50,848 bases of DNA from Candidatus Bathyarchaeota archaeon (GTDB taxonomy: Archaea; Thermoproteota; Bathyarchaeia; Bathyarchaeales; Bathycorpusculaceae), in contig JAMDCQ010000007.1 of NCBI GenBank assembly GCA_023488905.1, positions 1 through 50,848 on the forward strand, in the 5' to 3' direction. Shown piece by piece: positions 1-50,848 of the stretch (positions are counted from its first letter, which is position 1; every line of letters starts with the position of its first letter). A program made the position numbers and the translations under genes. Below the pieces are notes generated by a model. The model saw nothing but the letters and a program-made list of their open reading frames with translations, ran no database searches and was not told the DNA's origin.

Positions 1-1
1 G

Positions 2-160
2 AAAAAGAGAAAACAATCGGTTTTTCAGGTTTTACTGCTCGACAACAACAAAACCCAAGACGTGGAAGTGCAGGAAGCTGAGCAGGTCGATTTCAGTCAA
101 GTAAAAGCACACCTAAATGGCGGCGGCAGGGAGCCGAAGTCCCCGACGAGATTGACTTAG
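2..160 (+). CDS. 3' end of an unrecognised gene, cut by the window edge
   Basis: The reading frame is open from the first bases to a TAG and encodes about 52 residues, including a hydrophobic VFQVLLLD stretch followed by acidic and polar residues. I do not recognise the family. From about position 120 the same strand offers a second, more protein-like ending in the neighbouring frame (…VPDEIDLESI, stop at 169-171). A single-base indel near the GGCGGCGGC run at 119-128 would join the two, so either the stop at 160 is genuine or the gene is frameshifted. The start lies outside the window. Confidence 0.45.
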   Translation, partial: KKRKQSVFQVLLLDNNKTQDVEVQEAEQVDFSQVKAHLNGGGREPKSPTRLT

Positions 161-225
161 AAAGCATCTAAAGTAGCTAGAAAATTTATTAAACCACAAC
201 TGGAATTGATGCTATCTCGTATCAG

Positions 226-1647
226 GTGGAATGCGCTTTCAAGACTCTATCAGTTGCAAAGTTCGGCGGCAGCCTCCTCGACGTGGAAGGCAAAGGAATC
301 CCCAAAATCATCCAGCAAATCAGAGAAATCCAGAGTCGCGACGGCACTGGACCAGTCACCGTGTTTTCTGCGCCTATGGGCTGCACAGATGCCCTAATAA
401 AAATAGGCGAATCCCACGCGCAGGAATGCGGGCTTTCACTTGATCCCGTTTTCGAAATCTACGACCGCCTCGCCAAACTCTACGTGAAAGGTGAGCTACT
501 CAAGCAGGCGCAAGAGGAAATTGCTAACTTCAAAGCCCTAACCCAAACCACGCTGGAAGCAGTGAACAAGCGGTTCAGCGGCAACATCAAAGCCCGAACC
601 CTCACCTTGGGCGGCGAACTCTGCATGTCCACGCTAATGAGCTACATACTAAAAAGCCACGGCATAAATTCCTGCGCGGCCTCTATGGAGGATTTCCCTG
701 TTGTTACAGATGACAACTTTGAAGATGCCCTACCTAACTTCGAGTTAAGCAAAAAACGCATTGACATATTCTCAAAGCCGCTAATAGAGGGCAAGGTAGT
801 GTGCTTAGCAGGCTTCTTCGGAACTACGCCCGATGGGCTTGAAACCATTCTGGGCAGAGGCGGCTCAGACCTAACCGCCGTCTTTGTATCCTGCATACTA
901 AAAGAACAATACGAAACCAAAACATTGCTCTACAAAGATGTGCCTGTGCAGAGCGCTGACCCCAAAGTCGTGCGAGGACAAAAAACCGACCACGTTAAAG
1001 CGCTTACCTACAACGAGGCGCATAAGGCTTCGATGATGGGCATGAAAATCGTGATGAGCCCCGCAATCGCGACAGCGAGACGGTTTAATCAGCCCCTCAT
1101 GGTGGTCCCCATCGACGAGCCCGGTATGTTCTCAGTTATTGAAGCTCAGAATAGCAGTGGCGAAATCGTCAAGTGCTTAACGGGTAAATCAGGCTGCGCC
1201 ATCCTCTCAATGAATGACGAAAAAAGCCGCAGCTTCGAGGATTCACTGCGCATTTGGGAACGCAGAAACGACTTCATGGACCTCGGCGCGGAAACCATGG
1301 AAACAGGCGAACACATCCGCGACTTCCTTTTCCTCGACAGCGACTTCCTCAAGAAAAACGAGGAGCGCCTAAAAGGCTTTGATGAGAACCTGAAAATCGA
1401 GTACGGCTTAGGCGTGGTTACACTTATCGGCGACAAAATGAAGGACTCACCAGGTGTCGCTTCACTTGCCATCGGCGCTATTTCAGGCATAAACATCAAA
1501 CGCGGCATCTTTGCACCACACACATCCCAAATCATCCTCGTAGTGGAAGAGAAAAACGTCGCCGCAACTGTGGCAGCGATTCACCTAAAGAAGCAGGAGC
1601 TAAACAAGCCGCCTCAATGGCCCATGGGCTTCCAACCCCTAAAATAG
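226..1647 (+). CDS. lysC: Aspartate kinase
   Basis: Phosphorylates L-aspartate with ATP, the first step toward lysine, threonine and methionine; cytosolic. The N-terminus carries the kinase signature VAKFGGSLL near residues 10-18. The aspartokinase core continues through TLGGELCMS and GRGGSDLTA (about residues 214-222), where the substrate and nucleotide sites lie. The C-terminal third, including VVTLIGDKMKDSPGVAS and AISGINIKRG, has the tandem ACT layout that usually gives allosteric control by amino acids. At 473 residues it matches a monofunctional archaeal aspartokinase. The GTG at 226 is the first start after an in-frame stop at 190-192, and an AGGTG motif overlaps it. It converges with the next gene, only three bases apart. 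Confidence 0.93.
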   Translation: MECAFKTLSVAKFGGSLLDVEGKGIPKIIQQIREIQSRDGTGPVTVFSAPMGCTDALIKIGESHAQECGLSLDPVFEIYDRLAKLYVKGELLKQAQEEIANFKALTQTTLEAVNKRFSGNIKARTLTLGGELCMSTLMSYILKSHGINSCAASMEDFPVVTDDNFEDALPNFELSKKRIDIFSKPLIEGKVVCLAGFFGTTPDGLETILGRGGSDLTAVFVSCILKEQYETKTLLYKDVPVQSADPKVVRGQKTDHVKALTYNEAHKASMMGMKIVMSPAIATARRFNQPLMVVPIDEPGMFSVIEAQNSSGEIVKCLTGKSGCAILSMNDEKSRSFEDSLRIWERRNDFMDLGAETMETGEHIRDFLFLDSDFLKKNEERLKGFDENLKIEYGLGVVTLIGDKMKDSPGVASLAIGAISGINIKRGIFAPHTSQIILVVEEKNVAATVAAIHLKKQELNKPPQWPMGFQPLK

Positions 1648-1650
1648 GAC

Positions 1651-2403
1651 TTAGAGCGGCAAAGGAGTCGGTGTGCTTCTGCTGCGCGGTTCTAAAATTT
1701 TTTTGAGGGTTAAACAGTTTCTTGTTGCGTTGGCGTTGAAGTCGTTGTTGAAATAACAAAGCACTTTAGCGGGGTTTTGCTGTTTTATCTTCCCTGCCCA
1801 AGCTTCGAGCTCCTCTTCTGGGTAGTTATGTTGGTACCATCCGTCTTTGCCATGAAACCGCACATATACAGCATCGGCAGTTTTTATGAGACCATCAGGC
1901 AACCCCGAAGCGGAGACACTGCAAAAAACCAAGTTGTGACTTTTCATGAAATCGTAGACTTCTCTGTCCCACCAGCTCTGGTGCCTGAACTCCAAAGCGT
2001 TCATCACCGATGTATCAAGTTGAGATATGATTGTTTGGAGAAGAGTCATGTTCTTGTGGACAAACGGCGGTAACTGAAACAAGATGCAAAGCAGCTTTTC
2101 TCCAAGCAGGTGAGCGAGTTTGTAAAAGTTTGCGGTGAGTTGCTCGCTGTGTTTGAATTTGCGGCTGTGAGTTATTGCCCTGTTGGCTTTAAGTGTAAAC
2201 CTGAAGTTTTCAGGAGTTTTTTGATTCCAATTCTTGAGCATTTTTTCGCTTGGGTAACGGTAGAAGGTGCTGTTAACTTCAAGTGTGTTAAAAATTTTTG
2301 AGTAGTAAGGGAGCCAGTGTGTTTTCGGCTGGTTTGGCAGGTAAAAGGTGCCTTTCCAGTGGTTGTAGTAGAACCCTGAACACCCCAAAAAGTATTCGGT
2401 CAC
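1651..2403 (-). CDS. DUF72 (YecE-like) family protein
   Basis: The opening (GCSGFYYNHWKGTFY), the motif LEVNSTFYRYPS around residue 43 and the later WWDREVYDFMKSHN and YVRFHGKDGWY motifs are characteristic of the DUF72/YecE TIM-barrel family. It is 250 residues long, the usual size. The biochemical role of the family is unsettled, so no function is assigned. Translation starts at a GTG; the gene ends three bases from aspartate kinase on the opposite strand, a tight convergent pair. Confidence 0.85.
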   Translation of the reverse strand: MTEYFLGCSGFYYNHWKGTFYLPNQPKTHWLPYYSKIFNTLEVNSTFYRYPSEKMLKNWNQKTPENFRFTLKANRAITHSRKFKHSEQLTANFYKLAHLLGEKLLCILFQLPPFVHKNMTLLQTIISQLDTSVMNALEFRHQSWWDREVYDFMKSHNLVFCSVSASGLPDGLIKTADAVYVRFHGKDGWYQHNYPEEELEAWAGKIKQQNPAKVLCYFNNDFNANATRNCLTLKKILEPRSRSTPTPLPL

Positions 2404-2558
2404 GCTTTGCCTCGGCTCAGTTCGAAGAAAATCCTCTGTTATAGGGGTTTGTGATAACTACACGCAGCCACAGCAGGACACTTTAAGTTAACCCTCCACC
2501 CCGGCGGAAGGTTGCTTGGGCAGGCGCCTTAAAAGCGAAACCACCATAGAGGGGTTCC

Positions 2559-2771
2559 GTGAAGCAGATGACACAGACCCAGACAGTTGAAGACGACATG
2601 CTTGTGTCCTTGACATTCCATAACTTCTCAGCAGAAATGCTCAAAGAATTCGCCCAAAAAATCGTGCGCCCCTACTTTGCTGGAAACATGAACGAAGCGG
2701 TTAGGAGTTTAATGGAAAAAGCAATACAAGAAGAAACAATTGTCAACCAAGCAATTAAACAGACACATTAG
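2559..2771 (+). CDS. Small protein, possible ribbon-helix-helix-like regulator
   Basis: A 70-residue protein with a GTG start. After a polar N-terminal tail, LVSLTFHNFS could form a strand and AEMLKEFAQKIVRPYFAGNMNE… a helix followed by EAVRSLMEKAIQEE. That strand-helix-helix order resembles small archaeal ribbon-helix-helix proteins, but no diagnostic motif is visible. It lies alone between DUF72 and the flavin oxidoreductase, preceded by a 155-bp gap. Coding potential looks real: no alternative frame is as long and the composition is protein-like. Function unknown. Confidence 0.6.
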   Translation: MKQMTQTQTVEDDMLVSLTFHNFSAEMLKEFAQKIVRPYFAGNMNEAVRSLMEKAIQEETIVNQAIKQTH

Positions 2772-2805
2772 GGCTTTACAGCGTATTTTGCAGTAAATTC
2801 ATATA

Positions 2806-3825
2806 TTGAGCAGTAGAGCCTTATCAGAATCGGTGCCACCATTGGTTGGACTCCTAAGCCCTTTAACCGTCAAAGACATAACCCTTCGCAACCGCATAGT
2901 TATGCCTCCAATGCAGTCAGGCAGAGCAGACTTCAACGGTGCCGTCACAAACAAACTCGTCAACTTCTACGTTCGCCGCTCAAGTGCACTGGGGCTGCCA
3001 ATAGTTGAGCACGCTTACATTTCGCCCTTGGGCAAGATCGGTCCCAAACAGCTCGGAATCTACGATGACAAGCTTGTGTCGGGATTTGAAAAGCTCGTCG
3101 CAGGCATACACTCCGTCGGCGCACCCGCCGTTGTCCAGATAAGCCATGCCGGCGCAGTTGCCACCAAGAAAGTCATCGGCGAAACACCCATCGGTCCCTC
3201 AACGCGAGACAAGACCCGTATGCTCGAAAAAAGCGAACTCTACGACATCGCCGACGAATACGCCGCCGCGGCTGATCGAGCGGTAACAGCAGGGTTTGAC
3301 GGCGTAGAACTCCACGGCGCACACGGATACCTGTTAAACCAGTTCTTCACACCACTGCTCAACAAACGTGAAGACGAATTTGGGGGTTCACTGGAGAATC
3401 GGATGAAGTTTCCTCTGTTGGTTGTGGAGAAGGTACGTAAGCGTTTGGGCGGTCAGCTGTTGCTTTACCGTGTTGGTTCTGATGATTTAGCACCCATGGG
3501 AACCCACATTGAATACGCCATAATTTTTTGCCAGAAGCTCCAAGAGGCAGGGGTGGACATATTGGATGTTTCAGGTGGCATGTGTGGCAGCGAACCTAAA
3601 CAGCTCCAGCACATCAAAGGCTACTTCATACCCCAAGCTGCTGCCGTTAAAAGCGCAGTGACGGTTCCCGTGATAGGAGCCGGTGGCATCAAAGATGCAG
3701 AATTTGCAGATAACTTGGTTAAGGAGGGTCGGGTTGATTTGGTGGCTGTTGGGCGTGCGCTGTGGCATGATAACGAGTGGGCACAAAAAGCCGCACAATT
3801 CTTAGTACAAGTTAACAACGAATAG
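2806..3825 (+). CDS. NADH:flavin oxidoreductase, old yellow enzyme family
   Basis: An FMN-dependent TIM-barrel oxidoreductase that reduces activated alkenes or related substrates with NAD(P)H. Visible family motifs are LRNRIVMPPMQSGRAD (N-terminal FMN-binding strand), VVQISHAGA, and the hallmark DGVELHGAHGYLLNQF…NKREDEFGGSLENRMKFPL with the active-site His residues. The C-terminal VPVIGAGGIKD and VAVGRALWHDNEWAQKA bind the flavin phosphate. Its 339 residues correspond to the short single-domain form without the C-terminal FeS/FAD modules of 2,4-dienoyl-CoA reductase. The start is a TTG at 2806; a GTG at 2833 is an alternative that would keep all motifs. The physiological substrate cannot be read from the sequence. 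Confidence 0.9.
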   Translation: MSSRALSESVPPLVGLLSPLTVKDITLRNRIVMPPMQSGRADFNGAVTNKLVNFYVRRSSALGLPIVEHAYISPLGKIGPKQLGIYDDKLVSGFEKLVAGIHSVGAPAVVQISHAGAVATKKVIGETPIGPSTRDKTRMLEKSELYDIADEYAAAADRAVTAGFDGVELHGAHGYLLNQFFTPLLNKREDEFGGSLENRMKFPLLVVEKVRKRLGGQLLLYRVGSDDLAPMGTHIEYAIIFCQKLQEAGVDILDVSGGMCGSEPKQLQHIKGYFIPQAAAVKSAVTVPVIGAGGIKDAEFADNLVKEGRVDLVAVGRALWHDNEWAQKAAQFLVQVNNE

Positions 3826-3895
3826 TGTCCAAGAGTAAAGTAACACACACATAATTATTACTTTTTTTACACTAAACTTGCAGCAGGTGTGTACA

Positions 3896-4171
3896 GTGAA
3901 GACTCAAAGACCCTCCCGACTAGAACTCTACATAGAAGTCCTCGCCTCCCTCGAAGAACTCCAAACCTCCAACCTCATCACCCTCCAAGAAAAAACCCAA
4001 ATCGGACAAGCCTTCCTAAAACACGCCATAAGCTTCCTAGAACAGCAAGATTTAATCCGCAAAGAAAACGTCGGAAACGAAACACTCTACAAAGCTACTC
4101 CCCGCGGCGAACGCGTCACAAGATACTTTTTGGTGCAAGGCGAAGAAGCAAGCTGCACATTAGTCAAGTAA
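3896..4171 (+). CDS. Small winged-helix protein
   Basis: A protein of about 91 residues of the compact archaeal winged-helix type. RLELYIEVLASLEEL forms the first helix, the middle (LQEKTQIGQAFLKHAISFLEQQDLIRKE) the recognition region, and NETLYKATPRGERVTRYF the wing followed by a last helix. The GTG at 3896 is preferred because AGGTG (3885-3889) sits six bases upstream; a longer TTG start at 3878 would place this Shine-Dalgarno site inside the gene. It is probably a transcription regulator with an unknown target, and the next downstream feature is the tRNA-derived repeat. Confidence 0.72.
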   Translation: MKTQRPSRLELYIEVLASLEELQTSNLITLQEKTQIGQAFLKHAISFLEQQDLIRKENVGNETLYKATPRGERVTRYFLVQGEEASCTLVK

Positions 4172-4180
4172 GCTGAAGAA

Positions 4181-4208
4181 TGGTGTACCGAGCGGGATTT
4201 GAACCCGC
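4181..4208 (-). other. tRNA 3'-end fragment (att-like direct repeat)
   Basis: On the minus strand these 28 bases read as a T-arm with its 5-bp stem, the 3' half of an acceptor stem, a discriminator A and CCA. Positions 4187-4208 are identical to 6639-6660 inside tRNA-Ala. No matching 5' acceptor strand (GTACCGA, or with G-U pairs) is found in the few hundred bases on the expected side, so I do not see a complete tRNA here. The simplest reading is the duplicated attachment site left by an element integrated in tRNA-Ala. The alternative is a tRNA with long introns that I failed to fold. Confidence 0.6.
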
Positions 4209-4334
4209 CTCAATTAGCCTATCTAATTTCTTTGGGTTGGTTTCTTCGCTCATTTAAATCCCTGTGTTCCTATTGCCCTTTTCTAGTTATAAGCTTTTAG
4301 ATTTTGAAGGTAACTGGAAACACCAAACATTTCC

Positions 4335-5021
4335 CTAACTGGTCTTCTTTCTTCTAACAATGAATCCAATCAAAAGAGTGGATAGAGTTAATGGCAGAAT
4401 TATCAACCATGAAAACTCTGGAACTGTTGGACTGGGATTTGGAGTTACCACAGTCATTTGATTAAGATCAACAGTTAGTGAATTACTCCAATCACTAATT
4501 TGTCCAATAAAGTGAGTGCTGTTGTAGTATCCTATCATTCCTTGTAGTTGAATTTCCATTGATGCATTCTTGGGGATTAGACTATTCCATTCTTTAAAAT
4601 CATAGCCCATTTCTGGCAAGTTCTGACCATGAACTACGTATGAAGTTATATTCCCTAGAATACGCTCAATGTAGCCGTGATTTAGGTCATAAGGGTCAAA
4701 CCATTGGTCATTCTGTGCATGCAGAACTTTAAAGTGAATATTATAATAATACTCTATTATGTGTAAGTGGTTGTTTGGGTCTTTGTGCTCATAGCTAGTG
4801 AATGCTTCATTTTTTATCTTGAAATTCAAAAGTATTGTTTGATTTGAGGTCTTAGAGACTTGGATGTTATATTCTGGTACTGAAGGCTTGGTTACTGACT
4901 GATTTGTTACGAATATCGTCGTTGGGAGCGGTTCAGAATATGCTGTTACAGTGCTAGCTATTATGGTAATTGCTAAGATTATAGCCAAACAAACTAAGAC
5001 ACATTTACCCAATATAGCCAT
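4335..5021 (-). CDS. Secreted surface protein with PEF-type C-terminal sorting tail
   Basis: 228 residues. A signal-peptide-like hydrophobic helix at the N-terminus (CVLVCLAIILAITIIAS) is followed by an extracellular domain with several N-x-S/T sites. The end is the tripartite signal seen in many archaeal surface proteins: a Pro-rich VPEF motif, a hydrophobic helix (WLIILPLTLSTLLIGFIV) and a basic RRKK cluster. Such tails are processed by archaeosortases in known systems; no archaeosortase gene is in this window. The ectodomain is unrecognised. A TATA-like stretch lies upstream at about 5050-5062. It lies in the tRNA-flanked island. Confidence 0.75.
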   Translation of the reverse strand: MAILGKCVLVCLAIILAITIIASTVTAYSEPLPTTIFVTNQSVTKPSVPEYNIQVSKTSNQTILLNFKIKNEAFTSYEHKDPNNHLHIIEYYYNIHFKVLHAQNDQWFDPYDLNHGYIERILGNITSYVVHGQNLPEMGYDFKEWNSLIPKNASMEIQLQGMIGYYNSTHFIGQISDWSNSLTVDLNQMTVVTPNPSPTVPEFSWLIILPLTLSTLLIGFIVRRKKTS

Positions 5022-5323
5022 ATTGAAAACTAATTTGCTTGTTTGGTTATATAATTTACTTGTTAGCCCAAAAAAGTCCCCTATTTCCCTACGACGGCGG
5101 GGAAGGGATTTAGGGATGAAGAGGGGGAACAGGTCAATACTTTACTTATTCCTTAGAGACGGTGGGGGTGCCTAAAGGCTTAAACTTTAGGGGGGAGTCG
5201 GAGCGTGTTACTCCCCTCTATTTTCAAAAATCGGGCGTTTTCTGTCATTCACAATTTCGATCGGCAATAGCGGAGCGAGCGCGCAAGCGAAGCACACAGC
5301 AGAGCATTTCAATACCTTTACAC
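5022..5323. other. Intergenic segment with promoter and hairpin
   Basis: About 300 bp without a credible gene. It contains the AT-rich TATA-like stretch (about 5050-5062) for the minus-strand surface-protein gene. It also contains a perfect inverted repeat CCTAAAG / CTTTAGG at 5171-5191 with a 7-base loop, followed by a G run. The segment from 5250 to 5290 is rich in GCGAGCG-type repeats. No function is assigned to these. Confidence 0.5.
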
Positions 5324-6094
5324 TTAAGGTATGTTTCCCATTAGTTTATCAAAGGTTAGGGGCATGTCTATTATTTCTATTGAATCTGTAAAATCCTTGT
5401 TGCCTAAAAGCCTAATTTTTAGTTCTGGAAATCGGGTTAAGAGTAAAAAATAAAAGAAATCAAGAACATTAGAAATTTGTTTGCTAATTCTTTTTAACTC
5501 ATTTTCATCGAAGTAAACAGATTGATGTTTGGTATCCATAACGTGGTAAGCAGTTAGGTAGAATTGTTCATGGTTAGCGTGAACTTTTTTGTGGAGGTTT
5601 GCGTATACTGTCTTTACATGCTCTTTTATTTCACTTGGTATATTTAGCTCATCAACTAATGCTCTTCCCCGATATTTTCGCTTGCCTTCGATTTCTCGTA
5701 ATGCCTTAATTCTTTCTGAAAAATCATTGTTTGGAAATTTTTCATCGATATAATAAGACTGCAAAATAAACTCTAAAGAGTATCTTATGTTATGGTTGGC
5801 ATTCTTGTACAGGTAACATGCGCTTAGAAATACAGTTTGATGCAAACTTCTAAGGAGCTCAACAAAGCTTGTGAATATTAATGATTGACTGTATCTCGGA
5901 TTGACTTCTCTATTTTCATCAAAAAAATTTGGCATTTTCCCGAATGTAATTAGAGTTTGTCCAAGAGTTAAAATGAGCTTGTTTATCTTTTTTACTTCCT
6001 CGTTAGATTCAGACGTCTTTAGGGCATCCTGAAATGCAGTGAAGTTTAGATGCCAATTCTTGCTCCATCCTGAAGTATCGGGTATTTTATTCAT
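5324..6094 (-). CDS. Hypothetical alpha-helical protein, possibly HEPN-like
   Basis: 256 residues, predicted mostly helical, no signal peptide or membrane segment. I do not recognise it with confidence. The stretch SLEFILQSYYIDEKF followed by KTVYANLHKKVHANHEQF resembles the all-alpha HEPN-type or DUF5677-like arrangement, where a basic residue and a histidine late in the domain are typical; this is a weak suggestion. The gene is visibly AT-rich compared with neighbouring housekeeping genes, in keeping with its place inside the tRNA-flanked island. Toxin or defence cargo is possible but not shown. Confidence 0.6.
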   Translation of the reverse strand: MNKIPDTSGWSKNWHLNFTAFQDALKTSESNEEVKKINKLILTLGQTLITFGKMPNFFDENREVNPRYSQSLIFTSFVELLRSLHQTVFLSACYLYKNANHNIRYSLEFILQSYYIDEKFPNNDFSERIKALREIEGKRKYRGRALVDELNIPSEIKEHVKTVYANLHKKVHANHEQFYLTAYHVMDTKHQSVYFDENELKRISKQISNVLDFFYFLLLTRFPELKIRLLGNKDFTDSIEIIDMPLTFDKLMGNIP

Positions 6095-6135
6095 TTTCTA
6101 TTCCAACTAATCGGTGTCTAGCGTTATGAGATAAA

Positions 6136-6366
6136 TCATTTTAGTTTTTTGAATATTTGGTAGCCTTCGATTTCTGTGAATTTTGTGAAGCCTGCTTCGG
6201 CTAATTCGCATATTTCTTTTAGTGTTGTTGGTGTTCCAAGCTGGACGGTTCTTGAAATGTATTCATCGGTTTTGAGGTTGATTAGGTGTGTGTAGATTGG
6301 GGGGTGTTCTGTTTTGCGTGTTTTTAAGTGGTGTTGCTTGCAGAAATCGCCACAACCAATCTGCAA
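6136..6366 (-). pseudogene. Truncated hypothetical gene with repeat-derived N-terminus
   Basis: The 3' part reads like a genuine small protein (TEHPPIYTHLINLKTDEYISR… to IEGYQIFKKLK). The first ten or so codons, starting from a TTG, fall inside the dispersed repeat at 6332-6460. The natural start therefore seems to have been replaced by the repeat, or the gene was truncated when the repeat arrived. It is the third minus-strand gene of the island. Function unknown; it may still be translated from an internal start. Confidence 0.5.
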
Positions 6367-6460
6367 TTTGATTCATAATCTGACTTTAAAGCAGGCGTTT
6401 CTGGCAAGTTTGTTGGTTGTTGTTGAAATAAGAGGGGTGAGCGGCATCTTCTAAGATTGA
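6332..6460 (+). repeat. Dispersed repeat family B, copy 1
   Basis: Aligns by eye with 25141-25285. Shared blocks are a GCTTGC-GAA-TCGCCACAACCA-TCTGCAA segment at the left, a GAAATAAGAGGGGT block near the right and a GCATCTTC-AAGA-TGA end. The middle part is diverged. It overlaps the start of the truncated gene at 6136-6366. Confidence 0.6.
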
Positions 6461-6481
6461 AAATCGGTGTTAAGCATTTGT

Positions 6482-6530
6482 CTTGTTTGTTGTCTGCTTG
6501 TGAAATGCTTGCCACAACCACCCTGCGAGC
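6482..6530 (+). repeat. Dispersed repeat family B, partial copy 2
   Basis: Only the left block is recognisable: TGTCTGCTTGTGAAAT, then GCCACAACCACCCTGC, matching the left ends of 6332-6460 and 25141-25285. It lies between copy 1 and tRNA-Ala. Confidence 0.45.
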
Positions 6531-6635
6531 CAAGGTGGACGCCAAAGCCTAAAAGCAGCCGCCAGCAGGCGCCTGATAGGTAGAAGAAGAATAAAGGTCG
6601 TGCCGCCTTCATCTTCTATTTTAAAATTTTAAAAG

Positions 6636-6710
6636 TGGACCGAGCGGGATTTGAACCCGCGGCTTCCGCGTTGCGAACGCGGCGATCATACCAGACTGAT
6701 CTACCGGCCC
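6636..6710 (-). tRNA. tRNA-Ala (anticodon CGC)
   Basis: The 75-nt cloverleaf folds fully. The acceptor GGGCCGG/TCGGTCC includes the G3-U70 pair that identifies alanine tRNAs. The D stem is GATC/GATC, the anticodon stem CCGCG/CGCGG with loop TTCGCAA, and the T stem GCGGG/CCCGC. Discriminator A; CCA is not encoded. No intron. Its 3' part is duplicated at 4187-4208, making it the likely target of the adjoining island. A TATA-like stretch lies upstream at about 6755-6768. Confidence 0.95.
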
Positions 6711-6983
6711 AGTTCTGCAAAAATACTTCACTGTGTAAATTTAGAGCTTTCGGTTATAGTATATCTTGTTTTTGATTAGCAACGATGAATCAGGTGCTTA
6801 GCTAGAAGGAATAGCGCTTCATAAGCTCTCAATAAGAATCACCAAAAAAATGGTGAGAACCTCGACTCTATGTGACTTCCTCATCGGCGTCGGGGAAACA
6901 CAACGACAAGTTAGCGCTGATTTTAGACACCGAGAAGATTTTAAAAAAAAGACACCTAACCCCTCCACCTTCTTTAGGTAAAA

Positions 6984-7265
6984 CTATTTTTTCTTTGCTT
7001 TAATTTTTTTCTTTGATACCTGCTGCCTTTCTGGTTCATCCCAGTATTGGTCGAACTCTTCAGGAGCCATCAAATTCAAAGTACGCATTTGCAGACTAAA
7101 TGAATCGAGCGCACAGGGGTTGTTGAGGTGGGCGCGGTAAATTTCCATAAGCAGATCAACAGCCATTGAGGTGGATATGGGTTTTTTTGCCATCAGTGAG
7201 AGTTCTTCTGAGACTTTGATGAGGTCCTCGTAGACGCGCAGGGGTAGATTGATGGTTTTTGGCAT
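6984..7265 (-). CDS. Small ribbon-helix-helix-like protein
   Basis: 93 residues. The opening PKTINLPLRVYEDLIKVSEEL is the strand-helix start typical of archaeal antitoxin/regulator-type ribbon-helix-helix proteins, then a second helix (STSMAVDLLMEIYRAHL). The C-terminus is a lysine-rich tail (KKKIKAKKK). It lies 45 bp downstream of the phosphofructokinase gene on the same strand and may be co-transcribed with it. No toxin partner is adjacent. Function not assigned beyond probable DNA binding. Confidence 0.68.
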   Translation of the reverse strand: MPKTINLPLRVYEDLIKVSEELSLMAKKPISTSMAVDLLMEIYRAHLNNPCALDSFSLQMRTLNLMAPEEFDQYWDEPERQQVSKKKIKAKKK

Positions 7266-7310
7266 ATTGGCTATTTTGGGCTGCAGACTATTTAATGTTG
7301 ATCGCGCCGT

Positions 7311-8276
7311 TTAGACGGACAGCATTTCGGCGACTTGAAGCAGACGCAAATCCAGCGGCTTACTACCTCTGGCCGATTTCTCCATATCCAAACTGCTGAT
7401 TACGCCGTTTTGCAACCCCACAACCAAGTTACCCTTACCCTCACAGATCAAATTCACCGCTTTCTCAGCAAACAAACTCGCAAGCAAACGGCTCCGCGCG
7501 GTTGGGCTGCCGCCACGCTGTGAATAACCTACAATCGAGAGCCTGACTTCGGAGGAGGTTTGTTTCTGCATTTCCTGCGTTAATTTGCTTGAATCACCAA
7601 AGCCCTCTGCAGCGACGATTATGCCTGCCCGTTTGCCTTTCTTGGAGCTTGCCTCCATGATTTTAATTACATCGCAGGTGTCCAGGGGTTTTTCGGGGAT
7701 GAGGATGACTTCTGCGCCGACGCATATGCCCACTTCCAGCGCGAGGAAACCGCGTTTGCGTCCCATGACTTCGACGATGAAGATGCGTTCGTGGCTGATG
7801 GCTGTATCTCGGATTTTGTCGATAGCGCCCACGGCGGTGTTGACTGCAGTGTCGAATCCGATGGTTTCATCCGTGCCATACACGTCGTTGTCTATGGTTG
7901 CGGGGATCCCAATCATCGGAACACCGCTACGTTTGCTGAGCTCCAAGGCGCCTCTAAATGAGCCGTCGCCGCCGATTACGACCAGCGCGTCCACGTTGTT
8001 TTGGCGCAACGTCTCAGCTGCCACTTCTATGCTTTGGGGTTGCTCAAACGCGGGGCAACGCAGCGTATGGAGTATGGTTCCGCCTGTTTGGATAATGCCG
8101 CCCACGTTTCGCGGGGTTAGTTTGCGGTAACAATTACTCAGCAGTCCATCCCAGCCCCGCTCGAACCCGAGCATTTGAACATCGCGGCAGGCTGCTACGC
8201 GGGTGACTGCGCGGATGGCTGCGTTCATGCCTGGTGCGTCTCCGCCTGAAGTGACTATGCCGATAGTTTTGACCAT
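7311..8276 (-). CDS. pfkA: 6-phosphofructokinase, ATP-type (PFK-A family)
   Basis: Phosphorylates fructose 6-phosphate to fructose 1,6-bisphosphate, the committed glycolytic step. At 321 residues it has the length of the bacterial enzyme. GIVTSGGDAPGMNAA binds ATP. GGDGS at 102-106 has Gly at the position where pyrophosphate-dependent enzymes have Asp. TIDND at 127-131 supplies the catalytic Asp, and VEVMGR contacts the sugar phosphate. Residue 126 is Ala where ATP enzymes usually have Gly and PPi enzymes Lys, so ATP use is likely but not certain. Many archaea use ADP-dependent enzymes instead, so a PFK-A suggests ancient transfer. The glucan phosphorylase at 38.3 kb would feed the same pathway. 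Confidence 0.93.
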   Translation of the reverse strand: MVKTIGIVTSGGDAPGMNAAIRAVTRVAACRDVQMLGFERGWDGLLSNCYRKLTPRNVGGIIQTGGTILHTLRCPAFEQPQSIEVAAETLRQNNVDALVVIGGDGSFRGALELSKRSGVPMIGIPATIDNDVYGTDETIGFDTAVNTAVGAIDKIRDTAISHERIFIVEVMGRKRGFLALEVGICVGAEVILIPEKPLDTCDVIKIMEASSKKGKRAGIIVAAEGFGDSSKLTQEMQKQTSSEVRLSIVGYSQRGGSPTARSRLLASLFAEKAVNLICEGKGNLVVGLQNGVISSLDMEKSARGSKPLDLRLLQVAEMLSV

Positions 8277-8398
8277 AAATGTGTGCCTCTGATGCTAATT
8301 CACTCTTGCTAGATAATTAAAACGTTTAGTATGATTTCTAAGGGGCGGAGATTCCAAAACACATAAATTCTCTTTGTTTGTCTTTATGGGTTCTGTAT

Positions 8399-8553
8399 CG
8401 GGAGGTAGCTCAGCCTGGCAGAGCTCTCGAGCCCCTTGGCAATCGCCATTGGACGGAGAAGCTGTAGAGGTCTACCCATGGTGGGCTTCATTCTAGCCTG
8501 TCTAGGCCACAGATACCGAGCTGTCGCAGGTTCAAATCCTGCTCTCCCGACCA
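8399..8553 (+). tRNA. tRNA-Tyr (anticodon GTA) with two introns
   Basis: Exons are 8399-8429, 8461-8467 and 8515-8553. Intron 1 (31 nt, 8430-8460) lies between tRNA positions 30 and 31; intron 2 (47 nt, 8468-8514) is at the canonical 37/38 site, with a one-base ambiguity. After removal the anticodon arm is CTCGG-CTGTAGA-CCGAG, perfectly paired. The acceptor CGGGAGG/TCTCCCG has the C1-G72 pair typical of archaeal tRNA-Tyr. The T stem is GCAGG/CCTGC, discriminator A, and CCA is encoded. The unspliced sequence gives no valid anticodon stem, so both introns are required. The gene is divergent from the phosphofructokinase gene. Confidence 0.93.
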
Positions 8554-8583
8554 AATTTGCTTATCAACAAAATTTTTTCTATA

Positions 8584-8621
8584 GTTGTTGTTGTGGAAAA
8601 TCCCCTATACACAACAACAAC
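8584..8621. repeat. Perfect 12-bp inverted repeat (GTTGTTGTTGTG hairpin)
   Basis: Arms at 8584-8595 and 8610-8621 are perfectly complementary with a 14-base loop, 30 bp after tRNA-Tyr. The same CTATA-GTTGTTGTTG…CAACAACAAC design recurs at 40095-40138. It could be a tRNA transcript terminator or processing structure, or a small dispersed element. Confidence 0.65.
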
Positions 8622-8784
8622 CAGCAGAATACGCTAAACATTGCTTTTTTGCGTTAGCGTCAGGTTTAGATTGCATGCTGCTTGTGCAATCCACCACAAG
8701 CTCTCCTCGCCCTGATTAGACCACCTAACTAAAAAAGAGAATACTAAAACAAACAATTCTACCATCCAACAACTGAATGGGGAA

Positions 8785-8892
8785 CGCCCATACCGAGACA
8801 GAAGCAGAAAACCAGTCTGAGCCCAAAAAGCAAAGCCACCCCGTTGTCGTCGTGTGGTGTGACGTAAACCGCCAACCCACATAAAGAGAGAA
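8785..8892 (-). repeat. Dispersed repeat family A, copy 1
   Basis: Read on the minus strand it carries the family core CTCTTTATGTGGGT…GGTTTACG-CACACCACACGAC, then a GGCTTTG-TTTTTGGG block and a TCTCGGTATGGGCG block matching copies at 31118 and 50396. The 3' hairpin part is not evident. It fills the gap between tRNA-Tyr and the flippase-like gene. A 111-codon open frame here (8634-8969, minus) is repeat sequence rather than a credible gene. Confidence 0.65.
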
Positions 8893-8970
8893 AAACCGGA
8901 AGAGCAAAACCGCCTTTTTTGAAAGCTTATCCACAATCCATTTAACCCCCAAAGCGAATTTCCTAACAAT

Positions 8971-10056
8971 ATGTCTGACTCAGAAATGCCAAAACCCGCA
9001 AGGCCTCAAAGTTCAGCGAAGCGTATCCTAAAGATCGCTGTTCAAGTTGTTGTGATGGTGGCGATTTTTGCGGCTCTGTTTTGGTATATTGGAGTTGACT
9101 CGCTCTACACTGCGCTTCTTAACATTAAAGTTGAGTACTTGGCGCTTGCTTTTCTGATGTACTTTGGGATCAACATATTTTTCACTATACGATTACGTCG
9201 GGTTCTTGCAAAGGGCGGCGTGAAAACAACTTTTGGCAAAACGTTGCTCGCCCAATTTGCAGGGATGCTAACCAGCGACGTTACCCCGGGACGCTCAGGA
9301 TACATCCTGACCCCAGTTTACCTCAAAGACCAAAACGTTCCCTCATCTAAGGCGCTCTCAAGCATCTTGGGAATCCAAACAGTGGAATTCCTAGTGAAAG
9401 TCTTAGGCGGTATTGGGGCTGCAATATTTCTCCTCCAAACTGTTCCAGCAAGCAACTGGCCCTCTGCAACAATCTTGGGCGTTAATGTGACCTTTTTCGT
9501 AATAGGTTTAGGTATCGCTCTGATGTTGACCGGTGCATTGCTGCTAGCAGCTGTTTCATGGTCTAAGCGGGCAATTTCAATCTTCGACCGCATAGCGAAC
9601 TCCCGTTATCTAAAAAGATTCACAGGAGGCATCATGGGTAAACTTGAGGACTACAAAGACAGCGGCCAAAAAACCCGCTCCGCTATCCCAGAAATCTTCC
9701 TTTTGACCATGGTGTGCTGGGTCCTCAAAGGGTTTGAATGGTACTTTCTCGGTTTAGCGTTGGGAATAACACAAATTCCCTTCATCGGTTACTTCCTGAT
9801 TCATCCCTTAGTTACTGCATTAGCGTTTGTTCCAATCACTCCCGCGGGTGCAGGTGTCCAAGAATTCGGCATAGTTGGCATATTTGCGCTTCTTGGTGTA
9901 GCTGATGGTCCTGCAGGCGCATTCGCTATAGTCGCTCGCGGTATGCTAATAATCGAGGACTTAATCGGTGTGCCGCAGGTTGTAAAGTCCACAAGCTTAA
10001 TCTTTTCACGCAAAAAACCGCAAGCGACCCCTCCAATGCCCTCAACCACGGCTTAA
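8971..10056 (+). CDS. Flippase-like / lysylphosphatidylglycerol synthase-like membrane protein
   Basis: 361 residues, polytopic, with about seven or eight hydrophobic segments after a short polar N-terminus. The pattern AQFAGMLTSDVTPGRSGYILTPVYL followed by a VEFLVKVLGG segment, and late in the protein HPLVTALAFVPITPAGAGVQEFGIVGIFALLGV, is diagnostic of the flippase-like family (TIGR00374, also called UPF0104). Members are thought to move lipid-linked substrates or to form the membrane part of lipid-modifying enzymes; the catalytic MprF domain is absent. The C-terminus is a cytoplasmic Pro/Thr-rich tail. It stands alone. Confidence 0.85.
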   Translation: MSDSEMPKPARPQSSAKRILKIAVQVVVMVAIFAALFWYIGVDSLYTALLNIKVEYLALAFLMYFGINIFFTIRLRRVLAKGGVKTTFGKTLLAQFAGMLTSDVTPGRSGYILTPVYLKDQNVPSSKALSSILGIQTVEFLVKVLGGIGAAIFLLQTVPASNWPSATILGVNVTFFVIGLGIALMLTGALLLAAVSWSKRAISIFDRIANSRYLKRFTGGIMGKLEDYKDSGQKTRSAIPEIFLLTMVCWVLKGFEWYFLGLALGITQIPFIGYFLIHPLVTALAFVPITPAGAGVQEFGIVGIFALLGVADGPAGAFAIVARGMLIIEDLIGVPQVVKSTSLIFSRKKPQATPPMPSTTA

Positions 10057-10329
10057 TCCGCCACTCAGCGATGGAATAGGGGTTCTTTGGCTACTTTGGG
10101 GAATCCGGGTTTAGGCCTATTTGGTTTGGGGGTTGTGGCGGTTGTTTGGCTGGGGGGGGTTCCGGTTTTTTGAGAGCTATTTGGTTTGCGTCGGGTGAGG
10201 TTTTGTTGATGGTTGATGTTGATTTTGGGTGTTGATTTGTAGTTTTAACTAGAAATACTTATTATGTAGCAAGACGTAATACGTAATACTTACGCCTTGC
10301 GCGTATGGATTGAACGAAGGAATCGACAG
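10057..10329. promoter_or_regulatory. G/T-rich spacer and operator-like repeats before the pilin genes
   Basis: The first 170 bp are strikingly G/T-rich on the plus strand, with five or more G runs of 3-8 bases and few C. From 10252 an AT-rich TATA-like stretch (10253-10266) precedes a tandem ACGTAAT-ACGTAAT (10274-10287), closed by TTACG at 10290-10294. This forms a CGTAA/TTACG inverted repeat just downstream of the presumed TATA box and before the ATG at 10330. Such a position would suit a repressor site; the binding protein is unknown. Confidence 0.45.
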
Positions 10330-10605
10330 ATGAAAAAAAGCCAAACCACACTGGAGTCTAAACCTAAAGCTAGGGCTAAGCCCAAAACCAACTCAGCCGA
10401 ACCCTACTTCTACATAGGTTTAGTGCTTAAGGGAACCGAAAAAGAGTACGTTAATCTTTTAAAGTACATCAATAACCGAAACGGCTCCCAAATAATCTAT
10501 CAATGTAAATCCCTAACATATCTACGAGTATCCCGAGAGGACACGCCCAAAATCAGGGAAGTCATAGCTTACCCTGACGAGTTAGCCTCTCAAGAGGCGA
10601 CGTAG
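10330..10605 (+). CDS. Conserved-looking small protein paired with pilin-like gene
   Basis: About 91 residues from the ATG at 10330, which has GAAGGA about ten bases upstream; a GTG/ATG reading further 5' from 10297 is less likely because it would cover the operator-like repeats. The N-terminus is Lys/Pro-rich and disordered-looking. The rest (PYFYIGLVLKGTEKEYVNLLKYINNR…IIYQCKSLTYLRVSRED) looks like a compact alpha/beta domain. Not recognised. It ends one base before the ATG of the pilin-like gene, so the two are surely co-transcribed and may act together. Confidence 0.65.
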   Translation: MKKSQTTLESKPKARAKPKTNSAEPYFYIGLVLKGTEKEYVNLLKYINNRNGSQIIYQCKSLTYLRVSREDTPKIREVIAYPDELASQEAT

Positions 10606-10606
10606 C

Positions 10607-11080
10607 ATGGGCCACTACACGCAGAGACGCTTGCTTTGGAACAAAAAAGCGCTGGGCGCCCCAGTCGGCAACCTCATTATCCTCATGGCAGCCGTCGTGC
10701 TCTCAACCACCGTCGTGCTCTTCGCAGTGAACCTGACTTCAAACCAGATTCAGAAAGAAAGCCTCTTCATAGCAGGCACCTCACTGGATACGGAAAAAGC
10801 GCAAATCACCATCGTCAACACCGGCCCAACCTCAATCCGCGTAAACCAAATAACCATCAAAGGAGACCGATTCTCCAACTACACCAGCAGCCCAGAAATC
10901 GGCACAGGCCTGGGTAAAGGCAACTCCACAACCCTAACCGTCACCTTAACGCCTGGCTTAATCACAGTCAACGACGTCGGCCGCCCAATCGCATTAGTCA
11001 TCACCACCACACAGGGTGCATACTTCACCGAAACGCTGGTCCAAGCCACAGCCGCGGTAACTCCGACATCGCCACCATAA
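10607..11080 (+). CDS. Archaeal type IV pilin-like protein
   Basis: 157 residues with a class III signal: a basic N-terminus (RRLLWNKKALG) followed directly by a hydrophobic helix (NLIILMAAVVLSTTVVLFAV), the form cleaved by prepilin peptidase in archaeal pilins and archaellins. The mature part is Thr/Ser/Asn-rich beta (TAQITIV-type strands, NTGPTSIRVNQITIKGD), as in archaeal pilin C-domains. No assembly ATPase or platform protein is next to it, so the secretion machinery must be encoded elsewhere. It could be an adhesive pilus or a surface pseudopilin. Confidence 0.75.
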   Translation: MGHYTQRRLLWNKKALGAPVGNLIILMAAVVLSTTVVLFAVNLTSNQIQKESLFIAGTSLDTEKAQITIVNTGPTSIRVNQITIKGDRFSNYTSSPEIGTGLGKGNSTTLTVTLTPGLITVNDVGRPIALVITTTQGAYFTETLVQATAAVTPTSPP

Positions 11081-11181
11081 AAATAAACGCGCGAAAAGCT
11101 CCTTTTTCCTTTCTTTCTTGGAATATTTTTCGTCTGGGACAGACCGCAGCATTTTGGTGCGTGTTGTCTGTCTTTAGCCCG

Positions 11182-11352
11182 AGCTCTTTATGCGGGTGTA
11201 GCGGCTTACGGCACACCACACGACAACTTGAGAAACGCGTTGAAATCCGCCACTGCATCGCTTCTCTTCGACCGTTTCGATGTAGCATACCCGTTTTCTT
11301 TCACAAGCTATACATGCTTCCATGTTGAAAACAACAGGATGTGGCTGTAGTG
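11182..11352 (+). repeat. Dispersed repeat family A, copy 2
   Basis: Begins with GAGCTCTTTATGCGGGTGTAG and the core TTACGGCACACCACACGAC. The middle is diverged, and it ends with the conserved hairpin ACATG-CTTC-CATGT (11312-11325) and AACAACAGGATGTGGCTGT. It lies between the pilin-like gene and a minus-strand small gene. The rest of 11081-11476 holds a pyrimidine-rich tract at about 11098-11125 that may end the pilin transcript, and nothing else recognisable. Confidence 0.65.
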
Positions 11353-11476
11353 ATATATTGGGCGCGCTTTTAGCCCACGAAGCACAGCACAACTACTGGA
11401 TTCATGTATAGCCTATTCGGATTTCTCTTTACCGACAAGCCAGCATACTGCAACTCCAAAACACAGGGGCTGGTGC

Positions 11477-11686
11477 TCAGGGTCTTACGCATTCCGCTTT
11501 GGGCCTATACGGGCGCTTTGTAGTTCTTTTGCGGTGGTGGTAGCTGCATTCGTTGACGCGGGTTAGCATCCAACTTGTTTCTTGGTAGATACAGCCGCAG
11601 GGTAACTTGACTTCTTTTGAGGTTTCTGTGGTTTGAGTGTTCTTTTTGCTGTCTTCCAATATGATGCCCAATTCTTCATAGTTCAA
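11477..11686 (-). CDS. Small putative zinc-binding protein
   Basis: 69 residues. The central part LPCGCIYQETSWMLTRVNECSYHH places a CxC pair and a C-x-x-HH cluster about 20 residues apart, a plausible zinc site. The C-terminus is basic (HRKRTTKRPYRPK), suggesting nucleic-acid binding. An AT-rich TTTAAAAAGTTTAAT stretch just upstream (minus strand, about 11693-11708) looks like a promoter. Not recognised as a named family. Confidence 0.55.
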   Translation of the reverse strand: MNYEELGIILEDSKKNTQTTETSKEVKLPCGCIYQETSWMLTRVNECSYHHRKRTTKRPYRPKAECVRP

Positions 11687-11742
11687 GATGTGTATTAAAC
11701 TTTTTAAAAAAATAGCTGAAGAAAAGAAGAGGGGTTTGTTTT

Positions 11743-12540
11743 TTATATGTTGGCTGCTACTGAGGATATGTCTGCGATGTCTACTCGGTAGTTGTTGTTG
11801 AAGTCCATGCTCATGTCAAAGTTGCCCCAGCCTGGCATGCAACCGTAGCATTGACCGATGGCTTTGACGTCTGAGCGTACGACAGCGTTTGTTGAGGTGT
11901 CATCGCCCATCTTGAAGGGGTTAAACCACGAGCGAGTTATGGAGCGATATACCGAGCCAGTGAGTTGGTCTATGCCGTCGATTTCTAGTGTGAATTGGTT
12001 GCCTGTGATTGTTAATTCACCGTATGCTTGCATTGGTTCTATGTCTTGTTCTCTGTGAACGTGGGTTACTGTGCCGTTTTCGTCTGTGTTGACTGTTGTG
12101 GTGGAGGTTACTTTGGCATAGTTCCAGGTTCCATTCAGGAAGTAGTTACCATCAGAGGACACTACATCTGATACTGAGGCGTTGGGTAGTCTTGCAACGT
12201 GGAAGACGTAGGTGAAGTTCTCTTTTGCTCGGACGGCTTGGATTGCACGACTGGTGTTTTCTGTCCAGATGGCGCTGGCGGAAGTTGCCTCTTTTGAGCC
12301 TGAGGATTGGTGGGTGGCTGTTCGGCTGATTACTTGGAGTTGGCCGCGGACGTCGGTTTCGCCCCATTGTTCGATAGCGCCGTTTATGCGTATCCAGCTT
12401 GCTTGAGTTAATCGGTTGGATGTGTTTTCCATGAATGAGGGGTTTGCGGCGGCGACGTCTACTGCGAAGGCTATGCTGCTTGTTAATAGGAGCCCTACTA
12501 TGGCAAATATTATTGCGTTTTTGGTTTTCATTTTTGTCAC
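11743..12540 (-). CDS. Secreted protein with C-terminal dockerin-like repeat
   Basis: 265 residues. A signal peptide (NAIIFAIVGLLLTSSIAFAVDVAAA) is followed by a beta-rich extracellular domain with many N-x-S/T sites. The last 24 residues, DMSMDFNNNYRVDIADISSVAANI, form one EF-hand-like calcium loop with the D-x-N-x-N…VDIADIS-VA pattern of dockerin type I repeats; bacterial dockerins usually have two. The body (about residues 35-235) is unrecognised. A CYGC pair lies just before the dockerin-like part. It is divergent from the operon that encodes a cohesin-domain surface protein (13742-14398), a likely partner by family knowledge, though binding is not shown. Confidence 0.75.
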   Translation of the reverse strand: MTKMKTKNAIIFAIVGLLLTSSIAFAVDVAAANPSFMENTSNRLTQASWIRINGAIEQWGETDVRGQLQVISRTATHQSSGSKEATSASAIWTENTSRAIQAVRAKENFTYVFHVARLPNASVSDVVSSDGNYFLNGTWNYAKVTSTTTVNTDENGTVTHVHREQDIEPMQAYGELTITGNQFTLEIDGIDQLTGSVYRSITRSWFNPFKMGDDTSTNAVVRSDVKAIGQCYGCMPGWGNFDMSMDFNNNYRVDIADISSVAANI

Positions 12541-12566
12541 CTGTTTCTTGAAAAAGACCTATATCA

Positions 12567-12579
12567 GATATAAATAAAA
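12567..12579 (-). promoter_or_regulatory. TATA box of the dockerin-like gene
   Basis: On the minus strand TTTATTTATA-type sequence lies about 27 bp upstream of the ATG at 12540, so the transcript would have a very short leader. The remaining intergenic stretch to 12816 holds no credible gene. Confidence 0.55.
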
Positions 12580-12816
12580 GTGTTTCTAAGCCCCTTTTCA
12601 TGAAATAAGTGTTATAATTGTTCATTTTAGTTCTTAAGCGTTCATTCAAGTCTAAAAACAGTAAAAGCAGCCGTAAAACAGTTATTTAACGCTAACTTGT
12701 CTGATTACATGCTTGTTGGGTTTCAGCACAAAAACACCTGTAGAACTGCAATAGACGATGTGCGGTGATGAGAAAGACTTAAAGAATTACCCACGAATAT
12801 TGACGGTGGAAAAAGC

Positions 12817-13737
12817 ATGAGAAATCACCGCCAAGTAGCGTGCATAGTTACCTGTATCTTTCTGTTTGTGTTTCTATTCTTGCAAACGGTTCATTGCCAG
12901 AACTACTTTGAATACAGTATACAAATACGGGAAGACGGTTCAGCCCTTTGGACCATAAAACAGTTCTCAGGCAGCGACGCACCAGTGGAAACGTGGGAGG
13001 GTTTCCAAAGCAAAGTTTTTGACCTGGTCGAGTCAGCGCAAAACGTAACCCATCGATCCATGGAAATCGATGAAACTTCTCTTCAGATAGACAGCACCAT
13101 CTCTTTTGAATCTAAAATGACAGAATACTCCTTTGTCTGGACAGGGTTCTGTATAATACAGGGCAGTGACCTAACTTTTGGCGACGTATTCAAGGCTGAC
13201 AATTTTTTTGGGCAACTCTTTGGCGATGCAGCACTACAAGTAACTTTCCCAGAGGGCTACTCCGTTAAATCAGTTTACCCCCAACCTTTAGGTGACCAAG
13301 ACACCAGTCAAGCATTGAAATGGCCTAGAACGCACGACTTAGGCGGTGACGTTGAAGTAGTTCTAACCGCCTCAAATGATGACGCCTACTTTGAGGGCTT
13401 TCCGTTTGAGGGGGTCTTGATTACGGTTGTAGTCTTGGCAGTCGCCGCTGTCGCCACAGCAAGCTTCTACCTGCTTAAACGACGAAAAAACAACAGCAAA
13501 ACCGTAACTGCAACCCCCGAACAATCCTTTATTGAAACTGAAGACGAAAAGGTAATCAAACTGCTCAGATCCGCAGGGGGCACGATGCGTCAATCCGAAA
13601 TAACTGAACGATTAAGCTTTTCTAAAGCAAAAACAAGTCAGCTTCTATCCGCTTTGGAAACTAAGGGGACTCTGGCAAGGTATAAGAAGGGGCGAGATAA
13701 GATAGTGACTCTCAAGGACCCCGTCAAGGAGAGATAG
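12817..13737 (+). CDS. Membrane-bound one-component regulator: extracellular sensor, one TM, winged helix
   Basis: 306 residues. A signal-anchor helix (IVTCIFLFVFLFLQTVHC) is followed by an ectodomain of about 180 residues (YFEYSIQIREDGSALWTIKQF… to VEVVLTA) resembling DUF4897. A transmembrane helix (LITVVVLAVAAVATASFYLL) at about 202-221 leads to a basic stop-transfer, a linker and a C-terminal winged helix (EKVIKLLRSAGGTMRQSEITERLSFSKAKTSQLLSALETKGTLARYKKGRDKIVTL). The architecture implies that an extracellular signal controls DNA binding directly. Its stop is four bases before the cohesin-domain gene, so both are one operon, and the regulator may control this surface system. Confidence 0.8.
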   Translation: MRNHRQVACIVTCIFLFVFLFLQTVHCQNYFEYSIQIREDGSALWTIKQFSGSDAPVETWEGFQSKVFDLVESAQNVTHRSMEIDETSLQIDSTISFESKMTEYSFVWTGFCIIQGSDLTFGDVFKADNFFGQLFGDAALQVTFPEGYSVKSVYPQPLGDQDTSQALKWPRTHDLGGDVEVVLTASNDDAYFEGFPFEGVLITVVVLAVAAVATASFYLLKRRKNNSKTVTATPEQSFIETEDEKVIKLLRSAGGTMRQSEITERLSFSKAKTSQLLSALETKGTLARYKKGRDKIVTLKDPVKER

Positions 13738-13741
13738 ATAA

Positions 13742-14398
13742 ATGGCAAAATCCGCTAAACAGGTCTCAGTTATCGTTTTGATGACATTGTTCATCAGCAT
13801 AGTTTCAATCAGCGCATTGCAGGTTGCTTCCGCTCAAGGTGTAGCGGTAAAAGCCGAAGCTTCAGCGAGCCAACCAAAAGTAGGTGACACACTAACGGTT
13901 AACATAAAACTCGCTAACGCCCAAGACATCTATGGCCTCGATGTAACCCTTGACTGGAACCCCCAAGTTCTCACAGCCATCAGCGTAACTCCACAACTCG
14001 GTGTCGAATCTAACCCTCAAGGCGTCCTGCATGAATCCCAAACGTACCCAATCGATGTCGAAGATAACACCCAAACCGCTGGACAATACCATCTGCTGGC
14101 TACTTCAACAGGTGCATCCACGCCCTCGTTTAGTGGCAGCGGAACAATAGCCGTCATCCAATTCAATGTCACAAGCCTCGGGGACACAGGTTTAGCTTTA
14201 GACGCAGAACTCTCTCAACGTCCCTCAGGTGGACAGGTCAGCTTAGTGACACCCTCGACATCGGTGGACACAATAAACGTTGTTATTCCCGAATTTCCAG
14301 CAGTAGCCCTTGTGTTTGTGGCGCTCGCTGCGGTAAGCGTTATGTTAGCGGCTGCGAAGTTGAGAAAAAACGTCAGCCCGAACTTTACCCGCGTTTAG
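13742..14398 (+). CDS. Cohesin-domain surface protein with PEF-type sorting tail
   Basis: 218 residues. Signal peptide (VSVIVLMTLFISIVSISALQVASAQ), then a single cohesin-like jelly-roll domain at about 34-180. KVGDTLTVNIKLANAQDIYGLDVTLDWNPQVL and GSGTIAVIQFNVTSLGDTGLAL are the typical first and late strands of type I cohesins. The end is VIPEFPAVALVFVALAAVSVML plus basic residues, an archaeal PEF-type anchor signal. It would present one dockerin-binding module on the cell surface. It is co-transcribed with the membrane regulator and divergent from the dockerin-like gene. No glycoside hydrolase is adjacent, so this is not a cellulosome in the usual sense. Confidence 0.8.
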   Translation: MAKSAKQVSVIVLMTLFISIVSISALQVASAQGVAVKAEASASQPKVGDTLTVNIKLANAQDIYGLDVTLDWNPQVLTAISVTPQLGVESNPQGVLHESQTYPIDVEDNTQTAGQYHLLATSTGASTPSFSGSGTIAVIQFNVTSLGDTGLALDAELSQRPSGGQVSLVTPSTSVDTINVVIPEFPAVALVFVALAAVSVMLAAAKLRKNVSPNFTRV

Positions 14399-14606
14399 CG
14401 CTATTTATAGGGGTAGGGGTCCTCCTGAGAGCAACTGAACGCTTCTTGATGTTTTACGTAGCGGTAACTTTCTGCAGATAACTCCGCAGACTGAATCGTC
14501 GCCTTTTTGTTGATCTAGAGCGATTGTGGGTGTCACATAAGAGACGCACTCTAACAAATTACCAATTCAGCGGCTATCTTACTTCAAACTAACCTAGGGA
14601 CACTCA

Positions 14607-14614
14607 TTTAGGTG
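14607..14614 (+). promoter_or_regulatory. TTTAGGTG leader motif before cheA
   Basis: This 8-base motif, containing a GGTGA Shine-Dalgarno site, occurs five bases before the cheA ATG and recurs before cheW (17240) and the receptor gene (18898). The 220-bp gap upstream holds no gene. I do not see a clear TATA box here. Confidence 0.5.
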
Positions 14615-14619
14615 AAATC

Positions 14620-16683
14620 ATGTCTTTCGATAACGACCAATACAGAGAACTATTCATCGAAGAAGCAAAAGAACACATAGACACCATCACTAAATCGATG
14701 CTTATCTTAGAGAAGGAACCTGAAAATCAAGAGGTCGTTAACATGCTCTTCCGCTCCGCCCACACGCTCAAAGGTTCTTCGGGCATGATGGGTTTTACGG
14801 ACTTCCAAGAACTCACCCACGCCATGGAAGACATCTTCGACGACATGAGAAAAGGCAGTAAACCCTCAAGCAGCCTCATCAGTTTACTCTTAGAATGCGT
14901 TGATGCCCTCACACAGCGCTTAGACAACATACAGAACAATGTTGAAAGCGAAATCAACTACGAAGACTACAAAGCTAAACTGCACTCGATGAAGTCGGAA
15001 TTAAGCGGCATTTCAACTCCAAATCAACCCCAAAAACCCAAAACAGATGCACTCCCAACTGAAAAAGAACCTGCCGAAGAAAAAACAGTAAAAATAGAAA
15101 CACCCCAACAACCCCTACCACCTCAAAACCCTCAAGAAAAATGCTTCACAGTCAACCTAAAGTTCAGTTCTGACTGCGGTTTCAGAAGCATCAGAGCTGG
15201 AATGGTGCTGGACAAAATCAACGAAGTTGCAAAGGTAGTAAAATCTGTCCCAGAAAAAAACGATTTGGACGAGCAGAAGCTAAGCGACGGCTTCAAAATC
15301 ATGGTAACCAGCAAGTTTGACGAAAAAACAATTGAAAACTGTGCTAAACAGGTGCTTGAAGTCGAAGAGGTTGCAGTTGCATTCTGCCCCGATCAAGCTT
15401 CGACCCTTAGTGCAATGTCAACTCAAGCGCAAGTGCAAGCTACTTTGAAACCTGAACGTAACTATAATGTTACAGTTGAAAACAAGGCAGTTACTAAGGT
15501 GGCTGTTGATACCCAAACCGCCCAAACAGTACGCGTTAAATTTGATCAACTAGATAAATTGATGAACCTTGTCGGAGAACTCGTTATAAACAAAATTGCT
15601 CTGCTTCAGGTAACCGCTGACAATCATCACAGTGACGGCTTAAAACGCATCACTGAAAACATTGACCGCTTAACCGCTGACCTACAAGACCTCGTTATGC
15701 AGGTCCGCATGGTACCAGTCAGCCAAGTTTTTGACAGATTCCCCCGCTTAGTACGTGACCTCTCACTTAAGGAGAAAAAGAGAATCGAGTTAATCATGGA
15801 AGGCAGAGACATCGAAGTCGACCGCTCAGTACTCGACGAGATCGGGGAACCCTTAATTCACCTGCTCAGAAACAGCGTAGATCACGGCATTGAAATGCCC
15901 GAGGAAAGACAGGCAAACAGTAAAAATGAAACAGGTCAAATCGTGCTGTCTGCTCAGCGAAACGGCAACCAAGTAATTATAGAAATCTACGACGACGGCG
16001 CAGGTATCGACCCTGAAAAAATCAAGATATCGGCAGCAAAAAAAGGGGTTGCCACCCAAGCGGAACTCGACAAGATGAGCAAAGAACAACTTATCAACTT
16101 GGTTTTCTTGCCTGGCTTCTCAACGGCGAAGCAGATTACGGAGACCAGCGGCAGAGGCGTTGGCATGGATGTCGTTAAAACCAAGATTCAGGCTTTAGGC
16201 GGCACCGTTCACGTTGATAGCCACGTTGGTAAAGGAACAAGAACCACTATCAAGTTACCTATCACTTTAGCGATTATTCAGGCAATACTGGTTACAGACA
16301 CCAAAGAAACGTTTGCTATACCCACAAGTCAAGTCTCAGAAATCGTGCGCGTCAAAAAATCGGAGGTACAGAAACTTGGAAAAACCGACGCTATCGTTGT
16401 GCGTAACCGCGTGATTCCTATGGTGCATCTACATAGACTACTTAATCTGCCCGAATCTGACGAAGAGGAATTGGAAGTTCTTATAACCTACTTGGGCGAC
16501 GAAAACAGCAAAATGGCGCTTGCGGTAGATTCCGTGTTGCGACAGCAGGACATACTGGTAAAATCGTTAAGCGAGGCGTTGTCGGGTATTAAGGGTATTA
16601 GCGGCGCTACTATCCTTGGCGATGGTCAGGTGGTCCTCGTGTTGGATGTGAGCCAATTCGTTAAGCGCAACAGAAACACTTAA
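14620..16683 (+). CDS. cheA: Chemotaxis histidine kinase CheA
   Basis: 687 residues, the central kinase that passes phosphate to CheY and CheB. P1: Hpt domain with the phosphorylatable His48 in SAHTLKGSSGMMGF. P2-like ferredoxin-fold region at about 174-260 after a Pro-rich linker. P3 dimerisation helices at about 305-370 (FDQLDKLMNLVGELVINK). P4 ATPase with N box HLLRNSVDHGIE, G1 DDGAGIDPEKI and G2 GRGVGMDVVK. P5 CheW-like domain from about 545 to the end. All catalytic motifs are intact. It heads the chemotaxis locus, with a T-rich probable terminator just after its stop. Confidence 0.97.
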   Translation: MSFDNDQYRELFIEEAKEHIDTITKSMLILEKEPENQEVVNMLFRSAHTLKGSSGMMGFTDFQELTHAMEDIFDDMRKGSKPSSSLISLLLECVDALTQRLDNIQNNVESEINYEDYKAKLHSMKSELSGISTPNQPQKPKTDALPTEKEPAEEKTVKIETPQQPLPPQNPQEKCFTVNLKFSSDCGFRSIRAGMVLDKINEVAKVVKSVPEKNDLDEQKLSDGFKIMVTSKFDEKTIENCAKQVLEVEEVAVAFCPDQASTLSAMSTQAQVQATLKPERNYNVTVENKAVTKVAVDTQTAQTVRVKFDQLDKLMNLVGELVINKIALLQVTADNHHSDGLKRITENIDRLTADLQDLVMQVRMVPVSQVFDRFPRLVRDLSLKEKKRIELIMEGRDIEVDRSVLDEIGEPLIHLLRNSVDHGIEMPEERQANSKNETGQIVLSAQRNGNQVIIEIYDDGAGIDPEKIKISAAKKGVATQAELDKMSKEQLINLVFLPGFSTAKQITETSGRGVGMDVVKTKIQALGGTVHVDSHVGKGTRTTIKLPITLAIIQAILVTDTKETFAIPTSQVSEIVRVKKSEVQKLGKTDAIVVRNRVIPMVHLHRLLNLPESDEEELEVLITYLGDENSKMALAVDSVLRQQDILVKSLSEALSGIKGISGATILGDGQVVLVLDVSQFVKRNRNT

Positions 16684-16701
16684 CCCGCTTCACCTATTTC
16701 C

Positions 16702-16720
16702 ATTTTTTAATTTTTTGTTT
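16702..16720 (+). terminator. T-rich terminator after cheA
   Basis: Two T tracts (CATTTTTTAATTTTTTG) begin about 20 bases after the cheA stop. Archaeal transcription typically ends at such U tracts. It suggests that cheA is not simply one operon with cheW. Confidence 0.45.
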
Positions 16721-16807
16721 GCTGGCCGTTTTTTGGCATATTCCCGTATCGGAAGATTACCTTTATTGCTTGCTTCCTACAAAGCAGTATTGTGGGAGAT
16801 GGGAGAA

Positions 16808-17152
16808 ATGGAGCACGGCGAAGTTAAATCTGACAACGCCCGAAACGTTATCTTAAGTTACAACGACAAAATTTACTTCGTGAACAGCGTTAACGTTGCG
16901 ATGCGTGAGGGCGCTGATAGACTAAAAGCGATTTTTCACGCTAAACGGGCAAGTGATAATACCCAAGAAGACTTAGACATCGAAATCAACCAGAACACCT
17001 ACGACATATTAATGGAGTATGCAAGACTTGACAAGCTTGACTTAATCATGGTCCTACAGATCGAAGGCGCATCCGCAAAATACTGCTTGATGAGTGAGGG
17101 GTGGCTCAAAAACCAGCTTCCAGCATGCAGCAGCAAGGGCTACATCGTCTAA
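16808..17152 (+). CDS. Hypothetical protein between cheA and cheW
   Basis: About 114 residues from the ATG at 16808; GGGAG about nine bases upstream supports it, and an ATG at 16799 is the alternative. A longer open frame back to 16715 would run into the cheA terminator. NVILSYNDKIYFVNSVNVAMREGADRLKAIFHAKR and NQNTYDILMEYARLDKLDLIMVLQIEG suggest a cytosolic alpha/beta protein. Not recognised. Its place between cheA and cheW implies a chemotaxis-related role, by context only. Confidence 0.6.
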   Translation: MEHGEVKSDNARNVILSYNDKIYFVNSVNVAMREGADRLKAIFHAKRASDNTQEDLDIEINQNTYDILMEYARLDKLDLIMVLQIEGASAKYCLMSEGWLKNQLPACSSKGYIV

Positions 17153-17208
17153 CTTTCTCTTTCTTCTTTAGATGTATATTTTGAATCCTTAGTCGATTTT
17201 CATAAGGG

Positions 17209-17247
17209 CTTATAACAACTTAAGCGATAGGCATACCTGTTTAGGTG
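17209..17247 (+). promoter_or_regulatory. cheW promoter with TTTAGGTG leader motif
   Basis: A TTATAA box at 17209-17215 is followed, after 24 bases, by TTTAGGTG at 17240-17247. Initiation about 25 bases after the TATA box would put the Shine-Dalgarno site almost at the transcript 5' end. The same arrangement precedes the receptor gene. Confidence 0.5.
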
Positions 17248-17766
17248 AGTGATTTGGCGTTTAACAGTCGAAGCAATGCACGTGACGAAATTCAAATGTT
17301 AACCTTCTCGCTTGACAACGTCTTATACGGGGTAAACGTTAGTCAAGTGCGGGAAGTCAAAAACTTTGAGGGCGTAACACCAGTCCCTTATGCTCCAGCA
17401 TACGTTAGAGGTGTAACTAATCTCCGCGGAGAAGTCATCCCAGTCATCGACCTTAGGAAACGTTTTGGAATGTCAGAAGCAAAAAACGACAACACAAACA
17501 TCATGATAATTGTGCAAGACAAACATCCAGTCGGCATCATGGTTGACTCAGTCATGGAAGTTTTGACGCTACCAAAAACTGACATAGACTCAAACACTGA
17601 CAGCCTAATCATCGACAAATCTGAAGCGGTACTCGGCGTCGCAAAACACGACAAAGACCTGATTATACTGCTGGATTTAATCCGTGTCGCTACAAAAGAC
17701 GGCTTAAGCATGGGCGAAGACCAGAAAGGCTTCCAGATAACAACCGAAAAACAGCAAACCTCCTAA
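17245..17766 (+). CDS. cheW: Chemotaxis adaptor CheW
   Basis: 173 residues, coupling receptors to CheA. Typical double SH3-like barrel motifs: EIQMLTFSLDNVLYGVNVSQVREV, then VPYAPAYVRGVTNLRGEVIPVIDLRKRFG and HPVGIMVDSVMEVLTLPK. GTG at 17245 overlaps the TTTAGGTG motif. By comparison with cheA and the receptor, where the start comes after this motif, the TTG at 17254 is a good alternative. Single-domain CheW with a short polar C-terminal tail. Confidence 0.95.
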   Translation: MSDLAFNSRSNARDEIQMLTFSLDNVLYGVNVSQVREVKNFEGVTPVPYAPAYVRGVTNLRGEVIPVIDLRKRFGMSEAKNDNTNIMIIVQDKHPVGIMVDSVMEVLTLPKTDIDSNTDSLIIDKSEAVLGVAKHDKDLIILLDLIRVATKDGLSMGEDQKGFQITTEKQQTS

Positions 17767-17795
17767 TTTTTGCATTTTATTGTTTGTGACCTCTG

Positions 17796-18830
17796 ATGGG
17801 GCAAATCAAAGTCGTTGTCGTCGATGATTCGCTTCTCATGCAGAGGGTACTCTGTGACATTTTGCAGTCAGACAAACAAATCGTTGTGGTCGGAACAGCC
17901 CGCGACGGCGAAGAGGCACTCATAAAAGTAGCCAGTCTAAAGCCAGATGTCGTGACGATGGACATCGAAATGCCCAAGATGAATGGGTTAACCGCAGTCC
18001 GTCGAATCATGGAGTCCCAACCAACCCCAGTAGTTATGATTAGCGCCCTGACCCAGCGTGAAGCAATGCTAACGCTAAAGGCGTTGGAATTCGGAGCGGT
18101 GGACTATGTACCTAAACCTTCGGGTCAGATTTCGCTCAACATGGAGTCTGTCCGTCAAGAATTACTCTCAAAAATCAAAACTGCCGCCTTCGCGAACGTT
18201 TCATCAGCCAAAGCGACCGTTCAAGAAGACATTCGTGCACCAACACAAATTGGCGACCACATCATATCGATTGCAGCCTCAACTGGTGGACCACCCGCGG
18301 TTACAAAAGTTCTAACAGCCTTACCCGCTGATACACCGCCAATTCTAATCGTTCAACACATGCCTAAAGGCATAACTAAACTGTTTGCTGAAGGGCTAAA
18401 CGAACGCTGCAAATTCACCGTTAAAGAAGCCCAAGAAGGCGACCGCGTCCAGGAACGACTGGCGTTAATCGCGCCAGGCGGTTTCCACATGGTAGTAACC
18501 AAGGAGCATAAAATTCACCTGACAACAGATGCACCGGTGAATTATGTGCGTCCAGCGGCAGACGTTATGATGTTGTCGATGGCTGAAGTTTATGGCGCAA
18601 AAAACGTGGGCGTTGTTTTAACAGGTATGGGCTCGGACGGCGCACGCGGCATAAAAGCTATCAAGGAAAAGGGCGGCTTTACGATTGCTCAGGACCAAAA
18701 AACCAGCGTCGTATATGGCATGCCAAACGTTGCTTACCAAACAGGCTGCGTTAATGTAGTTGCCCCTCTTGATCAAATCCCTAAGCAAATCATTAAAGCC
18801 TGCAACTCCACGGTTCAGATTTCCGCATAG
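17796..18830 (+). CDS. cheB: Chemotaxis methylesterase CheB
   Basis: 344 residues. Demethylates (and can deamidate) receptor glutamates when phosphorylated by CheA. Receiver domain 1-120 with acidic residues D10/D11 and phospho-acceptor D56 (VTMDIEMP), Lys in YVPKPSG. Linker, then the methylesterase domain from about 155. The catalytic triad is visible as S162 in IAASTGGPP, H188 in VQHMPKG and D281 in TGMGSDGARG. Complete and apparently functional; it begins 29 bp after cheW. Confidence 0.97.
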   Translation: MGQIKVVVVDDSLLMQRVLCDILQSDKQIVVVGTARDGEEALIKVASLKPDVVTMDIEMPKMNGLTAVRRIMESQPTPVVMISALTQREAMLTLKALEFGAVDYVPKPSGQISLNMESVRQELLSKIKTAAFANVSSAKATVQEDIRAPTQIGDHIISIAASTGGPPAVTKVLTALPADTPPILIVQHMPKGITKLFAEGLNERCKFTVKEAQEGDRVQERLALIAPGGFHMVVTKEHKIHLTTDAPVNYVRPAADVMMLSMAEVYGAKNVGVVLTGMGSDGARGIKAIKEKGGFTIAQDQKTSVVYGMPNVAYQTGCVNVVAPLDQIPKQIIKACNSTVQISA

Positions 18831-18862
18831 ATTTTCAATATGTATGAAATTTTCATAATTTA

Positions 18863-18905
18863 CTTATAAGAAAAACGCCAACTTGCTTGCAATACAGTTT
18901 AGGTG
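18863..18905 (+). promoter_or_regulatory. Receptor-gene promoter with TTTAGGTG leader motif
   Basis: TTATAA-type box at 18863-18870 and TTTAGGTG at 18898-18905, 28 bases apart, before the GTG at 18917. Parallels the cheW promoter. Confidence 0.5.
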
Positions 18906-18916
18906 GATGGTAATTC

Positions 18917-20401
18917 GTGACTGATGAGCAAAAAGAAAAGCGTGGTTCTTCTGATCAAGTAGAGAAATTAATGAAAGAAAACCAACGTTTAATCGAAAAA
19001 AATAAGGAATACCAAAATCAAATAATTGAGTTACTACAAGACGCCATTGCAAGTGCAGAAAAAATCAGTGCAACTGCAGACGAAACCATATGTAATTCAG
19101 CGAAGGCCGCTGATTTAGCATACCAAACTATGCAGGCGGCGACCAATGTAGCTCAATTAGCAACCGGAGCAACAGAAGTTGTCAATAAAGCAACTGAGAG
19201 CGCAAAAAGAGTCTGTCAAGTTGCAGGAAAAGTTGCAACCAACGCAGAAGGTGCATCTCAATCCACTGCCAAAGTTGTCCAAATGGGTAAAGAAGCAGCT
19301 AATGTTTCTAATCAAATGGCTATCGGTATGCAGCAAGTCAGCACTGCGTCACAGCAGGTTTCAACAGGCGCACAAAAACTCGCCGAACTCTCACAGGATG
19401 CCGCTCGAAGCACTGAAGCTTTAAAGAAAGTTATGGATGACGCAGGCATGATTGCTAGAGACGCAACAGCCGTAACTGAAGATGCCCTCAAAAAAGCTAA
19501 GGACGCCAACGAAAAGGGACAAAAAGGCCTTGTTGCAATAGAGAACATCAAGAGCAACATAACACGCGTTTCTGAAGCCGTAACTTCTATGGTTAGTTCA
19601 GTTGAGCAGGTAGGTCAGATGGCTAACTCAGTTTCTGACATAGCAGGCCAAACCAACATGCTTGCACTCAACGCCGCCATTGAAGCGGCTCGTGCCGGTG
19701 AAGCGGGAAGGGGATTCGCAGTCGTAGCCGACGCAGTCAAAGGACTAGCAGGCCAATCAAAAGAAGCCGCGGGCTCAGCCATAAACCTAGTCAAAGGCAT
19801 CAAAGAAGCAGGCGCCCAAACAAGCAACATAACCCAGCAATCACAAGTCGGCGCAGCAGAAGGCGCAAACGTCGTCTTAGGCGCCATCAAAGAATCCGAG
19901 GGAATCTCCAAAATCATGGGCGACATGACAACAAAAGTCAGCAACTTAACTAATGGAGTTGAACGTGGCTTAGATGCATTAAACACAGTTGTTAAAACTA
20001 TCGAAGAAGTCGCCAGTATCGCAGAGGAGAGCTCATCCGCATCTGAAGAAGCATCCTCCGCAGTAGAAGAACAAACCGCAGCAGCCCAACAAATGGCAAG
20101 CATCGCCAGAGACGTTTCCACCACCGCAGAGCAAGTGGAAGAAGTGACAAAAAGCGTAGTTGTTGAAGCAAAAGAGATGGCTAATCTCGCTTTGGGAGTA
20201 GAGGAAGTCGCAGCAAAAATTGAGGAATCAGCAAACGAAATTCTCAACCAAACCGAAACCGTAGGAAGCAACATTACCACTGTAGTTACCGAAGTCACAG
20301 CGATGGCAGAAACTTCAGAAAAACTCAAAAACGAACTCACCGAAGTCATCGAGTACCGCAAAAAGAAACTCGCTGACTTCATAGCAAGCACTGGCAACTA
20401 G
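18917..20401 (+). CDS. Soluble methyl-accepting chemotaxis protein without sensor domain
   Basis: 494 residues, almost entirely coiled coil. There is no transmembrane segment, no signal peptide and no recognisable PAS, GAF or other input domain. A short charged N-terminal coil ([18 protein letters not shown]) is followed by Ala/Thr/Val-rich heptads. The signalling hairpin tip is intact: [37 protein letters not shown] at about 237-273. Methylation helices rich in E/Q pairs flank it ([31 protein letters not shown]). It would signal from the cytoplasm, presumably receiving its input through a partner or through the long N-terminal coil. GTG start. Confidence 0.92.
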
Positions 20402-20525
20402 CCAGCCGCTCTTTTTATTCAGTTTATTTAAAATCAACCTATCCATTTTTTGGGACAAAATGTGCGTAGTCAATGTGACGTACAAGCCTTTTCTATAGTG
20501 CAAAACTATCATGCTTTGATCAATA

Positions 20526-21041
20526 TTGACTCAGGAAGTCGCAGCTAAGCAAGAACCAGTAGCGGTCACTGCTGCAACCGAAAAGAAAAAGCAGCCCTCC
20601 CTCCAAGAACTCGTAGACTCACTGAAAGGCACAGCAGACGATATCGGTCAAATAAGCGAATTAAGTTCAGAAGAGAAAATATTGGTCGGCCAATTTTTTA
20701 CCTCCCTGCTCAAATTGATGCAGCCCCTCACCCCATCCATCGCTGTTAGCCAGTTAGCGCTTCCAGCCCAATTTAGCGATGTAACCCAAGCGCATCTTGA
20801 CCCCACCGGGCATCTGGTTTTGCAGTTCGCAGACGGCCATGTGGAGCTTAAGGATTTAAGTCAAGAAAACTGCCGCGAACTCATGATGACGGTCGTGGGA
20901 GATATCGTGCCAAAATTCAAAAACCTTACTTCTCAGCAGAAAAAGAAGCTTGAAAACCGCATCAAACTCCTCTCGAGCATTACCAAAGAGGTCCAGAAAA
21001 GTTCTGAGGCGCTCTCCGCCGCGCTCTCAGCCAGCAAATAA
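20526..21041 (+). CDS. Hypothetical protein downstream of the receptor
   Basis: 171 residues from a TTG; no Shine-Dalgarno site is visible, and a CTATAG box about 30 bases upstream would make the transcript nearly leaderless. Lys/Gln-rich N-terminus, then two helical parts (SLQELVDSLKGTADDIGQISELSSEEKILVGQFFTSLLKLM and KKLENRIKLLSSITKEVQKSSEALSAALSASK). Between them lies a strand-turn-strand segment DPTGHLVLQFADGHVELKDL. Not recognised. It is cytosolic and by position could be a receptor partner; that is inference only. Confidence 0.6.
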   Translation: MTQEVAAKQEPVAVTAATEKKKQPSLQELVDSLKGTADDIGQISELSSEEKILVGQFFTSLLKLMQPLTPSIAVSQLALPAQFSDVTQAHLDPTGHLVLQFADGHVELKDLSQENCRELMMTVVGDIVPKFKNLTSQQKKKLENRIKLLSSITKEVQKSSEALSAALSASK

Positions 21042-21102
21042 TCCGCGGATGCAAAACCGCGTCAGCAGCCTTAATTGATACCCCGACAACAATCTACTCT
21101 GT

Positions 21103-21945
21103 ATGTTCACGGTAAAAACGCTGCCAAAAGAAGACTACCAGTTTGCAGTGGACTTAGCGAACACAATGAATTGGAACATGGCAGTAGAGGACTTCGAGTT
21201 TATGGCGTCACTGGAACCAGACAGTTGCCTCCTTTTGCTTGACGGCGCAAAACGTGTAGGCGTTGCTACCTGCAACAATTATGGGAAAATGGGCTGGTTC
21301 GGCAACCTCATCGTCGAAGAAAAATACCGTAAAAAAGGCGCAGGCACCGCTCTCGTAACTCATGCAATCAAACAGTTACATGCCAAAGGCGTCGAGACAA
21401 TTGGATTGTATGCTTACAGGCACTTAGAGTGCTTCTATGGCAACTTGGGGTTTAAAGCAGACAAAGACTTCGCTGTTTTACAAGCAAAAGACCTCCAGAG
21501 AGTCAAAGCTGACCCGCTGCCAAAAATTGGAACACAACAACTGCCAGAAATCATAAGTTTTGACAGCGAAAACTTCGGCGGCGGAAACAGAAGTAAACTC
21601 CTTGAATCAATAATATGCACTCAAGGCAACGCAAGCTTCTACATATCCGAGGGATGCGAAGTTGTGGGGTATGTTGCTGCAACGATTTACGAGTCAATGG
21701 CGTGGCTGGGGCCCTTGGTCTGCACCCCCTCCAGAAACGACATCGCATTACCTCTGATAAAAGCAGCGTTATCTGAAATGGCTGGGAGAACCGTTTACGC
21801 AGTGCTTCCTAAAACCGAAGCAAAGTTGCTTGAGGCTTTTTTGGGGTTAGGATTCAGGGAAGACTTTTCCGTGTCAAGAATGTTTTTAGGCAAAGCCCCG
21901 ACAAAAAATTGTATATACATGGCTGAATCATTAGAGCGAGGATAA
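21103..21945 (+). CDS. Tandem GNAT-family N-acetyltransferase
   Basis: 280 residues with two GNAT domains. The N-terminal one has the acetyl-CoA site NLIVEEKYRKKGAGTALVTHAIKQL (R/Q-x-x-G-x-G/A pattern) and the usual following LYAYRHLECFYGNLGFK. The C-terminal half (about 150-280) resembles a second, less conserved GNAT_like domain (VVGYVAATIYESMAWLGPLVCTPS). Such tandem proteins often modify small molecules or amines; the substrate is unknown. The stop is followed immediately by the ATG of the next gene. Confidence 0.88.
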   Translation: MFTVKTLPKEDYQFAVDLANTMNWNMAVEDFEFMASLEPDSCLLLLDGAKRVGVATCNNYGKMGWFGNLIVEEKYRKKGAGTALVTHAIKQLHAKGVETIGLYAYRHLECFYGNLGFKADKDFAVLQAKDLQRVKADPLPKIGTQQLPEIISFDSENFGGGNRSKLLESIICTQGNASFYISEGCEVVGYVAATIYESMAWLGPLVCTPSRNDIALPLIKAALSEMAGRTVYAVLPKTEAKLLEAFLGLGFREDFSVSRMFLGKAPTKNCIYMAESLERG

Positions 21946-21948
21946 TTG

Positions 21949-23310
21949 ATGGAAGATTACTGTAGATTTCTGCTTGAGGATTTCTTAAAATCCTCTTTTC
22001 AAACAGTAAAGATGCTTGTCGAAGGCGCTATGGCAGTTAAGGGTCAAGCTGCCCATCGAAAAGTAACCTTGTTCCGTTATGACAGGGGAAAAAAAGTGTC
22101 AGTACCCTTCGACGATGAACGGTTTTATCTGCGCAGTTCAGTCGAATATACAAATCCCCATTTGACAGTTGAAGAAGTTCAGGGTATCGTTGGGACAAGG
22201 TTACTTGAAACCTGCGCTAACTATTACTACGAAAGGGGGTTACATGACCCAACCGCTGATGATGTGTCGGCGCTAATGGAGTTACTAAAGAAGCCTACAG
22301 AAGGCTACATTGTACCGTTTCTGCTAAACACAGACGACGTGGAAGCAGACAGGTACTCTATGAATCCCCTTAAACAATCCATAGTGGATAGCGGACAAAG
22401 CGCTTTTCCAGCAGTTAATGTTAAAACTGACCAGTTAAAAATTGATCATGAGTACGTCAAAAAGTATGATGGCTCATTGATCTCTAAAAAAGAAACCGCT
22501 CTCATTGAAGCAATGCTCATGGAAAGTAACGGCTCATATCTCGACTTTGTGGATGCAATAAAGTACATGCAGCTTCAGGATTTGACAGATTTTTGTGGCA
22601 TGGATTTGTCTCTTTTTTCGTTGCGTTTGCCCCTCTCTACTTTGCAGACGGAACGTAAAGACGGTTTGCTTCATTACATAATAAGCGAAAGCAACCGCGA
22701 CTATGCTTCAGTTGAAGAAGCCTACATTTGCATGGGAAGAAGCATGAATAAACGCACGACTCTCCTTACGGTACCGCACTCAAAGAAGGGATTCGGCTCT
22801 AAACGGGCGGCACGGGGCAAACTGCATTTCGAAAACAGCAAATTCCTCGACGCCACAGTTACCTACAAAACCACAGCACTCTACCCCAACGCAATGGACC
22901 CCGAAGACGTAGCTGTAGCTGTCTGTGACGACAAGTTTTCTGTTAAAGGTGAAAGACTATCTGATTACAGCTACAATGAGACGCCTTCTTCACCCCAATT
23001 TTTTTTGTATTCGTTGGGTTCACCTGAAGACGCAACCGTTTGGCATGGAGTTGGCGCATTCGGTTCTTCTCAACTGCTTCAAAGCTATGCTAACGCCCGC
23101 ACCGCTTGCAGGGAGGGCAGATTGCTTAAAGATTTAAACCGAAAGTATCATCTTAACGTGAGGGTACCTTTACAGTTTAACCTTGCACCTGAGGGCTTAT
23201 GGAGTCACCCAATACATCGTAACATTGACGCCAGTATCGGCAGTGTTGAAAATTTGGCGGATTTGGCTCATCGGGGTATGAAGCTTGAGTACCTCTCAGC
23301 TTTCAAGTAG
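21949..23310 (+). CDS. Large protein of unknown function
   Basis: 453 residues from the ATG at 21949, three bases after the GNAT stop, so translationally linked to it. No signal peptide or membrane segment. The first 80 residues (MVEGAMAVKGQAAHRKVTLFRYDRGKKVSVPFDDERFY) are basic. The middle is helical with acidic patches, and the C-terminal part has aromatic and glycine-rich motifs (FFLYSLGSPEDATVWHGVGAFGSSQ, APEGLWSHPIHRNIDASIG). I do not recognise any family or catalytic motif. It sits with the HExxH protein that follows, within the chemotaxis locus. Confidence 0.75.
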   Translation: MEDYCRFLLEDFLKSSFQTVKMLVEGAMAVKGQAAHRKVTLFRYDRGKKVSVPFDDERFYLRSSVEYTNPHLTVEEVQGIVGTRLLETCANYYYERGLHDPTADDVSALMELLKKPTEGYIVPFLLNTDDVEADRYSMNPLKQSIVDSGQSAFPAVNVKTDQLKIDHEYVKKYDGSLISKKETALIEAMLMESNGSYLDFVDAIKYMQLQDLTDFCGMDLSLFSLRLPLSTLQTERKDGLLHYIISESNRDYASVEEAYICMGRSMNKRTTLLTVPHSKKGFGSKRAARGKLHFENSKFLDATVTYKTTALYPNAMDPEDVAVAVCDDKFSVKGERLSDYSYNETPSSPQFFLYSLGSPEDATVWHGVGAFGSSQLLQSYANARTACREGRLLKDLNRKYHLNVRVPLQFNLAPEGLWSHPIHRNIDASIGSVENLADLAHRGMKLEYLSAFK

Positions 23311-23322
23311 GAGCACATAGGC

Positions 23323-23850
23323 TTGCCGGGCATTGAATACTTCATCTTCCGAATCTTGCGTAAGCTTCGAAATTTCCCAGTAAACCCTCTTAGTATCGGT
23401 AACTCTAAGAAGATTTTCGCAGAATACTTCAAAGACTTCGACAAAGTTGCAGCGGTTCGGGGTATTTTTGGGGAAAAAACCACAGAAATTCTAAGCCACC
23501 TCACTGTTGAACTTAGCTGGTTTAACGGTTACATGTATGTGGATGGTGCAGATGGGCATCTTGTGATAAGTAAAAGCTACCTAAACAGCGGCAATCGAAC
23601 CGACATTTATCTGGATTTAATTCATGAATTGTGCCATGTGAAGCAGTTTATGGACGGCAAAGAACTCTTCGACCCCCGCTACGAATACGTTGATAGACCA
23701 ACAGAGATCGAAGCATACCGATACACCGTTAGAGAAGCGAGGCGCTTGGGGCTCAGTGAAGAAAGAATCCGACATTACCTAAAAACCGAGTGGATGAGCC
23801 AAGACGACTTCGAGCGGCTAGCAAAATATGTGCACGTTTCAAGTTGCTAA
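23323..23850 (+). CDS. Putative zinc metallopeptidase-like protein (HExxH)
   Basis: 175 residues from a TTG. The core DLIHELCHVKQFMDGKELFDPRYEYVDRPTEIEAYRYT has HELCH, a HExxH zinc site, with a downstream E in the EIEAYRY helix that could be the third ligand, as in small archaeal zinc peptidases of the SprT/IrrE-like fold. No signal peptide, so it should act in the cytosol. It follows the 453-residue unknown by 12 bp and overlaps the 3' end of the convergent glycosyltransferase gene by 12 bp. Substrate unknown; it could be a protein-binding relic rather than an enzyme. Confidence 0.78.
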   Translation: MPGIEYFIFRILRKLRNFPVNPLSIGNSKKIFAEYFKDFDKVAAVRGIFGEKTTEILSHLTVELSWFNGYMYVDGADGHLVISKSYLNSGNRTDIYLDLIHELCHVKQFMDGKELFDPRYEYVDRPTEIEAYRYTVREARRLGLSEERIRHYLKTEWMSQDDFERLAKYVHVSSC

Positions 23851-25029
23851 AGCTTCCTTGTAGACCTTGAGCATTCTCTGTGCACAGAGATCCCACGTAT
23901 AGTTTTCAGACACAAACCGGCGACCAGCCAAACCCATCTGCTCACGCAAAGACCCATCACCTAAAAGCTTCAGTAACGCTTCCGCTAACCCGTCGCAGTT
24001 ACCCCGCTCTACCAACAAACCTGTTTCTCCATTGTGTACTGCTTCGTTGACTCCGCCGATGTCAAAAGCAACCACGGGCTTGCCGGAAGCTTGCGCTTCG
24101 AGCAAAACTATTCCCTGCCCCTCCTGAATCGATGGCAAAACAAATACATCCGCACAATTGTATAGGGCTGGGAGGACATCTTCCTCAACTCTGCTTACGA
24201 AGATAAAGTTTTCCGATAGATTCGCAGCCAGAACCTTTTGATCTAGTTGTTTTTTAATGGGGCCGTCACCAACAATCAAAAACTTCGTGTTCGAATATTC
24301 TCTCACAACAGTTTTAGCTGCTTCAACTAGAAAAAGCAACCCTTTTCGCGGAATCAAACTTCCCACAAAAAGAACACAGGGATCATCACCTAAACCAAAC
24401 CGCCGCTTTGCGCTAGTGGTGTCCTTTCTGGGCTTGTATTTCTCTACGTCCACTCCGTTTGCGATAATTCTGACCTTGTCTGCATCAACGCCGTAGTGCA
24501 TCTGGATTTTTTCCAACGAATACTTGGTAATGGTAACGATTAAAGCAGCGTCTCTAGCGGTTTGACATTCCAAATCTGCGAGATAGCGCATAAAACGGTT
24601 AGCAATTTTACCCCTCAGAGTTTGATGTCCATCCATTTTGGCTTGTTCGTATTCATCTGCGAGAACTCCATGGATAGTGTGGATGAAGGGTTTGCTAATT
24701 CCTAGCTGTTTTAGTTTTTTTGGGAAACCATAACCACTCACAGCATGGGCTTCAAAAGCATTAGCTTCAATGGCGTTTGCCTTTTTGGCTAAACTTCTGT
24801 TAAAAGTCCAGTTATCGAGGGGAAAAACTATGTCGGTTGAACGACATGGAACCAAATCCACCCCATTTATTTTGGTCGAGGTTTTGAAGCCTGCTTTAGT
24901 GCCCGAATAAACTGTTATGTCTGTTTCGTTTTGCAGTCGCTTAGTAGTCTCTATTATGCGGCGTTCTACTCCGCCGAAGTATAGGTGGGGTGGTTGAGTG
25001 TTGAAGACTGCTAAACGCATTTTCGTCAT
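23839..25029 (-). CDS. Glycosyltransferase family 4
   Basis: 396 residues with the GT-B fold. N-terminal part with the acceptor loop LYFGGVERRIIETTKRL. C-terminal Rossmann part with NGVDVEKY, VLFVGSLIPRKGLLFLVEAAK and the nucleotide-sugar motif PSIQEGQGIVLLEAQASGKPVVAFDIGG, an E-x7-E element. Retaining enzymes of this family build surface glycans or glycolipids. Start at the ATG 25029 or the second Met three codons later. Alone on the minus strand, it converges with the metallopeptidase-like gene. Confidence 0.93.
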   Translation of the reverse strand: MTKMRLAVFNTQPPHLYFGGVERRIIETTKRLQNETDITVYSGTKAGFKTSTKINGVDLVPCRSTDIVFPLDNWTFNRSLAKKANAIEANAFEAHAVSGYGFPKKLKQLGISKPFIHTIHGVLADEYEQAKMDGHQTLRGKIANRFMRYLADLECQTARDAALIVTITKYSLEKIQMHYGVDADKVRIIANGVDVEKYKPRKDTTSAKRRFGLGDDPCVLFVGSLIPRKGLLFLVEAAKTVVREYSNTKFLIVGDGPIKKQLDQKVLAANLSENFIFVSRVEEDVLPALYNCADVFVLPSIQEGQGIVLLEAQASGKPVVAFDIGGVNEAVHNGETGLLVERGNCDGLAEALLKLLGDGSLREQMGLAGRRFVSENYTWDLCAQRMLKVYKEALAT

Positions 25030-25140
25030 AACGGATACACTTGATAGGTTGCCGCTGTATGTTAAGCGGTAGTTGAAATATAAGCTGTCCTCTAAAAACT
25101 GAGGCTAGAGCTTATGTGGCTTTATCAGTAGATCAAAAAA

Positions 25141-25285
25141 TGTCTGTTTTGTTTGTTCTGCTTGCGGAATTCGCCACAACCAGTCTGCAACGCAACACAC
25201 AATCCAGAGGCAAAATGCAGTCGTCTGCACAAGCGGCTGGAAGAAGATGAAATAAGAGGGGTCCCCTGCATCTTCCAAGAATGAT
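25141..25285 (+). repeat. Dispersed repeat family B, copy 3
   Basis: Matches 6332-6460 in the left block (GCTTGCGGAATTCGCCACAACC) and in the GAAATAAGAGGGGT…GCATCTTCCAAGAATGA right block. The right part can also fold on itself (GGAAGA-type arm at 25238-25244 against TCTTCC at 25271-25276). Confidence 0.6.
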
Positions 25286-25404
25286 TTTTGATCTACTATT
25301 ATATAAGGGAGGGGAGATAGCGGCAGAGAGGTGGCGTGGTCTTTGCCTGGTTGTTAAATGGCGTTTTGTGTTCTTTTGGCTTGTGAATTCTTCGGCAGTT
25401 TCAA

Positions 25405-25612
25405 CTTGGCGCCACATGCGCATCGAGCTTTTCTATGCATTCTTGTGGAGAAAAAAGCATATGCCGCACCGAAACAGACGCGCCAAACCGTTGCAAACCA
25501 AAAACGCAATCGCAGCCAGTTGCGGTCTTGTGGTGTGCCGTAAACCCCCACACCCACATAAACAAAATTTTAACCTACCGCTATATAGGGGGAATGGTCT
25601 TAGCAAAACAAC
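25405..25612 (-). repeat. Dispersed repeat family A, copy 3
   Basis: On the minus strand it starts with TTTTGCTAAGACCATTCCCCCTATA, the same beginning as the copies at 31118 and 50396. It then has TTTATGTGGGTGTGGGGGTTTACGGCACACCACAAGACCGCAACTGG split over the core, the TTTTTGGTTTGCAACG and GTTTCGGTGCGGCATATGC blocks, and TTTCTCCACA. Together with copy 3 of family B it fills most of the 600-bp gap 25030-25633; nothing else is recognised there. Confidence 0.7.
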
Positions 25613-25633
25613 AAAACACCCTTAACCTCCAGG

Positions 25634-27355
25634 TTATGCTTCGCCTTCGAGGCCTTTTGCGGATGCCTCTGCGTAGAGGTTCCCAAAGCGTTTGTAGATA
25701 TCTTTGGGTGAATAGATGGCAGAGTGGAAATGGAAAAAGTTACCCATGCGGTCAGTTTCTACGCCTATGCCGAGTACTATAACGTTCTTCTTGATTAAAG
25801 CGTCAACAGTTTCTTTTAGGGCAAGAGGCATGTTGGGATACCCATATGGCCAACCATCCGAAATCACCACCAGCACCCGTTGCTCCTCAAAACGTTTTGC
25901 CAGCATCTTTCCCGCAATCGTAATTGCATCAGGGATATAGGTTAACCCTTCGAAACGTAAACCTCCAATACGTGCCCGAACGCGCCTGGAATATGCTTCA
26001 GTGCTGTCTTTAAGCACGTAGAGTTTGTCGCTGAAGCCAAAGAATGTCCATGAAGCGGGGTCAATCATCAACTCACGAGCTGCTTCCCCGACTGAAATCG
26101 ATAAAGCCCTTCCAAACTCGCCCTTAACCTGCATGCTCCGGCTAACATCAAGCAGTAGCGACCAAGCAAAACTCGGCTTCAAGTACTCATCCAAATTAAA
26201 GACGTCTGTAGCAGGCTTATTCGCCGCCAAAGACTGAATAACGGCTGTCAAATCCAGTTGACCCATCTCCTGCCGGGGGTCTTCATCAAGATAGTTAAAG
26301 GCAGAACGCAAAATATCAAGCAGACGCCTACTAGTACCCTGCACCAAACTACGCGCGCGTAGATACTGAGTGTAGTCCTCTTCTGGGAAACTGATTTTTT
26401 TGAATCGCGTCCAACCTAAGTATGGCGAGAGTTTCTCTAGTATTTTTTCGTTGCGCTGCTTCTGGTACATTTCGGAGTTAAACGCCTGCAACGCCTCGGC
26501 TTCCTGCTCAGGACGCCAGAGCTGATCAAGGTTATCAACAGTAGGTACATCTGTACCCAGAGTCATTAGTGATTGAACAAATAAGCCCTCGAAATCATCT
26601 GCGGTCCCTTCAACATTGCTGTATATGCTACAACGACCCACCCCCTCTGTGTGCCGCAACGAAGGCACCTCCAAAAAGGGGCCAAACGGCTCAAGCGCAT
26701 CCATAATCACTTTGACCTTCTCATCAAATAGCTTGTTTACATCAGTGGGGTCGCCTGCAATCACCATCAGCAACGCCTCCTTAAGCGCACCCAACTCGGT
26801 CGCTAATTGGTCAACGACCTTCTGTTCATCAGGCGCCAAAGTGCCCTTCACTGAACCAACGGTGAGTTGAGTCAAAAGCGACGACATAAGCCGTGTAGAA
26901 ACCGTGAAGATGCGTTCGGACAGCTTTATCTTCTGATAAGCCAACGCGTTTGCGTATGCAACATCAAAAAAGCGGTCTGGATACCATGCACCAATGTATG
27001 CTACGATGTAGGCATCATTAACTAGACGCTTTGCGAACGATGTTAGAAGGGAATCCTTCTCCGAGGGGATGACTCTGTCTTTAGAAAATGGCGCCAATGT
27101 ATGCGTCGTCAAATGCATAACTGAGGCACGGAACAAGCGTCCGACTTTGGCTTTACCAGCGCTACTTCCCGGAAACTTGTGCCCCAAAAAAGAAACATTC
27201 CCATCATTAAGAAAACGAATCGTCGGAAGCTTAATTGTAAAACCATAAGGATCATCGAGTAGAATGGGCTGCTCAAGTGTTTCATCTTGCAGAATCTTCA
27301 CTTTGGTGTTATCTTTCTGTAGTGAAACTGCCCAAGCGTAATCGATGAAACCCAT
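25634..27355 (-). CDS. VWA-domain protein, partner of the MoxR ATPase
   Basis: 573 residues, cytosolic. The C-terminal third is a von Willebrand factor A domain with a MIDAS site: LLLDVSRSMQVKGE (D-x-S-x-S), later GLTYIPDAI (the Thr position) and VISDGWPYGYP (the Asp). The N-terminal two thirds are helical and unrecognised, of the type seen in CobT/NorD-like proteins. Such proteins act with MoxR AAA+ ATPases in metal insertion or complex remodelling. The MoxR gene lies 17 bp upstream on the same strand, supporting one operon. The client is not visible; chelatase genes are absent. Confidence 0.88.
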   Translation of the reverse strand: MGFIDYAWAVSLQKDNTKVKILQDETLEQPILLDDPYGFTIKLPTIRFLNDGNVSFLGHKFPGSSAGKAKVGRLFRASVMHLTTHTLAPFSKDRVIPSEKDSLLTSFAKRLVNDAYIVAYIGAWYPDRFFDVAYANALAYQKIKLSERIFTVSTRLMSSLLTQLTVGSVKGTLAPDEQKVVDQLATELGALKEALLMVIAGDPTDVNKLFDEKVKVIMDALEPFGPFLEVPSLRHTEGVGRCSIYSNVEGTADDFEGLFVQSLMTLGTDVPTVDNLDQLWRPEQEAEALQAFNSEMYQKQRNEKILEKLSPYLGWTRFKKISFPEEDYTQYLRARSLVQGTSRRLLDILRSAFNYLDEDPRQEMGQLDLTAVIQSLAANKPATDVFNLDEYLKPSFAWSLLLDVSRSMQVKGEFGRALSISVGEAARELMIDPASWTFFGFSDKLYVLKDSTEAYSRRVRARIGGLRFEGLTYIPDAITIAGKMLAKRFEEQRVLVVISDGWPYGYPNMPLALKETVDALIKKNVIVLGIGVETDRMGNFFHFHSAIYSPKDIYKRFGNLYAEASAKGLEGEA

Positions 27356-27372
27356 ATTTCAGCCTCTGCGGC

Positions 27373-28395
27373 TTATGATTTTACGAAGACGGCCTCAAGG
27401 ATTCTGCGTACATCTGCCTGCACTTCTGGGCTGTCGCTTGTTAAGCCGATGATTGTTTCTTCCGCTGCCTCCATCGGCGTCACGCCATCGAATACCAGTG
27501 TGGCCCAGTTGATGAGGTCGCCAAGTGAGGGGCCATAAGGAAGATCGCCTGCTTTGTATTGGCGACGTAACTCTGCGCCCGCTTGTATGATGCCGTAAGC
27601 GACTTCTTGGTTAACTTTGGTTCTTTTGCGAAGCATCTCCACTTCGTGCGGGGAAATCTTTTCGCCGACGCTTAAGAAGTCAAAGTTGATCCATACTGCC
27701 ATTCGTCTGCGCATGGCGGCGTTGAGTGGTTTGGTGCCGCCGAATTCAGCTGTGGCGGGGTTCATGCTGATGATCATGTAGCCGTATTTGTGGCGTTCGA
27801 TGACTTCGCTGTCTTTCTCGTTTAGAACAAGGTGACCTCGTGTGTCCAGCACGGGGTTGAGTCGAGTGGCAACGTCCTGTTTCATCATGTTGGCTTCGTC
27901 GAGGTACATGATGCCGCCTTTACGCAGCCACTGAGTGAGCAAGCCGTCGACCCAGTTCTCTTTGCCAAGACCGATGAATCTGCCAATTAAGTCGAAGCTG
28001 CTGGTGCTAAGTCCGCAGTTAACTTCCCAAATCGGTAACCCCGTAAGCTCAGCGACCAAATAGACGATGTGAGTTTTGCCTGTACCTGAAGGACCGATTA
28101 GGCTGCATTGTTTGAAGTAGTATAGTGCGCGTACGATGCGTTCGACGTAGTTTAGGCCGTGGTCAAGGTATTCGGGTGTGCCTTTGGGGATCATGTCGTC
28201 AAGGTGTGAAAAGCTGTAGTTGGGGTGCAAATCGAAGCGTTGGATGTTGTACTTGTAGTAGAGCGGTGAGGTGGACATCGGGCGTTCTTTGTCTAGGGAC
28301 ACGGTTACTTTGAATTTGTCTCTTTTTAGTGAGGAAACCTCCTGTATTCTGCTTGCCATCGCCTTTTCATGTAAGCCTTGATGTCCATAACTCAT
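27373..28395 (-). CDS. MoxR-type AAA+ ATPase
   Basis: 340 residues. Walker A GPSGTGKT at 101-108, Walker B GIMYLDEAN at 161-169, then the SMNPAT sensor-1 region and the arginine-rich AAMRRRMAVWINFDF segment. The C-terminal lid has the YGPSLGDLINW motif. Closest in style to the MoxR/CobS/GvpN group. First gene of the operon with the VWA protein. The pair is divergent from cheY across 196 bp and interrupts the chemotaxis locus. Confidence 0.92.
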   Translation of the reverse strand: MSYGHQGLHEKAMASRIQEVSSLKRDKFKVTVSLDKERPMSTSPLYYKYNIQRFDLHPNYSFSHLDDMIPKGTPEYLDHGLNYVERIVRALYYFKQCSLIGPSGTGKTHIVYLVAELTGLPIWEVNCGLSTSSFDLIGRFIGLGKENWVDGLLTQWLRKGGIMYLDEANMMKQDVATRLNPVLDTRGHLVLNEKDSEVIERHKYGYMIISMNPATAEFGGTKPLNAAMRRRMAVWINFDFLSVGEKISPHEVEMLRKRTKVNQEVAYGIIQAGAELRRQYKAGDLPYGPSLGDLINWATLVFDGVTPMEAAEETIIGLTSDSPEVQADVRRILEAVFVKS

Positions 28396-28547
28396 ACAGT
28401 GTTGCCTCTAAGACGACTACAGGTTGACAAATTTGATTATTAAGTCTTATCGTTTACTACTCAATACGTGAGCTCAACGCCTAAATATGCAAAACTTGGC
28501 CAAGATTGGCGTGTTGTTTTGAAATATGGCGTTTTGCTCCACAAGCC

Positions 28548-28557
28548 TTTTATATAT
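28548..28557 (+). promoter_or_regulatory. TATA box of the cheYDCR operon
   Basis: TTTATATATT lies 35 bp before the cheY ATG (28592), the usual archaeal spacing for a short leader. No second strong TATA box is seen between it and the minus-strand moxR. Confidence 0.6.
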
Positions 28558-28591
28558 TATCGCAAGAGTTACGATATAAAAGGCAACTGAT

Positions 28592-28960
28592 ATGGGAACA
28601 ATAATGATAGTTGACGACGCTTCGTTTATGCGGGCAGTGCTTAAGAAGATTGTTCTTTCGGCTGGTCATGAGGTTGTTGCTGAGGCGGGGAATGGTGATG
28701 ATGCTATTTCGCAGTTTCAGTCTGTGCATCCTGATTTGGTGTTGATGGATATTGTTATGCCTCCAGGTCCTAAGGCTAAGGATGGGATTGAGGCGTTGCG
28801 TCAGATTGTTGCTTGTGATCCTACTGCTAAGGTGGTTATGTGTAGTTCGATGGGTCAGCAGGCGTTGATTGCTGAGGCAATCAAGTCAGGCGCGAAGGAT
28901 TTCGTGATTAAACCGTTTCAACCACAGAAGGTCTTGGAAGTTCTTTCAAAGTACGCTTGA
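28592..28960 (+). CDS. cheY: Chemotaxis response regulator CheY
   Basis: 122 residues, single receiver domain. Acidic pair D8/D9, phospho-acceptor D53 (LVLMDIVMP), Ser-Ser at 85-86 for the switch position, K107 in FVIKPFQ. Between the MP after D53 and the usual DG(I/L) there is an insertion, PGPKAK, where most CheY proteins have one or two residues; this loop borders the phosphorylation site. First gene of cheY-cheD-cheC-cheR, all closely spaced. Its first half is markedly G/T-rich in codon choice compared with cheD. Confidence 0.95.
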   Translation: MGTIMIVDDASFMRAVLKKIVLSAGHEVVAEAGNGDDAISQFQSVHPDLVLMDIVMPPGPKAKDGIEALRQIVACDPTAKVVMCSSMGQQALIAEAIKSGAKDFVIKPFQPQKVLEVLSKYA

Positions 28961-28970
28961 GGAAACTATT

Positions 28971-29570
28971 GTGCTCTATCTCAGTGTAGGCAGCAATCTT
29001 AACGGAGCCTGTAAACCAATGTCAAAACGTGGTGCTTACCAACAGTTAGAGCCTCAAATAGTCATAGATGCTAACACAAACACACATCCGCAATTGGAAG
29101 AGGTTCGAGTGGACATGGCTGGAATGAAAGTGGACAGCAGACCTGTTGAGCTGTTAACAAGTGTTGGGTCATGCATCGGCATCTGCCTGTATGATCCAGC
29201 GCACAAATGTGGGGGGTTAGCTCACATCATGCTGCCACACTCCAGTCAAGGTCCACTTGAGCCTCTTCCATCAAAATACGCTGACACCGCCGTCCCCGCA
29301 CTGGCTGCTGGCATCAGAGGGATGACGGGCGTGGAGGCAAAGTTGTCAGCGAAAATTGCTGGAGGCGCAAACATGTTCGCCAACACCACCGCAAATGGAC
29401 TTGATATTGGTCAAAAAAACATCAAGGCAGTCCGTGAAACGCTTGCCTTGCACAAGATCAATTTGGCCGCGGAAGATGTAGGTGGATCGCATGGAAGGCG
29501 AATCAACTTCAATTTAGTCTCTGGCGTCATAACTGTACGGTTACATAATGGAGAGACAAAAAAGCTATGA
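28971..29570 (+). CDS. cheD: Chemoreceptor glutamine deamidase CheD
   Basis: Up to 199 residues. Deamidates Gln to Glu in receptors and interacts with CheC. Catalytic Cys68 in TSVGSCIGICLYDP and His85 in GGLAHIMLPHS are intact, followed by ADTAVPAL and KIAGGANMF. The GTG at 28971 is preceded by GAGGA; the ATG at 29019 would give a more typical N-terminus 16 residues shorter. It overlaps cheC by four bases (ATGA), showing translational coupling. Confidence 0.94.
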   Translation: MLYLSVGSNLNGACKPMSKRGAYQQLEPQIVIDANTNTHPQLEEVRVDMAGMKVDSRPVELLTSVGSCIGICLYDPAHKCGGLAHIMLPHSSQGPLEPLPSKYADTAVPALAAGIRGMTGVEAKLSAKIAGGANMFANTTANGLDIGQKNIKAVRETLALHKINLAAEDVGGSHGRRINFNLVSGVITVRLHNGETKKL

Positions 29571-30214
29571 GTACACAAATAGACGTAAACGCAACCAACA
29601 AGACGACTCAGGATGATGAAATCAACTTGGGTATCCTGCGTGAACTGGGAAGCATAGGTGCAGGACACGCTGCTACATCACTTTCAGACATCCTACAACA
29701 ATCCATCACCATAGATGTCCCCAAAATCCACAATGTAAAACCGTACCTCATTCCACAATTCTACAACCTTCATGACGTACCAACAACAGGGATCCTATTA
29801 CAGTTAAACGAGAAATACGGCTGTGACATCCTGCTTACGTTTGAGTACATCGAAGCTCGCAAAATCGCTGCAATGATGAATATGGTATCATCGGTTGACG
29901 AATTAGATCAAACAATGGAGACTTCTGCCTTGCAAGAACTCGCCAACATCTTGATTGGGTCATTTTTGACTTCGATTTCAGATTTCGTCGGTGTCGGATT
30001 GATGCCGACAACGCCGCAAATGGTTACGGACACGTTTGACGCGATAATTGACAACTTCCTCGTCAAGCAGTCGATGGTCAGCGACAATGCACTCATCTTT
30101 GAAACCCGCTTCAAACGCAACGGAGAAGACGCCAAGTCGATATTGATGATTTTCCCAACTCAAGAACTCAAAGACCTCTTGGTTGAGAGATCCAAATCGA
30201 TGATGGGCGTCTAA
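29567..30214 (+). CDS. cheC: CheY-P phosphatase CheC with one degenerate site
   Basis: 215 residues. CheC proteins carry two E-x-x-N phosphatase motifs. The second is intact (E124 and N127 in ALQELANILIGSFLTSISD). In the first, ILRELGSIGAGHAATSLS, E26 is present but the Asn position is Ser29. By family knowledge the Asn helps catalysis, so the first site is probably weakened or inactive while CheD binding could remain. Located between cheD and cheR in the operon. Confidence 0.93.
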   Translation: MSTQIDVNATNKTTQDDEINLGILRELGSIGAGHAATSLSDILQQSITIDVPKIHNVKPYLIPQFYNLHDVPTTGILLQLNEKYGCDILLTFEYIEARKIAAMMNMVSSVDELDQTMETSALQELANILIGSFLTSISDFVGVGLMPTTPQMVTDTFDAIIDNFLVKQSMVSDNALIFETRFKRNGEDAKSILMIFPTQELKDLLVERSKSMMGV

Positions 30215-30232
30215 AACGCCCGCAGTTGGGGT

Positions 30233-31090
30233 TTGACTGTGTTGGAACAAACGCAAAAACCAGAAGCCCTCCAGAACTATCTGGAAGAAAGCGCTTACAA
30301 TAAAGTCAAACGCATGATCACAGAGTCTGCGGGGCTGAACACTTCGGGTTACCGCGATGAATACCTCAAACGCCGCTTCGAAATCCGTCTTCGTGCAACA
30401 GGTACCAACACATACGCCCGCTACATTTTATACCTCAAAAAACACCCTGAAGAATTCACCAACCTACTAAACGACTTAACAATCAACTACACGACATTCT
30501 TCCGCGACGGCGACGTCTACCAACACATCGAAAAGAAGTTGCTGCCCAAGTTTCTGTTCTCGAAGAATCCAATTAAGATTTGGAGTGCCGGTTGCGCTTC
30601 AGGAGAAGAGCCATATTCGCTCTCAATTCTGGTGCATAAAGTGTTTGGGTCATCGTTAACTCGGAATCCTGTGACGATTTTTGCATCTGACATAGACAAA
30701 GATGCTTTATCGAAAGCACAGAACGGGCTTTACAGTGCGCGTCAACTTGCCACGATGGATCAGCGAACCATCGAGAAATATTTTACTAAAGAAAGCGAAA
30801 ACTACCGCGTAAAAGATTTCTTAAAAGACATCGTTCACTTCGAACAATTTGACCTAATGAAAACGTCGCTTCACGTAAACTTAGATCTAATTCTGTGTCG
30901 AAATGTCATGATCTATTTTAGTAAAGAAGGGCAACAACACATACACATGAACTTCTACCGCGCTATTCGCGACGGAGGCTTTTTCATAACTGGCAAGAGC
31001 GAAATCCTCTCAGGTGAACCCGCACAAGTATTCACGGCACTTGACTACGTCACAAGAGTCTACCAAAAACCAGCCAAACCACCACTCTGA
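30233..31090 (+). CDS. cheR: Chemoreceptor methyltransferase CheR
   Basis: 285 residues. Transfers methyl groups from S-adenosylmethionine to receptor glutamates. N-terminal helical domain with YLKRRFEIRLRATG, then the SAM-binding domain: IWSAGCASGEEPYSLSIL, ASDIDKDALSKAQNGLY, LDLILCRNVMIYFSKEGQ and FFITGKSEIL. Start at TTG 30233, or GTG 30239, which is better spaced from GGGG upstream. Last gene of the operon; a family A repeat follows. Confidence 0.96.
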   Translation: MTVLEQTQKPEALQNYLEESAYNKVKRMITESAGLNTSGYRDEYLKRRFEIRLRATGTNTYARYILYLKKHPEEFTNLLNDLTINYTTFFRDGDVYQHIEKKLLPKFLFSKNPIKIWSAGCASGEEPYSLSILVHKVFGSSLTRNPVTIFASDIDKDALSKAQNGLYSARQLATMDQRTIEKYFTKESENYRVKDFLKDIVHFEQFDLMKTSLHVNLDLILCRNVMIYFSKEGQQHIHMNFYRAIRDGGFFITGKSEILSGEPAQVFTALDYVTRVYQKPAKPPL

Positions 31091-31117
31091 AAACCAGCAA
31101 AGGTGCACGCCAGCGTC

Positions 31118-31385
31118 TTGCTGCTCGGCCCATAGACTCGTATCCCCCATAAAAAGCGCTGATTTCCGTTTTGTCTCTTTATGTGGGTGTGGGGGTTTAC
31201 GGCACACCACAAGACCGCAACTGGAGGCGACTGCATTTTGGGGCAGCAACGTTTCTCTGCGTCTGTTACGGTGTGGCATATGCGATTTCCACCACACGCT
31301 CAACATACTTCTATGTTGAAACCGTCAGGATGTGGATGTGAATCCATGTATCGATTGGTTTTTTCTCCACAAGAACCAACAACAC
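31118..31385 (+). repeat. Dispersed repeat family A, copy 4
   Basis: One of the two most complete copies. Order of blocks: TTGCTGCTCGGCCCATAGAC; a CCCCCATAAAAAG block; CTCTTTATGTGGGTGTGG; TTTACGGCACACCACAAGAC; GGGGCAGCAACG; TTACGGTGTGGCATATGCGA; CACACGC; an 8-bp hairpin (stems 31300-31307 and 31312-31319, loop CTTC); CAGGATGTGGATGTG; and a TTGGTTTTTTCTCCACAAGAA tail. The remainder of 31091-31549 is AT-rich near the Lrp gene end and holds nothing else seen. Confidence 0.75.
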
Positions 31386-31549
31386 AAAAGGGGTGAGCCT
31401 AATCTAAGGCTTCTGCAGATATCCTAATAGTGCCCAAATATGAGGGCTATTGTAATACCATTTTCACTTGTTAACACTAATGTAAACGCGCCAAAAGCCT
31501 CACGTTTAGAATAACAGAAACAAAAAAAGTATGATTTTAAAAAAATAGG

Positions 31550-32068
31550 TTACTGTTGCTTCAGAGAAGCGAGGTATTTTAGATGGAACGGCTTGATAAC
31601 AATCCCGCCTTTCAAGTCAGCGTGGAATGTTTGGCTTTCAACCACCCAGTCAGACAACTCTGAATCGTGGGCACGTATGAATTCTGCGAAGCTCGCAAAG
31701 TTTTCGTGGAGCGAAATGCATACTGCATCCCAGCCCATGCCTCTGCCATCCAATGCCATGATAACGGTGGTTTGTTTCATGTACCATTCCTTCATTTTTT
31801 GGAGCGCTTTAGTTTTTGCTTCGCCTGATTCGTACTTTAGTTTACTTTTCAGAAAGGTTATAGCTGCAATTTCAAATCCGATTTGCCCGAATTTGGGGAT
31901 TACAGTGTATCCTTCGATAAAGTTTTCCTCTAACATTGCTCTTCTTCGGGTCACAGTAGGTTGGGAGACACCCAGGGCTTTGGCTAATTGGCGGTCGCTT
32001 CTGTGTGAGTCCTTCATGAGCTCGAATAATATTTTGTAGTCTATTGGTTTTAGCTCTTTCATCGTCAT
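31550..32068 (-). CDS. Lrp/AsnC-type winged-helix regulator
   Basis: 172 residues. N-terminal helix-turn-helix: LKPIDYKILFELMKDSHRSDRQLAKALGVSQPTVTRRRAMLEENFIEGYTVIPKF, the typical Lrp/AsnC DNA-binding start with its beta-strand linker. The C-terminal part (IGFEIAAITFLKSKL… to HADLKGGIVIKP) is an alpha/beta domain that departs from the usual RAM domain. Divergent from the M20 peptidase, whose expression it may control. A minus-strand TATA box (TTTATATATG, 32111-32120) precedes it. Confidence 0.85.
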   Translation of the reverse strand: MTMKELKPIDYKILFELMKDSHRSDRQLAKALGVSQPTVTRRRAMLEENFIEGYTVIPKFGQIGFEIAAITFLKSKLKYESGEAKTKALQKMKEWYMKQTTVIMALDGRGMGWDAVCISLHENFASFAEFIRAHDSELSDWVVESQTFHADLKGGIVIKPFHLKYLASLKQQ

Positions 32069-32221
32069 CTACCTGTAATTTTTTTGATATCCATAAGCAT
32101 TTTTTGCCATCATATATAAACTTCATTGTTGAATTATTAAAGAATTTACCCAAATCTTTCAGGACAAGGCAACAGGTAGATTAAAGGACGACGATTACTA
32201 AAAGATTGCGGAGCACCAAAA

Positions 32222-33580
32222 ATGCCAATTAATATCCTTACTGAGATTCAGCAAGAAGTCACAACTTTACTGTCAAATTTGATAAGTATAAACACCACAA
32301 ATCCCCCTGGAAACGAAACAGCCGCCGCTAGATACCTCGCACAATACCTTGAAAAAGACGGCTTCACATCAGAAATAATCGAATCAGGACCAGGAAGAGG
32401 CAGCATAATCACCCGCCTCAAGGGCACAGGCCAAAAATCTAACCTACTTTTACTCTCCCACCTAGACGTTGTTGCCGCAAATCCCGCTGAATGGACGGTT
32501 GATCCCTTTGCCGGCACAGTCAAAGACGGTTATGTGTATGGGCGAGGCGCCATAGACATGAAAGGCATGACCGCCATTGAAGTTATGACGTTAAAACTGC
32601 TTAAGGCCAACAATGTGCCTATAAAAGGTGACGTGGTCTTAGCGGCAACAGCGGATGAGGAGCGGGGCGGCGAAGAAGGCGCAGGATACCTGCTGCGTAA
32701 CCACAAAGAGAAACTCTGGTGCCCCTACGTGCTAAACGAGGGCGGCGGCACGGCGTTTCCCCAAAATGGCAGAAACGTATACCCCATCCAAACCGCTGAA
32801 AAAGGCATATTATGGTTTAAAATCAAAGCCAAAGGCACCCCCGGACATGGTTCAACACCCAACATGGCCGACAACGCCATAGTCCGCATCAACAAAGTAA
32901 TAGCTAAACTGGGCAGCTACCAACCACCCACACTGTATGTGCCAACACTCAAAGAGTTCATCTCAGAAGTTGCAAAAAGCAACCCTGAACACCAAGAAAT
33001 CCTAACACGATTACTGGCAAATCCAGACCAAAGCGACCAAATTCTTAAGGAATTAGCTAAAAAAGACAAAGCTCTTGCAGAAGAAATCTGGCCCCGAACC
33101 AAAACCACCATAAGCCCAACCATCATCAAAGGCGGCGTAAAAGAAAACATCATCCCATCAGAATGCGAAGCCACCTTCGACTGCCGCGTGCTCCCGGGTC
33201 AAAGCGTCACGGAAACGCTAGATTTAATCAAGTCAATGGTCAATGATGTGGGGGAGGGCAAACTCAGCTACGAAATCATCCAGATACATGACGGCAACGA
33301 GTCCAGCACCCAAACACCACTCTATGACGCTATTACAGCTGTACTGCGTGATGTTGAACCAAACTGTGGCGTAACACCAACATTAACCACAGGCGGAACA
33401 GATTCGCGGTTCTTCAGAGAAACAGGCAGCACATGCTACGGTTTCCACCCAGTGCGACCCGACGAACCCAACGATGAATACGAAAAACGCATGCACGGCA
33501 TAGATGAGCGTTTAACCATAGAAAACCTCGTGTGGGGCACAAGCGTATTCTATGAAACCGTAAAAAGATTCATGACTTAA
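32222..33580 (+). CDS. M20-family metallopeptidase (ArgE/DapE-like)
   Basis: 452 residues. Two-zinc amidohydrolase of the acetylornithine deacetylase/succinyl-diaminopimelate desuccinylase/carboxypeptidase group. Zinc and catalytic motifs visible: LLLLSHLDVVAANPAEWTVDPF (His, Asp), YGRGAIDMKGM (bridging Asp), ATADEERGGEEGAGYL (catalytic Glu and Glu ligand), and the late GFHPVRP His. The dimerisation domain lies between about 200 and 310 (GTPGHGSTPNMADNAI). The substrate cannot be fixed: no lysine or arginine biosynthesis gene is adjacent. Divergent Lrp-like gene suggests amino-acid-linked control. Confidence 0.92.
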   Translation: MPINILTEIQQEVTTLLSNLISINTTNPPGNETAAARYLAQYLEKDGFTSEIIESGPGRGSIITRLKGTGQKSNLLLLSHLDVVAANPAEWTVDPFAGTVKDGYVYGRGAIDMKGMTAIEVMTLKLLKANNVPIKGDVVLAATADEERGGEEGAGYLLRNHKEKLWCPYVLNEGGGTAFPQNGRNVYPIQTAEKGILWFKIKAKGTPGHGSTPNMADNAIVRINKVIAKLGSYQPPTLYVPTLKEFISEVAKSNPEHQEILTRLLANPDQSDQILKELAKKDKALAEEIWPRTKTTISPTIIKGGVKENIIPSECEATFDCRVLPGQSVTETLDLIKSMVNDVGEGKLSYEIIQIHDGNESSTQTPLYDAITAVLRDVEPNCGVTPTLTTGGTDSRFFRETGSTCYGFHPVRPDEPNDEYEKRMHGIDERLTIENLVWGTSVFYETVKRFMT

Positions 33581-33597
33581 GCGCCTCAATTAACTTT

Positions 33598-33628
33598 TGT
33601 CTCTTTTTTGATGGATGGTTTTTTATTC
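33598..33628 (+). terminator. T-rich terminator after the M20 peptidase
   Basis: Several T runs (TTTTGTCTCTTTTTT and GGTTTTTTATT) start about 20 bases after the stop, typical of archaeal termination. Confidence 0.4.
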
Positions 33629-33680
33629 AAAGCACTCATAAAGTAAGCAAGCACTTGCCAACTTAAGAGGCTCCATAAAA

Positions 33681-34232
33681 ATGATCAACGGAACAGAACT
33701 AGTAAGCAAAGAACCGCCAATACTTAACGCTACAAAAACCGTCGGGTTAATCTCAGATACACACGTTCCCAAAAGAGCACACACTCTACCGCGAAGGGTT
33801 TTTGAGGTTTTCCAAAAAGTAGACTACATAATTCACGCAGGGGATTTGGTGGAGCTGGCGATTGTGGATGAGTTGGAGCAGTTGGCCCCTGTTTTGGCGG
33901 TTCACGGCAACATGGACGGCATGGACATAACTGGCGCGTTTCCAAGGCTTAACTCTTTGAGGGCGTTTGATTGGAAAATCGGGGTTATGCATGATCCAGA
34001 TATCGCTTTTGGCTTCAAGAGGATGAGGGAACTCGTTAAGGAACATGGTTTCAACGTGTTTGTCTACGGTCACACACATGTAGCAAGCATCAGGTGGGAG
34101 GGGAAAACACTTTACTTTAACCCGGGCAGCCCCACTGTGCCAGCGTCAGTTATGGGTAAGCTCTCGGTGGGTTTGTTGAAGATAACAAAAGAGGCTATCA
34201 TACCCGAAATTATTCCAATCAACGAAGTGTAG
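33681..34232 (+). CDS. YfcE/MJ0936-like phosphodiesterase (metallophosphoesterase)
   Basis: 183 residues. Two-metal phosphoesterase with all short-form motifs: GLISDTHVPKRAH (D, H), IIHAGDLVE (D), VHGNMDGMD (N), VYGHTHVASIRWEGKTLYFNPGSPTVP (GHTH and the closing strand). Hydrolyses phosphodiesters in vitro in related proteins; cellular substrate unknown. Cytosolic. ATG with GAGG upstream. Confidence 0.93.
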   Translation: MINGTELVSKEPPILNATKTVGLISDTHVPKRAHTLPRRVFEVFQKVDYIIHAGDLVELAIVDELEQLAPVLAVHGNMDGMDITGAFPRLNSLRAFDWKIGVMHDPDIAFGFKRMRELVKEHGFNVFVYGHTHVASIRWEGKTLYFNPGSPTVPASVMGKLSVGLLKITKEAIIPEIIPINEV

Positions 34233-34257
34233 CTTCAACTGGAATGCGGCAGTTGAG

Positions 34258-34707
34258 TTAAACTACAAGGGTTGCGAGATAGAAGAACCAATAGAGGACT
34301 ATGCCCAGCACCAACGCCATCATCCAAATCCCTATTGTCACTCGCATAAGCTGCTTTTTAGCGAAGCATGGCTTTAAGTCCTTTCGAAGACGCCAGTTAA
34401 CAGCTAAAACAACGCCCAGAATGAAGGCAACGACACCAGCCACAGTGTGAACCAAAGCTAATACAACCAGCATGTTAGAGAAATCGAAGGCTCCGGGCCC
34501 TGAAAAGCCGCCCACAAAGGAGGGCACCATAACTGCAAAGATGGTTATTGCGTGTAAGACGACTGCTCCCAGCATGGCTAAGCCGTGCTGACGGAACTTT
34601 TGATTTTTCTTTAACACGAAGCCATAAAAAAGTAAGCCTAAAACAAAAATTTGGATGATTAAGCTCGCAGTTGCGGCGACTGTAAAAGGGCTTTCGAAAA
34701 ATGACAT
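34258..34707 (-). CDS. Four-helix membrane protein, DUF420-like
   Basis: About 149 residues with four strong hydrophobic helices (VAATASLIIQIFVLGLLFYGFVL; HGLAMLGAVVLHAITIFAVMV; SNMLVVLALVHTVAGVVAFILGVVLAV; VTIGIWMMALVLGIVLYWFFYL). Conserved-looking His residues sit in helices 2 and 3, as in DUF420/YozB-type proteins linked to respiratory complexes. Start taken at the ATG 34707; a TTG three codons upstream also opens the frame. Role not assigned. Confidence 0.7.
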   Translation of the reverse strand: MSFFESPFTVAATASLIIQIFVLGLLFYGFVLKKNQKFRQHGLAMLGAVVLHAITIFAVMVPSFVGGFSGPGAFDFSNMLVVLALVHTVAGVVAFILGVVLAVNWRLRKDLKPCFAKKQLMRVTIGIWMMALVLGIVLYWFFYLATLVV

Positions 34708-34841
34708 AATTATCAATATTGTAGTTAGGGCTAAGCGTAGATAAGCTTTACTTTAAGTCACCTCTCCCCCGCGTTCGCAAGTAGTTTCTTGATCTGGCTT
34801 AAAAGGAAAAAGAGTCAACCGGTACCTCTGAGGACTAACTC

Positions 34842-34979
34842 ATGGAACACTGTAAAAACCCATGGAAAGATGCCTGCAAAGGCGAAGACATCAAACTCTA
34901 CATCCAAATTAAAGGCGAAAACCTCCCCATATGCCAGCAATGTTGGAGCAAAATCGCCGACCAAGACGGGGAATGGTGA
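34842..34979 (+). CDS. 45-residue cysteine-rich microprotein
   Basis: MEHCKNPWKDACKGEDIK then LYIQIKGENLPICQQCW and a short tail ending DGEW. Four Cys in a C-x8-C…C-x-x-C arrangement suggest one small zinc ribbon. It has its own ATG, and its TGA is one base before the ATG of the next gene, so the two form an operon. A 142-codon frame running through it from 34789 in another phase is spurious in its 5' half. Function unknown; I believe such CKNPWK-type microproteins recur in related archaea, but this was not searched. Confidence 0.65.
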   Translation: MEHCKNPWKDACKGEDIKLYIQIKGENLPICQQCWSKIADQDGEW

Positions 34980-34980
34980 A

Positions 34981-35217
34981 ATGGAGAGCTTCAGTGCAAA
35001 CAGCGCTCGCTCCTACATCGGCAAAAACGTGAACCTTCACCTAAAAGATGGCGCAGTCATAGTAAACGTGCAGCTCACAAAAATTCACAAAGCCGCAGGA
35101 AAAAACAACAACTTAATCGAGTACACTTTGGCAAACCGCAAGGGAAGCCGCATTCCGCTTCGGACAATCGCATACGCAGAAAACCTAAACGTTAACCTCA
35201 TGCAAACCTCCGCTTAA
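34981..35217 (+). CDS. Small beta-rich protein, Sm-like in appearance
   Basis: 78 residues from the ATG one base after the microprotein. ARSYIGKNVNLHLKDGAVIVNVQLTKIHKAAGKNNNLIEYTLANRKGSRIPLRTIAYAENLNV has the strand pattern of a small SH3/Sm-like barrel: a G-x-x-V-x-L-x-L-x-D-G motif near the start and a closing I-P-L-R-x-I. An RNA-binding or scaffold function is conceivable. Not a confident family assignment. Confidence 0.65.
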   Translation: MESFSANSARSYIGKNVNLHLKDGAVIVNVQLTKIHKAAGKNNNLIEYTLANRKGSRIPLRTIAYAENLNVNLMQTSA

Positions 35218-35265
35218 ACCAGCTTTGGCTAAACGCACAAATACACCCGTTATACTTCACCCTGT

Positions 35266-35646
35266 ATGCGTTGCTCCCACTGCGGTGTTTGCTGCACCGA
35301 AACAGAGATGCTGCTATCCAAAAAAGACATCAAACGCCTCGAAGACAAAGGGTACCGCCAAAGCAAGTTCGTGCACTACGATAAATACGGATACGCGACA
35401 CTGAAAAACCGTGACGGCTACTGCATCTTCTATGACCGCAAAAACCGCAGGTGCAGCGAATATGCCAATCGTCCGTCAGGCTGCCGCGTTTATCCAGTTA
35501 TTGTTGACGAGGAGAAAGGTATCGTTTTGGATGCAATTTGTGAATCGAGGCAGACCATTTCGGAGGAAGAAAAAGCGCTTAAGGGTAAACGTGTGGTTAG
35601 GCTTCTTGAAGTGATTGATTCTGAGGCAAGTAAACGCCGCTCTTAA
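35266..35646 (+). CDS. YkgJ-family cysteine cluster protein
   Basis: 126 residues. Cys spacing CSHCGVCC at the N-terminus, then CIFYDRKNRRCSEYANRPSGCRVYPV, is the signature of the CxxCxxCC family (UPF0153/YkgJ), which binds zinc or an iron-sulfur cluster. It is cytosolic. The C-terminal part is a helix rich in charged residues. Biochemical role of the family is not settled. Nearly leaderless: a TATACTT stretch lies about 15-30 bases upstream. Confidence 0.85.
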   Translation: MRCSHCGVCCTETEMLLSKKDIKRLEDKGYRQSKFVHYDKYGYATLKNRDGYCIFYDRKNRRCSEYANRPSGCRVYPVIVDEEKGIVLDAICESRQTISEEEKALKGKRVVRLLEVIDSEASKRRS

Positions 35647-35749
35647 ACCGAGTTTGCTCTGTGCTATGGTTAACGTAAAGTACCGCAAGTATTGCTAAAC
35701 CTTAAATAAAACGTACCCTCGGTTACTATCATCAAGAGGGGAACACGGC

Positions 35750-35926
35750 ACGCCAAAAAAAGGTTTCAAAACAATCACTGTGAAGGCCGAAGTTTACGAC
35801 TACTTCTTCAAAGAATGGCTCAAAGTCAAAGAGGAATACACCATAAAAAAAGGCATCCGAAGCTTCTCAGCTTACGTCACCTACCGCCTAGCAGAACTCT
35901 TAACCCAAGACAAGAAATCCAAATAA
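35750..35926 (+). CDS. Small DNA-binding-like protein with apparent ACG start
   Basis: About 58 residues. The frame PKKGFKTITVKAEVYDYFFKEW…KKGIRSFSAYVTYRLAELL looks like a real ribbon-helix-helix-type protein (strand, helix, helix). No ATG, GTG or TTG stands where the N-terminus should be: the codon before PKKGF is ACG, with GAGGGG 9 bases upstream. Either translation starts at ACG, or a T was lost to C by mutation or sequencing, or a shorter product starts at the GTG at 35780. It ends 68 bp before PurA. Confidence 0.55.
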   Translation, partial: TPKKGFKTITVKAEVYDYFFKEWLKVKEEYTIKKGIRSFSAYVTYRLAELLTQDKKSK

Positions 35927-35994
35927 AAAGATTAAACCCCCGCTGAGCTACATCTTTAAATAATTCATAAACGCCCTTACCCGTGGGAATAGAC

Positions 35995-36999
35995 ATGCCT
36001 TGCTCGGTAATCGTTGGCGCCTTCTGGGGAGACGAAGGCAAAGGAAAAATCATCTCGTACTTAGCATTAAAAGACAACCTTGACTTCTGTGTCAGAACAG
36101 GCTCGGTGAATGCAGCACACACCGTGTGGCACGACAACAAAAAATATGCCCTACACATGGTTCCCGCGGGCTTTCTCAACCCAAAAACCCGCCTGCTCAT
36201 CGCTGCTGGCGCAAACGTCCACATAGACCAATTCTTCAAAGAAGTCGAATTAACACAGGTTGACGCTAAACGCATGGGCATAGACCAAAACGCCTCCATA
36301 ATCGAGCAGAAACACAGCGACCAAGACAAAGCCTCAGCAGTAAACAAGGGCATCGGCACCACAGGTTGGGGCGTTGGACCCGCTCTGGAGGAGCGTGTTA
36401 GGCGCACGGCTAAACTCGCCAAAGATATGCCTGAACTCAAGCCCTACCTCTGCGACGGAATCGCCGAAGTCAACGACGGCTTAGACGAGGGCAAAAGCGT
36501 GCTCTTGGAGGGCACACAGGGGTTCATGCTTTCGCTTTTCCTCGGCGGCGGCTACCCATACGTGACGGGCCGCGACACAGGCGCATCCGCAATCGCCTCT
36601 GAAGCAGGCGTTGGACCCACAAGAGTTGACGATGTAATAATTGTTTACAAATCCTTCATAACCCGCGTTGGCGGCGGTCCATTGCCGGGCGAAATTACCA
36701 AGGAAGAAGCCCTAAAGCGAGGCTGGTTTGAGGTAGCAGCAGGCACAGGGCGCGAACGTCGATCTGCGCCGTTTGATTTCGATTTGGCAAAGAAAAACGC
36801 AAAAATTAACGGAGCCACCCAAGCCGCAATGACCAAGCTTGACGTCATTTACCCTGCATGCAAGGGCGCAAGAAAATTCGACGATTTACCACAAGATGCG
36901 AAAGAATTCATAAAGGAAGTAGAAAAAAGAACGGGCGTTCCCATAACTTTAATCGGCACTGGACCTGAAGCCCTTGACTTAATTGACCGCAGAGCATAG
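35995..36999 (+). CDS. purA: Adenylosuccinate synthetase, short archaeal form
   Basis: Converts IMP and aspartate to adenylosuccinate with GTP, toward AMP. Starts PCSVIVGAFWGDEGKGKI, the diagnostic nucleotide-binding loop with catalytic Asp. Other family motifs: NAAHTVWHDNKKYALHMVPAG, LLEGTQGFMLSLFLGGGYPYVT and VYKSFITRVGGGPLPGEI. Length about 334 residues, compared with about 430 in bacteria, as in the short form of many archaea. ATG 35995 is preferred over the GTG at 35983 because the conserved N-terminus begins there. Confidence 0.95.
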   Translation: MPCSVIVGAFWGDEGKGKIISYLALKDNLDFCVRTGSVNAAHTVWHDNKKYALHMVPAGFLNPKTRLLIAAGANVHIDQFFKEVELTQVDAKRMGIDQNASIIEQKHSDQDKASAVNKGIGTTGWGVGPALEERVRRTAKLAKDMPELKPYLCDGIAEVNDGLDEGKSVLLEGTQGFMLSLFLGGGYPYVTGRDTGASAIASEAGVGPTRVDDVIIVYKSFITRVGGGPLPGEITKEEALKRGWFEVAAGTGRERRSAPFDFDLAKKNAKINGATQAAMTKLDVIYPACKGARKFDDLPQDAKEFIKEVEKRTGVPITLIGTGPEALDLIDRRA

Positions 37000-37046
37000 C
37001 AACTTTTATTTTCTATCTCTGCAATCCTGTTTTAAGGACTACGCAA

Positions 37047-38177
37047 ATGTTTACCTCTAAAAGAGCGACCAAAGCCTCTGCCAGCGTGCTTATACTGCTC
37101 TTTGTAGCTGGACTTCTGGTTGGCGGACTGCTATTTTTCTACGTTAACTACAGAATGGTAAGCAACTTAAACAGTCAAGTGACTAATTTGCAGAACGCCG
37201 TTTCAGCGCTGCAAGCTTCACAGAATGTAACCTACCAAAACATCACTATCTTGCAGAACGGCACCTCGCTGGCGGAATTATACGATAACGTCCGCGATTC
37301 CGTTGTGCTGATTCAAGGAGTGACAAGTGATGGACGTGTGCAGGGTTCAGGTTTCATCTATAACCATGCGGGTCGAAACGTAGTGATAACCAACTACCAT
37401 GTCGTAGAAGACACCAACACCTTAAGCGTGACTTTCTCAGACGGCAAAGGCTACGCAGCCACAATCTTGGGCACAGACCCGTACTCCGACTTGGCAGTTC
37501 TCTCTGTTCAAGGCGACCATGAACTCAAACCCGTTACCATCGTGAGTTCGTCTCCGTTGAGTGTCGGTGAACCCGTCATCGCCATAGGTAACCCATACGG
37601 TTTAGTTGGCTCTTTAACGACCGGTGTAGTAAGTGCGACTGGGCGAAGCATAACTGAGAGCAGCGCGGGCGGGTACTCGATTGCGAACGTCATCCAAACA
37701 AGCACCCCGATTAACCCCGGCAACTCCGGCGGTTTACTGCTCAATGCGCTGGGTAACGTTGTGGGTATTACAACTGCGATTGTTTCTGACTCACAGGGTT
37801 TAGGCTTCGCCATACCCTCAAACACTATCCTGCGGGAAATCGGCTCGCTTATCAATACAGGCACCTACACGGGGCACTCGTACTTAGGGGTAACAGGCGC
37901 CGACATGAGTTACAGTATAGCCCAAGAAACAGGCGCACCGGTCACATACGGCTGGAAACTTGCCTCAGTCACTAGAGGCGGACCCTCAGACGGCAAACTA
38001 ACAGTTGATGACATAATCATAGCTATGAATAACCAGACGATCAGAAACAACGACGATTTAGCAAGCTACCTAGAAGACAAAACCCTGCCCGTCGACACCA
38101 TCAACATAACCGTAATCAGAAATAACCAAGAAATCACTGTGTCAGTCACGTTAGGCACCCGACCGCCCGCAACCTAA
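37047..38177 (+). CDS. Membrane-anchored HtrA/DegP-type serine protease
   Basis: 376 residues. N-terminal signal anchor (SVLILLFVAGLLVGGLLFFYV), short coiled coil (LNSQVTNLQNAVSALQ), then a trypsin-like domain. His in VITNYHVVED, Asp in DPYSDLAVLSV and Ser in NPGNSGGLLLN form an intact triad. A PDZ domain follows from about 275 (YLGVTGADMSY… SDGKLTVDDIIIAMNNQTIRNNDDLASYL). It faces outside the cell and probably removes damaged surface proteins. Confidence 0.95.
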   Translation: MFTSKRATKASASVLILLFVAGLLVGGLLFFYVNYRMVSNLNSQVTNLQNAVSALQASQNVTYQNITILQNGTSLAELYDNVRDSVVLIQGVTSDGRVQGSGFIYNHAGRNVVITNYHVVEDTNTLSVTFSDGKGYAATILGTDPYSDLAVLSVQGDHELKPVTIVSSSPLSVGEPVIAIGNPYGLVGSLTTGVVSATGRSITESSAGGYSIANVIQTSTPINPGNSGGLLLNALGNVVGITTAIVSDSQGLGFAIPSNTILREIGSLINTGTYTGHSYLGVTGADMSYSIAQETGAPVTYGWKLASVTRGGPSDGKLTVDDIIIAMNNQTIRNNDDLASYLEDKTLPVDTINITVIRNNQEITVSVTLGTRPPAT

Positions 38178-38335
38178 GTCCCCATTTTCAAATGCAAAGC
38201 CATTTTCTGTTTAACGCTTAAAGAAGCTCTAGCTTGTATGGAAAGGTAGATATTTTACGCAAGCCACAGCAACATAATAACTGACGCTTAGATGGGATTA
38301 CGCTTCATTTTAAGCTCAGCTAATCGAGGGGAAAC

Positions 38336-40015
38336 ATGCAAACCGACAACTTACAGGGTGTATTGAAGGGGCAAAAAATCGCCTATTTTTCCATGGAAGT
38401 AGGATTAACCAATGAGATTCCAACTTACGCAGGCGGTTTAGGTACACTCGCAGGCGACGCAATCCGCTCCTGTGCAGATCTAAAAATACCCTTAATCGCA
38501 GTCACCTTGATTAGTAAGAAGAATTATTTCAGGCAGAAACTTGACGCAAACGGTCGCCAGTCTGAGTTGCCCAACGAATGGGACCCCGAAAAATTGATGA
38601 CGCTGCTGCCAAACGAAGTGAACGTGCAAATCGAGGGTCGCACTGTAAAAGTGAAGGCGTGGCTCTACAAGTATCAAAGCATAACTGGCGGTGTCGTTCC
38701 CGTTTTGTTCCTTGACACTGATTTTGACTCGAACAGTCAGCAAGACCGGGAAATATCTTTCTACCTTTACGGTGGAAACGAACGCTACCGCCTCAAACAG
38801 GAAGCCATCCTTGGGTTCGGCGGCGTCCGCATGCTTGACGCGTTGGGCTTCAAAGTGCGCAAATATCACATGAACGAGGGGCATTCAAGCCTTCTGGCAG
38901 TTGAACTCCTACGCAAATATGCGATGGACGAGGAAAAGGTCCGTGAACTCTGCGTTTTCACCACACACACTCCAGTGGAGGCAGGGCACGATAAATTCAG
39001 CTACGACGTAATCCGTGAAGTTCTCGAAACAGTTGACCTGTCCATACTTACTGATTACGGGGGGAAAGAACGCCTTAACATGACCTGCTTAGCACTCAAC
39101 CTAAGCAACTATGTCAACGGTGTCGCCAAGCGGCATCAAGAAATCTCCAGCAAAATGTTCACAGGATATGAGATTCACGCGATAACAAACGGTGTGCACT
39201 CCTACACTTGGACGGGCGAGGCATACCGCAAGCTCTTTGACAAGTACCTGCCCGGTTGGGCAATCGAACCTGAACTTCTTGCAAAAGTAGACCTTGTTCC
39301 TGACGAGGAGATATGGCTGGCACATCAGCAACAGAAACAGCTATTGATTGATTACGCTAACCAAGCCTCCAACAGCCACCTGGAACCAGAAGTGTTCACT
39401 TTGGGTTTTGCACGTAGAGCAACCGAGTACAAACGCGCTACGCTACTATTCTCCAACCTCGAACGATTACGCTCAATCAGCCATAAACGCAAATTGCAAG
39501 CTGTTTTCGCAGGTAAAGCGCACCCCCGAGACGAAGGGGGCAAACGGCTCATTGAGCAAATTTACAGTTTCGCACGCCAGCTAAAAGGCGACGTAGAAGT
39601 CGTGTACTTAGAAAACTATGACATGGATATAGCAGCGAAAATGGTTAGCGGCGTTGATGTTTGGCTTAATACTCCACTGCGGCCGATGGAAGCATCGGGA
39701 ACTAGCGGCATGAAAGCAGCCCACAACGGCGTGATGAACTTTAGCGTCTTGGATGGCTGGTGGATTGAAGGCTGGATAGAAAACCTCACGGGCTGGGCAA
39801 TTGGACCTCACCCAAATGAAAACATAGATGACTCCGTCTGCTTTGCCAAAGAAAATGAAGACCTCTATAACAAACTCGAATACGTCATCATGCCCACGTT
39901 CTATGACCGCCGTGACCAATGGATTTCGCTGATGAAGAATTCAATCGGCAAAATCGCCTACTACTTTAACAGCCACAGAATGATGCGCAGATACGTAACA
40001 GAAGCATACCTATAA
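38336..40015 (+). CDS. glgP: Alpha-glucan (glycogen/maltodextrin) phosphorylase, short GT35 form
   Basis: 559 residues. Releases glucose 1-phosphate from alpha-1,4-glucans with phosphate and pyridoxal phosphate. N-terminal IAYFSMEVGLTNEIPTYAGGLGTLAGD, middle MNEGHSSLLAVELLRK and TTHTPVEAGHDKF, FARRATEYKRATLLF. The cofactor-lysine motif EASGTSGMKAAHNGVMNFSVLDGWW is complete. The short length fits the bacterial/archaeal GlgP subfamily rather than the 800-residue animal type. With phosphofructokinase at 7.3 kb it implies use of storage or imported glucans. Confidence 0.95.
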   Translation: MQTDNLQGVLKGQKIAYFSMEVGLTNEIPTYAGGLGTLAGDAIRSCADLKIPLIAVTLISKKNYFRQKLDANGRQSELPNEWDPEKLMTLLPNEVNVQIEGRTVKVKAWLYKYQSITGGVVPVLFLDTDFDSNSQQDREISFYLYGGNERYRLKQEAILGFGGVRMLDALGFKVRKYHMNEGHSSLLAVELLRKYAMDEEKVRELCVFTTHTPVEAGHDKFSYDVIREVLETVDLSILTDYGGKERLNMTCLALNLSNYVNGVAKRHQEISSKMFTGYEIHAITNGVHSYTWTGEAYRKLFDKYLPGWAIEPELLAKVDLVPDEEIWLAHQQQKQLLIDYANQASNSHLEPEVFTLGFARRATEYKRATLLFSNLERLRSISHKRKLQAVFAGKAHPRDEGGKRLIEQIYSFARQLKGDVEVVYLENYDMDIAAKMVSGVDVWLNTPLRPMEASGTSGMKAAHNGVMNFSVLDGWWIEGWIENLTGWAIGPHPNENIDDSVCFAKENEDLYNKLEYVIMPTFYDRRDQWISLMKNSIGKIAYYFNSHRMMRRYVTEAYL

Positions 40016-40094
40016 GCTAGTCACGCAACGTCTCAGGGCTGACCTCCCCTCCTTATTTAACAGCAGATCAAAATCTTGTGTTGTGTTTGCTTTT

Positions 40095-40138
40095 CTATAG
40101 TTGTTGTTGCCGTGATCCCTCCTTGTTTCAACAACAAC
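40095..40138. repeat. GTTGTTGTTG hairpin, second copy
   Basis: CTATA followed by a 10-bp perfect inverted repeat: arms 40100-40109 and 40129-40138, loop 19 bases. The same head and arms as at 8584-8621. Located between convergent ends of glgP and the TIR-like pseudogene, so it could act as a bidirectional terminator. Confidence 0.55.
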
Positions 40139-40199
40139 CAATGGCGGTAACGGCGACGAAAATCAGTGCGCGAGACTTGGCGTAAATTAACCCATTATT

Positions 40200-41087
40200 C
40201 TAAATACATGCGTCGAAGTCGCCTGCCGTATGCCACGATGTACCTAAAAGATTTACTGTGCATCCAGTTGTTCTTAGCCTTCCCGCAAATTCCTGACGTC
40301 GCTGTGTACTATTGTTAAGCCTTATTACATGCCTACCCTCAAAATCGCTAAAAGGACGTAATGCACCAAGCTCCACAATAACTGTACGATCACTCAATCG
40401 ACCCATTGCCATTCCAGCTTCGAAGATTACATTTAACCTTGGCTGACCTGTTAATTGTGTCTCATGTGTTGGTTCGCCAGGTTCTCGGAATATGTTTTTT
40501 AGTTGGCCTTCATCATCCGGGGTCATTAGAACAACTATTGCTTGCGCAATTGAGAAAGCTGCATCTAACACCTGACCAGTATAAGGTGTAGCTTGTCCGG
40601 TAGCTGCAACAGCTTCCGCCCATTCAAGAGGATATAAATCGATAGAGCGCAAGAAGGTAAACATAGCATCTCTCGCTTTTGTATTCCGTTCCATGCACAA
40701 CAAAAACAACCTTAGGCCCTTGAATGTTGGGTCCATTTTTTGCTTGACGCGTTACAACGCCGGTACCAGGTGGACCCGTAATTAGCTCATCAGTTAAATC
40801 TTTGCCTTTTTTAGTTACGTACCATTCATCAGAAATTAATGTCCCCACACTGGAACGCGATCGTTCGGCTCTTATTAGTGGTATTAATTGCTCTGAGGTT
40901 TCGTATAGTTTCGTTTATATGAATTCGTTCTATATCCTCAGGCGGAATTGATTTTCCACCTATGATTATCGGTTTTCCCTCATTATAAGGACGGGGACCG
41001 GTTTTCTAGCTGCTCTTTTGTTAAGTCTAACTTAACCTCATCAATCGTATGCCTTGATTTTTGTGTGATTCTCACGTGATAGGGCAT
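40200..41087 (-). pseudogene. TIR-like nucleotide-binding effector (CAP12/Pycsar type), frameshifted
   Basis: Four pieces in changing frames make one protein of about 290 residues. MPYHVRITQKS…DLTKEQLENR starts at an ATG at 41087. Next comes YNEGKPIIIGGKSIPPEDIERIHINET, then SEQLIPLIRAERSR…DEWYVTKKGKDLTDELITGPPGTG with KVVFVVHGTEYK. The long end is ARDAMFTFLRSIDLYPLEWAEA…HTAGDF. The last two pieces form a predicted nucleotide-binding TIR-like domain (PF10137 type); NVIFEAGMAMGR carries the conserved Glu. Three single-base indels are needed; the last is one extra A in an AAAA tract (plus-strand T run 40675-40678). Family members act in anti-phage signalling; no cyclase is adjacent. A minus-strand TATA box lies at 41111-41123. 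Confidence 0.8.
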
Positions 41088-41468
41088 AAATATCCTATCT
41101 TATCTACACCTATATATTTTAAATCTAAAAGAGTGAGTGCGCACGCCTAAGAAGTAAGCGTCATCATGAGTTCCTTTTAAAGTCTTGTTCCGAAAAGTTA
41201 TAAGAACAATCTGTTCTAAAGCTTGGACTTGTTTGTATGTTTTCAATCAAAGGTATCATAAATGATTACCTAAACAAGTAATGGCAAACAAATTGCCCTC
41301 CCTTTTTTTGGATTTAGCTAGCCTTTAAAAGCCCCCGCAACTCACACAGACAAAACGAATGAGTCATTGCTTGCTGGATTCACCTTTGGTGTACAGATGA
41401 TGTGAGACATCTTTTATATGAAGGCAGCATTCCATGACTTAATCAACAAGCAAAGGAAGAATAAGAAA
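41088..41468. promoter_or_regulatory. Divergent intergenic region with TATA boxes and palindrome
   Basis: Contains the TATA box of the TIR-like pseudogene (41111-41123, minus) and that of the ABC exporter operon (TTTTATAT, 41412-41419, plus). An inverted repeat AGAACA-ATC-TGTTCT at 41203-41217 is operator-like. No gene is seen. Confidence 0.5.
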
Positions 41469-42167
41469 ATGTCGAACACAACCGCTGTCGTCGAAGCAAT
41501 CGACGTAAAAAAAACGTACATGTTGGGAAAAGTCCCCGTGGAAGCACTCCGTGGAGTAAACTTTCGCGTTGAGACAGGAGACTTTGTTTCGATTCTTGGG
41601 CCGTCAGGCAGCGGCAAATCCACCATGCTAAACCTTATAGGTGCCCTAGACAAACCCACTTCAGGCACCCTGCTCATTGACGGCGTGGACATCGGTAAAC
41701 TAAGCGATAACCAACTTGCTAATTTACGATTAAAAATTGGTTTTGTTTTTCAATTCTTCAACCTGATCCCAAGATTAACTGCACGTGACAACGTTGAATT
41801 AGCGATGTCTATAGGGGATAGGAACAAAAATCAGCGTAGAAAACGCGCCATAGAACTGCTTGAAACCGTCGGGTTAAAAGACCGAATCAACCACAAACCC
41901 GCAGAACTCAGCGGAGGCCAACAGCAGCGAGTTGCAATCGCACGCGCCTTAGCCAACCAACCCAAATTTTTGCTGCTGGATGAACCCACGGGAAACGTGG
42001 ACTCAAAAACCGCAAGCGAAGTCATCGCCTTAATCAAGAAACTAAACCGTGAGGATAAAGTGAGCATTATTATGGTTACTCATGATCAGCATTTCGCAAG
42101 GGAAGCAAGGAGAACGGTGCAGATGTTTGATGGCGAGATATCGTCGGATGTGGTGAATGGACAATGA
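41469..42167 (+). CDS. ABC transporter ATPase, MacB/LolD-like
   Basis: 232 residues from the ATG at 41469. The open frame extends to an ATG at 41418, but that codon lies in the TATA box, so the shorter start is chosen, preceded by AAGGAAG. Walker [11 protein letters not shown]-loop [17 protein letters not shown], signature [16 protein letters not shown], Walker [12 protein letters not shown] and H-loop VTHD are complete. Overlaps its permease by four bases. Powers export or lipoprotein/peptide extrusion in this family. Confidence 0.94.
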
Positions 42168-43465
42168 GAGTACTTGACATTTTTGGTTTTTCGTTTAGCG
42201 CAATTAGACTAAGAAAACTACGCGCCGCCCTAACAACATTAGGAATCGTTATCGGAATCGCCGCCATCGTCGCTTTGCTCTCAATCACTCAAGGGCTGCA
42301 GGCAACCATCACAACCCAGCTCAGCCAAGGATTATCCGCTGACACCCTAATCGTCACTTCTGGGTCCAGCAGCGGTTTTGGCGGAGGGGGAGGTGGATTC
42401 GGCGGAGGCTTTGGAGGCAGCACCGACAATTCAGGCTTCGCTTTGTACGTCAATTACACTGATGAGATTAATGCTTTGTCAGATGATATTGAGGGTTCGG
42501 CTGCGGTGATAAGCCGAGGCGGATACGTCCAAACTGATAGCCTCAACCGAACGGTTACGATCTACGGCATAGACTACAATGCTTACGCCCAAATCTACAG
42601 CAACACCTTCGTAACCCAAAGCGGCGCAATCCCCAGCAGCCCCGCGGAAAACGACACCATAGTTGGCACACGCGTGAATCAACCTGGACAGAACGGCACC
42701 ATATTCTTCAACCCAGGCGACCGCATAAACATCACTTGGACAAACGCCACCATCCTGCCGCCAGTCAACGAAACCTACACCTCAGACGTTCAGGGCGTGT
42801 TGAACAACATAGGCGGCTTCGGTCTTGGCGGGCCCTCAGATTCAGGCGTCTACATCACAATCGAGAAAGCCATGACTTTCTTTAACACAAGCAACGCCGA
42901 CATGATAGTTGTTAAACTAAAAAGCAGCGACAACGCCACCATAACAAACGTCTCCAAAGCAATCACGGATTACTTCAGCAACCAAGTCTCCGTAATCTCT
43001 TCAACAGCCGTGCTTAGTTTACTCACCAGCATCTTTAGCACCATCCAGCTATTCCTAGGCGGCATCGCAGCCATCTCGCTTTTAGTTGCAGGCATAGGCA
43101 TAATGAACATCATGATCGTCTCCCTTATCGAGCGAACCCGTGAAATCGGCATCCTCAAAGCCTTAGGCATGAAAAGCAGAACAGTGCTGACCATATTCCT
43201 TGGTGAATCCATAATCATCGGTGTAATGGGCGCGGTAATCGGTATAGTACTCGGTTGGGCTTTGGCAAACGTGACGGCGTCGGTGTTGAGCAATGGCGGC
43301 TTCTTCGGGGGCGGTAGCGCAGCGTTTGCGATTGTGCCCCTCTTAACGGTTGATGTGCTGGCAGGTGCCTTTGGTTTCGGCGTTGGTGTCAGCGTAATCT
43401 TTGCGCTTTACCCGGCGTGGCGTGCTTCGAAACTTAAGCCTGTAGACGCACTAAGATACGAATAG
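42164..43465 (+). CDS. MacB/FtsX-type ABC permease
   Basis: 433 residues. N-terminal TM helix after RLRKLRAALTTLGIVIGIAAIVALLSI, a large extracellular domain with a Gly/Phe-rich stretch (GFGGGGGGFGGGFGG at about 70-85) and many N-x-T/S sites, then three C-terminal helices: the FtsX domain with LVAGIGIMNIMIVSLIERTREIGILKALGMKSRTVLTIFL. Mechanotransmission-type exporter partner of the preceding ATPase. The glycine-rich insert at the start of the outer domain is unusual. Confidence 0.93.
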   Translation: MRVLDIFGFSFSAIRLRKLRAALTTLGIVIGIAAIVALLSITQGLQATITTQLSQGLSADTLIVTSGSSSGFGGGGGGFGGGFGGSTDNSGFALYVNYTDEINALSDDIEGSAAVISRGGYVQTDSLNRTVTIYGIDYNAYAQIYSNTFVTQSGAIPSSPAENDTIVGTRVNQPGQNGTIFFNPGDRINITWTNATILPPVNETYTSDVQGVLNNIGGFGLGGPSDSGVYITIEKAMTFFNTSNADMIVVKLKSSDNATITNVSKAITDYFSNQVSVISSTAVLSLLTSIFSTIQLFLGGIAAISLLVAGIGIMNIMIVSLIERTREIGILKALGMKSRTVLTIFLGESIIIGVMGAVIGIVLGWALANVTASVLSNGGFFGGGSAAFAIVPLLTVDVLAGAFGFGVGVSVIFALYPAWRASKLKPVDALRYE

Positions 43466-43470
43466 CCGCG

Positions 43471-43507
43471 TTTTCCTTTTTCTTTTTTTTGTTTTGTTTC
43501 TCTCTTT
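43471..43507 (+). terminator. T-rich terminator after the ABC exporter operon
   Basis: Starts five bases after the permease stop: runs of 4, 5, 8 and 4 T with few interruptions, a strong archaeal-type terminator. Confidence 0.6.
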
Positions 43508-43591
43508 TGGGCTGTTGCTACTTGATGACTTGCACGTTTGACCCGTAGAAGCTTTAAGATAGAAGCCACATAAATCCCACTGGTGTTCTGT

Positions 43592-44050
43592 TTGAAGCGT
43601 CTCTACCCTGACCAACCCATAGTCGGCATCGGAGTCGTCATCGTAGAGAAACAAAAAATCGTGCTTATCAAACGCGGCAACGAACCCGCCAAAGGCAAAT
43701 GGACCATCCCCGGCGGGCTTGTTGAACTCGGCGAGCCCCTTGAGTTGTCAGTCATAAGAGAAGCCAAAGAAGAAACACTTCTGGACGTGGAAAAACCCGA
43801 ATTAGTGGACGTGGTAGGCCAAGTTGAGCTAGATGCAGAAAAAAAAGTAAAGTACCACTACGTAATCGTCGACTATCTCGTTCACGTTATCGGCGGACCC
43901 ATCGGGGCGGCAAGTGATGCAGTGGAATTGCGCTGGGTACCCTTCGACGAGGTCGAAAGCTACGATTTAACAGCGTCTTTCCGCCTGTTTTTTAGGCGCA
44001 ATAGAGAAAAACTCTCAAAAGCCACTTCTTACTCTCACAAAAAGGTCTAA
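43592..44050 (+). CDS. Nudix hydrolase
   Basis: About 152 residues. Nudix box: GLVELGEPLELSVIREAKEETLLDV, with the metal-binding REAKEE intact; the consensus Gly after EE-x is Leu here. N-terminal YPDQPIVGIGVVIVEKQKIVLIKRGNEPAKGKWTIPGG is typical of ADP-ribose/NADH-pyrophosphatase-like Nudix proteins. TTG 43592 is chosen because GGTG lies about seven bases upstream; the GTG at 43583 is an alternative. Substrate unknown. Confidence 0.9.
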   Translation: MKRLYPDQPIVGIGVVIVEKQKIVLIKRGNEPAKGKWTIPGGLVELGEPLELSVIREAKEETLLDVEKPELVDVVGQVELDAEKKVKYHYVIVDYLVHVIGGPIGAASDAVELRWVPFDEVESYDLTASFRLFFRRNREKLSKATSYSHKKV

Positions 44051-44112
44051 TTGAGCGCTTCCACGCCAGAATTGATATAAATTCGCCAGAGAAGAGTGTA
44101 GTGGTGATTATT

Positions 44113-44400
44113 TTGGTTAGTGTCGATTCGTTGTCTGGAAAGAGCGTTATAGGTGCAAGCGGAACAATACTTGGCGAAGTAAAAGGAACCGAAGTCAACA
44201 CAAACACATGGCAGATAACTCACCTACATGTGAAACTCTCAAGTATAGCCTCTGAAACGTTAGGCTTCAAAAAACGCTTCCGCAGCTCAACCGTGTGCAT
44301 GCCGGTTTCGCTGGTTTCAGCAGTCGGCGACGTCATAACAATCGGCAGCAACATAAACGAGTTAAGCCAGAACCCACAGATTTCCGAGTGCCCCGAATAG
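44113..44400 (+). CDS. PRC-barrel domain protein
   Basis: About 95 residues. VSVDSLSGKSVIGASGTILGEVKGTEVNTNTWQITHLHVKLS is the standard PRC-barrel beginning, ending VSAVGDVITIGSNINEL. Archaeal stand-alone PRC-barrel proteins may be involved in cell division or RNA processing. TTG 44113, after GGTGA, is favoured over the GTG at 44101. TATAAATT lies about 25 bases upstream. Confidence 0.85.
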   Translation: MVSVDSLSGKSVIGASGTILGEVKGTEVNTNTWQITHLHVKLSSIASETLGFKKRFRSSTVCMPVSLVSAVGDVITIGSNINELSQNPQISECPE

Positions 44401-44443
44401 GCTCCGTTCCAGCTCGCTACATAAGGGACACAAAGGCAAGACG

Positions 44444-45025
44444 CTACTTGGATTTTTCAGTTAAAACGTCCGTGTAGCGAAGTTTATGCCTGCTAAAGTA
44501 ACCAAAGCACAGCGCAAGCAAGAGTGCGCCAACGGTGATTGCCCAAAACGCGTTAGTTAACCCAATGACAAACGTAGTGGGCAAAAACGGCACATCATAG
44601 AGCCAATCCAGCCCCCAAGCAACAACGAACCCACACATAAGACAAGCGACAAAAACCACCCCCACAAACAGTAAAAGCTTTTTGGCGCTTCTCAGGTCAG
44701 GCTTCTCCGCACTGAAGGTTTCCCAGAGTTTGTACGGTAAGTAACCCACCAAAAAGTTAGCAGCAAAACCGAAGAGGCTAACTGGAGCCAAACCAGTTGT
44801 CGACGCATCGTAGATGAGGTTACCGAATGCCGCGCCCCATGCGGCTGCGGGACCGAATAGAAAAGAGAACGCAACGGGGATTGCTATGCCTATGCGGAAA
44901 AAGTCGGCGTGCCCGAAAAGAGAGAAGTCCTGAAAAGGAAGCAACAAGGTGGGGTAGAGCAACGCGGTTAGGATTGTGTAGGCTACCATTTTGGGGCTTT
45001 TCCACATGGCTAAGATGTCAATCAT
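44444..45025 (-). CDS. Polytopic membrane protein, ECF-S/QueT-like
   Basis: 193 residues with five or six hydrophobic helices. FRIGIAIPVAFSFLFGPAAAWGAAFGNLIYDAST and LFGFAANFLVGYLPYKLWE resemble the S-components of ECF-type vitamin transporters (QueT-like group), where Asn/Asp residues after a Gly-rich helix pair line the substrate site. No ECF ATPase or T-component is adjacent, so it would depend on a shared module. The second Met, six codons in, is an alternative start. Confidence 0.65.
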   Translation of the reverse strand: MIDILAMWKSPKMVAYTILTALLYPTLLLPFQDFSLFGHADFFRIGIAIPVAFSFLFGPAAAWGAAFGNLIYDASTTGLAPVSLFGFAANFLVGYLPYKLWETFSAEKPDLRSAKKLLLFVGVVFVACLMCGFVVAWGLDWLYDVPFLPTTFVIGLTNAFWAITVGALLLALCFGYFSRHKLRYTDVLTEKSK

Positions 45026-45122
45026 TGAGAGTCAGCTAAGTATGGGCTTGATTACTTTAAAAGCGTTGATTATAGAAAGTCAGATAACTAAAGCAGATTT
45101 CAAAAACTAAACTATAACTCGG

Positions 45123-46990
45123 CTAACTCAACTTACCTTTTCTGACTCTTTTGACGTTAATTGCTGCAGCCGTTATTATGAGGACTGCCGCTATGATCCC
45201 ACTACTGCGATGCAAAAGAGTAGCAGAGATTTCGCTGGGGGCACAGGGAGATGGACGATTTGGGACGTAGGTTCAATGGTTGCTGAGTCAGCGTGAACTT
45301 GGAAGTCTTTTAAGACTACTGCGCTGTCCGCGTTGTTTGTTACCATTAAAACAAGTGTCTTGTTAGAGTCTAAGCTGAGGGGTTCGGAGAGGCTTTGGAT
45401 AAGGAGCCCTCTTCGTTTTGGATACCGACAATTATTCCATCATTGGATAATTCTGTTTTAACCGTGTACCATTCGCTTTCCGATATGCCGTCTGTAACGT
45501 TGAAGAAAACAGAGCTTAACTTGGCTGGTTTGAGGGCTTCAATTTCATATGCATTTAGTCCCTGAGCGGTGAAGGTGTAGTTTCCTTCGGTTCCTTTCTG
45601 GATTACGAAGCAGAACTGGTTGTTTATGGTTTTATTAAAGTCGTCGGGCAAAACAAGCGGCTGTAACCCTGGCGGTATGCTTTCTGGAACAACCAGAGTT
45701 TTAGCCGGTACTTGGATTATCTGTTCGTTTCGGTTTCTGTCTCTGATTATGTGTTCAGTTGCTGGTAGCGTTACATTTTTGGTTTTGATGTCTGATATGC
45801 TTTGACCTGTGGATAGAACGCTGAAATTGTAACTGAAGGACGCGTTAATTTCAATCGGTGAATGAAGAAAATCTTTAACGCCCATGTAGGGGCGAATTGC
45901 AATGTCACTTATGCCTACGCCCACAACATAACTGTAGATTTCAGTCTGAAATTGAAGAGGCGATGGGGGACCTATCAAGACCGCGACGGGTTCGCTGTCA
46001 GCCCCCGCGAAAGTTTCGTTACCGCCACAACTTACGGTGATGTAGTATGTGCCGTCGACTGTGAAATTCCAGAGGAAAGCAAAGTTGCCGTCAGCGTCGG
46101 TGGCTGTTTTGTCAAAGGCTATGCGGTTGTCTTTGTTTACGTAAATCGTTATAGGGTTTTGAGGTATGTTTGGTTCAATTGTGCCGTATATGAGTAGTGA
46201 TCGGTTTGTTTGAGCCTCTTGAGGTTTTGACGAGAAGTTTATGCTTAAGAGGGACGGGGTCAAAGGTGAAAGGTTACAGGAGACCTGTCCGGGTGAATTT
46301 TGCTCACCGCTCTCTACGGGTACGATTTCGGTTAATGTGTTTGCCATACTTGCAGGTTGGTCTCCTACTTTCCAATCAGCTTTAGGCGTTGCCTCAGCAG
46401 TCCAATATGTTCGGTTGTCATGCTGCACGCTGGTTGCAGCAAAAAATAGGCTTTTGTAAACTGGTTCTTGGGGCAAGTTGACTCCCACATTCATATGAGC
46501 GAAATCGGTCGCGGCATATTTTATTAAAACAACATCTAGTCCGCCTGCTTTCATGATGGATGCTGCCAGCAGCGAAAGCGCACCGCAGTCTCCTTCGTTT
46601 TCAATAAGCGTCTCAACGGAGTATTTCGCACCCGTTATGTTGGTAGGGTATTTGGTGTACAAAATCCAATACTTTGTTGGCAAACTGTTCTTCGGGGTAT
46701 GGTAAATCTTGGGTCAATCTGAGGATGTTGTCTGCGATTGATTGAACTGTTTTGGGTGTGACGAATTGGGCATAATAGCTGTCGTTTTTTATGACGTGAG
46801 ATAAATTGTGGTAGTAGACATAAAGCGATGGGGGAACGGAGACAAAAAGAGACTGATCGAAAAAGGAATACTGGGCCTCAAAGGCTGTCGCGGCATTTTC
46901 GCGTGGTATGAGGGTTGTGGCGGGCAGGATAGTCATCAGCGTGGTGATGGCTACCAATAGAATGGTGCAGGATTTGTTTATTGCACCCAT
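45123..46990 (-). pseudogene. Transglutaminase-like surface protein broken by frameshifts
   Basis: Four pieces in changing frames. A signal peptide and N-terminal part run to NKVLDFVHQIPYQ, where the frame changes (about 46630). Next is ITGAKYSVETLIENEGDCGALSLLAASIMKAGGLDVVLIKY with the catalytic-type Cys and the FAHMNVGV His, then Ig-like beta regions (TDADGNFAFLWNFTVDGTYYITVSC). A second change near 45405 leads to LSLDSNKTLVLMVTNNADSAVVLKDFQVHAD. A third near 45195 restores a C-terminal TM helix and basic tail (IIAAVLIITAAAINVKRVRKGK). The intact protein, about 620 residues, would be a membrane-anchored cysteine-peptidase or cross-linking-like protein. Either a decaying gene or clustered sequence errors. 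Confidence 0.7.
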
Positions 46991-47376
46991 GTTTACACAA
47001 CTTACGCTTTATTTGAGGGGATATTTTGTTTGATAAATAGTTTTTCCAGAATTGGATTTTTTGGCTGTCAAAGGGTTTAGTGCTGTTTTGTTAGTTCGCA
47101 GACTCTGTTAAATGCTCCGCGTGTTAAGTCATCTAGATGCATACACCATAACACCTCATTAAATGTATTGTTTGATTTTTTTTCGAATACGGTTGATTTT
47201 CTCACTAAACGCCATTAAGAAAAAATTTATTAAAACCAGCAAGGGAAAGCTTGGTTAAGAGCAGATATTCATGGTGGCGGCTCCTTCAATCTTTCTAAAC
47301 CTGCAGGGAATCACCTTCTTGATGACTATTCCAACAATGCCAACAACATTGCCTATCCATCGCCTAGAAACATTGA
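46991..47376. other. Intergenic region, AT-rich, no supported gene
   Basis: Upstream of the transglutaminase-like gene. Contains AT-rich stretches (AAAAAATTTATTAAAA at about 47220-47235) that could be a plus-strand promoter, but the only frame after it (ATG 47271) runs antisense to the ferredoxin-type gene and does not look like protein. Confidence 0.4.
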
Positions 47377-48288
47377 CTACCTGTTCGATTGATCTAGCCA
47401 GTTCCTTGAATTCCAAATCCGCCGCGAAGAAAAACATACACTCAAACAGTCCTGCTCTGGACACATCTCGACACACCTCAAGCAAACGGCGCACATAGTT
47501 GTGTTTATGGCGCCGTCTTTTTTCTCGTAAACTTCAGTGACTTGTAGGGGACAGACTCTTTGGCAGATACCGCATTTGGTGCATTTTTCGCCGTTCTTGC
47601 TTAACCTCAAAAACGGCAGCCACCTGAGCGCTCGGAACCTGTTTAATGCGCCAAAGGATATGCCTGTGGGGCAAAAACGACACCAGAAACGTCGCACCTT
47701 AAACGACGCAGCCAAAACAGCGCCCACAAAAACATAAGAAAGCGGCAAAGCGATGCCTGTATCTCTTAGGTACAGCAAGATTTCGCCTACATAGGGAAAC
47801 GTCCAGTAGCTGCCGTTTATTTCAAACAGTGCGCCAAAGGGTGGGTTCCAGGGTAAAACAGGCGTTTGCAAGGGCTCCAGAAGAAAAGCATAAACTGAAA
47901 ATGGGGGTCGCATCCACAGAAAATTTGAAAACTCAAACGTGGAACCAGCACTTAGCAGAGAGATTGGAATTGCCAGCGCGAAGATGAATGCGGCGGTGAT
48001 GTAGCGGCTTTTGTGCAGCGCCTCATTGAGCCTGCTTGGCAGCGACCAATGTGGTACCTTGAGCGCCTTGCGAATCAATGTCACTGTGTCCATGTATAAT
48101 CCGAGGGGGCAAATCCAACCGCAGAATAATCGCCCAAGAAAGATTGTTGCGCCAAAAATCAGCAGTATGAGCAGTCCTTTCCAGAGCCCAACTATGGCAA
48201 CGTAGAAAATTATGAGCAGGAAGATGGACTGGGTGACCAATCTTAGTATGCTGACACGTTTTGTTTTGTCTGTAGCCCAGTTAACCAT
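47377..48288 (-). CDS. Membrane 4Fe-4S protein, NapH/polyferredoxin-like
   Basis: About 303 residues. TM helices alternate with Cys motifs: FLGRLFCGWICPLGLYMDTV and RFWCRFCPTGISFG are the paired CxxxCP motifs of NapH/CcoG-like proteins. Then two ferredoxin sites, CTKCGICQRVCP and CAVCLRCVEMCPEQDCLSVCF. Ends RIWNSRNWLDQSNR. Likely moves electrons across or along the membrane to an unknown acceptor. ATG 48288 is chosen because GGGGGAAG lies just upstream; a longer frame from 48372 exists. Divergent from sufC. Confidence 0.88.
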   Translation of the reverse strand: MVNWATDKTKRVSILRLVTQSIFLLIIFYVAIVGLWKGLLILLIFGATIFLGRLFCGWICPLGLYMDTVTLIRKALKVPHWSLPSRLNEALHKSRYITAAFIFALAIPISLLSAGSTFEFSNFLWMRPPFSVYAFLLEPLQTPVLPWNPPFGALFEINGSYWTFPYVGEILLYLRDTGIALPLSYVFVGAVLAASFKVRRFWCRFCPTGISFGALNRFRALRWLPFLRLSKNGEKCTKCGICQRVCPLQVTEVYEKKDGAINTTMCAVCLRCVEMCPEQDCLSVCFSSRRIWNSRNWLDQSNR

Positions 48289-48422
48289 AACTTCCCCCGC
48301 AAACACTCTTCTTTGGCGCAAAACCGCTGCTTTGTTACTGTTAGAGGAGGGTTTTATTGGGTTTAAGTACATTTCTAAATTGCCCCGGTACTTTTGGAGG
48401 CGTTCACAAAAGGTTATTCTAT

Positions 48423-49199
48423 ATGATTAACACTTCTTCTGGCATGGACCTGCTTGAAGTTAAGGGCTTAACCGTCAAAGTCGAAGGCAAAACCATCCTA
48501 AACGACTTAACGTTTACCCTAAAAGAAGGCGCAAGCCACATACTTTTTGGACCCAACGGTTCAGGAAAAACCACCCTCATAAGCACACTGATGGGGTTAC
48601 CTGGCTACGAAGTGGTCTCTGGGCAAATCCTCTTTCAAGGAATCGACATAACCAACAAAGGCGTCGATGAGAGGGCAAAACTGGGCATAATCGTTAGCTT
48701 CCAGAATCCGCCAGAAATTACAGGTGTCAAACTGGGTGATTTGCTTAAACTCTGTTTGGGCAAATCCTCAACAGACGAGTTTAGCCCAGAAGAGATGGCA
48801 CAGGTAGTAGCGTTCAATTTGACTGCTTTCTTGAATCGGGATGTGAATCTGGGTTTTAGCGGTGGCGAAAGGAAACGCTCTGAAATTCTTCAGTTGATTT
48901 TCCTTAAGCCCAAGTTGCTGTTGCTGGATGAACCTGATTCAGGCGTTGACGTAGAAAGCTTAAGGATGATATCCACAGAAATCCAAAAATACATTGAGGA
49001 AACAGGCAGCTCAGCGTTAATCATCACGCACAAAGGCGACATCATGGAGAAAATCAAAGCCACATACGGCTGCATATTACTAAAGGGACAATTCCATTGC
49101 TTCAGAGAACCCATGCGAATCTACGAGGACATCAAAGCTATGGGCTACGAAGAATGTGTAGCATGTAGAATACGCACAAGCGAGGGCTGGAAGAAATGA
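48423..49199 (+). CDS. sufC: SufC-like ATPase of minimal Fe-S assembly system
   Basis: 258 residues from ATG 48423 (AAAGG upstream); a later ATG at 48444 is possible. Walker A FGPNGSGKTT, Q-loop SFQNPPEITGVKL, the SufC-type signature FSGGERKRSEILQ, Walker B LLLLDEPDSGVD and H-loop ITHKGD identify SufC. It drives conformational changes in the SufB scaffold for iron-sulfur cluster assembly. Overlaps sufB by four bases. With no sufD, sufS or sufE in view, this is the two-gene archaeal layout called SMS (SmsCB). Confidence 0.95.
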   Translation: MINTSSGMDLLEVKGLTVKVEGKTILNDLTFTLKEGASHILFGPNGSGKTTLISTLMGLPGYEVVSGQILFQGIDITNKGVDERAKLGIIVSFQNPPEITGVKLGDLLKLCLGKSSTDEFSPEEMAQVVAFNLTAFLNRDVNLGFSGGERKRSEILQLIFLKPKLLLLDEPDSGVDVESLRMISTEIQKYIEETGSSALIITHKGDIMEKIKATYGCILLKGQFHCFREPMRIYEDIKAMGYEECVACRIRTSEGWKK

Positions 49200-50320
49200 G
49201 TAAAGAAAACGACTTAACCAAAATTCCCCACGAAATTCTCCAAGAAGCCCAAAAGGCGGGTCTGGAACTCGAGGAGAAGAACCGTTCAGGCACATTCATG
49301 CACCTTAATCAGCAGACCGTGACATCCAAAGTTAACGAGCTATACGAGAGCAAACTGGAACTCATGGACATCAAAGCCGCATTGAAAAAGTACCCGTGGC
49401 TTGAGGAATACCGCTGGAAACTGGTCAGCAAAGACAAAGATGAATACACCAAAAGAGTCGCTGAAGACTTCAGTGGCGGCTACTTTATGCGCATCTTAAA
49501 AGGTGCTGAGATAGCGTTTCCACTGCAGTCTTGCCTGCTCATAACGCAGCGGAATTTGGAGCAGAGGGTTCACAACATCATCATAGCCGAAGAAGACTCC
49601 AAAGCACACATAATCACCAGTTGTCTGCAGCACTCAACGGTTCCCAATGCCTCGCACTTGGGAATCTCTGAAATCTACGTTAAAAAAGGCGCCATGCTGA
49701 ATTTCACGATGATTCATCAGTGGAGTGAAAACACTTTGGTTCGTCCAAGAAGCGGTGCCCAAATAGAGGACAACGCAACCTTCGTCTCAAACTATGTCTG
49801 TATGCGTCCTGTTCGGGATGTACAGATGTATCCTGTCGCGTATTGTAAGGGAAAAGATTCACGGGTTAGCTTCAACAGCATTCTCTATGGGCACAAGAAC
49901 AGTCTCCTTGACACTGGCTCTAAAGCAGTTTTAACTGGTGAGGGAAGCAAAGCGGAAATGGTTAGCCGCGCCATCGCCCGTGAAGGTTCAAAGATGATTG
50001 TCCGCGGAATGATTGAGGGGCACACGCCTGACTGTAAAGGGCACTTAGAATGCAAAGGGCTCATAATGGATAACGAGTCCTTCATGCAGTCCATCCCGGA
50101 ATTGATTGCCACCAAGAAGGGCGTCGAAATCACTCATGAGGCAGCAGTGGGTAAAATCAGCGAAAAAGAAATCACCTACCTGATGACTCGACGCTTGTCG
50201 CGTGAGCAGGCGGTTTCGTTGATTATCCGCGGTTTCATGGATGTGGGCATTTTGGGGTTGCCTGATGCGCTGAATAAAGAAATCAAGACGATCGTTGATT
50301 CGTCAGCGGCAGCAGATTAA
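49196..50320 (+). CDS. sufB: SufB-like Fe-S cluster scaffold protein
   Basis: 374 residues, shorter than bacterial SufB (about 470-495) and similar to archaeal SmsB/SufBD. The right-handed beta-helix core is visible in alternating short strands (AHIITSCLQHSTVPNASHLGISEIYVKKGAMLNFTMIHQWSENT). MIEGHTPDCKGHLECKGLIM carries the conserved Cys and His near residue 280. ITHEAAVGKISEKEITYLMTRRLSREQAVSLIIRGFM is the diagnostic C-terminus. Its conserved Cys and Glu probably hold the nascent cluster. Translationally coupled to sufC. Confidence 0.95.
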   Translation: MSKENDLTKIPHEILQEAQKAGLELEEKNRSGTFMHLNQQTVTSKVNELYESKLELMDIKAALKKYPWLEEYRWKLVSKDKDEYTKRVAEDFSGGYFMRILKGAEIAFPLQSCLLITQRNLEQRVHNIIIAEEDSKAHIITSCLQHSTVPNASHLGISEIYVKKGAMLNFTMIHQWSENTLVRPRSGAQIEDNATFVSNYVCMRPVRDVQMYPVAYCKGKDSRVSFNSILYGHKNSLLDTGSKAVLTGEGSKAEMVSRAIAREGSKMIVRGMIEGHTPDCKGHLECKGLIMDNESFMQSIPELIATKKGVEITHEAAVGKISEKEITYLMTRRLSREQAVSLIIRGFMDVGILGLPDALNKEIKTIVDSSAAAD

Positions 50321-50395
50321 TCGGTTGCTCTTTTCGTCTATAGGCGCCCCTTATTTAGGGGCGGATACGGATTTCGTATGCGTCGGCTTAGCAGG

Positions 50396-50655
50396 GTTTG
50401 TTGCTCTGCCATAGACCCCTATCTCCTATAAAAAGAGAAAATCGACTTCGCTCTTTATGTGGGTGTTTTGGTTTACGGCACACCACACGACGGCAGTCGG
50501 GGGCGGCTGTGTTTTGGGTTTGCAACGATTCGGCGCGCCCGTTTCGGTGTGGGCTGTGCGATTTTCTCCACACGCAATACATGGCTCCATGTTGAAGGCA
50601 ACTGCATGTGGGTGTGGGATCATGTGTCGTTTGGTTTTTTCTTCACAAGAATCGT
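50396..50655 (+). repeat. Dispersed repeat family A, copy 5
   Basis: Same block order as 31118-31385: TTGTTGCTCTGCCATAGAC, CTCCTATAAAAAG, CTCTTTATGTGGGTG, TTTACGGCACACCACACGAC, GGGTTTGCAACGATTCGGCG, TTTCGGTGTGGGCTGTGCGA, CCACACGC. Then hairpin ACATG-GCTC-CATGT (50579-50592), CATGTGGGTGTGG and the TTGGTTTTTTCTTCACAAGAA tail. It follows sufB. The last 190 bases of the window show no further feature. Confidence 0.75.
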
Positions 50656-50848
50656 TGAACAGCAACGAACAGCGCAATGCAGTCGGGCACTCGCATGGCC
50701 CATTCAGCAATAATTGCCCGCACCAAACCAACACCACACCCACCCTAATAAAAAATTTTCACGCTCAAAAAGCCATAAACAAAACACCTTTCACAACCAC
50801 CAAACAGTCAACTCGAACTCAAATCGAGCCTTCGCCGTCTGCTTACAA

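What the first reader, a model, noticed from the sequence alone, without database searches (positions are those of the whole stretch)
31118..31385. Five-copy dispersed intergenic repeat family (A) with a conserved hairpin
Copies at 8785-8892 (-), 11182-11352 (+), 25405-25612 (-), 31118-31385 (+) and 50396-50655 (+) share an ordered series of blocks around a TTTACGGCACACCACACGAC-type core. All lie in gene gaps, in both orientations. In three copies the 3' part holds a small hairpin: ACATG-CTTC-CATGT (11312-11325), ACATG-GCTC-CATGT (50579-50592) and an 8-bp version at 31300-31319. In the last, a G-C pair has become A-T with both sides changed, which hints at selection for structure. Five copies in 51 kb imply a very abundant element. 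It could be a MITE-like mobile element, a structured non-coding RNA or a 3'-end processing unit.
Basis: seen in the sequence. Interest (0 to 1): 0.72.

Follow-up and report, generated by a model that had tools for sequence, protein, structure and literature searches.

The report
Mobile intergenic repeat, not structured RNA
A short DNA repeat is scattered between the genes of a probable archaeon in more than forty copies; nearly half of those examined are wrapped in the ends of a jumping gene, so it is best read as a small passenger transposon that tends to lie at genome rearrangement points, and not as a folded RNA.

Summary
In detail: all five copies are real, related and intergenic, and 43 copies were aligned from this 1.79-Mb genome. 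The conserved unit is a ~200-bp core, TTTATGTGG...CCACAAGA, also found in eight other genomes of the genus. The RNA reading fails: among 92 copies no column pair covaries, the 'compensated' hairpin pair is at chance, there is no kept ORF and no Rfam match. Mobility explains part of the family. In 17 of 40 classified copies of this genome the core lies between inverted ends (CAGTAGATCAAAA) shared with a 1.1-kb insertion sequence that encodes an ISH3-like transposase. Elements with these ends carry 4-bp TTAA/TTAT duplications (17 of 42 against 7.2 by chance), but for family A alone the signal is weak (4 of 19 against 2.0); one A copy is missing from the same place in the closest relative. The window's five copies lack both ends, bar one degenerate end; the four testable ones sit at synteny breaks. 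The core seems older than the ends; how it spreads without them is unsolved.

The parts
31118..31385 (+). Copy of family A given in the finding: C module with TATA-like CATAAAAAG (about 31118-31157), then core; no IS-type terminal inverted repeats
31178..31374 (+). Conserved core TTTATGTGG...CCACAAGA of this copy
31300..31319 (+). 8-bp palindrome TCAACATA-CTTC-TATGTTGA; conserved as sequence, no covariation
8788..8901 (-). Truncated, divergent copy of family A; at a synteny break against G011
11184..11348 (+). Divergent copy of family A; at a synteny break against G011
25441..25580 (-). Copy of family A cut after the second CCACAAGA; degenerate 5' IS-type end at 25569-25580; at a synteny break against G011
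50396..50655 (+). Copy of family A, long form (the 3' extension runs on past 50655); near the contig end, so a break could not be tested
25123..25301 (.). Second MITE type (family B) with the same IS-type ends and a TTAT duplication, beside the A copy at 25405

Best explanation
[quoted passage not shown] In this genome the core, with short spacers, came to lie between the ends of an ISH3-like insertion sequence; its transposase would recognise those ends (CAGTAGATCAAAA) in trans, insert the unit at TTAA/TTAT sites (often the TATA-like end of another repeat, the C module) and duplicate 4 bp. Shown: shared ends, an intact transposase gene in the genome, 4-bp duplications for elements with these ends as a group, absence of one A copy from the orthologous place in G011, one main clade of TIR-bounded copies. 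Inferred: that this transposase moves A, and that A makes the same duplication. The five window copies are TIR-less relatives of the same core, probably older or recombined copies, since the four testable ones lie at synteny breaks. How TIR-less cores spread in sister species is not explained.
For: TIR pattern (up to 2 mismatches) 94 hits against 6 for the reversed pattern, many in inverted pairs at about 280 bp (A), 165-190 bp (B) and 1.1 kb. The 1.1-kb element encodes a 347-aa protein matching NCBIfam ISH3 transposase at E 4e-51 (173.8 bits, below the cut-off of 225) and Pfam DDE_Tnp_1 at E 1e-11. IS and A share the ends (17-31 bp including flank); other hits between them are short and low-complexity. 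Both ends within 3 mismatches: 17 of 40 G000 copies; control windows 6 of 297 (5') and 21 of 285 (3'). Exact 4-bp duplication in 17 of 42 elements with these ends (A, B, IS and one chance pair), shuffled mean 7.2, 0 of 2000 shuffles as high. A copy at C5:33136 absent from G011 C22. TIR label clusters on the tree: 9 changes, minimum 11 in 1000 shuffles within G000; 14 of 16 TIR-bounded G000 tips in one clade of 16, support 0.82. Only 2 places with DNA matches in the closest relative G011.
Against: The duplication signal comes mainly from B and IS elements (13 of 23 against 5.8); A alone has 4 of 19 against 2.0 (534 of 5000 shuffles as high), or 4 of 16 against 1.5 in G000 only (184 of 5000). 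The empty site is ragged by about 20 bp, not base-exact. 16 of 40 G000 copies, all 12 of G029 and 11 of 12 of G024 lack the ends. None of the five window copies has both ends. 39 TIR-less copies show no duplication. The transposase was not found in G007 or G009, which hold TIR-bounded elements. The core is conserved at scattered internal positions (12 invariant columns among 92 copies), which a plain passenger would not need.
Confidence: 0.6

Rival explanations
1. The core is itself an older mobile element with its own ends (TTTATGTGG / CCACAAGA) and an unknown helper; the IS ends are a later acquisition seen mainly in G000 and G007.
For: Copies without the ends dominate in G029 (12 of 12), G024 (11 of 12), G006 (9 of 12) and G013 (7 of 8); copies cluster by genome (18 changes on the tree, shuffled mean 51.7), so species amplified their own; two short copies end right after the second CCACAAGA; by eye, homology starts at the T-rich TTTATG end in G029 and G024.
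Against: No duplication or inverted-end signal beside 39 TIR-less copies; no helper was found; three pairs of copies are at orthologous places in two species (L130/L100, L133/L108, L057/L097), so part of the spread is old.
Confidence: 0.32
2. The core is a structured non-coding RNA or RNA regulatory element kept in many copies.
For: Conserved inverted pentamers TGTGG/CCACA and the ACATG-N4-CATGT palindrome; one closing pair (columns 118-134) has 10 A-U beside 61 G-C; a TATA-like box within 70 nt before the core in 16 of 40 G000 copies (loose pattern, no control run); core present in nine genomes.
Against: No significant covariation; pairing of the chosen helices equals shuffles (90.1% against 90.1%; 27 doubly changed cells against 27.4); consensus fold only -5.8 kcal/mol; no relevant Rfam match; both orientations to genes. 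Nearly invariant pentamers cannot be tested by covariation, so a weak form stays open.
Confidence: 0.1
3. Recombination platform: dispersed A copies recombine with each other, which both spreads core fragments and rearranges the chromosome. It can hold together with the best explanation and would scramble target duplications.
For: 11 of 12 A copies examined lie at synteny breaks against G011, against 19 of 80 A-free gaps (p 1e-5) and 13 of 30 A-free gaps of 150 bp or more (p 0.005). Two junctions adjacent in G011 (C22:122439/122523 and C22:141187/141257) are split in G000 and both halves have an A copy 0.01-0.9 kb away with matching orientation.
Against: A third such junction (C5:32169/32469) gives opposed orientations; several breaks have no A copy; the stretches were chosen because they hold A copies and main blocks were picked by hand; both genomes are drafts and repeats can cause false joins.
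Confidence: 0.35
4. Decayed protein-coding remnant (a membrane segment read in one frame).
For: One frame reads as a hydrophobic peptide in many copies; stops are fewer than in column shuffles.
Against: The shortage of stops is seen in all six frames, so it marks no frame; stops occur in every frame; substitutions are not conservative in any frame beyond column shuffles; no codon-position pattern.
Confidence: 0.03

Closest known systems
Archaeal MITEs SMN1 (320 bp) and SM3A (164 bp) of Sulfolobus islandicus (PMC3718332, passages seen)
   Same: Short, no ORF, terminal inverted repeats, multicopy, depends on a transposase in trans
   Different: Those depend on ISC1733 and ISC1058 transposases per that paper; here the presumed partner is an ISH3-like IS, the interior shows no IS-derived stretch, and the same core also occurs without the ends
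ISH3 insertion-sequence family (NCBIfam NF033541)
   Same: Transposase match E 4e-51 over residues 41-313; strong archaeal bias of the family stated in PMC9208149 (passages seen)
   Different: Score below the curated cut-off (173.8 of 225); the family's own ends and duplication lengths were not compared here
Modular bacterial intergenic repeats such as ERIC, BOX and RUP (named in the review PMC10969869, passages seen)
   Same: Intergenic, dispersed, mosaic of modules
   Different: The likeness is recalled; no sequence comparison was made

Membership tests
MITE (TIR-bounded A subset) | Short and without transposase gene | tested here: met
   254-305 bp in the 16 TIR-bounded A elements of G000; no ORF kept in the family
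MITE (TIR-bounded A subset) | Terminal inverted repeats | tested here: met
   17 of 40 G000 copies with both ends; control windows 6 of 297 and 21 of 285
MITE (TIR-bounded A subset) | Target site duplication | tested here: inconclusive
   All elements with these ends: 17 of 42, shuffled mean 7.2. A alone: 4 of 19 against 2.0; G000 only 4 of 16 against 1.5
MITE (TIR-bounded A subset) | Autonomous partner with the same ends | tested here: met
   G000:C22, 1113 bp between the CAG...CTG ends, 347-aa transposase
MITE (TIR-bounded A subset) | Empty site at an orthologous place | tested here: met
   One copy, C5:33136, against G011 C22; edges ragged by about 20 bp
MITE (TIR-bounded A subset) | Mobilised by the partner transposase | not testable with these tools
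   needs an assay
MITE (the five window copies) | Terminal inverted repeats | tested here: not met
   none of five has both ends; 25405 has one degenerate 5' end
ISH3 transposase | Score above the curated NCBIfam cut-off | tested here: not met
   173.8 bits against 225; called ISH3-like here
Structured RNA family | Compensatory base changes above chance | tested here: not met
Known Rfam family | Match at gathering score | tested here: not met
   only a tRNA in the window; one irrelevant hit at E 2.5 in four loci searched to E 5

The most novel reading that the evidence does not exclude
The core is an old, self-sufficient mobile or protein-binding DNA element (three repeated TGTGG...CCACA units) with an unknown helper, later hijacked by ISH3-type ends, and its copies act as recombination points that reshuffle gene order in this genus.
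Probability: 0.24. Interest if true: 0.62.

Novelty: new variant of a known kind. Interest (0 to 1): 0.42.

Why it matters
It shows one conserved intergenic core occurring both naked and between IS ends, so the capture step in MITE birth could be dated within one genus (common in some species, two places found in the closest relative). The link with synteny breaks makes repeat-driven rearrangement in this group testable with finished genomes. It also removes a false lead: the hairpin is not evidence of an RNA.

Tried and rejected
Structured RNA: covariation test, helix counts, Rfam at two thresholds, rejected in its strong form. Coding sequence: six-frame stops, codon periodicity, substitution scores, rejected. 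3'-end unit: gene orientation around 97 hits in the six best-sampled genomes shows no consistent bias (co-directional to opposed, where an upstream ORF was called: G000 26:15, G007 3:5, G029 6:2, G024 9:2, G006 2:7, G013 2:5). A 2-bp duplication, my first guess, lost to 4 bp (10 of 42 against 8.5 expected). Literature: in four searches the titles listed showed no paper on this repeat; three papers were seen as passages. The searches cover only the open library and those terms.

Rows dropped: of 99 core copies listed, 92 were aligned; I left out L018 (near-duplicate of L017) and L025, L035, L103, L135, L059 and L111 (short, truncated or divergent). Relative genomes were scored for at most 12 candidates each, so their copy numbers are lower bounds. 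The list of 42 TIR-bounded elements includes one plain chance pair (L001); without it the non-A elements give 13 of 22 against 6.0. In the synteny count I kept main blocks and left out weaker, paralogue-like hits by eye. Window 27101-29559 was in no query against G011. Loci L041, L052, L061-L068, L144, L145 and L148-L150 were fetched but used for no count.

Full report
What is there. The window is one contig (C4) of a 1.79-Mb draft genome. The five copies are related over about 110-260 bp. Searching the whole genome with 31118-31385 gives 40 matches at E <= 1.2e-23 and 72-87% identity (100% for the query itself); adding the two weaker window copies and a partial one, 43 were aligned. In a scan of 61 genomes (the own one included) 11 had a DNA match: the own genome, nine others of the genus and, marginally (E 7.5e-4), one of another genus; in one of the nine, G009, the matches listed cover the inverted end and its flank, not the core. 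A profile search of the fetched loci finds the core in this genome (41 hits) and in eight others of the genus (63 hits).

Anatomy. The conserved unit runs from TTTATGTGG to CCACAAGA (window 31178-31374). It holds three similar units, each TGTGG, 15-43 alignment columns, CCACA (columns 22-51, 114-138 and 175-227 of alignment A2), and a palindrome around ACATG-N4-CATGT. Two short copies, L031 and window 25405, stop just after the second CCACAAGA. What lies outside the core differs: (i) IS-type inverted ends, (ii) a C module ending in a TATA-like box, sometimes with a longer 3' extension, (iii) sequence without visible conservation, as in most copies of G024 and G029 on the 5' side.

The RNA reading. 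Alignment A2 has 92 copies with mean column identity 66%. A tree-aware covariation test with 100 simulated null alignments, written here in the style of R-scape but not R-scape itself, has no significant pair; the best has E 1.9 and pairs in 35% of copies. Four named helices pair in 90.1% of cells, the same as in shuffles; one closing pair (118-134) has 10 A-U beside 61 G-C, the only hint the other way. The pentamers hardly vary and so cannot be tested this way. No ORF is kept and entropy shows no codon period (0.87, 0.82, 0.82); stops are fewer than in column shuffles, but in all six frames. Rfam has nothing relevant.

The mobility reading. Many copies are bounded by CAGTAGATCAAAA...TTTTGATCTACTG. 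The pattern has 94 hits in the genome against 6 for its reversed form, many in inverted pairs with spacings of about 280 bp (A), 165-190 bp (a second type, B, one of them at window 25123-25301) and 1.1 kb. The last encodes a 347-aa DDE transposase whose best NCBIfam model is ISH3 (E 4e-51, but below the cut-off). A fragment lies at a contig end. IS, A and B share the ends and flank; other hits between them are short and low-complexity. With up to three mismatches per end, 17 of 40 classified G000 copies have both ends, 7 one, 16 none; G007 has 3 of 12 with both, G024 1 of 12, G029 0 of 12. Control windows give 6 of 297 and 21 of 285, so a single 3' end is weak evidence. Of 42 elements with such ends, one of them plainly a chance pair, 17 have an exact 4-bp duplication, TTAA, TTAT or ATAA, against 7.2 expected and none of 2000 shuffles as high. 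Split by type, B and IS carry the signal (13 of 23 against 5.8) and A is weak: 4 of 19 against 2.0, or 4 of 16 against 1.5 in this genome. The A copy at C5:33136, which has a TTAA pair, is missing from the orthologous place in G011, where the C module already stands; the edges of the gap are ragged by about 20 bp. On a tree of the 92 cores the TIR label changes 9 times against a minimum of 11 in 1000 shuffles, and 14 of the 16 TIR-bounded G000 tips fall in one clade of 16 (support 0.82). This fits one main capture followed by amplification.

What this does not explain. The window's five copies lack the ends, apart from a degenerate 5' end in the 25405 copy. TIR-less copies in four sister genomes show no duplication or inverted-end signal (39 copies), yet copies cluster by genome (18 changes against 51.7), so they multiplied somehow. 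Three pairs of copies lie at orthologous places in two species, with element identities (0.66, 0.68, 0.75) near those of other cross-species pairs (means 0.69, 0.64, 0.71), so part of the family is old. The transposase search of 32 genus genomes matched three: G000 (whole), G013 (part, 57% identity) and G031 (34%, one stop); none in G007 or G009, although both have elements with these ends.

Synteny. Against G011, the best-matching relative in two searches (81-88% where aligned), I examined the window from 7200 on, apart from 27101-29559, and three further ~20-kb stretches, all holding A copies. Of 12 A copies, 11 lie where neighbouring blocks go to different places and one is the insertion above; the copy at 50396 could not be judged. 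Of 80 A-free intergenic gaps 19 overlap a break (p 1e-5); with gaps of 150 bp or more it is 13 of 30 (p 0.005). Two junctions of G011 are split in G000 with an A copy near both halves in matching orientation; a third has opposed orientations. Segments 8916-11083 and 25634-31091 of the window are each bounded by an inverted pair of A copies and match places in G011 away from their window neighbours. Draft assemblies and the choice of stretches limit this; the other four window copies differ by 16-27% from the query copy over the aligned part, which makes misassembly through them unlikely but not impossible. Recombination between copies would also explain why A shows few matching duplications; that is inference.

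Verdict. A real, abundant repeat family; its best explanation is a MITE born by capture of an older intergenic core between ISH3-like ends. The hairpin argument fails. The naked core, its constraint and its place at breaks are the open part.

Noticed in passing
window 25123-25301, 6335-6460, 40058-40141: Second repeat family (B), about 165-190 bp, with the same CAGTAGATC ends; the copy at 25123 has a TTAT duplication, that at 6335 is related (71% over 129 bp), that at 40058 shows one end only.
   Followed up: partly
window 31118-31157, 40021-40057; L011 1749-1854; L069 1320-1357: C module: a repeat with CGCGAC(C/G)TCTC or GTTGCTCTGCC followed by CCCCTCCCTTAT and a TATA-like box. It occurs in G000 and at several places in G011, and is a frequent landing site of the MITEs: of 74 end flanks 16 match the first and 7 the second motif. 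Whether it is a promoter is untested.
   Followed up: partly
L059 (G014): Two A-core hits on one strand, about 750 bp apart.
   Followed up: no
L142 8331-8454 and 16477-16834 (G000 C5): Apparent reciprocal exchange between two G011 places (C22:148133/148302 and C11:34807/34901); one product holds an A copy, the other none.
   Followed up: no
G000 C5:45044-45261 and C5:48462-48679: Inverted pair of A copies 3.2 kb apart with the same score and identity to the query and the same core sequence as printed (L018, L017): recent, or an assembly effect.
   Followed up: no
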